Part shown: piece after piece, positions 1 through 34,201 of the stretch | Position numbering within the stretch: the first letter of the stretch is position 1 | Layout of the letters: each line of letters opens with the position of its first letter | Assembly (NCBI GenBank): GCA_001782075.1 | Contig: MFNO01000038.1 | Span: 1-34,201 of the forward strand | From: Candidatus Levybacteria bacterium RIFCSPHIGHO2_01_FULL_38_26 | GTDB lineage: Bacteria > Patescibacteriota > Microgenomatia > Levybacterales > UBA12049 | Length of the DNA: 34,201 nt | Direction: 5' to 3' | Translations under genes and position numbers: made by a program | Notes under the pieces: model-generated | The model's input: only the letters and a program-made list of their open reading frames with translations | Database searches by the model: none | Told to the model about the DNA's origin: nothing

Positions 1-143
1 TTTTTTCCTATGACTTTTCCCATGTCGTTATCAGCTACTTTTATTGTGAAATTTATCATACCGTCTTCTTCCTGCTGATTGACATCTACTTTGTCGGGGG
101 ACTCAACAATTGCTGAAAGTATGTAAGACAAGGTTTTTTTCAT
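1..143 (-). CDS. khpA: KH-domain RNA-binding protein (KhpA/YlqC-like), partial, C-terminus beyond the window
   Basis: Reverse-strand translation MKKTLSYILSAIVESPDKVDVNQQEEDGMINFTIKVADNDMGKVIGK; GKVIGK of a KH domain; next to rpsP as is typical. Confidence 0.75.
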   Translation of the reverse strand, partial: MKKTLSYILSAIVESPDKVDVNQQEEDGMINFTIKVADNDMGKVIGK

Positions 144-154
144 ATTAATCTATT

Positions 155-382
155 TTATTTAAGCAACTTGTATACGGTGGGAGTTGGTTGCGCTCCTTGA
201 CCCCTCCAATATTTGTATCTCTCTTTATCTACTTCAATTTTTGGTCCCTTTACGGTCTTTATCAACCAACCAAGTGTTTCAACCGGTTTTGTGTCGCGCC
301 TGCTTCTTTTTTCAGCTACCACAACACGATACTTTGCCTCTCCTTTTCTGCCAATTTTTGTGAGTTTAATCGCAACAGCCAT
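155..382 (-). CDS. rpsP: 30S ribosomal protein S16
   Basis: MAVAIKLTKIGRKGEAKYRVVVAEKRSRRD... typical S16. Confidence 0.96.
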   Translation of the reverse strand: MAVAIKLTKIGRKGEAKYRVVVAEKRSRRDTKPVETLGWLIKTVKGPKIEVDKERYKYWRGQGAQPTPTVYKLLK

Positions 383-425
383 AGCACAATTGTATCATTA
401 TTTATGATTTCTCTCAATATCTAAT

Positions 426-1088
426 TTATGACTGGAGTTTTGAGAGGGCAACTTTCGCAGCGTTTTCCTCGGCAATTTGTTTGGAACGGCCAGTTCCCTT
501 CCCAACCATGTTCTCGCCAACGAATGCTCCCACAGTAAACAATTTATCATGTGCAGGACCAGATTCTTCAACCACTTTGTAAATCGGAGATTTTTGTTTC
601 TTTGCCTGGACAATTTCCTGCAGTATGCTCTTTGGATCCTTGAGCGTTTCTTTTTGTATAATCTCATCTACTTTGGACAGGAGCACTGAATTTATGAATT
701 TTGATGATTCCTCAATGCCTTGGTCAATAAACAAAGCGCCAACGTAAGCCTCGAAACAATTTGCCAAAAGAGTAGGATTTTGTCTTCCTTTAGATTCCTC
801 CTCGCCTTTTGAGAGCATTAAAAGATCTCCAAAGTTAAGTTCTTGCGCGATTTTTGAAAGTGTTTTTGTGTTGACAAGAAGAGAGCGAAGGTTTGTCAGA
901 GAGCCTTCGTTGAACTCTTTGTATCTATTGAAAAGAGAAGTTGAAACTATAAAAGAGAGTATGCTGTCTCCCAAAAATTCCAATCTTTCGTTTGATGGAG
1001 TTTTTTCTTTTACTTCATTTAGATACGATCTATGAGTAAAAGCTTGTTGAAACAGTTTGGCATTTCGAAATTTTGGAAGATTTGTCAT
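426..1088 (-). CDS. rnc: Ribonuclease III
   Basis: NERLEFLGDSILSFIVS signature plus C-terminal dsRBD. Confidence 0.96.
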   Translation of the reverse strand: MTNLPKFRNAKLFQQAFTHRSYLNEVKEKTPSNERLEFLGDSILSFIVSTSLFNRYKEFNEGSLTNLRSLLVNTKTLSKIAQELNFGDLLMLSKGEEESKGRQNPTLLANCFEAYVGALFIDQGIEESSKFINSVLLSKVDEIIQKETLKDPKSILQEIVQAKKQKSPIYKVVEESGPAHDKLFTVGAFVGENMVGKGTGRSKQIAEENAAKVALSKLQS

Positions 1089-1092
1089 AGGT

Positions 1093-1443
1093 TTATTTAT
1101 ATAATTTCAAAGTGGCAAGAGCACCGTTGACAAACGAAGGACTTGTTGATCCTCCGTATTCCTTGGCAAGCTCTATTGCTTCATCGACAATAACCTTTGG
1201 CGGTTCTTTTTTCTCAATCAGCAGTTCAAAAAAAGCAAGCCGAAGTATAGCCAAATCTATTTTGTTTATCTTGTCAATTGGGTATTGAGGTGCCGCCTTA
1301 GCAATTTTTTTATCAATAAAGTCTTTTTTTTCAAGAATTTCTTTTGTTTGCGAATTTACTGCCTGCTTGTGAAATTCTATTTTGAATAGATCTTCGATCA
1401 ATTTCTGTCTTTTTTGATGCCGAGGGTCTAGGGCAGTCTTCAT
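1093..1443 (-). CDS. nusB: Transcription antitermination factor NusB
   Basis: NusB-like C-terminus (LRLAFFELL...VIVDEAIELAKEYGGSTSPSFVNGALA). Confidence 0.9.
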   Translation of the reverse strand: MKTALDPRHQKRQKLIEDLFKIEFHKQAVNSQTKEILEKKDFIDKKIAKAAPQYPIDKINKIDLAILRLAFFELLIEKKEPPKVIVDEAIELAKEYGGSTSPSFVNGALATLKLYK

Positions 1444-1664
1444 TTTGATGCAGATTTTTCATCTTTCTTGTTTTCTTTTTTAAGCACAAGGACTTGTCGT
1501 TCTTTATAATAGCCGCAATTTTTGCAGATTATATGAGGTATTGTTACATGTCCGCAATTAGGGCACAAAACTCCAAGCGGAGCTTTTAAAAATATACTTG
1601 CTCTTCTTTTGCCTTTTCTTTGTCTTGAATGTCGTTTTTTCGGCTCTTGCGGCATGATTAGCAA
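1440..1664 (-). CDS. rpmF: 50S ribosomal protein L32 (probable start at MPQEPKKRHS)
   Basis: PKKRHSRQRKGKRRA and CPNCG/CKNCGYY zinc-ribbon motifs. Confidence 0.93.
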   Translation of the reverse strand: MLIMPQEPKKRHSRQRKGKRRASIFLKAPLGVLCPNCGHVTIPHIICKNCGYYKERQVLVLKKENKKDEKSASK

Positions 1665-1691
1665 TAATTATAGCAGTTTAAAAATCCCAAA

Positions 1692-3704
1692 TCAATCTGG
1701 CGAAATGTTTCCCCCGGCAATGGATTTTAGTTTTTCCTGAAGACGGGGATAGTCTTTGAGTTTTGGAAATATTGCTTCTGCTTCTTTTTTGGTCTTTTCT
1801 ATCAATTCAAAGTCCGAAAAGCTTGCGATTTTAAGCGTTTGAAGTCCGTGTTGCATTGTGCCGTATAAATCTCCTGGTCCTCGAAGTTTTAGATCCAACT
1901 CTGCAAGCTCTGCTCCTGAGCGGATGGTTTCAAGCGCCTTTAGCCTTTGTCTTGTCAATTCTCCTTTTGATTCTGTAAACAGAAGGCAATATGATTGTTT
2001 GTCTCCCCTGCCCACCCTTCCTCTTAATTGATGAAGTTGAGCTAGTCCAAATCTATCCGCGGCTTCAATAAGTATTATTGATGCGTTTGGAATATCTATT
2101 CCTACCTCAACAACCGGGGTGGCAACCAAAATATCTGTTTCCCCTTCTTTAAAGCGCGACAGTACATCATTTTTTTCTTTTGATTTCAATTTACCGTGCA
2201 AAAGACCGAGTTTGTTGCCGTCAAATATTTTTTTTAGATTTTGAAATTCATTTGTTGCTGCTTTTACAGTCTGCATATTTTCTGACTCTTCTATAAAAGG
2301 GCAAATAACAAAAACCTGGGCGTCTGTTTTTCTAATTTGATCTTCAATCCATCGGTAAGCAGAGTTTCTTTTCTCCTTTGGGACAAGCCAGGTTTTGATT
2401 ATTTTTCTGCCTTTGGGCATTTCATCAAGGTAAGACAAATCTAAATCTCCATATATGGTTAGAGCTACTGTTCTTGGGATTGGAGTGGCTGTCATGGTGA
2501 GAAGATGAGGATTCTTGCCCTTTTGTTTTATAATCCCTCTTTGCTCCACTCCGAATCTTTGTTGTTCATCAATCACTACGAGACCTAATTTGTCAAACTG
2601 AATATTTTTGGATAATACGGCATGAGTGCCAATAAGGATATGGTTGCCTTTGGTTTTTTTTGATCCTGTTGCTAAACCAACTTTAACTTCAAACGGCGAT
2701 AGAAGATTTGAAATTGTATTAAAATGTTGGTGTGCCAGTATCTCTGTTGGTGCCATAAGAACAGATTGAAATCCGTTTAAATGAGCCAGATACATGGCAA
2801 TTGCCGATACAACTGTTTTGCCGCTTCCTACGTCTCCTTCCAAAAGCCTGTTCATTGGTTTTTTACCTGCAAGGTCGGCAAAGATTTCTCTTACTGCTTT
2901 TTGTTGGGCAGAAGTCAAAGTAAATGGTAGCTTTGCCCAAAACTCTTCAATATTTTTTTTGAATTTTGCGATCGAAAATGGATTGCTTTTTAGATTTTTT
3001 CCCCACAAGCTTCTTCTTTGAATTGAGGACAGGTTGAGAAAAAATAACTCGTCAAAAGTTAGTCTATGCTTTGCTTTTCTGGCATCACTGATAGTTTTTG
3101 GAAAATGAACCTGTTCGATTGAATCTCTTAATCCCATTAAGTCATTGTTTTCTATAATTGAGTCAGGAAAATACTCGATCAAATTTTGTTTATCTTCTTT
3201 AATCGTTTTGTATATTTGACGACGTAACCATTTGGAAGAGACGCCTCTGGTTTCGGGATAAACAGGAATTAATCTTCCAGTATGGATGGTATTTTGGCCG
3301 TTTGTAATTATTTCAAACTCAGGAGTCTGCATCAGAAGTTTGTGCAAATACCAATCAACTTTGCCTGAGAGAGAAATTTTATCGCCTTTTCTAATCACAT
3401 TTATCAGATAAGGCTGATTAAACCAAATGATATCAAGAGTTCCAGTCTCATCGGCTACTTTTGCTTTTTGCAGGCGTTTCCACCTTTTCGTGTATTCGTT
3501 TTTAATTTCAATAACTGTTCCCTGAATGGTGACTGTTTCTCCTGCCTGAGCTTCTCCAATTTTTGATATTATCGAAAAGTCTTCGTAACGAAATGGAACA
3601 TGATAAAGAAAGTCTTCTAAGTTATTGATTCCAAGTTTTTCCAGTCGGCCAGCATATTTTTTGTAGATGCTCCCGGCCTCTTTGATCGGAGTTTTCAGAT
3701 CCAT
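1692..3704 (-). CDS. recG: ATP-dependent DNA helicase RecG
   Basis: GDVGSGKT, DEQQRFGVEQR, TATPIPRT and QLRGRVGRG helicase motifs with N-terminal OB wedge. Confidence 0.97.
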   Translation of the reverse strand: MDLKTPIKEAGSIYKKYAGRLEKLGINNLEDFLYHVPFRYEDFSIISKIGEAQAGETVTIQGTVIEIKNEYTKRWKRLQKAKVADETGTLDIIWFNQPYLINVIRKGDKISLSGKVDWYLHKLLMQTPEFEIITNGQNTIHTGRLIPVYPETRGVSSKWLRRQIYKTIKEDKQNLIEYFPDSIIENNDLMGLRDSIEQVHFPKTISDARKAKHRLTFDELFFLNLSSIQRRSLWGKNLKSNPFSIAKFKKNIEEFWAKLPFTLTSAQQKAVREIFADLAGKKPMNRLLEGDVGSGKTVVSAIAMYLAHLNGFQSVLMAPTEILAHQHFNTISNLLSPFEVKVGLATGSKKTKGNHILIGTHAVLSKNIQFDKLGLVVIDEQQRFGVEQRGIIKQKGKNPHLLTMTATPIPRTVALTIYGDLDLSYLDEMPKGRKIIKTWLVPKEKRNSAYRWIEDQIRKTDAQVFVICPFIEESENMQTVKAATNEFQNLKKIFDGNKLGLLHGKLKSKEKNDVLSRFKEGETDILVATPVVEVGIDIPNASIILIEAADRFGLAQLHQLRGRVGRGDKQSYCLLFTESKGELTRQRLKALETIRSGAELAELDLKLRGPGDLYGTMQHGLQTLKIASFSDFELIEKTKKEAEAIFPKLKDYPRLQEKLKSIAGGNISPD

Positions 3705-3707
3705 AAT

Positions 3708-3812
3708 CTAGAGAAGCATTAGAAAAGGCAAAAATGAAGTTGCGATCAATGCGGCCGCAGATATTAATACAATTGCTTTTATAATCCAGGATTTTTTTCT
3801 AACTAAATCCAT
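3708..3812 (-). CDS. Small predicted membrane peptide (34 aa)
   Basis: MDLVRKKSWIIKAIVLISAAALIATSFLPFLMLL*; one hydrophobic segment; AAGGGG about 8 nt upstream of ATG; ends 3 nt before recG; absent from the supplied ORF track. Confidence 0.45.
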   Translation of the reverse strand: MDLVRKKSWIIKAIVLISAAALIATSFLPFLMLL

Positions 3813-3853
3813 ATTTTCCCCTTGCCACCCCTGGGATGAATTAACCTTTGTAC

Positions 3854-5062
3854 CTAAGGAGATAGTTTTATTTTTACAAATCTTCTTTTTCCAACTCTTA
3901 TTATCATATCATTTTTTATTGCAACTTGTAAACCTGAGTCAGTGACTATTTGATCGTCAATAGACACTCCTTTTTGTTCGATCAGTCTTTTTGCTTCGGA
4001 TTTACTTTCTATAAATTTCGATTTAACTAAAAGATCAATTATATTTTCTTTGTCAGCACCATGATATCTGTATATTGGGATATTTTCAGGCATTTCTTGT
4101 TTCTGGACAGTTTTTTCAAAATTAACTGCAGCTTGTTGTGCATTTTGCGGATTCCCTAGCTGTTTTACAATCTCAAACGCTAGTTTCTTCTTGTATGCAA
4201 CAGGATTTGATCCGTGATTAATATCTTTTTTCATGTTTTCTATCTCTTTTATTGGGACATCTGTTAGATATTCAAATCCTTTCAATATGAAATTATCTGG
4301 TAGCGACATTATTTTTGCGTACAGATTTTCAGTCTTTTCATTTAGGGCTATTACATTTCCTTCAGTTTTTCCGATTTTCTGACCTTGTGAATCTGTAAGA
4401 AGCGGAGTTGTCATAACAAATTTGTTTTTGTCTTTCATAGCTTTTATTAATGTTCTGCCAGCCAGCATATTAAATGTTTGATCTGTTGCGCCTAGTTCCA
4501 GATCTATCTCCATAGCCACAGAATCGTAAGCCTGAAGGATAGGGTAAATAAACTCTCGCATATTTACCTCTTCTTGTCTTTTAGCTCGTTCCTGAAAAAG
4601 GTCGCGTTCTGAAAGTTGTTGCCATGAAAAATGACCCAAGATGTTTAGAATATCTACTAGTTTAAGCTTGTTGAGCCAATCGCCATTAAATAATATCTCA
4701 ACTGGATTTTTCTCCTCAAACCGCACAATTTTTCCTGCCTGTTTTATGTAATCAACTGCATTTTTCCGAAGCTCCTCTCGTGTAAGGAATTTATCCCTTG
4801 CTCTTGTTTTCCCGGAAGGATCCCCTGCTTGGCCTGTACCATCCCCAATCAAAAATATGACGTGATGTCCCAAATCCTGCCATTGTTTTAACTTTCGAAG
4901 ACCGACCATGTGCCCTATGTGAAGCTGTGTTCCTGTAGGATCAAAACCTTGGTATAACTTTAGCTTTTTTCCGCTCCTTAAAACTTTTTCAAGCTCCTCT
5001 TTTGAGGGATAAATCTTGTCAACGCCTCTTGTTAACAGTTCTTCAATTCTATCCACAGGCAA
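3854..5062 (-). CDS. tyrS: Tyrosyl-tRNA synthetase (real start possibly GTG at 5056)
   Basis: GFDPTGTQLHIGHMVGL class I motif, KIGKTEGN (KMSKS-like), C-terminal S4 domain. Confidence 0.95.
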   Translation of the reverse strand: MPVDRIEELLTRGVDKIYPSKEELEKVLRSGKKLKLYQGFDPTGTQLHIGHMVGLRKLKQWQDLGHHVIFLIGDGTGQAGDPSGKTRARDKFLTREELRKNAVDYIKQAGKIVRFEEKNPVEILFNGDWLNKLKLVDILNILGHFSWQQLSERDLFQERAKRQEEVNMREFIYPILQAYDSVAMEIDLELGATDQTFNMLAGRTLIKAMKDKNKFVMTTPLLTDSQGQKIGKTEGNVIALNEKTENLYAKIMSLPDNFILKGFEYLTDVPIKEIENMKKDINHGSNPVAYKKKLAFEIVKQLGNPQNAQQAAVNFEKTVQKQEMPENIPIYRYHGADKENIIDLLVKSKFIESKSEAKRLIEQKGVSIDDQIVTDSGLQVAIKNDMIIRVGKRRFVKIKLSP

Positions 5063-5110
5063 AGTATAGCATATTTAAAAAGTTAGGTAAATTTAGTATA
5101 ATTTCTTAGG

Positions 5111-7477
5111 ATGAGGGATTTTGGTAGGCTTAAAAGCAGAAGGAGACGACGGCTCTCCAGGTACTCTCGTATTTTTCTTTTGAGCAATATTGCGAGATTT
5201 GCTTTTTTCGGACTGATTGCTCTTATAATTGGAGTTTCATTTCTTTTCGTTTGGTATGGCAGGTCTTTACCTACGCCTGGTAAGCTTATAGACGCCCCGC
5301 TAGCACAGTCCACAAGAATTTATGACAAAAAAGGAGAGCTTCTCTACTCCGTCTATCAAAACCAGAATAGAACTTATGTTGAGCTTTCCGACATACCTGA
5401 TTATTTAAAGCAGTCTACGATAGCTATCGAGGACAAGGATTTTTACAGGAATCAAGGATTTTCAATTACTGGCTACGTACGCGCAGCAAGAGATATGGTC
5501 TTGTACAGGAGGCTTACAGGAGGTTCTACCATAACACAGCAGCTTGTTAAAAACGTGCTTTTGACTCCTGAGCAAACAATTCCGCGTAAAATAAAAGAGC
5601 TAATTCTCGCCCTTCAGGTAGAAAGCAGATACAACAAAGATCAGATTTTGGAAATGTATCTTAACGATGTTTCTTATGGCGGTGCAAATGTAGGAGTTGA
5701 GGCGGCAGCACAGTCTTACTTTGGAAAAGAGGTTAAAGAGCTGGATTTGGCTGAGAGCGCTTTTTTGGCTGGTCTTCCGCAAAGACCAACTGCCTACTCG
5801 CCTTTTTCGGGGAATAAATTTTATATTGACAGAACCAATGATGTCTTAAAACAAATGGTAAGGGAAAAATATATTTCCGAAGGAGAGAAAGAGAAGGCGT
5901 ATGAAAAAATCAAAAACTACAAATTTTCCACGGAAGACAAGACAATAAAGGCCGCGCATTTTGTTATGTATGTTAGAGAGGTTTTGGCAGATCAGTTTGG
6001 AGAAGAAGTAGTGGCGAATGGGGGTCTTCAGGTTACCACTAGCCTGGATTATTCTATTCAAAAAGAAGCTGAGAAAATTGTAAAAGAAGAGATAGACAAG
6101 TTAAAGGGATTTAACGTTGGGAATGGAGCGGCTGTAGTGATTAATCCTAAGAGCGGAGAAATTCTCGCGATGGTTGGAAGCAAAGATTATTTTGATACGG
6201 AAAACGATGGAAATTTCAACACCGCCCTTGCAAATAGACAGCCAGGGTCATCTCTTAAGCCAATCATGTATGCAACTGCTTTTGGCAAGGGATACACACC
6301 CTCTACCGTGGTGATGGATGTAAAAACAGATTTTCCAACAAACGATACCCAAAATCCTATTTATACACCTGTTAATTATGATGGAAAGTATAATGGTCCA
6401 ATCCAGTTGCGGTTTGCCTTGGGGAACTCAATTAATATAGCGGCTGTAAAGATGTTGGCTAGGGTCGGAATTAGGGATGTTATGCAGACAGCGTATGATA
6501 TGGGAATCGCGAATTGGCAGCCTACAAGAGATAGCCTTAGTGATGTTGGTTTGTCACTTGTCCTGGGAGGAAGGGAGACGTCGCTTCTTAATATTACAAC
6601 TGCGTACGGAGTATTTGCCAATGGTGGAATCCGGCAAGATCCAGTCGCGATTCTTAAGGTAACCGATTCAAAAGGAAAAGCATTGTTTGAGCGAAAAGAA
6701 ACCGAAGGGAGAAGAGTTTTGCCGGAAGAGATCAGTTTTCTTATTTCCCATATTCTTTTGGATAATGTAGCTCGCACAGCTGCTTTTGGCCCGAATTCCT
6801 GGCTTGTAGTGCCTGGTAAAACTGTTTCTGTAAAGACAGGTACGACTGATAAAAAAAGAGACAACTGGACTGTTGGCTACACGCCTTCATATGCAGTGGG
6901 AGTGTGGGTTGGGAACAATGACAATACCCCTATGAATGAAGCAATTGCATCTGGAGTAACAGGAGCGTCCCCAATTTGGAATAGAATTATGAGAATTGTT
7001 CTTGCGGACAAACCAGATGATGTGTTGGCAAAACCCGAGGGAGTTGTTGCGGTTACTGTAGATTCTTTGGGAGGAGGTCTTCCGGTTGATGGACAGCCAA
7101 CAAGGGCAGAGTATTTTGTCAAAGGAACAGAGCCAACCAGTCGTGGTCCTATTTATAAAACATTGAGACTTTCCAAACACCAAAACGGCAAACTAGCAAA
7201 CCAAGAGGAAATAAACAGAAACGACTATGATACAAAAGATTATATCATATTTAATGAAAGCGATGCTGTGTCATGGGACGGTGTAAATCGCTGGCAAGAG
7301 GGAATCAATCAGTGGCTAAGCGGCAATTACCAGGGTGACGATAAATATCATCCGCCAACAGAAACTTCGGATCACAAATACGACCAGCCTACCCCGACTC
7401 CAACACCTAGTCCAACATCAGCAGTTACTCCGACGGCATCTCCAACGCCGACCCTCACTCCAACCCCTACGCCGTAG
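5111..7477 (+). CDS. Class A penicillin-binding protein (transglycosylase/transpeptidase) with Pro/Thr-rich tail
   Basis: EDKDFYRNQGF, GGSTITQQLVKN, RQPGSSLKP, KTGTTDKKRDNWTVGYTP; C-terminal TPTPTP repeats. Confidence 0.95.
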   Translation: MRDFGRLKSRRRRRLSRYSRIFLLSNIARFAFFGLIALIIGVSFLFVWYGRSLPTPGKLIDAPLAQSTRIYDKKGELLYSVYQNQNRTYVELSDIPDYLKQSTIAIEDKDFYRNQGFSITGYVRAARDMVLYRRLTGGSTITQQLVKNVLLTPEQTIPRKIKELILALQVESRYNKDQILEMYLNDVSYGGANVGVEAAAQSYFGKEVKELDLAESAFLAGLPQRPTAYSPFSGNKFYIDRTNDVLKQMVREKYISEGEKEKAYEKIKNYKFSTEDKTIKAAHFVMYVREVLADQFGEEVVANGGLQVTTSLDYSIQKEAEKIVKEEIDKLKGFNVGNGAAVVINPKSGEILAMVGSKDYFDTENDGNFNTALANRQPGSSLKPIMYATAFGKGYTPSTVVMDVKTDFPTNDTQNPIYTPVNYDGKYNGPIQLRFALGNSINIAAVKMLARVGIRDVMQTAYDMGIANWQPTRDSLSDVGLSLVLGGRETSLLNITTAYGVFANGGIRQDPVAILKVTDSKGKALFERKETEGRRVLPEEISFLISHILLDNVARTAAFGPNSWLVVPGKTVSVKTGTTDKKRDNWTVGYTPSYAVGVWVGNNDNTPMNEAIASGVTGASPIWNRIMRIVLADKPDDVLAKPEGVVAVTVDSLGGGLPVDGQPTRAEYFVKGTEPTSRGPIYKTLRLSKHQNGKLANQEEINRNDYDTKDYIIFNESDAVSWDGVNRWQEGINQWLSGNYQGDDKYHPPTETSDHKYDQPTPTPTPSPTSAVTPTASPTPTLTPTPTP

Positions 7478-9356
7478 AGGGCTGTTTTAATCTTGCCTTA
7501 AATTTTTCACCAAGCGTTTTTAGGATTTTTTCGCGGATTTTAGAGACGTCATCTGTAGTCAGGTTTCTTTCGCGATGTTGGTAAACTATGTGGAATGTTC
7601 GGGTTTCTTCGTATTGATCCAAAAGCGAGACTATGTGAATAAGCGAAGATTGATTTTTTATTTCGTTTATCAAATCCCCTGTTTTAACATCATCAGATGC
7701 TACAATCGCTAGGTCTTCTAATACAGGCGGATATTTTGGGAGAGGAATGAATATTTTTTCTAGATTTACTTTTTTCAGAATTTCAGAGAAATTGATTTCA
7801 AAAAATACCCCGTCGTCTATACCTTCGATATATTTTGTCGGATCCTCTTTGATTCCCAAATATAGAAAGAGTCTCTCAATAATTCCTTTAACCTCATAAA
7901 AATTTTTTACATTTGAAATTCCTGACAAGAAGTATACTTCTTGCGTTTCGTCTAGATTTTTTCCAAGGTAAACTTTTCCCAGTTCAAAAAGATTAATTTC
8001 TTTGAAATTTGGCTTGTTTTGGCTGAAAGCCTTTAGAAGGTTGATTTTGAGCGTTGGCCTGAGATACTCGAATTCTCTGCTGACAGGATTATCGACTCTT
8101 AGAACCCGCTCGGGTTTGATGTGGGCGTTTTCAAGATCACTTTCACTCATCAGGCTATAAGTATAGATTTCTGAAAACCCTGCAGCAATTAAAATATTTT
8201 TTGCTTTTTCCTCAATTTTGTAGTCTTTAAAATAAGGAACTAGTATTATGGGTATTTCACCAGTCGGAATTGTTTTGGGAAAATTATTATAGCCGTATAT
8301 CCTCGCGACTTCTTCTATAAGATCTTCTTCAGTTTTTAGATCGTTTCTATAAGTAGGTATGGTACATTCGATAAATCCCTTGGTAATGACCGGTGATAAA
8401 TTTAAAGAATCAAGGATGTCTATCACTTTGTTTTTTGGAATTTCAATTCCTAGAATTTTGTTTAACCTTTCAATATTAAGGTTTACATTCCACGGCGAGA
8501 AGTCAGATATTTTAAGATCATAAAGATTGCTTGCGATTTCTCCGCCTGCAGTCTCAAGGACCAAATCAACGCATCTTTTGAGAGTATCTATTGTGCCTCC
8601 CGCATTTACTCCCCTTTCAAAAATACTTGAAGCTTCCGAGCGAAGATTTAGCGCTTGGGAAGCTTTTCTTATCAGAATAGGATCCTCAACAGGAACTCTT
8701 ATAAAAATTGTTTTTGTATCCTCAAAAGTGCCGCTATTAAATCCTCCCTTAATTCCACAAAGATCAATTATTCTTTCGTTGTCCTTTATTATTACCGCAT
8801 CTTTTGGCAAATGATATGAAATCCCATCAACGCTTTTAAATAATTCTGTGCCTTTTGCTTTCTCAACTATCATTACGTGATCTTTTATTTTGTCGTAATC
8901 AAACGCATGGATAGGATTTCCCAATTCAAACATGACATAATTTGTTATATCTACAATATTATTTATCGGTCGCTGGTTGATTTTAATAAGCCTTTCTTGC
9001 AGCCATTTTGGAGAATCTTTTACATTGATTCCGTCAATAATAATTCCGGTGAAGCGAGGATTTATCGTTTTGTCTGTTTTTATCTCAAAACGCAGGGTTT
9101 TTTTGGGATTAGGGAAGTTAGGAAGTTTGGGAAGTTTTATTTTTTTTCCTTCAACAGCGGCAATTTCTCTGGCTATTCCTAAGATAGATAATAGATCTGG
9201 ACGATTCGGGGTAATTTCAAATTCAAATATGGTATCGTCATCTGTTTTGATAATCTTTTCCGTACCAAGTCCGACCTCGGTAAGCCGTTCTCCTAATTCA
9301 TAAGGCGCTAGAGTTGTGTCTACGTAATCTTTGAGCCAAGAAAGTGGTGCTAACAT
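7467..9356 (-). CDS. pheT: Phenylalanyl-tRNA synthetase beta subunit, short form without the N-terminal EMAP/OB insert
   Basis: LSWLKDYVDTTLAPYELGERLTEVGL, ITPNRPDLLSILGIARE, C-terminal FDX-ACB; ATG chosen at 9356 because the track start at 9368 is a TTG inside a repeat. Confidence 0.93.
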   Translation of the reverse strand: MLAPLSWLKDYVDTTLAPYELGERLTEVGLGTEKIIKTDDDTIFEFEITPNRPDLLSILGIAREIAAVEGKKIKLPKLPNFPNPKKTLRFEIKTDKTINPRFTGIIIDGINVKDSPKWLQERLIKINQRPINNIVDITNYVMFELGNPIHAFDYDKIKDHVMIVEKAKGTELFKSVDGISYHLPKDAVIIKDNERIIDLCGIKGGFNSGTFEDTKTIFIRVPVEDPILIRKASQALNLRSEASSIFERGVNAGGTIDTLKRCVDLVLETAGGEIASNLYDLKISDFSPWNVNLNIERLNKILGIEIPKNKVIDILDSLNLSPVITKGFIECTIPTYRNDLKTEEDLIEEVARIYGYNNFPKTIPTGEIPIILVPYFKDYKIEEKAKNILIAAGFSEIYTYSLMSESDLENAHIKPERVLRVDNPVSREFEYLRPTLKINLLKAFSQNKPNFKEINLFELGKVYLGKNLDETQEVYFLSGISNVKNFYEVKGIIERLFLYLGIKEDPTKYIEGIDDGVFFEINFSEILKKVNLEKIFIPLPKYPPVLEDLAIVASDDVKTGDLINEIKNQSSLIHIVSLLDQYEETRTFHIVYQHRERNLTTDDVSKIREKILKTLGEKFKARLKQPSTA

Positions 9357-9390
9357 ATCAAATATCAAATATCAAATATCAAATATCAAG
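9354..9390. repeat. Heptanucleotide tandem repeat (AATATCA)n across nudix stop / pheT start
   Basis: catatca aatatca aatatca aatatca aatatca ag. Confidence 0.9.
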
Positions 9391-9815
9391 TATTTTTGTG
9401 AACTTTTAATTACATTTTTCACCTCAGGCATGGAAAATATGGAATCGATTTCACGAGGCTTAAACCACCTTGCTTCTGCGGTATAAGGGTCATTTTTTAT
9501 GTTTATTCTTCCAGATATGTATAAGGATGGATATACTAAAAGCACAACATGGACATTCTCTTTCTTGAAAATAACAGATTGAATTAATGGGTTTTTTGTT
9601 AAAAGTTTTATTTTTACTCCAACCTCTTCTAATACTTCTCGGATAACAGTTTGCTCAGGATGTTCGCCAAACTCTATTCCTCCTCCAGGGAATTGCCATT
9701 TGCCGTGAGAATGAGACCATCTTGGTTCATTCCTCTTTGATAGCAGTATTTCGTTTTTATCGTTGAAAATTGCAGCTGAAACGGCTAAATGTTTAATATG
9801 ATTTTTGATTTTCAT
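9372..9815 (-). CDS. NUDIX hydrolase
   Basis: Nudix box [24 protein letters not shown]. Confidence 0.92.
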
Positions 9816-9825
9816 AAGAGTTATA

Positions 9826-10884
9826 TCAGAATTGTTCTAATATCCTCAAATCCGGGTTTGTCAAAAGTCGAAGATCATCCATTTGGTATTTAAGTGTTAC
9901 CAATCTAGATAGACCGATAGCAAAAGCAAAACCGGATAGTTCTTTGGGATTATATCCAGCGGCGCTTAAAACATATGGGTGGATCATTCCTGCTGGCATG
10001 ATTTCGCTCCAACCGCTTTGTTTGCAAAAACTACATCCCTGCCCGTTCGGCAGGCGGGCTTTACCTTTGCACACAGTACATTCAATGTAAGTGTCAACTC
10101 CAGGCTCAACAAAAGGAAAATTGGTGGTTGCAAATTTTAGTTTTGTTCCCTCCCCCATCAGTTTTCGCAGGACATAGTCAATAGTTCCAAAAAGATCGGT
10201 AAGCCTGACTTGTTCGTCTACCAAGAATCCTTCAACTTGCCAGAATTCAAAACTATGTGAGGCATCGACCTGTTCGTAGCGAAAGTTTTTCCCGGGAACG
10301 ATCACTCTTATCGGCGGTTTTATTTTTTCCATTACCCTGCCTTGCATCGCGGAGGTTTGGGTGCGCAGGATTGCTTCTCCCGGCGTTACCTTGCTATTTT
10401 GGGTGTCAAGATAAAGGGTTTGCTGGGTGTCTCGGGCTGGGTGGTGTTTTGGAATATTTAGAGCTTCGAAGTTGTAATAATCTGTCTCAATCTCTGGTCC
10501 ATCCGCAGTCTGAAATCCTATGCTTTTAAAAACGTCTACGACTTCGTATATAACTTGAGTCATTGGATGGAGATGTCCAATTTTGGGCTGAATGCCCGGG
10601 GCTGTTGTGTCTATTTGTTCTTTCTTTGTTTCAGATTCAAACTTTTTGATTATTAATTTTTGATTTTCTAAAGTTTGCTCAATTGCTTTTTTGACTTCGT
10701 TGGCAAGGACTCCTATCTCTGGTCGTCTTTCTTTTGGAAGTTTTGCGATCTCTTTAATTGCCAGTGTTAGCTGTCCGTTTCTTCCCAGGAATTGAAGCTT
10801 AATTTCCTCGAGGGTTTTTTTGTCAGATGTATCGAGGATTATAGAAAGGGCAGAGTTTTTAATTGCTATGAGTTTTTCTTCCAC
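9826..10884 (-). CDS. pheS: Phenylalanyl-tRNA synthetase alpha subunit
   Basis: [38 protein letters not shown]; class II aaRS core. Confidence 0.96.
10038..10059. repeat. GC-rich palindromic insert in pheS (ARLPNGQ)
   Basis: CCTGCC-CGTTC-GGCAGG stem followed by CGGGC. Confidence 0.65.
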
Positions 10885-10905
10885 TAGAATTAGAATAGCA
10901 CAAAG

Positions 10906-11262
10906 TTAGTTATTTTTCACTTTAACTTCATCAACGATATGTTTGAATGTGGAGGGGTCATTTGTAACAAGATCGCTTAGTATTTTTCGATCAAGTTCTA
11001 TATTTGCCTTTTTAAGAAGATTCATGAAAATGCTATATGATAGACCTTCCTGTTTTACTGCTTCGCTTATTCTGGTTATCCATAAACTTCTAAAATCTCT
11101 TTTTCGAAGTTTTCTGCCATGATACGCATATTGACCGGCGTGAAGAACTGCCTCTTTTGCTTTTCTGACAGATCTGCTTTTTAGGGCCAAATAGCCTTTT
11201 GCGAGCTTTAATACTTTTTTGTGTTTTCTGCGGGACACGACCCCACGTTTAATACGACTCAT
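10906..11262 (-). CDS. rplT: 50S ribosomal protein L20
   Basis: MSRIKRGVVSRRKHKKVLKLAKGYLALKSRSVRKAKEAV. Confidence 0.96.
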   Translation of the reverse strand: MSRIKRGVVSRRKHKKVLKLAKGYLALKSRSVRKAKEAVLHAGQYAYHGRKLRKRDFRSLWITRISEAVKQEGLSYSIFMNLLKKANIELDRKILSDLVTNDPSTFKHIVDEVKVKNN

Positions 11263-11453
11263 GCTGCTCCCATCATTTGCCTAACTTTTCTCGCGAATTT
11301 ACCCTTTAAAAGTCCTGGCTCCGCGTGTCGTCTCTGCCTGCTTTTGGATTTTTTTGTTTTTAGATGACGACCGTACTGATGAGTGAAAAGAACTTTTCCA
11401 GTTTTAGTTACTTTGAACCTCTTGGCGACTGATTTCTTGATTTTTTTCTTCAT
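11259..11453 (-). CDS. rpmI: 50S ribosomal protein L35
   Basis: KKSVAKRFKVTKTGKVL; gene order infC-rpmI-rplT. Confidence 0.92.
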   Translation of the reverse strand: MKKKIKKSVAKRFKVTKTGKVLFTHQYGRHLKTKKSKSRQRRHAEPGLLKGKFARKVRQMMGAA

Positions 11454-12018
11454 ATGTTGATTTGGGCGGGTTTTTGGCTGTTTTTTCCGGCGTCAAAAGA
11501 GCGATAAGCTGTCTTCCTTCAAGGTGAGCATCCCGTTCAACCTTCGAAATTTTACCTAGAGAATTTATGACCTTTCGGATTATCTCGTGTCCGAATTCAG
11601 GGTGGGTAATTTGTCTTCCTGCAAATTTTACAACCAACCTTACTTTATCATTGTCGTTTAGAAAGCTCTCCGCGCGTCTAATCATAACCTGCAGGTCATG
11701 ATTATTCATAAAAGGTCCCAACCTAACCTCTTTTGTTTCTGAAATTTTACTTTTTCTTTTTTCCTCCTTCTTTTTCTTTTTCTCCTGATACAAAAATTTC
11801 TTAAAATCTATTATTTTTGCTACCGGCGGGATAGCCTTTGGCGCGACCTCTACCAGATCCAATCCTTCTTCTCTTGCCTTTTTTAGAGCTTCAAATTTAG
11901 GCAGAATTCCGATTTGCTTACCAAAGCTGTCCAGAACACGAAGGGTCAACGCATAAATACGCTCATTAACTCTATAATACTTTTTGCTTTCTTGTTTTCT
12001 TTTAAATCTTCTTATCAA
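11404..12018 (-). CDS. infC: Translation initiation factor IF-3 (TTG start inferred; no in-frame ATG)
   Basis: YRVNERI, GLDLVEVAPKAIPPVAKIIDFKKFLYQ, KEVRLGPFMNNHDL. Confidence 0.94.
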   Translation of the reverse strand: MIRRFKRKQESKKYYRVNERIYALTLRVLDSFGKQIGILPKFEALKKAREEGLDLVEVAPKAIPPVAKIIDFKKFLYQEKKKKKEEKRKSKISETKEVRLGPFMNNHDLQVMIRRAESFLNDNDKVRLVVKFAGRQITHPEFGHEIIRKVINSLGKISKVERDAHLEGRQLIALLTPEKTAKNPPKSTYEEKNQEISRQEVQSN

Positions 12019-13288
12019 TTTCTTCTTTTAATTTATTTACAAAGGCAGAAAACTTCATCTGCCCGAGATCTTTCCCCCCTCGTGCTCTAACCGATATTAT
12101 ACTTTCCTCGGAACTTTTAACTTCCTTGTCTCCTATTATACCTATGTAGGGCACTTTTTGTAAAGTGGCATCTCTAATTTTGCTTCCAAGAGTTTCATTT
12201 CGATCATCAAGACTTGTCCTTATGTTTTCCTGTTCAATTAACATTTTAATTTTTCTAGCCTGTTCTGCATGACGATCGGCAATAGGGATTATGGTTGCTT
12301 GTATTGGCGATAACCACAATGGAAATGATCCTTGGTAGTGCTCTGTGAGAATTCCTATGAAGCGTTCAAATGATCCAAATATTGCCCTGTGGATCATTAC
12401 CGGACGCTTTTCTTGCCCTTCGTCGTCGATATAAACAAGCCTGAATGCTTCGGGTTGATGAAAGTCCAGTTGTACGGTTGCAAGCTGCCATTCACGGTCC
12501 AGAGAATCCTTGATATGGACGTCAATTTTCGGACCGTAAAAAGCACCATCTCCTGTTTTATCCCCGGCCTTAATCTCCTTCTTTTTAAGTACTCCAGCAA
12601 GGTCTTTTTCTGCCTTATTCCACATTTCATCTGTTCCTGCCCTTGAATCCGGTCTTGTCGCAAATCTGAATTCATATTCAAATCCGAATTTTTTATAAAA
12701 ATCTATCATCATATCAAGTATGTCTGAAACTTCATCAAATATCTGATCCTCTGTAGCGTAGATATGTGCGTCATCCATTGTTAGTTGTCTTACTCTTAAA
12801 AGGCCGTTGACCTCACCTGATTTTTCGCGCCTGTGTAATCTTCCTATCTCGGAAAACCTTAATGGGAGTTCTTTATAGCTCCTTGTTCTAAATCTATAAA
12901 TAATTGTTGACTCTGGACAATTCATGGGTTTTATGGTGTAGCTTACCAGTTTTGTATCATCTGCCTCATCAGATAAAATAAGATTGTACATATTATGCTC
13001 ACCAAATTTTGACCAATGACCTGACTCTTTAAAAAGTTGGGACTTTACCATTATTGGCGTTGAGGTTTCAAGGAATCCTGCTTTTTCGGTGAGTTCTCGA
13101 ATGTACTTTTCGAGCTCTTTAAAAATTATCATTCCTTTAGGAAGCCAAAAAGGTGCACCGGGGGCGATATCGTTTGTAAAAAATAATTCCAACGCTTGTC
13201 CTATTTGTTTATGATCTTTATTTTTTGGTTTGTCCATCAAGATTATTTTATCAGGTAGGAGTGATTTTGTAAAAGGGGAGATAGGCAT
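12002..13288 (-). CDS. thrS: Threonyl-tRNA synthetase, catalytic + anticodon-binding core only
   Basis: MNCPESTIIYR, class II motifs, anticodon-binding C-terminus; lacks TGS and N2 editing domains. Confidence 0.94.
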   Translation of the reverse strand: MPISPFTKSLLPDKIILMDKPKNKDHKQIGQALELFFTNDIAPGAPFWLPKGMIIFKELEKYIRELTEKAGFLETSTPIMVKSQLFKESGHWSKFGEHNMYNLILSDEADDTKLVSYTIKPMNCPESTIIYRFRTRSYKELPLRFSEIGRLHRREKSGEVNGLLRVRQLTMDDAHIYATEDQIFDEVSDILDMMIDFYKKFGFEYEFRFATRPDSRAGTDEMWNKAEKDLAGVLKKKEIKAGDKTGDGAFYGPKIDVHIKDSLDREWQLATVQLDFHQPEAFRLVYIDDEGQEKRPVMIHRAIFGSFERFIGILTEHYQGSFPLWLSPIQATIIPIADRHAEQARKIKMLIEQENIRTSLDDRNETLGSKIRDATLQKVPYIGIIGDKEVKSSEESIISVRARGGKDLGQMKFSAFVNKLKEEIDKKI

Positions 13289-13372
13289 TGTTATGTTAGT
13301 TCAAGTTTGATAAATCGCATTTCGTGATTCTCGGTTTTTTTATTTAATTTAGCTTGTTATTTTTGTAATTAG

Positions 13373-13585
13373 TCAACGGGTAGAATTTTGTTCGACAAAT
13401 TCAGATATTCTTAAAACAAAATCTCCAATTACTGGGACGAAGTCCAGTTTTGATATAACAAATCCCAAAATATAAAGAATAATAGATGCGCCAAGAGTAG
13501 CTCCAATCCCCCAGGCTATTCCGCCAAGTAGATTATTGAAAAATACTTTTTTCTTACCAAGGTGAACTTGTTCGTAATTTTCCAT
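13373..13585 (-). CDS. Small membrane protein, DUF5665-like
   Basis: MENYEQVHLGKKKVFFNNLLGGIAWGIGATLGASIILYILGFV; resemblance recalled, not searched. Confidence 0.6.
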   Translation of the reverse strand: MENYEQVHLGKKKVFFNNLLGGIAWGIGATLGASIILYILGFVISKLDFVPVIGDFVLRISEFVEQNSTR

Positions 13586-13628
13586 ACAGGTTTATTCATT
13601 AAGCTTACCACATTCTTGTATGTTTTTT

Positions 13629-14429
13629 TCAAGACCAAATTTCATTAGCAAGGCACTTTACTGATCCGCCTGCTTTGATAAATTCACTCATATCGAGTGT
13701 TATTGTTTTGAGTCCGTCTTTTGAGACCCTTTCTGTAAATTGATTGGCGTTTTTGTTGGTAATAACTGTTTGCTCAAAGATTAGGGAATTTAAAGCAAAC
13801 GATAGCGCTTCTTCATCGGATATTGCAACCGCTTTTTTAAAATGTGATTTAATTGCATCTGCTGATTCTTTATCGAATGTTTTTTCATAAAAATAAATCA
13901 AATTTTTGTTTATCGGAAGACAACAAATATCCAGATGATAAAACCGCTCATCAACAAGACGCAGAGGAATTACTTTTTTATCGGGAAATGCCGCGGCAAT
14001 TATTTTTGCGGACTCTTTATCAGATCTGAATCCGTATCCCTGAAGAATCATGTCACCCGTCAGAAGGGTGTCCCCTTCTCCTTCATATTTAATTGGGTTA
14101 GGATCAATCACTTCGTATCCGTGATAATCGAGCCATTTTTTGTAAAATTTTGTTTCCCCCTGGCGTTCTTTGTATCTGAATCGTGCAAGGACTGCTTTTT
14201 TGCCAATTGAGAAAAACCCGTTCGCGGCAAAGACCATGTCGGGTTGGTTAGGTGCGGGATTAATAAAATTAACAGAAGATGAAAGATTATTGCAAGCATC
14301 AACCAAGCTCTGCCATTGTTTTTGCGCAAGACTAGATTTTACTGGAACAGCGGGGTTCATCCATGGGTTAATTTTGTATTTTACTGAAAAATAGGCGGGC
14401 GGGCATAGTAACAGGGAGCGTTTCTTCAT
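13629..14429 (-). CDS. Amidinotransferase/DDAH-like hydrolase
   Basis: LLCPPAYFSVKYKINPWM, YEGEGDTLL, HLDICCLPI, AGGSVKCLANEIW with C-terminal Cys. Confidence 0.8.
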   Translation of the reverse strand: MKKRSLLLCPPAYFSVKYKINPWMNPAVPVKSSLAQKQWQSLVDACNNLSSSVNFINPAPNQPDMVFAANGFFSIGKKAVLARFRYKERQGETKFYKKWLDYHGYEVIDPNPIKYEGEGDTLLTGDMILQGYGFRSDKESAKIIAAAFPDKKVIPLRLVDERFYHLDICCLPINKNLIYFYEKTFDKESADAIKSHFKKAVAISDEEALSFALNSLIFEQTVITNKNANQFTERVSKDGLKTITLDMSEFIKAGGSVKCLANEIWS

Positions 14430-15401
14430 CTAGTATCCTCTTTTTTTATCAACAAGATTTGGGAGGGGTTTACCTTTGAGATATGCTTTTAGATTCAAGC
14501 AAAAAATATCAATAGCTCTATCCATATATTTTTCCGACCAACCCGAATGGTGAGGTGTGATTACTACATTTTCCATCTCCCACAACTTGCTATTTTTTGG
14601 CAGGGGTTCTTCTTCTGTAACATCCAATCCGGCACCGCCAATGATTTTTTTATCCAAAGCTTCTAATAGATCCATTTCATTTATTAATCCTCCCCTACCT
14701 ATATTTATGATTACCGCGGATTTTTTCATTAGCTTAAATTTTTTCTTGTCAAAAATATGGTGAGTTTTTTCGGTGTGAGGAAGGCAGAGGATGACAAAAT
14801 CAGCTTTTGGAAGAATTTTATCCATTTGATCTGCCGAGTAAACTTTGGATATAAAATCAGGTTTATTTTTTACATTTTGCTTGATAGCAATTACATAAGC
14901 CCCAAGATAGTTTGATAGTCTCGCGACTTCTGTGCCGATATGACCAAGCCCAACTACTAGTACAGTTTTTTCTCTAAGCTCAGTTATTTTTTTATCTTTT
15001 TTCCAGATTTTTTTCTCCTGTTGTTTAAATGTTTCATAGAACCTTCTTGTAAAAATAAGCATAAATCCAAGAACATGTTCGGCAATAGGTATCGCGTGAA
15101 TCCCTGAGACATTGGTTACTATAACATCAGATTCTTTGACTTCTTGGGTTAAGACCTTCTCAACACCGGCAGAAAACGACTGAATCCATTTGAGTTTTTT
15201 TGCTTTCTTGATTGAAGGTATAGATCCGGGCGCGCCAGCGATTATCTCAGCGTCTATAAGTTTTTTTTCAATTTCGTTTTTGTTTGAAGAAGAAACTTCG
15301 TTCACCTGAATGTCTTTTGAAAGAGATTTAATTTTCTCTACATGTTTTTTGTTAGTGGTAAGTGGAGTTGCGTCTTCTGTTTTAATCAAAAGTATTCTCA
15401 T
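14430..15401 (-). CDS. D-2-hydroxyacid dehydrogenase family protein
   Basis: VLVVGLGHIGTEVARL Rossmann motif, INIGRGGLINEMDLLEAL, ITPHHSGWS. Confidence 0.9.
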   Translation of the reverse strand: MRILLIKTEDATPLTTNKKHVEKIKSLSKDIQVNEVSSSNKNEIEKKLIDAEIIAGAPGSIPSIKKAKKLKWIQSFSAGVEKVLTQEVKESDVIVTNVSGIHAIPIAEHVLGFMLIFTRRFYETFKQQEKKIWKKDKKITELREKTVLVVGLGHIGTEVARLSNYLGAYVIAIKQNVKNKPDFISKVYSADQMDKILPKADFVILCLPHTEKTHHIFDKKKFKLMKKSAVIINIGRGGLINEMDLLEALDKKIIGGAGLDVTEEEPLPKNSKLWEMENVVITPHHSGWSEKYMDRAIDIFCLNLKAYLKGKPLPNLVDKKRGY

Positions 15402-15976
15402 AACCCAAGCTCCTTGCTAATTGATTGCATTGCTTTTAGATTCAGTTCCACAAATTCTTCCAGCGGAATTCCGAGTTTTTCCTCGCACATAAAAATCGGT
15501 TTTCTGTCCGCCCCTTTTGCGAAAGATTTTTCCTTCATTCTTTTGAGAATAAAATGCGGAGACAAGGATGCAAGCTTTTTATCAGGATGAACTAAAGCGC
15601 AGGCAACGATAAGACCTGTTAGCTGATCTGTGCATGTGATTCCCCAGTCCATAAGATTTTCGGGGCTTACTTTCGTATTTTCATAGTTATGAGATTTTAT
15701 AGCGTGAGCGATATCATCAGGGATATTTTTTTCTATCTCAAAGAGCAAAAGTCCGTGTTTTTCCGGATGGCCCTTGCTTAATTCGTAATCAGCATCATGC
15801 AGTAGTCCTGTAATCCCCCAGTTCTCCTCCGAAGCTTTAGCGAAGGAGGATTTTTCTTCAGAATTTAATCTTTTATATAAAGCTTTCATTACAGCTTCAC
15901 AAGCAAGGCAATGCTTGATAAGGTTTGGATTTTTAAGGTATTTAGTTAATATTTTGTAGGCTTCCTCTCTTGTCAT
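15398..15976 (-). CDS. HD domain protein
   Basis: LLHDADYELS...HPEKHG; H...HD pattern; promoter TTGAGA-17-GATAAT just upstream. Confidence 0.8.
   Translation of the reverse strand: MTREEAYKILTKYLKNPNLIKHCLACEAVMKALYKRLNSEEKSSFAKASEENWGITGLLHDADYELSKGHPEKHGLLLFEIEKNIPDDIAHAIKSHNYENTKVSPENLMDWGITCTDQLTGLIVACALVHPDKKLASLSPHFILKRMKEKSFAKGADRKPIFMCEEKLGIPLEEFVELNLKAMQSISKELGL
15825..15850. repeat. Quasi-palindromic element in coding sequence (encodes SSFAKASEE)
   Basis: TCCTCC-GAA-GCTTTAGC-GAA-GGAGGA: outer stem, symmetric GAA/GAA internal loop, inner GCT/AGC stem. Confidence 0.6.
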
Positions 15977-16059
15977 ATTTAAATTATCTCATGTTTACAG
16001 TATGATCTCAACAGATTGTATTTGAAAGTATATTTTGTTAGAATATTTAGAGTAAATTT

Positions 16060-16133
16060 GGGCTCGTAGCTCAGCTGGTTAGAGCGTTACATTGACATTG
16101 TAAAGGTCAGAGGTTCGACTCCTCTCGGGCCCA
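16060..16133 (+). tRNA. tRNA-Val(GAC)
   Basis: Acceptor GGGCTCG/CGGGCCC; anticodon arm TTACA-TTGACAT-TGTAA; T-arm GGTTCGACTCC. Confidence 0.93.
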
Positions 16134-16207
16134 CAATTTAATCAAACCGATAATAAAAAATCTTTAAGTATCTGATGGTATTTTTCTAAATTTGGAATAT
16201 ATACCTA

Positions 16208-16411
16208 CTAAGAGGTATGTTTTACACCATTTACTTGTTGATGTAAAGCTTCAGCTTGACGAAAGTGAGAAATATTCATTTTTCCATCACCTGCAATCTC
16301 TTTGACCATACGTAACCTTTCTTCTATAGCCTTGCGATTCGCAGGGTCAATCGTTCTACACGTTTCGCTTATCAGTTTTCTTAAAGGAACGCTCATTCTT
16401 TCTTTAGACAT
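16208..16411 (-). CDS. Hypothetical protein, 67 aa, in unit with pheA
   Basis: Strong Shine-Dalgarno AAAGGAGGTGACTTTATTATG; directly downstream of pheA. Confidence 0.7.
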   Translation of the reverse strand: MSKERMSVPLRKLISETCRTIDPANRKAIEERLRMVKEIAGDGKMNISHFRQAEALHQQVNGVKHTS

Positions 16412-16453
16412 AATAAAGTCACCTCCTTTAATGGCATAACATACTTCTAAAAA

Positions 16454-17419
16454 TTAATTACCATTTATTGCTCCTGGTTCCACTGTTCCTTCGGGTAATT
16501 CTGCTCTTTTATAAGATCCAATTATTTTACTCGGAGCATTGTATTTTTTTGGGTCCTTAAGCGTTTCTAAAGCATCTATTACAGATGTATCTTTTCGGTG
16601 GCCATTAAAAGACATCAGGAAAAAGAATTCTCCCATACGATTTGACGTAGGATATGAGCGAATATTCGTAAGGTTGATGTTGTTGCCAGCCAAGACGGTA
16701 AGACAATCTTTTAACATCCCTACGCGATTTTCTTGAGGATAAATTATTGCTGTCGTGATGTCATCTCCGGTCGGTTCTGTTTCCCCTCTCCCAATTAGAT
16801 AAAAACGCGTAGCGTTATAAGGATTGTCTCCTATATTTTCGGCGAGGATTGGCATTTTGTGAATTAAAGCAACTCTTCTGCTGGCAATTGCTGCTGCATT
16901 TGACATGTCTTTAATTTCTTGAACAGCCTTAGCTGTGCTTGTTGTTTCTTGCAATACTGCTTTTGGATAATTTAGTGCAATAAATTTCTTCGATTGACCG
17001 AGTGCTTGCTCGTGAGATAAAATTGTAATTATCTCCTCATTCGTTCTTCCTATCAACATATGCCGAATGGGTACAATAGCTTCGGCAAGTATAGAGGTGT
17101 TTTTGGTTTGAACTAATTTTTTCCAAACATCTACAACGTCTCCCTCAATTAAGTTCTCAACCGGTATAACCCCGATGTCGTATTCTCCTTTATCTACCTT
17201 TTCCACAACTTCCGTATTTTTTTGAAGAAAATCTTTTTGCATTCTGTGCTGCTCGTTACCGGTTAGTAAAACTTCTCTGGCTTCTTCCGTATAAGTTCCT
17301 TCAGGTCCCAAACAGGCTACTTTTGAAGATAGTCTTCCCGGATAAAGTTCTACCTTAACAAGCGATCCGCTGACCTCAAGCCCTACCATTTTATTATTGG
17401 CATGTAATTGCTCAGTCAT
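16454..17419 (-). CDS. pheA: Prephenate dehydratase with ACT domain
   Basis: VACLGPEGTYTEEA, GVIPVENLIEG, ATRFYLIGRGE, ACT segment NINLTNIRSYPTSNRMGEFFFLMSFNGH. Confidence 0.92.
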   Translation of the reverse strand: MTEQLHANNKMVGLEVSGSLVKVELYPGRLSSKVACLGPEGTYTEEAREVLLTGNEQHRMQKDFLQKNTEVVEKVDKGEYDIGVIPVENLIEGDVVDVWKKLVQTKNTSILAEAIVPIRHMLIGRTNEEIITILSHEQALGQSKKFIALNYPKAVLQETTSTAKAVQEIKDMSNAAAIASRRVALIHKMPILAENIGDNPYNATRFYLIGRGETEPTGDDITTAIIYPQENRVGMLKDCLTVLAGNNINLTNIRSYPTSNRMGEFFFLMSFNGHRKDTSVIDALETLKDPKKYNAPSKIIGSYKRAELPEGTVEPGAINGN

Positions 17420-17449
17420 ATTTTTCCAATCGCGTGTAACGCGACCAAC

Positions 17450-17493
17450 AAAAAAACCTCCGCTTAATTCCTGCTTTTGCAGGTATCGGAGGT
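17450..17493 (-). terminator. Leader (attenuator) terminator of pheA, regions 3:4
   Basis: Minus strand ACCTCCG-ATA-CCTGC-AAAA-GCAGG-AATTAAG-CGGAGGT then TTTTTTT. Confidence 0.85.
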
Positions 17494-17533
17494 CGTTTCT
17501 AGTTAGATTTTTTTTACAAAAACCAACCTCCGC

Positions 17534-17581
17534 TTAAGCGAAGGTAAAGAAAAACAAAAATGTCTTTCCTGATTTCTGCAT
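17534..17581 (-). CDS. pheL: Phe-rich leader peptide MQKSGKTFLFFFTFA (PheL-like)
   Basis: ATG CAG AAA TCA GGA AAG ACA TTT TTG TTT TTC TTT ACC TTC GCT TAA; 5 Phe of 15 residues; stop lies in loop of hairpin 1:2. Confidence 0.85.
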   Translation of the reverse strand: MQKSGKTFLFFFTFA

Positions 17582-17590
17582 ATTGAAATA

Positions 17591-17620
17591 ATTATAGCAA
17601 AGATTAGTTTTCTATGTCAA
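17591..17620 (-). promoter_or_regulatory. Sigma70-type promoter of pheL-pheA
   Basis: TTGACA (17615-17620), 18 nt spacer, TATAAT (17591-17596). Confidence 0.9.
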
Positions 17621-17654
17621 CTATCAAACTTGTTTTATGTTTTTAGATTTAAAT

Positions 17655-18068
17655 TTAATCCTGTTTTATTTTTGACCTAAGCGGTTTATAGCCTGCCATT
17701 TGAGTTACTTCATTTAACTCATTCACAAGTGGAGCATGAAGCGCATTGAATTCTGCTCTGGAAATTAGTTTATTTTTTCTTTGCTGGGATAAATCTGCTA
17801 GAATTTGGTTTAGTTCTGCAAGCCTTGTTGTTTCTGGACTTTTTACTTTTTGAGATTGTTTTACTGGCGTGTTAGGCTCAGTGGTTTGTTGGACGAGCGG
17901 AGAGACATATAAAATATGCGAGCGAGGACGATTCTGCTTTAGTATAGATTCTTTTGTTGATAATCCAGATTTTGTTTTTGTCCATCTATCAACATTTTGG
18001 ATAGCTTTATCTGCTGTATTATCTGGAAATGTTTTATTAGACAAAAGTATTTCAGCTCGGTTTCTCAT
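17655..18068 (-). CDS. Hypothetical protein under Ile-rich leader control
   Basis: MRNRAEILLSNKTFPDNTADKAIQNVDRW...; ATG at 18068 preferred over TTG at 18086. Confidence 0.7.
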   Translation of the reverse strand: MRNRAEILLSNKTFPDNTADKAIQNVDRWTKTKSGLSTKESILKQNRPRSHILYVSPLVQQTTEPNTPVKQSQKVKSPETTRLAELNQILADLSQQRKNKLISRAEFNALHAPLVNELNEVTQMAGYKPLRSKIKQD

Positions 18069-18084
18069 AATATTAATTTTCCAC

Positions 18085-18108
18085 AAAAAAACCTCCCGTT
18101 TGGGAGGC
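18085..18108 (-). terminator. Leader terminator, regions 3:4
   Basis: Minus strand GCCTCCC-AAAC-GGGAGGT then T-run. Confidence 0.85.
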
Positions 18109-18137
18109 TTGCGCTTTTTGCGTTTAGAATTTTCTAA

Positions 18138-18206
18138 CTACGCAAAATAACCTCCCTTTGGAGAGGTAATAATAATGCTAATAATTGAGAGTGTTTTCAA
18201 TTTCAT
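18138..18206 (-). CDS. Ile-rich leader peptide MKLKTLSIISIIITSPKGGYFA
   Basis: ATG AAA TTG AAA ACA CTC TCA ATT ATT AGC ATT ATT ATT ACC TCT CCA AAG GGA GGT TAT TTT GCG TAG. Confidence 0.72.
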   Translation of the reverse strand: MKLKTLSIISIIITSPKGGYFA

Positions 18207-18213
18207 TAATTGT

Positions 18214-18243
18214 AATATATCAAATTATCTAGTGGATAGTCAA
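18214..18243 (-). promoter_or_regulatory. Promoter of Ile-rich leader unit
   Basis: TTGACT, 18 nt spacer, TATATT. Confidence 0.82.
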
Positions 18244-18334
18244 GGGGCTTTAGATAATCTATAAATTCACGCATGACAGTATATTAGATACTTCATTTCT
18301 CCAGTCACTGGGTTTGTAAGAAGGGTTTTTTTAT

Positions 18335-19195
18335 TTACTTAATAATTGACCTTGCGCTACCGTCAAAAATAGTTCCAGCAAGAGGCAGCGATTCGTTTTT
18401 ATTTGTAGACGGTTTGACTAGATCAACTTCCCACCATGTGTCGTTTCCATCAGAATTAAGATCAATTCTGGATGCGTTGAAGCCACCTTCTCCAAAATGC
18501 GATCGTATTTGATCTGCAGTTTTAAATAGCTTGTTGTTATCCCTAAGGTATTCGTGGTAGCGATAAACTGCAAATTTTAACTTTTTTTGTTCGCTAATTT
18601 CTGAATTAGCCGCAGTCTTGTGTCTAATTTTTCGTCTTAGCTTACTTAGTTCTCTGTTTATGTCGTAATTTACCAAAGACGGATGATGTAGATTCAGAAA
18701 AACTAATCCGCCAGGTTTAGCTATACGGTAAGTTTCTGCTAGAGCTTGTGATGGCATAAAGTCAAAAGCCATATTACTTACTACTGCGTTAAACTGTTCG
18801 TCTCTAAATGGTAAAGTTCCTCCTGTTGCTTGTACGTGTTCATAGTCTTTTGCCAGTAGGCTAGCTTTGGGAATGCTTGCGATATCTAATGTGACAACCT
18901 GACATGGTGGTTTAATATCGTAGATATCTTTCCATTCTTTTTCCAGGATTTGTCTTCCTGCTCCAAGATCAAGCACATAACTGTCTTTAGGTAGAGCGTT
19001 GATATAAGGATGCACCCTTTTAATTAGCGAGGTTCTACTTAGATCAGGGCTATCTTCTTTATTTCTCCAAAGTTTATTCTTCGCATTCTTTGTATCCAGA
19101 TTATAGAACGAGCTATAGAAGGCATACGACTCGCCTTCAGGATCGGATGCCGGATCGGGTATATGTGATCTAAATTCTGATTCTAACAACACCAT
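18335..19195 (-). CDS. Class I SAM-dependent methyltransferase
   Basis: VLDLGAGR, TGGTLPFRDEQFNAVVSNMAFDF, IAKPGGLVFLNLHH; ATG at 19195 preferred over TTG at 19207, which overlaps the terminator tract. Confidence 0.85.
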   Translation of the reverse strand: MVLLESEFRSHIPDPASDPEGESYAFYSSFYNLDTKNAKNKLWRNKEDSPDLSRTSLIKRVHPYINALPKDSYVLDLGAGRQILEKEWKDIYDIKPPCQVVTLDIASIPKASLLAKDYEHVQATGGTLPFRDEQFNAVVSNMAFDFMPSQALAETYRIAKPGGLVFLNLHHPSLVNYDINRELSKLRRKIRHKTAANSEISEQKKLKFAVYRYHEYLRDNNKLFKTADQIRSHFGEGGFNASRIDLNSDGNDTWWEVDLVKPSTNKNESLPLAGTIFDGSARSIIK

Positions 19196-19204
19196 ATTTT
19201 GCCA

Positions 19205-19230
19205 CAAAAAAAACCCGCCTATTGGCGGGA
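19205..19230 (-). terminator. Leader terminator, regions 3:4
   Basis: Minus strand TCCCGCC-AATA-GGCGGGT then T-run. Confidence 0.86.
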
Positions 19231-19267
19231 TTTCTAAACGGTTTATAAACTAAACCATCCTCCCGCC

Positions 19268-19318
19268 CTAACGGGTAAGAAGGAGGACTAATCTAATAGA
19301 TAAACTTTTTGATTTCAT
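19268..19318 (-). CDS. Leu-rich leader peptide MKSKSLSIRLVLLLTR
   Basis: ATG AAA TCA AAA AGT TTA TCT ATT AGA TTA GTC CTC CTT CTT ACC CGT TAG; 5 Leu of 16 residues. Confidence 0.72.
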   Translation of the reverse strand: MKSKSLSIRLVLLLTR

Positions 19319-19329
19319 TGTTATCACAG

Positions 19330-19359
19330 ATTTTACACAATCCTACTACTTTCTGTCAA
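19330..19359 (-). promoter_or_regulatory. Promoter of Leu-rich leader unit
   Basis: TTGACA, 18 nt spacer, TAAAAT. Confidence 0.85.
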
Positions 19360-19368
19360 GATGGGAAA

Positions 19369-20025
19369 TTAACCCGTCTGCGTTGCTACCACGCGTTCGT
19401 TAGAGAGGCCAAATGTAGTGCCGTGTTTTTTAAACATTGCCCAGTATTGTCTTTTGTTTTTCTTGCTTTGGAATGCGGAAAGCCACGCTCCGGAGTCTTC
19501 AATTTTCATACGGGCGATTATAATTACAGATTTAAGCCACTGGAAAAAGTTGACATGGTATCTTCCTGGTTTTACTACTTGCTGTTGAACTGTAACTTCT
19601 CTAAATTGAATTTGCAGCTCATCTGTGCTTTCAATCAACTGCTGTAGTTCAATTTGTATTTCTTCAAGAGTTCTTTTTGTCTCCTTATTAAATTCCAGTT
19701 GCGTGGTACTTTCACCACGACGCATTTCTCGAAGATACGTGGTTCCTATTTCTCCCCCTTCGATCCCAAAAAATTCATTTTTTTCTTCGTTTTCTATATG
19801 CTCTTTTAGAACCAGTTCTTTGCCCTCAACAAGATCTCCGCTTAATTCTGGATGTATTTTTTGCTCTGTGTGGGAAGTTTTAAGAACCTGGTCTTTAGCA
19901 TCCAATCCGCCTTCTTTTACTAAATCTTTAACAAAAGAATCTCCTACAGTCCTAGTGAGGTTTCTGAATGTTTCGATGCTGTTATCGTTTATAAATTGCT
20001 GTTTTCTGCGGAGTGTTTTATTCAT
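19369..20025 (-). CDS. Hypothetical protein, possibly DUF5660-like
   Basis: Long ORF with ATG start; helical/coiled-coil middle (TLEEIQIELQQLIESTDELQIQ); family recalled only. Confidence 0.6.
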   Translation of the reverse strand: MNKTLRRKQQFINDNSIETFRNLTRTVGDSFVKDLVKEGGLDAKDQVLKTSHTEQKIHPELSGDLVEGKELVLKEHIENEEKNEFFGIEGGEIGTTYLREMRRGESTTQLEFNKETKRTLEEIQIELQQLIESTDELQIQFREVTVQQQVVKPGRYHVNFFQWLKSVIIIARMKIEDSGAWLSAFQSKKNKRQYWAMFKKHGTTFGLSNERVVATQTG

Positions 20026-20030
20026 AATTT

Positions 20031-20070
20031 ACCCGCCTTTGCTCTTCGAGCTTTGGAAGGGCTAGCACCC
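20031..20070. repeat. Quasi-palindromic dispersed-type element between tig and downstream gene
   Basis: Minus strand GCTAGCCCTTCC-AAA-GCTC-GAA-GAGC-AAA-GGCGGGT: outer stem, AAA/AAA internal loop, GCTC/GAGC inner stem. Confidence 0.5.
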
Positions 20071-20078
20071 GCAACATA

Positions 20079-20990
20079 TCACAAATTCTTCAAAAAATCA
20101 AGTGTTTTCTGCTGTCTTAGTATACTTGCCAAAAGATAGCGGTTGTTTTTGAGGTGTTCTCTCTCTTTGTCGTCTTTTGCTTTTAGTATCGCCTCATCAA
20201 TTTCTTTTTCATCAACATGAATTTTCTCCTCAACTGCTATTTTTTGCAGAGCAAATTCAAGAGTAAGATCATTAATTACCCTTTTTCTATATTCCTCTCT
20301 GAGGATTTGCGGAGTTTTCTTTGTTGAGGAGAGATATTGGTCAAGTGTTAGTCCGAGCCTTTTAACATCATCTAAAGTCTGTGCTAGCAGGCGTTCTATC
20401 TCTTGTTCTATCAGAATTTCTGGAATTGTTGTTTTTGTACTTTCAAGGAGCGCATTTACGATTTCATCAAATTTAACTTCCTGCTGCTTGCCCTGAGGGC
20501 TTCGACTGAGCTCAGCCGAATGTCCTGCGTCGAAGGGTTCTTTTCCCGGCACTATTATCTTTGATTTGGCTGTAATTTTTTGGATGTTTTGTTTGTAGTC
20601 GTCAAGTTTTACATCCGGCATTTCGCAAGTGAGCGCAGTAAATTGCCAGTCTTGCCTGCCGGCAGGCAGGTCTTTTGATAGATCTGTCAGTGTCGATCCC
20701 GGATCGATGTGGATTTTGGGATTTGTAATAGGTTTTAATTTGTGCTCTTGGACAGCGTCAATATAAAATTTGGGAAGTAATTTTTTCAGCACCTCTTCTC
20801 TAACTTTTTCTTTGTCTATTTTCTCATCGACCAAGTGTCTGGGCGCATTTCCCTTTCTAAATCCGGGAAGCTCAATTTCTTTTGCCGCCTCCCCAACTAC
20901 CTCGTCCCACGTCTTTTTTACGTCGGCAGAAGGCACGTTTACGGTAAGCCTAATTGTTCCGTCTTCTTGTTTTTGTATTGCTGAAATCAT
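20079..20990 (-). CDS. tig: Trigger factor-like chaperone, apparently without a PPIase domain
   Basis: N-terminal VPSADVKKTWDEVVGEAAKEIELPGFRKGNAPRHLVDEKI; ATG at 20990 because the track ORF start runs through a tRNA. Confidence 0.85.
   Translation of the reverse strand: MISAIQKQEDGTIRLTVNVPSADVKKTWDEVVGEAAKEIELPGFRKGNAPRHLVDEKIDKEKVREEVLKKLLPKFYIDAVQEHKLKPITNPKIHIDPGSTLTDLSKDLPAGRQDWQFTALTCEMPDVKLDDYKQNIQKITAKSKIIVPGKEPFDAGHSAELSRSPQGKQQEVKFDEIVNALLESTKTTIPEILIEQEIERLLAQTLDDVKRLGLTLDQYLSSTKKTPQILREEYRKRVINDLTLEFALQKIAVEEKIHVDEKEIDEAILKAKDDKEREHLKNNRYLLASILRQQKTLDFLKNL
20490..20537. repeat. Palindromic element inserted in tig (PFDAGHSAELSRSPQG)
   Basis: CCCTGAGGGCTTCGACTGAGCTCAGCC...GTCGAAGGG with TGAGCTCA core and TTCGAC/GTCGAA arms. 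Confidence 0.65.
20654..20667. repeat. Perfect palindrome GCCTGCCGGCAGGC inserted in tig (LPAGRQ)
   Basis: 14-nt perfect palindrome within a locally GC-rich insert. Confidence 0.7.
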
Positions 20991-20992
20991 AG

Positions 20993-21074
20993 TGCCAGGG
21001 AGAGGACTCGAACCTCCAAGGGTTGCCCCACATGGTCCTAAACCATGCGCGTCTGCCAGTTTCGCCACCCTGGC
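20993..21074 (-). tRNA. tRNA-Leu(TAG)
   Basis: Acceptor GCCAGGG/CCCTGGC; anticodon arm CATGG-TTTAGGA-CCATG; long variable arm. Confidence 0.93.
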
Positions 21075-21108
21075 GATCTAATAGGATAACGAAACTATTA
21101 TACAGAAT

Positions 21109-21666
21109 TTAAATGGAAATGGAAAGGTGGGTTATTTGGTTTTGATATTCAAACTCACGGATTTTTTCCATAAAATAAGTAACATTTCCTGCCCATCTGG
21201 GTGATGCCGCATAGATTCTACCAATTTCGTAGATGTCAGTCGCTTTCCATTTATTTAGGTAGTTTTCTCTAAGCCCTTTTGATACTGTATCTATAGCATC
21301 TTCCCAAGAGGAAAAGTAAATAACATTATCTCCATATACCCCCCATCCCCAACCATTGTATGAGTTATATGGAATGTGTTTACCAAAAGTTGACTCAACT
21401 CCGGAGATAGAAGCAACAAGTCTCCAGTCGAGGTTGTAGTCGTCGGCTTTTTTAACAAAAACATTTGAATATTGCGCAAGAGGAGAGTTATATTTATCCA
21501 AGAATTTCTTTAAAATTTTTGCACGATTATCCTGAGCTTTTGTTACAAGCTCTGTTTCGAGTGCTGCAGAAGAGCCCGAAGCATTCTGATACGAGTAAGC
21601 TTTCTTTGGAAGTATCAAGAGAAGCACGAAAAATACAAAGAACATTAAATAGGACTTTTTTACCAT
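21109..21666 (-). CDS. Secreted lysozyme/transglycosylase-like protein
   Basis: Signal-like N-terminus; DWRLVASISGVESTFGKHIPYNSYNGWGWGVYG. Confidence 0.7.
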   Translation of the reverse strand: MVKKSYLMFFVFFVLLLILPKKAYSYQNASGSSAALETELVTKAQDNRAKILKKFLDKYNSPLAQYSNVFVKKADDYNLDWRLVASISGVESTFGKHIPYNSYNGWGWGVYGDNVIYFSSWEDAIDTVSKGLRENYLNKWKATDIYEIGRIYAASPRWAGNVTYFMEKIREFEYQNQITHLSISI

Positions 21667-21711
21667 AAAAAAATCCTAACGTATGCATTTGGAGATGGCA
21701 TACCTTAGGAT
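21667..21711 (-). terminator. Intrinsic-terminator-like hairpin between promoter and start codon of 21109..21666
   Basis: ATCCTAA-G-GTATGC ... GCATAC-G-TTAGGAT then TTTTTT, immediately before ATG. Confidence 0.75.
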
Positions 21712-21721
21712 CTAATCGAGT

Positions 21722-21750
21722 ATTGTATCATTTAACTATAGGTTTGTCAA
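21722..21750 (-). promoter_or_regulatory. Promoter of 21109..21666
   Basis: TTGACA, 17 nt spacer, TACAAT. Confidence 0.85.
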
Positions 21751-21850
21751 GTCCGACCGTCAGCGAAATTACCGAGTCAATTGTTTGATAAAACTTGACT
21801 AATGTCGTAGACGAAGTCTAGCGGGTTTGTAACTATGGGTTAATAATGAG

Positions 21851-22423
21851 TTATTGGAGTTTATCCATGAAGAATTCAACAGCCTCTGCCCAGCTTCCTT
21901 GACTTTGAGGAGTATACCTTTTCATTATTTCATATGGTGTAATTAATCCATCTGCCTTGTACTTTAAAGCCAAAGTTTTCGTCACGGTGTGAATTGCTTC
22001 TTCAAAATTTGAGAATCTCGTTACCTTATCTCCATAAATACCAAATCCCCAGCAGTTGTGGGAGTTTGGGGGAGACCTTTTACACAGGTTTGATTCCTGC
22101 ATGGCGATAGCGGGGATGAGGCGAAAGTCGAGATCATACAGGTCTGCGGCTTCAATAACAGTTGCCGCATGCGGCTCGAGCGGAGAGTTGTAACGCTCAA
22201 AAAATTGCCTGACAATTTCAACTCTGGCTCCCTCTTCAAAGATTTTATCTTCAATTTTATTCTCCAGTGAGGGCAGTGCCGCAAATGCAACTGAATGAGG
22301 TCTGGTAGTATATACGTTGTTTTTGTTTTGTTTGTAAGACACAGATAGAAGGAAGAAGATGCTGGCTAAAAGCAAAGATGCTGTGAATCCAAAAAAAGAA
22401 AATGTGAGAAAAATTTTCGTCAT
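21851..22423 (-). CDS. Secreted lysozyme/transglycosylase-like protein (paralog of 21109..21666)
   Basis: DLDFRLIPAIAMQESNLCKRSPPNSHNCWGFGIYGDKVTRFSNFEEAIHTVTK aligns by eye with the paralog. Confidence 0.7.
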   Translation of the reverse strand: MTKIFLTFSFFGFTASLLLASIFFLLSVSYKQNKNNVYTTRPHSVAFAALPSLENKIEDKIFEEGARVEIVRQFFERYNSPLEPHAATVIEAADLYDLDFRLIPAIAMQESNLCKRSPPNSHNCWGFGIYGDKVTRFSNFEEAIHTVTKTLALKYKADGLITPYEIMKRYTPQSQGSWAEAVEFFMDKLQ

Positions 22424-22462
22424 GCGTTGGAGATAGATTTATATTGGCATATTTTAAAAAAG

Positions 22463-22491
22463 TTGTCAACCTTATGGAGTTTTGATAAAAT
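22463..22491 (+). promoter_or_regulatory. Promoter of tRNA cluster; -35 overlaps a divergent TTGACA
   Basis: TTGTCA, 17 nt spacer, TAAAAT; reverse-strand TTGACA at 22464-22469. Confidence 0.7.
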
Positions 22492-22505
22492 GAAACTGTA
22501 TTTTT

Positions 22506-22586
22506 GTCGGGGTGGCGGAATGGTAGACGCGTACGGTTCAGGGCCGTATGGAGCAATCCATGGAGGTTCGAGTCCTCTCTCCGACA
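22506..22586 (+). tRNA. tRNA-Leu(CAG)
   Basis: Acceptor GTCGGGG/CTCCGAC; anticodon loop TTCAGGG. Confidence 0.92.
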
Positions 22587-22618
22587 CCCAGAGAGAGGGG
22601 CTTAATACAATAAAACGA

Positions 22619-22701
22619 GGGTCGGTGGCGGAACCTGGTATACGCGCATGCTTGAGGTGCATGTCCCGCAAGGGGTGGAGGTTCAACTCCTCTCCGACCC
22701 A
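22619..22701 (+). tRNA. tRNA-Leu(GAG)
   Basis: Acceptor GGGTCGG/CCGACCC; anticodon arm CATGC-TTGAGGT-GCATG. Confidence 0.92.
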
Positions 22702-22715
22702 CCGCGTCAAACGCG

Positions 22716-22894
22716 GGGCACTTAGCTCAGTGGTAGACCTGCCCGACATTGAATGGACCCGTGGCTCAGTTGGTAGAGCGTCTCGTTTACACCGAGAAGG
22801 TCAAAGGTTCGAGTCCTTTCGGGTCCACAAAGTCCAGTCAGGCGGGGTTGTCGCCTAAGGCGACATGTCGGGGGTTCAAGTCCCTCAGTGCCCA
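22716..22894 (+). other. Interrupted tRNA-like gene whose 5' and 3' parts flank a complete tRNA-Val
   Basis: 5' GGGCACT-TA-GCTCAGTGGTAGACC; 3' T-arm GGGGG-TTCAAGT-CCCTC and AGTGCCC-A; 7-bp perfect acceptor pairing. Confidence 0.6.
22755..22827 (+). tRNA. tRNA-Val(TAC), nested
   Basis: Acceptor GGACCCG/CGGGTCC; anticodon arm TCTCG-TTTACAC-CGAGA; T-arm AAAGGTTCGAGTCCTTT. Confidence 0.94.
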
Positions 22895-22926
22895 CAAAAT
22901 AAATATTTTTGTTATAATATATTTTC

Positions 22927-23001
22927 TGCCGAGATAGCCTAGGTGGTCATGGCGCGTGTCTGAAGAACACGTTATGCGGGTTCGACTCCTGCTCTCGGCA
23001 C
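22927..23001 (+). tRNA. tRNA-Phe(GAA)
   Basis: Acceptor TGCCGAG/CTCGGCA; anticodon arm CGTGT-CTGAAGA-ACACG; position 73 appears to be C. Confidence 0.8.
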
Positions 23002-23038
23002 CGCATCAGCTTCTGCACACTTTGGGTGTCTCGCCAAA

Positions 23039-23971
23039 ATGATTATTGTTACAGGTACAATCGCCTACGATTATATAATGGATTTTCCCGGTAAATTTGG
23101 CGACCACATCCTTCCCCATCAAATTCACAACATAAATTTATCTTTCATCGTTAATAAATTTGCAAGAAGACGCGGCGGGACAGCCGGAAATGTTTCATAT
23201 TCTTTAGGACTTCTTAAAACTCCCCATACTCTTTTTTCTGTTGCGGGAAAAGATTTTGATGATTATAAGAAGGCTTTTAAAAAGCTAAATATTGATACAG
23301 ATCATGTTTTGGTAGACAAAAGCAACTATACCTCGACAGGTTTTGCGATGACAGATAAAAAGGATAATCAAATTTGGGGATATTTTTATGGAGCGGCAGA
23401 AAAAATCTCAAAACTTAATCTTAAAAATATCGCGACCAAAAAAGACATTGTACTTATTGGTCCATCCGGCGCAAAGGGATCTTTATCTTTTGTAAAACAA
23501 TGCGTTGACTTGAAATCTTCTTATGTTTTTGATCCTGGTTTTATATTGACACAAGTGAATGATAACGATTTGGAATTTGGAGTTGGTCATTGTAATTTTT
23601 TGATTGGCAATGATTATGAAATAAATCTTATTAAAAAGAGAGTAAAAAAGTGGAAAAGCATGTTTAAAAATAAAACTGTTATCACGACGCTTGGTGAAAA
23701 GGGATCGAAAATAGAATGCAATGGAATTAGCTACAATATAAAACCGGCAAAGCCCAAAAAAGTGGTAGATCCAACCGGTGCCGGCGACGCGTGGAGGGCC
23801 GGGTTTTTGGCCGGAATGGAAAAAGGATTTGATTTAAAAACTTGCGGGGGGATGGGATCTGTTGCCAGCTCTTTTGCAGTTGAGGAGTATGGAACGCAGG
23901 AACATAAGTTTAGCACTAAAGACTTTGAAAATAGATATAGACAAACATATAAAAGTCTGTTAGATTTATAG
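23039..23971 (+). CDS. PfkB-family carbohydrate/adenosine kinase
   Basis: RRGGTAGNVSYSLG and VVDPTGAGDAWRAGFLAG signatures. Confidence 0.9.
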   Translation: MIIVTGTIAYDYIMDFPGKFGDHILPHQIHNINLSFIVNKFARRRGGTAGNVSYSLGLLKTPHTLFSVAGKDFDDYKKAFKKLNIDTDHVLVDKSNYTSTGFAMTDKKDNQIWGYFYGAAEKISKLNLKNIATKKDIVLIGPSGAKGSLSFVKQCVDLKSSYVFDPGFILTQVNDNDLEFGVGHCNFLIGNDYEINLIKKRVKKWKSMFKNKTVITTLGEKGSKIECNGISYNIKPAKPKKVVDPTGAGDAWRAGFLAGMEKGFDLKTCGGMGSVASSFAVEEYGTQEHKFSTKDFENRYRQTYKSLLDL

Positions 23972-25243
<1,272 letters not shown>

Positions 25244-25308
25244 GTCTTATTCTCTCTTAAATGCTTCCAACTTGAATAGCGTTACGTTTAGTCTTATAAT
25301 TCGCATGA

Positions 25309-26094
25309 ATGTATAAAGAATATTCTAGGTTTTATGACGACGTTTATGAGGGGAAAAGGCTTGATGAATTGGCAGGGCTCTGGCGGGATGATCGGGATTT
25401 TTGGCTAAATCAGGCCAAGGAAGCAGGATCTCCAATTCTTGAGATTGCCTGCGGTTCTGGAAGACTGACTATACCTATTGCAGAATTGGGTTTAATAGTT
25501 CATGGTATTGACAATTCACAGGAAATGCTTGCTTTACTAAAAGAAAAAGTAGCCAGGATGGAAGTAAATCCCGAAAATTTAACATATGAGTTATCTTCCA
25601 TGTCGGGAGACGATGAGTATCCATCGGGTTTTAATCTCGCATTTGTTTCCACAAGCGCACTTCAGTATTTACATATTGCTGAAGATCAGGAAAAAGCATT
25701 CGCCAAAGCATACGGGAGTTTAAAAAGCGGCGGGAAATTCATAACAGACGTATTTAATCCAAATCCTGAATTTATTACAGGGTGGGGAGAAAAGATACTT
25801 ATGAAGCAGTCGCAAAGCTTATCTGATCCTGATACTGAAATTGACTGGTATTGTGTTCCGATATCATATGACGGGCAGACAAAAATCTTGAATATGCCAA
25901 ATCTATTTGTTTTCAGGAGACAAGATGAACAGACTGAACTGTCAATGGATGTAGGGTATTATTGTTATTCGGAGAGTGAGTTAAAGGAGTTGTTTTTAAA
26001 ATCTGATTTTAAAGATATCAAGGTCTTTGGCGGGTATAATAAGGAAGATTTTACCCAAATAAGCAGTCGTATAATCATGATGGGTACCAAATAG
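25309..26094 (+). CDS. Class I SAM-dependent methyltransferase
   Basis: ILEIACGSGRLTIPIAELGLIVHGIDNSQEML. Confidence 0.9.
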   Translation: MYKEYSRFYDDVYEGKRLDELAGLWRDDRDFWLNQAKEAGSPILEIACGSGRLTIPIAELGLIVHGIDNSQEMLALLKEKVARMEVNPENLTYELSSMSGDDEYPSGFNLAFVSTSALQYLHIAEDQEKAFAKAYGSLKSGGKFITDVFNPNPEFITGWGEKILMKQSQSLSDPDTEIDWYCVPISYDGQTKILNMPNLFVFRRQDEQTELSMDVGYYCYSESELKELFLKSDFKDIKVFGGYNKEDFTQISSRIIMMGTK

Positions 26095-26095
26095 A

Positions 26096-26625
26096 ATGAC
26101 TGAGCTGTTAAAACCTCTACAAACTGAGGATATGGACAGAGTGATAGATCTTGCAAGGAGATCATATCCTGATAAATCAAGGACTGGTGTGCTTGCGTCA
26201 TTGGAGTTTCAGAGGAAATGTATGGAATTAGGTTTGGATAATAAAAAAACAGAGCAGTTTCAGGTTTTAATTGATGATAAAACCGTAGGTGTGTGCGGTT
26301 TGTATAAAAGGGGCGACCGTTGTCCGGAGGATGTTATTTGGGGTGATTGGTTTTTATCGATCCTGAAAAAAGAAATTCAACGCTAGCTTATAGAATGGGC
26401 GTTGAGTTGATAAGTAAAGCAAAAGAATTAAATTACAGGATGATGTGGGTTGAAACAACGGATGACAATCAGGATTATTTCAATATAGAGCCATATTTAT
26501 TGCGTTTTGGATTTAAAGAACAAGGAGATCTGCCTAATTATTTTGAAGAAGGTATAAGTTTGCATTTTTTTTCTCTTGATTTAAATTCTTGGGAGCGAGG
26601 ATTGGGTAGGAAAGAAAAAAAATAG
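26096..26625 (+). pseudogene. GNAT-family acetyltransferase split by a frameshift near 26350
   Basis: ORF 26096..26386 (…VIWGDWF) continues in the -1 frame as FIDPEKRNSTLAYRMGVELISKAKEL…; break at a T5 run. Confidence 0.7.
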
Positions 26626-26688
26626 TTTTCGCTTCCTGTTTAAAAATACTGGTAAAAGGGTTTCTTTTTTGATAAAATCATTTTACTC

Positions 26689-26760
26689 GCGGGAGTAGTT
26701 CATCGGTAGAACGTCTCCTTGCCAAGGAGAAGGTAGCGGGTCCGATTCCCGTCTCCCGCT
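26689..26760 (+). tRNA. tRNA-Gly(GCC)
   Basis: Acceptor GCGGGAG/CTCCCGC; anticodon arm TCTCC-TTGCCAA-GGAGA. Confidence 0.94.
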
Positions 26761-26782
26761 CATCGCGTCAGACGCGACTCAA

Positions 26783-27223
26783 ATGAAAATCACAAGTTCA
26801 GCCTTTGGTCACGACCAAAAGATTCCTGGCAAATATACATGTGATGGAGACAATGTAAATCCCCCGCTCCAGTTTTCGGATGTTCCTCCAGATTCGAAAA
26901 GTTTAGTTCTCATAGTTGATGATCCTGATGCGCCAAGCAAAACCTGGGTTCATTGGGTGGTATACAATATTGATTCTGACACCAGCGAAGTTGAGGAAGA
27001 TACTATTCCCAGTGGCGGCCTTGAGGCAACTACAGATTTTGGGAGGCCCGGTTATGGAGGAAATTGTCCCCCTTCAGGAACCCATCGATATTTCTTTAGG
27101 CTTTACGCGTTGGACTGCGCGCTTGAACTTCCCAAAAACGCAACCAAAGAAATGGTTGAGAAAAAAATGCAACATCACACTCTTGACAAAGCGGAGCTTA
27201 TAGGATTATATAGTGGAGTATAG
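26783..27223 (+). CDS. YbhB/YbcL family (PEBP) protein
   Basis: PGKYTCDGDNVNPPLQFSDVPPDSKSLVLIVDDPDAP...WVHWVVYNI, GYGGNCPPSGTHRYFFRLYALD. Confidence 0.93.
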   Translation: MKITSSAFGHDQKIPGKYTCDGDNVNPPLQFSDVPPDSKSLVLIVDDPDAPSKTWVHWVVYNIDSDTSEVEEDTIPSGGLEATTDFGRPGYGGNCPPSGTHRYFFRLYALDCALELPKNATKEMVEKKMQHHTLDKAELIGLYSGV

Positions 27224-27237
27224 TCACCCATTTTATT

Positions 27238-27780
27238 ATGGGAATTGAAGGCAGGATCAAAGATTACCCGAAAACGGAAGGTAGTGAAACAGTGAGAGAA
27301 CCTGAGTGGGTAATTTTGAAGTGCAGACGAGGTCAAGAGCCGCATGTAGCAGTGCAGCTAAAAGCATTAAATATAGATTCATTTATTCCTCGATATTCTT
27401 TTGGAGGGAAAATTAGCAAAAAAAGCTTACTCCCTAATTATTTATTTGTAAAAATCGATGAAAAATCAGGAGATAAGATGCTTTTGATAAAAAGACAAGT
27501 CGGAGTGTTGGATTTGGTGTTGGATGGAGCAAGAATTCCTCAAACGGTCGTCGAATCTATACAACATCAACTAAAAAATACCGATGTTATTGACTCAACT
27601 GGGTACCCTCTTAATATAGGAGATAAAATAAAGGTTTCTTCAGGACCATTAAAAGATTTGGAGGGTGTCTTTAATAAGAGTTTTTCGACACATGCTAAGC
27701 TACAGATGATTTTGAGCGTTAGCGATCAGTTTAGATTAACTATTAATTCTTCCCAAGTAAGGAAGATAGATAGTTTTTGA
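27238..27780 (+). CDS. NusG-family (RfaH/LoaP-like) transcription factor paralog
   Basis: PEWVILKCRRGQEPHVAVQLKALNIDSFIPRY, LLPNYLFVKID, KOW segment GDKIKVSSGPLKDLEGVF. Confidence 0.85.
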   Translation: MGIEGRIKDYPKTEGSETVREPEWVILKCRRGQEPHVAVQLKALNIDSFIPRYSFGGKISKKSLLPNYLFVKIDEKSGDKMLLIKRQVGVLDLVLDGARIPQTVVESIQHQLKNTDVIDSTGYPLNIGDKIKVSSGPLKDLEGVFNKSFSTHAKLQMILSVSDQFRLTINSSQVRKIDSF

Positions 27781-27781
27781 G

Positions 27782-28546
27782 GTGGGAAAAGAAGCTTATA
27801 TTCCAAAGAGACATCAAACTTTCAGGGCTTTAGTTGAAAAAACTCTAACACATACCCCCCTTTTTAGAAGTGAGATACTTTATCCAGAGAGACTCGGGAA
27901 AGCACGAGAGGTTCTGCAAAATGGAACGGGATTGTGTATAGTAGCCAATCATCCTTCAAGAAAAGAAACAGTCCAAATGTTTCAGATTCCTTTTGGGGAT
28001 AAAGAGTTTCGTAAAAGAGAAATCGTAGCACCGGTTGCACTACATCAGAAATTCCCTTTTATGGATACTTTGAGTCGCATTTTTGCAGTAGATTTGAAAT
28101 ATATAGTGACTGAGGAGACAATTAAGCAAGCAGAGAAAAAAGGGGCTCACGGACTTCGAAAAAATCAAGGCGTTAGTAAATATATTAATAATGCATTAGG
28201 GGTACTTTCAAATGGAGGTATTTTAATTCTTTTCCCTCAAGGCACAAGAAGAGAAACTCTTTATTCTTCCGAAAACCCACAAACAATTGGCAGCCTTATG
28301 CTTTATGCAAAAAGAGCAGATGTAAGAATGGGGTTTTTGTTTGTAGGAGTTGACCTGGCAGAAGAAGTTGAAGATTACTCAAAAACTCGAGGATTTAATA
28401 TCTTTAAAAAATACAAGCTTACTATTGGAGAAACGCTCACCGACAATGAGGTTCTTGAAAAAGCAGGAGGAAATTTGAGAGAGGTAGATAACGTTGTATA
28501 TAAACATTTGGAACCCCTTGTTTCTCCAAAATACGCCGGTATCTAG
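27782..28546 (+). CDS. PlsC-like acyltransferase (GTG start)
   Basis: IVANHPSRKETVQM (NHxxxxD-like variant), ILILFPQGTRRE. Confidence 0.75.
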   Translation: MGKEAYIPKRHQTFRALVEKTLTHTPLFRSEILYPERLGKAREVLQNGTGLCIVANHPSRKETVQMFQIPFGDKEFRKREIVAPVALHQKFPFMDTLSRIFAVDLKYIVTEETIKQAEKKGAHGLRKNQGVSKYINNALGVLSNGGILILFPQGTRRETLYSSENPQTIGSLMLYAKRADVRMGFLFVGVDLAEEVEDYSKTRGFNIFKKYKLTIGETLTDNEVLEKAGGNLREVDNVVYKHLEPLVSPKYAGI

Positions 28547-28691
28547 CACTTGTCGAATTATGACTTAGATTTGGAGGGTTGATATAATATGCTATTATTT
28601 CAGCGTGAAACACCTACTGGCGTAAATAATTCAAACTTAAATCTGGAGGAAATATTGTTGCGGAAGATAGCTTGGTTTCTAAAATACCCCC

Positions 28692-28720
28692 TTGACTTTA
28701 CCGTCCCAATAGTATATACT
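28692..28720 (+). promoter_or_regulatory. Promoter of cohesin-like gene
   Basis: TTGACT, 17 nt spacer, TATACT. Confidence 0.8.
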
Positions 28721-28727
28721 ACAGGAT

Positions 28728-29258
28728 ATGAAATTTGGGAAATTAAAGATTTTAAATCTACTCAGCGCGTTATTCACGTTTGTTGTGATGCTTAGCGTCG
28801 TTTCAAATACTGCGTTTGCTTCTACCTTGTACTTATCTCAAAATAGCGGATTGCTTACTTCTGGAAATACTTTTTCAGTTGATGTCGTTCTTGATACAAA
28901 CAGCGAATCTATAAATGGAATTTCAGCCTATCTTTCCTATCCAACAGATAAACTTGAGGTAACGGGAATTTCTTATGGGACTGCTTTTCCTGTTGAGGCG
29001 GCAGAAATTGACACCAATGGAATTATAGAGATTTCAAGAGGAAGTTATACAGGTGAAGTAGGAAATGTGTCAGTTGCAACTATTAGTTTTATTGCCAAAG
29101 AACAAGGTCAAGCAGCGATCTCTTTTGTCAATGGATCTGCTGCTCCAAGAACTTCAGACAGCAGTGATTCTCTTGATCTTTCGCAAAGCACAGGTGGAGT
29201 ATTTACAATTGAACAATCACAAGCATCAACTACTCAAATCCCCGCATGTTTTCCCTAA
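28728..29258 (+). CDS. Secreted cohesin-like domain protein
   Basis: Signal peptide ending AFA; FSVDVVLDTNSESINGISAYLSYPTDKLEVTGISYG. Confidence 0.75.
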   Translation: MKFGKLKILNLLSALFTFVVMLSVVSNTAFASTLYLSQNSGLLTSGNTFSVDVVLDTNSESINGISAYLSYPTDKLEVTGISYGTAFPVEAAEIDTNGIIEISRGSYTGEVGNVSVATISFIAKEQGQAAISFVNGSAAPRTSDSSDSLDLSQSTGGVFTIEQSQASTTQIPACFP

Positions 29259-29309
29259 CACATACATATTTTGACAAAGCGTATATAGTTTTGTATACTT
29301 TTTGCCGAT

Positions 29310-29762
29310 ATGCACAAAGAACTTAACAATTCATATTTACCTCAAGAAGGTGATATCTTAGAGGATAATGCTAGAATGGCAAGGAACAAGCTTCGGAGAA
29401 CGGTTGAAGCAGAGATTAGAGATATGGGGTCACTAACTACCCGGACTATAAAGGGTAATGAGAGTAAAATAGTAGATGGAACTAAAATTTATGGTGAGAA
29501 ATACATTGGAAATAGTTTGCCCTCAAATTGTCGTCTTTTTAGTATAGTTATAATTCGTCTTAAGGAAATGGGAGTTTTTACAGAAGATGATCTTGTGAAT
29601 CTTTCTTCCAGTAATTTATTGAAAATAAGGGACAGTAAAAGAGAAACAGATAAATATATTCGTCTGATGAGATCCTATGTGGTCGCAAAAGGATATTTAG
29701 AGAATAGAGAAAATTCAAACAAAACCTTCAATCATCCCCGGGGCCGTTGGGCTAGTTTGTAG
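29310..29762 (+). CDS. Hypothetical protein, 150 aa
   Basis: ORF with promoter TTGACA-17-TATACT (29271-29299) 10 nt upstream of ATG. Confidence 0.6.
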   Translation: MHKELNNSYLPQEGDILEDNARMARNKLRRTVEAEIRDMGSLTTRTIKGNESKIVDGTKIYGEKYIGNSLPSNCRLFSIVIIRLKEMGVFTEDDLVNLSSSNLLKIRDSKRETDKYIRLMRSYVVAKGYLENRENSNKTFNHPRGRWASL

Positions 29763-30781
29763 TAGGAGGTTTTGGTTTTGCCGAATTTCTGAAGGAGCCC
29801 CTTTTTCACCAGTGAATGCAAGAGAGCATGTGCTTGCTGGCGGGTGACGGAAAGAGCCTCTTGAATGTCCGAGGTTTTTATTGCTTTTTTGTCCAGAACT
29901 ATTTGTAAAACTTCTTCCTCGCGGGAAGTGACTATTACCCTCTTTTCTCCTTTTATTTCCTCAAGGTTAACGTTTTTAAGCTCATTAATCCTCGCGATTG
30001 CCCCTTGAAGCGATACGGCAATACCCTCCAGAAAATACTCTATCCACTGTGTTTTGTCGCCCTTGTCCGCTGAGTGAAGAGTGTCCGAGTATTGTTGCCT
30101 ATCTACATCGTAAAAGTCATCAAGTATGAAATATTTGGAGACTTCGTAGTTATTTAGCAGTAGGTAATAAGTTGTCAGTGCTCTTGCGAGGCGTCCATTG
30201 CCGTCAAAGAACGGATGGATATAGGCAAATTCGTGGTGGAATATGCCTGCTTTTATAAGCGGATGAAGTTCATCTTTTTTATTTAGCCATTCAAATACAT
30301 TTACCAAAGCTTTTTCTATCTCTTTTTCGCTGTGGTATGGAGGGTTGTGTTTGACGACAATCTCAATTTTGGTTTTGTGTCCTACAAAAACCGGGCCGTC
30401 ACGGAATTTGCCCAATCCGTCTTTTAGAAGGTCGGACATAAGGTCATGGTGAAGCTTCAGGGTGAGATCTGTAGTTATCTGTTCATGTTTTTTAGCAAGA
30501 ACCGCGATTCGGTTAAGTACTGCAAAATAGTTTTTTACCTCTTTTTCTGATTTGGTAACAGGTATTTGGTCGCCAAGGACAATATTGGTTACGTCCTGAG
30601 GGGACAATGGGTTTCCTTCGATGCTTGTAGAATGGTGAGTGGCTAGAACCAGGTTTTCCTCTGAAAGCTTGAGCGCAAGCGAAGGGATCAATTTTTCTCC
30701 CAAAATCTGGCCATAGATTCTTTCGATCGTACCAAGCTCGTTGACCATCTTTGGGGTGAAATTGAACTTCGGCTCAAACAT
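29732..30781 (-). CDS. Fic family protein with C-terminal winged helix
   Basis: HPFFDGNGRLARAL Fic motif; inhibitory-helix-like STSIEGNP; C-terminal HTH. Confidence 0.95.
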   Translation of the reverse strand: MFEPKFNFTPKMVNELGTIERIYGQILGEKLIPSLALKLSEENLVLATHHSTSIEGNPLSPQDVTNIVLGDQIPVTKSEKEVKNYFAVLNRIAVLAKKHEQITTDLTLKLHHDLMSDLLKDGLGKFRDGPVFVGHKTKIEIVVKHNPPYHSEKEIEKALVNVFEWLNKKDELHPLIKAGIFHHEFAYIHPFFDGNGRLARALTTYYLLLNNYEVSKYFILDDFYDVDRQQYSDTLHSADKGDKTQWIEYFLEGIAVSLQGAIARINELKNVNLEEIKGEKRVIVTSREEEVLQIVLDKKAIKTSDIQEALSVTRQQAHALLHSLVKKGLLQKFGKTKTSYYKLAQRPRG

Positions 30782-30789
30782 ACTTGTAT

Positions 30790-30818
30790 ATTATACTATA
30801 CCATAACTTAATTGTCAA
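30790..30818 (-). promoter_or_regulatory. Promoter of fic
   Basis: TTGACA, 17 nt spacer, TATAAT. Confidence 0.88.
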
Positions 30819-30823
30819 GGTAT

Positions 30824-30894
30824 TTGTAAATATATATGTAAAGCTAGGCATATGATTGCGGAGAACCTAAACAATTGTAAATATATATGTAAAG
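30824..30894. repeat. Two 20-bp direct repeats TTGTAAATATATATGTAAAG upstream of fic -35
   Basis: Identical copies at 30824-30843 and 30875-30894; partial TTGTAAAG further at about 30899. Confidence 0.9.
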
Positions 30895-30906
30895 GTAATT
30901 GTAAAG

Positions 30907-32160
30907 TCACAGTGGTAATGTTTTGTGGTTGTCGTAGCGCCGAAGCACAGGAACTGCCCAGGACATTATCCCAACCACTACAAGAGTCGCGGTGCCTCCA
31001 ATTGCCACAGCAAAAGGAGCGCCTATAAATGCCGCCATAATTCCCGATTGAAATTCTCCAAGCTGTGGACCCCCGCTGAAAAAGATCATATTGATAGAAG
31101 TCATTCTTCCTCGTATGTAGTCAGGAGTCGCTATTTGTCTTATGGTATTTCTAATTATGGTACTCACACTGTCCCCTGCTCCGACCAAAAATAGGGCGAA
31201 AAGTGAAAGAGGCAGAAATTTGGAAAGACCGAAAATTATTGTTGCGGCTGCATAAAAAGCAATGGACACCAGAAGAATAATTCCTTGATTGGAAAGTGTT
31301 CTCATGTGGGCTAAAATAAATCCTGTAATCACAGCTCCTATTGAGGGCGCGGCGTGCAGCATGCCTAGTCCCTGCGCTCCGATATTTAGAACGTCTTTGG
31401 CAAATATAGGAAAAAGCGCTGGGGTTGATGCGAATAATGTGCTGAAAAAATCCAAAACCATGGTTGACCAAATAATCGGCTTGCTTTTTACAAAAACAAG
31501 CCCCTCTTTGATAGAGCCAAGGGAGAAAACAGTTGACGCGCCCTGTACTTTCCCGGGCGCCTTAATAAGAAGAATAGAAAATATCGACGCGATATATGTA
31601 ATAGCGTCAACTCCATACGCAACTCCAATATTGAATCTCGCGAGAAGTAGTCCGGCAATCAATGGCCCAACAATCATGGATGTTTGAAACATAATTACAT
31701 TTAGAGACATTGCGTTTGCCAGATGTTTTCTCTCCACAAGATTTGGGATCAGGGCTTGCCTGGCCGGTGTATCGAAAGAAGTAGCAGTCGCAGACAGGAT
31801 AACTATGGCATAAATGATAAGCGGGTTAACCGTACCTGTGAATGTTGAAATAGTTAGAATGACTGCAAAAAAGGCCATGAGAATTTGAGAAACCAACATT
31901 ATCTTCTTTCTGTTGAAAACATCTGCAGCAGAGCCCCCTATTAGGGAAAATATTACGATGGGCACAAACCGCATTAGTCCGACCAGCCCCAACGCGATGG
32001 CGGAATTGGTAAGAAGATAAATATGCCAATTAACGGCAACGATTTGAATTTGCCGTCCAACAACTGAGACGAATTGACCTGTCCACAGATACCTAAAGTC
32101 TCTGTATTTTAAGGCGGCATAGCGTTGGCTTTCATTTTTTTCTGCAGTATTAGATTGCAT
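30907..32160 (-). CDS. MFS transporter
   Basis: Multiple TM segments; RYLWTGQFVSVVGRQIQIVAVNWHIY, GGSAADVFNRKKIM. Confidence 0.9.
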   Translation of the reverse strand: MQSNTAEKNESQRYAALKYRDFRYLWTGQFVSVVGRQIQIVAVNWHIYLLTNSAIALGLVGLMRFVPIVIFSLIGGSAADVFNRKKIMLVSQILMAFFAVILTISTFTGTVNPLIIYAIVILSATATSFDTPARQALIPNLVERKHLANAMSLNVIMFQTSMIVGPLIAGLLLARFNIGVAYGVDAITYIASIFSILLIKAPGKVQGASTVFSLGSIKEGLVFVKSKPIIWSTMVLDFFSTLFASTPALFPIFAKDVLNIGAQGLGMLHAAPSIGAVITGFILAHMRTLSNQGIILLVSIAFYAAATIIFGLSKFLPLSLFALFLVGAGDSVSTIIRNTIRQIATPDYIRGRMTSINMIFFSGGPQLGEFQSGIMAAFIGAPFAVAIGGTATLVVVGIMSWAVPVLRRYDNHKTLPL

Positions 32161-32195
32161 AAGGACTAAACATTAATTGTAGCACGATTGTGGAG

Positions 32196-32927
32196 TTAAT
32201 TGAAGAAGGACATACTTGTTTCGTACATAACAAATAGTCCAAAACCAAAGCTTAAGACTCCAGATGCTGTTATGAGATAGCGGTGTAAGTTTTCGCTCTT
32301 TCTCTTTACAAGGATTACAGACGCTCCCAAGAATGTAGTTATAATCATCATTCCAAATATTACTCCAAAGTGAAAAAGGAAAAGGTAAAACGCGGAGTGC
32401 AGAGGATTGTTTATTGTTGAGAGAATGAGTATGGCAACAGCCGCACTTCCTGCCAAGCCGTGAATAAGTCCTATGATAATTGGTCTGATCGTTTGATAAA
32501 TTCCTATGTGGTGGATGTTTTCGCTAATCAATTTAGAGATATGGAAATGGAAATGTGAATGGTCAGATCCTGATTTGGCCTTGTGAGGGTGTCTGTGTAT
32601 TGACACAGGAGTGAAACGTTTTGAAACCTTTTCTGTAATTCCAGTTAATGTAAAAATTCCCAATAACACAAGCATTACTCCAACTAAAAATTCTAGAGCC
32701 AGTTCAAGACTCGGAGATATGACAAGGGAGAAAAATATGATAGGTATTGCTATAAGAGTAACAGTTATAGAATGCCCTATCCCCCACAATATTCCAATAA
32801 TTGTCGAGTGTTTGATTTTCCCATGTTTGCCAAGAAGAGTCGTTATAGCCACAACGTGATCCGCATCAGTCGCGTGCCTGAGTCCCAGCAAAAATCCAAA
32901 TCCAAGAACTGTAAGGAAAATCGGCAT
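32196..32927 (-). CDS. Ni/Co-type transporter (NiCoT/UreH-like)
   Basis: LLGLRHATDADHVVAITT; His-rich loop HRHPHKAKSGSDHSHFHFH. Confidence 0.8.
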   Translation of the reverse strand: MPIFLTVLGFGFLLGLRHATDADHVVAITTLLGKHGKIKHSTIIGILWGIGHSITVTLIAIPIIFFSLVISPSLELALEFLVGVMLVLLGIFTLTGITEKVSKRFTPVSIHRHPHKAKSGSDHSHFHFHISKLISENIHHIGIYQTIRPIIIGLIHGLAGSAAVAILILSTINNPLHSAFYLFLFHFGVIFGMMIITTFLGASVILVKRKSENLHRYLITASGVLSFGFGLFVMYETSMSFFN

Positions 32928-32966
32928 ATTTTAAGTATATCACCGGTTTGCTGAATAAGGTGGGGA

Positions 32967-33287
32967 TTAAACTATATTCACTTCCCAATATGTAATCGCG
33001 GGTTCTTCGTAGGGGTGGGATTTTTTTATGGCACTTATTACTTTCTCCAGATCCTCTTTCAAGCAAAAAGTTTCGATTTTTTCTTCTCGAACCTCAGCTA
33101 CTTGATCAGCTTTTCCGATGTGCGGATTGGCATTTGAATTAGGCATTGATCTTCCAGTACCCGCTACAGAGAATGAGCAATATGAATAATTTCCTATCTT
33201 CCCCGTTCCTGCTTCTCCCATAGCTTTTCTAACATCATCCGAATTTTCAAGCGGCACATTGACAGTTATTTTATAATATGAGCTCAC
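32967..33287 (-). CDS. YqfO/NIF3-insert-domain-like protein (GTG start inferred at 33287)
   Basis: YYKITVNVPLENSDDVRKAMGEAGTGKIGNYSYCSFSVAGTGRSMPNSNANPHIGK...HPYEEPAITYWEV. Confidence 0.8.
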   Translation of the reverse strand: MSSYYKITVNVPLENSDDVRKAMGEAGTGKIGNYSYCSFSVAGTGRSMPNSNANPHIGKADQVAEVREEKIETFCLKEDLEKVISAIKKSHPYEEPAITYWEVNIV

Positions 33288-33290
33288 AAT

Positions 33291-33316
33291 ATGATTATAC
33301 AAAATGATTATACAAA
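33291..33316. repeat. 13-bp tandem duplication ATGATTATACAAA x2
   Basis: Two adjacent identical copies, each with a reverse-strand TATAAT. Confidence 0.85.
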
Positions 33317-33393
33317 AATGCTAATATTCAAGTAGGAATAAGGCTAAAATCTCGAACTGAGCGTGCCGGTCAAGACCCGTTTAGTCGTTATAA

Positions 33394-34163
33394 CTAAGTA
33401 ATTAGGGATTTAAACTTTGGAATTAAACCTTCAACTTCATCAATCATTGAATCAATAATCTCAATCAATGACTCTCCTTCCACAAGACCAGGCTCATCTA
33501 AAACGAGTTCAAACTTAAATTGCATGTCCAGATTTGGTTTTGCGTTAGGACCATCAATAAAAAGCTCATCCCCAACTTTAAGTGGAAATAAATTATCTAC
33601 TGGATTAAAGAATGCAGACAAAGAAGGGATGTTTCGATCAGGAAATGCTTCTCTCATAGAGGCTATCATATGCGCTCCTAAATCTAGGCTTCCAAATGAC
33701 GAACCGACGGTAACCAGTAACCGATGCTTATCAATGTTGTTTAATTTATGAATTTTCCATAAAATCTTGTTTCCTTCTCTGTATGGTTTAACGTCATCTA
33801 TTAGATCTTTCGCTCTTTGATCAAGTCCCTCAGTTTTTCTTACTTTATCTATTTCATGTTGATCTAAACTATCTGTTATTGGGAAATGGATATGACGCCC
33901 TTCAGTTCCATTCCCAGGACCGACAGTGAAAAGCCTATATGCCAAATGATCCAAAGAACTTCTCAGGTTTTGAATAATGTCGCAGTTATCTGAGATATTT
34001 CTTCAGGAACTTGATCAGCTTTTGTTACGAAATATATGAGGCGTTTTGATTGAGGGTCAAGTTTTGTATCAATCCTGTATGGATGTGCTATGAAAAAAGA
34101 CTCTAATTCTTTCTGTAGCTCTTTTTTTAATTGTTTTGCGCGGCTAATTTTATTAGTCCACAT
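33394..34163 (-). pseudogene. Hypothetical protein gene split by an apparent 1-nt deletion near 33981-33985
   Basis: ORF 33963..34163 and ORF 33394..33954; other frame reads CDIIQNLRSSLDHLAYRL; restoring one G gives QITGDIIQNLRSSLDHLAY. Confidence 0.65.
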
Positions 34164-34201
34164 AAAACTTAGAGAATACGATCAGCGTAGGGTGTTCGTC
34201 T

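Follow-up and report, generated by a model that had tools for sequence, protein, structure and literature searches.

Why should a short reading frame rich in isoleucine codons, followed by hairpins that compete for a common segment, stand in front of a gene for an orphan protein? The question is raised by the minus strand of the window, the whole 34,201-nucleotide stretch of Candidatus Levybacteria DNA analysed here. We consider it highly likely that a ribosome-mediated transcription attenuator responsive to isoleucine controls the orphan. The parts of this putative switch, their conservation, and the agreement of leader residue and target in related genomes can be read directly from sequence. 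The parts are as follows.

18238..18243, minus strand: -35 element TTGACT (from the sequence)
18214..18219, minus strand: -10 element TATATT (from the sequence), 18 nt from the -35 element
18138..18206, minus strand: reading frame of the leader peptide MKLKTLSIISIIITSPKGGYFA with its stop codon (from the sequence and the homologous leader in the related genome G016)
18185-18183, 18182-18180, 18176-18174, 18173-18171 and 18170-18168, minus strand: isoleucine codons ATT (from the sequence)
18168..18176, minus strand: control codons ATT ATT ATT, immediately before region 1 (in 12 isoleucine leaders the ATTATT columns do not vary)
18160..18167, minus strand: region 1, ACCTCTCC (in the 1:2, or pause, hairpin)
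18150..18156, minus strand: region 2, GGGAGGT (identical to region 4)
18141..18147, minus strand: 5' arm of the antiterminator extension, TTTTGCG (2:3 fold)
18116..18122, minus strand: 3' arm of the antiterminator extension, CGCAAAA (2:3 fold)
18102..18108, minus strand: region 3, GCCTCCC (common to antiterminator and terminator)
18084..18097, minus strand: region 4, GGGAGGT, plus T-run, the 3' half of the intrinsic terminator (3:4 hairpin)
17655..18068, minus strand: orphan protein gene, 137 amino acids (coding-like codon use; an in-frame TTG start at 18086 is also possible)

When the sequence was re-read, the elements named in the preliminary description were all present, with its coordinates correct to the base, and its claim that regions 2 and 4 are identical, both reading GGGAGGT, proved right as well. 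The leader ATG, at 18206, lies 7 nt past the end of the -10 element, so that the mRNA probably has no, or almost no, untranslated 5' end. The peptide has 22 residues, with five ATT in six codons. All five had been taken as the control run; they are present, but conservation is confined to the final two or three, which adjoin region 1, the upstream ATT ATT pair (18180-18185) being missing from G016 and others. The additional TTTTGCG/CGCAAAA hairpin is likewise present but has to be placed differently, since it is nested within the 2:3 antiterminator and lengthens it. The complete antiterminator, GGGAGGTTATTTTGCG...CGCAAAAAGCGCAAGCCTCCC, folds at -21.6 kcal/mol, compared with -13.0 kcal/mol for the 3:4 terminator hairpin and -9.0 kcal/mol for the 1:2 hairpin. 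Antiterminator and terminator share region 3 and are mutually exclusive; region 4 itself occupies 18097-18091, and the T-run that follows the terminator reaches 18084. The last isoleucine codon abuts region 1, and from the start of region 2 to the leader stop codon it is 16 nt, the spacing most often seen among relatives. The last leader codons, TTT GCG, adjoin the TAG stop and form the 5' arm of the antiterminator extension; a ribosome that has come to the stop would therefore obstruct the extension as well as region 2.

From this arrangement we infer ribosome stalling, termination and induction in the cell. Transcription would start at or beside the leader AUG. With charged tRNA-Ile plentiful, the ribosome would get to the stop codon and cover region 2 together with the 5' arm of the extension, the 3:4 terminator would form, and transcription would end ahead of the orphan gene. 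With charged tRNA-Ile in short supply, the ribosome would stall on the ATT run and mask region 1, leaving region 2 to pair with region 3 in the long hairpin extended by TTTTGCG/CGCAAAA; the terminator would then be prevented and the 137-amino-acid protein made.

Related genomes provide further examples of the same design. A DNA search of 100 relatives returned a full-length match to the leader in G016 (79% identity over about 125 nt, E = 2e-24), with the leader peptide MRLQRILTNSIIITSPLGGVIA and the four regions as in the window. A pattern scan of GTDB species genomes for isoleucine codons with region 2 and region 3 gave ten matches, nine of the Microgenomates build (including Levybacteria, Daviesbacteria and Curtissbacteria) and one by chance. 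Behind such leaders stand isoleucyl-tRNA synthetase (ileS) at four loci (L082/L201, L085, L091/L191 and L203), in some with a short ORF between, and citramalate synthase (cimA) at two (L085 and L048/L089). Citramalate synthase opens the threonine-independent pathway to isoleucine. Across 12 isoleucine leaders, the 2:3 hairpin ranges from -16.6 to -26.7 kcal/mol and the 3:4 hairpin from -11.2 to -19.8 kcal/mol, the ATTATT columns beside region 1 are invariant, and in most of them 16 nt separate the start of region 2 from the stop codon downstream. The inner antiterminator stems vary in sequence, yet pair in every one. Taken together, the ileS and cimA targets, the invariant control codons and the conserved pairing strengthen the case for isoleucine specificity well beyond what the window by itself would support. 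The attenuator interpretation first offered is thus supported by the recurrence of isoleucine leaders with identical regions 2 and 4, ileS and cimA among their targets. A scan of ileS genes found no such leader in 30 relatives, the genome of the window included, so that isoleucine control of known isoleucine genes is seen only in other genera.

What, then, is the target in the window? The orphan reads as coding, with a codon score of 0.159 against at most 0.070 in the wrong frames. Only one homolog was detected among the 100 relatives (L087, in G016; 37% identity, beginning MGNRAEVSLSN...), which a single-sequence protein search had overlooked, and it too is preceded by an isoleucine leader with the same four regions, the check that the preliminary description had proposed. 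Structure prediction is confident only in a helical hairpin at residues 78-124. Nothing reliable was found for the orphan in Pfam, NCBIfam, PHROGs, the PDB sequence search, phage records or the fold search. A SHOCT-like helical hairpin, considered for residues 78-124, is unsupported by Pfam, and a match to the MAD6 defence kinase was discarded at 15.4 bits against a cut-off of 460. The isoleucine content of the orphan is 5.1%, compared with 8.4% in its neighbours. Between the methyltransferase stop codon and the isoleucine promoter, at 18260-18330 on the minus strand, an out-of-place segment, KNPSYKPSDWRNEVSNILSCVNL, matches a different methyltransferase from G016 (L032 5795-6376) at its C-terminus; we read it as a gene remnant.

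The genome of the window, 98.5% complete, has no match to cimA or to ilvD (dihydroxyacid dehydratase), and we therefore regard the organism as probably an isoleucine auxotroph. Its own ileS lies on another contig, with no leader found ahead of it. The absence of a recognisable biosynthetic motif in the target, noted at the outset, holds for the 137-amino-acid protein; together with the missing cimA and ilvD matches it makes the suggested isoleucine link a regulatory one, a starvation response, but offers no clue that the protein makes isoleucine. Since relatives carry the same sensor before isoleucine genes, the orphan would probably be switched on in isoleucine shortage, and we take it to be, probably, an isoleucine-starvation-induced protein in an isoleucine auxotroph.

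The isoleucine leader has company, as three attenuators lie within 1.9 kb of the window: Leu/methyltransferase, Ile/orphan and Phe/pheA.

19204..19318, minus strand: leucine-type attenuator with leader MKSKSLSIRLVLLLTR and its stop codon (19318-19268), before a methyltransferase gene (sequence, scan)
17620-17615 and 17596-17591, minus strand: promoter of the phenylalanine attenuator, TTGACA and TATAAT (from the sequence)
17450..17581, minus strand: phenylalanine attenuator with leader MQKSGKTFLFFFTFA and its stop codon (17581-17534) (fold z = -6.6)
16454..17419, minus strand: prephenate dehydratase (pheA), under the phenylalanine attenuator (Pfam PDT, 2.8e-46)

In the phenylalanine attenuator, regions 2 and 4 are again the same (AAGCGGAGGTT). 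Control of pheA by the isoleucine leader was considered and is ruled out because pheA has its own promoter and attenuator. The leucine-type attenuator, with the Leu/Val run SIRLVLLLTR, comes directly after a DUF5660 gene and before the methyltransferase; a similar methyltransferase stands behind a leucine leader at L162, and in several relatives branched-chain leaders follow DUF5660 genes.

The same scaffold is used throughout the lineage with other residues. Written as GGGAGG-N22..52-CCTCCC-loop-GGGAGGTTTTT, with regions 2 and 4 both GGGAGG, the pattern is present in 109 of the 384 genomes searched in the class, whereas a version with scrambled region 2 matches 7 of the 384; elsewhere in the phylum it was found in 1 of about 177 genomes. 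The leader residue agrees with the target pathway in relatives for Ile, Leu, Cys, Met, Thr, Ser and aromatic leaders. Leucine leaders precede leuA-like genes, or a short ORF and acetolactate synthase; cysteine leaders precede cysteine/cystathionine synthase; a methionine leader precedes MetRS, a threonine leader ThrRS and a serine leader a SerA/SerB fusion; and aromatic leaders precede DAHP synthase, PheRS and prephenate dehydrogenase (TyrA). Promoters of the related leaders are strong, scoring mostly 8-12 out of 12 against the consensus (the control mode being 7), and the -10 element ends mostly 6-12 nt before the start codon.

Small proteins are frequent behind these switches: 56 of the 84 attenuators with a nearby ORF have one of 160 amino acids or less, and 47 of those 56 lack a relative in the set, although the choice of ORF was mechanical, here and for residue composition, and some ORFs may be spurious. 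Leucine makes up 5.5% of the short ORFs behind leucine leaders versus 8.1-10.2% behind other leaders, and F, W and Y together 4.1% behind aromatic leaders versus 6.4-7.4%, which is what one would expect of proteins made while that residue is scarce. For isoleucine, depletion is not clear (5.4% versus 5.4-6.5%).

Several individual arrangements were seen among the relatives. At L187 and L189, an aromatic leader is followed by a further ORF and then by aspartyl-tRNA(Asn) synthetase, so that the residue mismatches the next recognised gene. At L015 (1288-1500), a SAM-I/IV riboswitch precedes a methionine-containing leader (YMMEMMQN) and an attenuator-like terminator, possibly a case of tandem SAM and Met sensing. 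Two threonine-rich leaders with terminators stand in tandem at L041 (4015-4218), ahead of a phosphoserine-phosphatase-like gene. At L151 (77-938), a cysteine leader (NCCCASF) lies before a protein that resembles PIG-L-type deacetylases by eye, with no NCBIfam match, an arrangement that perhaps hints at a low-molecular-weight thiol pathway. Around 1300-1530 of L031, a sequence that looks T-box-like by eye (AAGGATGGGACCGCGGG), with no Rfam match at the gathering threshold, lies upstream of a CCTCCC-type terminator.

Could the locus be something other than a transcription attenuator that reads isoleucine? Because the genome has a GC content of 39%, ATT runs are not rare, and one might have fallen by chance beside unrelated terminator hairpins. 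The leader region, though, folds at z = -5.2 relative to dinucleotide shuffles. A scan that demanded a terminator, an upstream copy of its 3' arm, a short ORF, a promoter and a residue run found two matches in the window, the isoleucine leader and the leucine-type attenuator (matched at 19214-19318), and none in 60 dinucleotide shuffles of it; by the scan criteria the window holds only two hairpin-plus-T-run terminators, and both are attenuators. With the 109 genomes against 7 in the scrambled control and the fit of residue to target in relatives, we give coincidence practically no weight; the comparative data appear in practice to have refuted it already. It is also very unlikely that the attenuator is a relic that once served ileS or cimA, lost its target, and now precedes a dispensable ORF. 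The missing cimA and ilvD matches, the leaderless ileS on another contig and the fast evolution of the orphan (37% identity to its homolog) would fit such a history; against it, no part of the unit (leader, hairpins, stop position, promoter) is damaged, all being conserved relative to G016, the codon use of the orphan is coding-like, and short ORFs behind 56 of 84 attenuators make the arrangement the rule.

A different question is what the switch senses and at which level it acts. Leader peptides ahead of non-biosynthetic genes are often antibiotic sensors, and the orphan is not a biosynthetic gene, so the leader might respond to an antibiotic that targets the ribosome or to stalling by the nascent chain, as erm and ABC-F leaders do, rather than to uncharged tRNA-Ile. 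This we judge highly improbable, given that the leader residue tracks the target pathway in relatives for several amino-acid classes and that ileS and cimA are preceded by isoleucine leaders built alike. A mainly translational switch, with termination secondary, is unlikely but deserves more consideration. Here GGGAGG within region 4 would be a Shine-Dalgarno sequence hidden by the 3:4 hairpin, and indeed an ATG or GTG stands straight after the T-run in 58 of 98 related attenuators, often opening an ORF of 3-4 codons (e.g. window 18080-18083), while the ATG of the G016 orphan lies 7 nt past GGGAGG. However, such a start codon also follows terminators that have no copy of region 2, if more rarely (11 of 34); the first one in the window opens a 3-codon ORF, the orphan ATG being 23 nt downstream of GGGAGG; and the T-run, at 7-8, suits an intrinsic terminator. 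Isoleucine-dependent transcription attenuation is the reading that we retain.

The mechanism of attenuation is already known; what is unusual is the setting, namely a lineage-wide set in the Candidate Phyla Radiation and its coupling to fast-evolving orphan proteins, and we found no report of either in the open-access literature. Microgenomates are tiny bacteria with few biosynthetic pathways, and to our knowledge almost nothing has been described of gene regulation in Candidate Phyla Radiation bacteria. We tentatively raise the possibility that Microgenomates use lineage-wide attenuators on one scaffold with interchangeable residues, much of the set being wired, rather than to biosynthesis, to small, fast-evolving proteins, each induced by starvation for one amino acid, of which the orphan in the window would be the isoleucine member. 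If this were true, such proteins might obtain the nutrient from a host or neighbour, or adjust growth. The leader would be a readable label that names the amino-acid shortage in which an otherwise unannotated gene is switched on. It also suggests that reduced genomes without a biosynthetic pathway retain an amino-acid-specific starvation response. As small natural switches, the attenuators could be tested for function in E. coli.

Among known systems, the T-box riboswitch likewise senses tRNA charging and controls ileS, but the sensor here would be the ribosome. No T-box was matched in the window at the gathering threshold, nor in 17400-19400 up to E = 5, nor at the gathering threshold around 20 ileS genes of relatives. 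Actinobacterial attenuators in Streptomyces and Corynebacterium, found ahead of trp, leuS and trpS (PMC1262725), also have regulatory codons and conserved complementary triples common to antiterminator and terminator, and also serve biosynthesis and aminoacyl-tRNA synthetase genes. They belong to another lineage and use another triple (here CCTCCC); the likeness implies no sequence relation.

Classical attenuation is that of the E. coli trp, thr, ilv, leu and phe operons and pheST (Rfam Trp_leader RF00513, Leu_leader RF00512 and Phe_leader RF01859). Phe_leader is the top-scoring Rfam model over each of the three window attenuators (33.0, 29.2 and 28.2 bits; gathering cut-off 55 bits), the isoleucine leader scoring 33.0 bits at E = 0.0039. 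With scores below the cut-off, the three leaders share the anatomy of Phe_leader but are not members of that sequence family. Like the E. coli attenuators, the window leader encodes a short peptide in which the sensed residue forms a run, and it has four regions, 2:3 and 3:4 pairings that compete, and a T-run; in its relatives the residue matches the target pathway. Unlike them, it starts near-leaderless, draws on one GGGAGG/CCTCCC scaffold reused across many residues, and stands before an orphan protein in a Candidate Phyla Radiation host.

Follow-up and report, generated by a model that had tools for sequence, protein, structure and literature searches.

A putative leucine-sensing attenuator upstream of a methyltransferase gene in Levybacterales and its relatives across the class

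In the analysed stretch (hereafter the window), a 34,201-nt contig of Candidatus Levybacteria bacterium RIFCSPHIGHO2_01_FULL_38_26, a short Leu-rich open reading frame and a set of competing hairpins precede the gene for a class I SAM-dependent methyltransferase (MT). The locus raises the question of whether these hairpins form an attenuator that senses leucine and, if so, why a methyltransferase should be under its control. Ribosome-mediated transcription attenuators are well known from the leu operon (leuL) of enteric bacteria and, further, from trp, his, phe and ilv. To our knowledge, little is known of gene regulation in Patescibacteria (Candidate Phyla Radiation), whose members are believed to depend on other cells for their living; a literature search, with subscription papers and preprints outside its scope, found no paper linking attenuation or leader peptides with Patescibacteria or Microgenomates. 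Our reading, to which we assign a probability of about 0.86, is that the site is a ribosome-mediated transcription attenuator predicted to sense charged tRNA-Leu, located in an island of starvation-reporting switches. The evidence consists of anatomy, conservation, covariation, codon placement, the cognate match between leader and target in relatives, and the cognate depletion of ORFans; from it we infer stalling, read-through, leaderless initiation and a starvation role, and any methylation target of the MT is likewise a matter of inference.

Anatomy of the Leu element and its tandem neighbours

The coordinates that an earlier note had assigned to the promoter, leader, Leu codons, regions 2, 3 and 4, T8 tract and MT start are correct to the base (Table 1). 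The promoter is the best-scoring promoter-like site of the region (11/12), and the leader ATG lies 11 nt past the TAAAAT box, so that the leader mRNA would be leaderless or nearly so. The leader is a short ORF with a run of one amino acid's codons, its residues L V L L L being followed by Thr-Arg-stop, and its Leu codons lie at –24, –18, –15 and –12 from region 2. The 2:3 antiterminator and the 3:4 terminator with its U-run are mutually exclusive, and a protector pairing 1:2 is present in the free-leader folds of the Leu element and of the Ile and Phe elements of the window.

Three attenuators stand in tandem on the minus strand, the Leu site among them (Leu-MT, Ile-137-aa ORFan and Phe-pheA); the Ile (18243–18085) and Phe (17620–17450) elements are of like design and lie beyond what the earlier note had described. 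Both strands of the 34-kb window were scanned for a terminator stem of at least six exact pairs with a T-run, an upstream exact copy of region 4 and a short ORF, yielding three sites, all with ATG leaders, compared with a mean of 0.05 sites with an ATG leader (maximum 1) in 100 dinucleotide shuffles of the window. Prephenate dehydratase genes preceded by a Phe leader are a textbook case, and the Phe-pheA element serves as an internal positive control. The N-terminal 29 aa of the ORFan behind the Ile leader resemble the Ile-leader target of a related genome (G016); queried as a 143-aa frame, this ORFan gave no relative in 373 genomes of the class at E 0.001 and no phage relative. With Rfam gathering thresholds, a scan of the window identified seven tRNAs only, with no known leader family and no T-box. 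Between pheA and tRNA-Val, we also observed a 67-aa ORF with a strong Shine-Dalgarno (SD) motif (AAAGGAGGTGA; 16411–16208, minus strand), for which no relative was found in the fetched loci outside the window's own genome.

Table 1. Positions in the window of the three attenuators, their leaders and their target genes
Feature	Positions	Strand	Details
Leu promoter	19330..19359	minus	TTGACA 19359-19354, 18-nt spacer, TAAAAT 19335-19330
Leu leader ORF	19268..19318	minus	MKSKSLSIRLVLLLTR; ATG at 19318; control codons TTA, CTC, CTT, CTT; CTC CTT CTT 19285-19277; stop TAG 19270-19268
Leu region 1	19272..19286	minus	CCTCC 19286-19282 and CCCG 19275-19272; pairs with region 2 in free-leader fold
Leu region 2	19261..19267	minus	GGCGGGA; abutted by leader TAG
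Stem inside 2:3 hairpin	19236..19260	minus	10 pairs in fold; feature across the family
Leu region 3	19224..19230	minus	TCCCGCC
Leu region 4 and T8	19206..19219	minus	GGCGGGT 19219-19213, T8 19213-19206; terminator with region 3
MT, class I SAM-dependent methyltransferase	18335..19195	minus	286 aa; ATG 19195; Methyltransf_11 (Pfam)
Ile leader ORF	18138..18206	minus	MKLKTLSIISIIITSPKGGYFA; promoter TTGACT-18-TATATT 18243-18214
Ile attenuator	18085..18166	minus	region 1 CCTCTCC 18166-18160; region 2 GGGAGG 18156-18151; region 3 GCCTCCC 18108-18102; region 4 GGGAGG 18097-18092; T7 18091-18085
Ile-leader target	17655..18068	minus	137-aa ORFan; no Pfam family
Phe leader ORF	17534..17581	minus	MQKSGKTFLFFFTFA; promoter TTGACA 17620-17615, TATAAT 17596-17591
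Phe attenuator	17450..17533	minus	region 2 GCGGAGG; region 3 ACCTCCG 17493-17487; region 4 CGGAGG 17462-17457; T7
Phe-leader target, prephenate dehydratase PheA	16454..17419	minus	ACT domain; Pfam PF00800 2.8e-46

For the Leu element, RNA polymerase would start a few bases before the leader ATG, and a ribosome would load at the 5' end of the transcript without an SD sequence. With ample Leu, the ribosome would pass TTA and CTC CTT CTT to the TAG and mask region 2, the 3:4 terminator would form and the MT gene would be off. When Leu-tRNA is short, the ribosome would halt at the codons 12–24 nt before region 2, covering region 1; the free region 2 could pair with region 3 before region 4 is made, and the polymerase would continue into the MT gene. 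The stem between regions 2 and 3 may hold both close as soon as they are made, aiding the 2:3 pairing. When region 1 was deleted, the minimum-energy fold was still the 3:4 terminator in 5/6 elements examined; because the terminator fold persists, the order of synthesis, and not stability alone, must decide the switch.

This scheme resembles the mechanism of ribosome-mediated amino-acid attenuation as described in PMC1183508, with a leader rich in the sensed residue, competing 2:3 and 3:4 pairings, a U-run and a stop beside region 2. It differs from leuL-type attenuators in the near-leaderless start of the leader without SD and the stem inside the antiterminator (both seen across the class-wide family of elements), in targets that encode an MT, an ORFan or a nucleotidyltransferase-like protein together with a genome in which no LeuA/IlvD-type gene was found, and in the presence of tandem switches for three different amino acids within a single island. 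T-box riboswitches respond to uncharged tRNA by amino acid, whereas sensing here would proceed through a translated leader.

Conservation of the leader and exchange of its targets

The earlier note had read the site as an attenuator whose leader and 2:3 pairing should recur in relatives, and the comparison supports this reading. The leader ORF is kept in two further genera of the family, in G016 (MNSKVLSVRLVLLITR) at the syntenic position and in G066 (MKIRCLSINLVLLLTR) in the same island; the 2:3 pairing is kept in both and in three further genomes (G169, G160 and G317), and the inner stem is kept with different bases. The three Leu elements of the window, G016 and G066 have a mean column identity of 75%, and in the stem between regions 2 and 3 their bases differ while the pairing is kept.

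The locus in G016 and G066 runs from tRNA-Leu(gag, cag) through two conserved genes, tRNA-Leu(tag), tig and DUF5660 to the island and tRNA-Val(gac); in G066, homologues of the window's thrS, infC, rpmI, rplT, pheS and pheT (named by eye) come next. The G016 leader lies directly after DUF5660. By comparison, the G066 leader belongs to the second switch of the island, downstream of an Ile switch (SIIEIIAS) that precedes an HMGL-like/LeuA-dimer enzyme, probably a citramalate synthase. The genes behind the Leu leader differ: the MT in the window, a 246-aa protein in G016 and a 59-aa ORFan in G066. The 246-aa protein has no Pfam match and carries a GS...D-x-D pattern, which we take to be nucleotidyltransferase-like; its relatives stand behind Leu/Ile leaders in G150 (38% identity) and G258 (36% identity), making it a second case of a single type of target that stands behind branched-chain leaders in two families. 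This Pfam-unmatched family was observed at L215:4561-5298, L088:2979-3779 and L087:4149-5018.

DUF5660 is present in 58/73 genomes of the family, and 30 loci were taken for a downstream test. An ATG leader with an attenuator lies within 600 nt after DUF5660 in 12/30 loci, with differing targets, and in 0/30 within the 1500 nt before it, indicating that the switch stays and the gene changes. A strict pattern of the leader DNA recovered only the window's genome and G066 (2/73); the G016 leader, with Leu-Ile-Thr in place of Leu-Leu-Thr, escaped this pattern and was located by synteny. On this comparison, it is the Leu leader that is conserved, and its pairing with the MT is not fixed.

The MT family occurs in 7/373 class genomes (the window's own, G169, G160, G102, G110, G317 and G115), and a Leu-rich leader attenuator lies directly upstream in four of them: the window's own, G169 (leader ending in LLIKGLLLVKSPREVLA), G160 (TVSLLLVKRPRGVLA) and G317 (IISLLTVLICKGQEGSVA). 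These three leaders differ from that of the window, and the G160 attenuator was read by eye, as its 2:3 pairing has G-T pairs missed by the exact scan. G169 and G160 belong to one genus, so the association of MT and Leu leader extends over three families, the window's included; no Leu leader attenuator was found upstream of the homologues in G102, G110 and G115. The attenuator-less homologue on G102 contig C33 (L044/L104) lies about 2 kb from pheA and adjoins a gene resembling a class I aminotransferase, again an amino-acid neighbourhood. The assignment of the target as a methyltransferase, made in the earlier note, stands as far as class I; Pfam, NCBIfam, a PDB profile search and Foldseek yielded generic methyltransferases and no substrate, and the AlphaFold model is moderate (pLDDT 74).

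A class-wide family of amino-acid switches

The pattern GGAGG-N25..55-CCTCC-N3..33-GGAGG-N-T5 occurs in 173/373 genomes of the class, compared with 3 for the reversed pattern, and a GGCGG version in 36/119 relatives (reversed control, 4). Outside the class, the GGAGG pattern matched 10/159 genomes, few with a convincing leader, and a phylum-wide element was rejected on this count. MAFFT alignment of 11 elements scattered region 3 over columns, and therefore patterns were used and no covariance model. At least 148 distinct GGAGG elements were gathered, 140 with a leader and a usable target; among the matches listed, 32 of these 140 leaders could not be typed. We conclude from these patterns that the window's Leu site is a member of a class-wide family of amino-acid switches. 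The earlier note had held Leu control of a methyltransferase to be an unusual arrangement; a Leu leader before an MT is indeed seen, and the site is not singular.

The elements share an anatomy beyond the searched core. In 105 typed leaders among the matches listed, the cognate codons peak at 19–24 nt ahead of region 2 (a bin in which they make up 71% of codons), the typing itself having drawn on positions –48 to –9, and the leader stop lies at a median of +14 nt from the region 2 core. Outside the searched core, the 2:3 pairing extends by 3.09 pairs, compared with 2.20 ± 0.10 for swapped partners, among the matches listed. The spacer between regions 2 and 3 self-folds with a mean minimum free energy of –6.9 kcal/mol, compared with –3.7 kcal/mol when shuffled (n = 147, among the matches listed). 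In the 95 leaders with a single possible ATG among the matches listed, a –10 box lies 12–19 nt before the ATG in 56, ten times background per position, and an SD-like motif is present in 3; the mRNA on which the family's leaders are translated thus seems to be leaderless or nearly so. Leu leaders use CTT/CTC for 64% of codons (25% in their target genes) and Ile leaders ATT for 79% (43% in target genes). Of the three frames, that of the leader shows the strongest bias in 73/142 elements among the matches listed, which is above one third and not overwhelming. Across the class, the leaders have mainly the control residue and its placement in common.

The residue of the leader follows the pathway of the target. 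With known-pathway targets picked by sequence motif, the leader agrees in 24/24 cases of the 140-element table among the matches listed: DAHP synthase 7/7 and prephenate dehydratase 4/4 with aromatic leaders, cysteine synthase (cysK) 7/7 with Cys leaders, aspartokinase 4/4 with Thr/Lys/Ile leaders, and IlvD 1/1 and acetolactate synthase (ilvB) 1/1 with Ile/Leu/Val leaders. By the same criteria, the pass rate of the other elements among the matches listed is 4% (Cys), 29–30% (aromatic), 55% (Thr/Lys/Ile) and 68% (branched-chain), so that agreement for the last two weighs little by this count. In the GGCGG set, Leu leaders MNSKNLLNLLLLTV and MKIVFNLLTLALLTV precede LeuA-like genes (G055 and G013) and His leaders NHHST and NHYHY precede HisS-like genes (G029 and G032), these genes being named by eye. 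An aromatic leader attenuator lies upstream on the same strand in 7/30 fetched pheA loci, the window's included. Cys-rich leaders (CCC, CCI) were observed before cysteine synthase at L061–L063, L067, L068, L107, L109 and L110; Cys attenuators are not known to be a common kind. At L112 and L162, leaders with NNN/NNY and Ser (beginning MNPRVDVNNNFSPSNSSLSMSAGR) precede HAD-phosphatase-like genes and are candidates for Asn or Ser sensing; at the attenuator-like sites L069–L076 (family f15), no amino-acid type is evident in the leaders.

Among the matches listed, the 61 large targets contain by Pfam 9 DAHP synthases, 8 PLP-dependent PALP enzymes, 4 PDT, 4 amino-acid kinases and 2 MT, plus others, while the 76 small targets gave one convincing domain, a LuxR/sigma-type HTH. 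Most Leu leaders precede small ORFans, often with several switches in tandem. In another family, such switches lie between aspS and recJ/CCA-transferase genes (named by eye). At this second hotspot (L085–L098, family f5; L174–L175, f9), several attenuators follow one another, and the gene behind each is a small ORFan, different every time, or else pheA, DAHP synthase or acetolactate synthase.

The ORFans are depleted in the residue of their leader. For 61 typed representatives of 71 clusters among the matches listed (untyped ones dropped), ORFans under Leu leaders contain 5.7% Leu compared with 9.3% (permutation p 1e-4), those under Ile leaders 4.2% Ile compared with 7.1% (p 0.002) and those under aromatic leaders 4.3% aromatic residues compared with 6.7% (p 0.001), with a combined p of 5e-5. 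This depletion is sequence evidence, independent of the leader, which suggests synthesis under that very starvation. In the window, PheA is Phe-poor (2.2%) and the Ile target slightly Ile-poor (5.8%). The MT was considered as a Leu-poor protein of the same kind and rejected, as it contains 9.8% Leu. Low cognate bias is known for amino-acid biosynthetic enzymes, as stated by Fasani and Savageau (2014, PMC4209129); the likeness is that proteins needed in starvation for an amino acid hold little of it, and the difference is that here ORFans are grouped by the controlling leader and the window's MT is without the bias.

Rival readings and a possible starvation locus

The end of DUF5660, at 19369, lies about 100 nt upstream of the hairpins, where a terminator would be natural, and the hairpins might be ordinary terminators, one for DUF5660 and one stray, with the leader ORF arising by chance. 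Three such sites in a row, set against 0.05 expected, the conservation of leader peptide, Leu codons and hairpins in G016 and G066, and the match of leader residue to pathway make this explanation extremely unlikely. The similarity of the leader peptide in three genera could also reflect a small protein with a function of its own, the RNA structure being secondary; given that leaders across the class share mainly the control residue and its placement, and that their stops lie by region 2 as attenuation needs, we find this scarcely credible. A methyltransferase behind a short leader recalls the erm-type macrolide attenuators, in which a leader peptide precedes a methyltransferase, and the MT weakly matches the NCBIfam profile of the 23S rRNA G745 methyltransferase (E 9e-4, far below the cut-off). 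An erm-like switch, in which a drug-stalled ribosome in the leader would open an rRNA methyltransferase gene, is nevertheless very improbable: the same leader stands before non-MT genes in G016 and G066, the leaders of sister elements follow amino-acid identity and track the target pathway, and the better profile matches of the MT are generic small-molecule methyltransferases.

A further reading accepts Leu attenuation and takes the MT to act in the metabolism of Leu (or of its keto acid), under feedback on an unrecognised step. The occurrence of MT homologues behind Leu-rich leaders in three families and the Leu leaders before LeuA-like genes speak for it. Against it stand the failure to find a LeuA/IlvD-type gene in the window's genome, the presence of the MT in so few class genomes and the same leader before unrelated genes in relatives; the fold tells nothing on the substrate. 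We regard this reading as unlikely. Attenuator 'regulons' or 'mobile attenuators', in which many common elements derive from IS terminators or repeats, are described by Naville and Gautheret (2010, PMC2965389); as there, related attenuators lie upstream of non-homologous genes, but here the element is syntenic, the leader peptide is kept and the downstream gene changes.

Attenuation by charged tRNA-Leu is our preferred reading. In the window's genome (98.5% complete), neither an HMGL-like (LeuA/CimA) family nor an ILVD_EDD (dihydroxy-acid dehydratase) family was found, with controls at 14/14. The usual routes to Leu and Ile are probably closed to the organism, and because no LeuA/CimA- or IlvD-type gene was found, the Leu and Ile switches probably report the starvation of an auxotroph dependent on other organisms and do not control synthesis. 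The target is the gene for the sensed amino acid in Phe-pheA and not in the window's Leu and Ile elements; a cognate target is usual but no part of the mechanism, and was not taken as defining.

The MT would accordingly be one effector of a starvation response and, together with the ORFans and the nucleotidyltransferase-like protein, may form a starvation programme. The Leu, Ile and Phe switches sit in a syntenic island from DUF5660 to tRNA-Val/thrS, in which targets are exchanged between genera and the switches stay. We put at even odds the broader proposal that this island, with the aspS-recJ island, is a starvation locus of host-dependent bacteria whose fixed leaderless Leu/Ile/Phe attenuators act as sockets for fast-changing effectors; these would be the methyltransferase, the nucleotidyltransferase-like protein and many ORFans in which the missing amino acid is scarce. 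If true, a cell unable to make Leu or Ile would answer its shortage with an amino-acid-specific, non-biosynthetic programme. Class-wide switches whose leader names the sensed amino acid would provide a readable map of nutrient signals, singling out dozens of unstudied genes that should be on when a named amino acid runs short, and would make the response of an auxotrophic symbiont to a failing supply directly testable.
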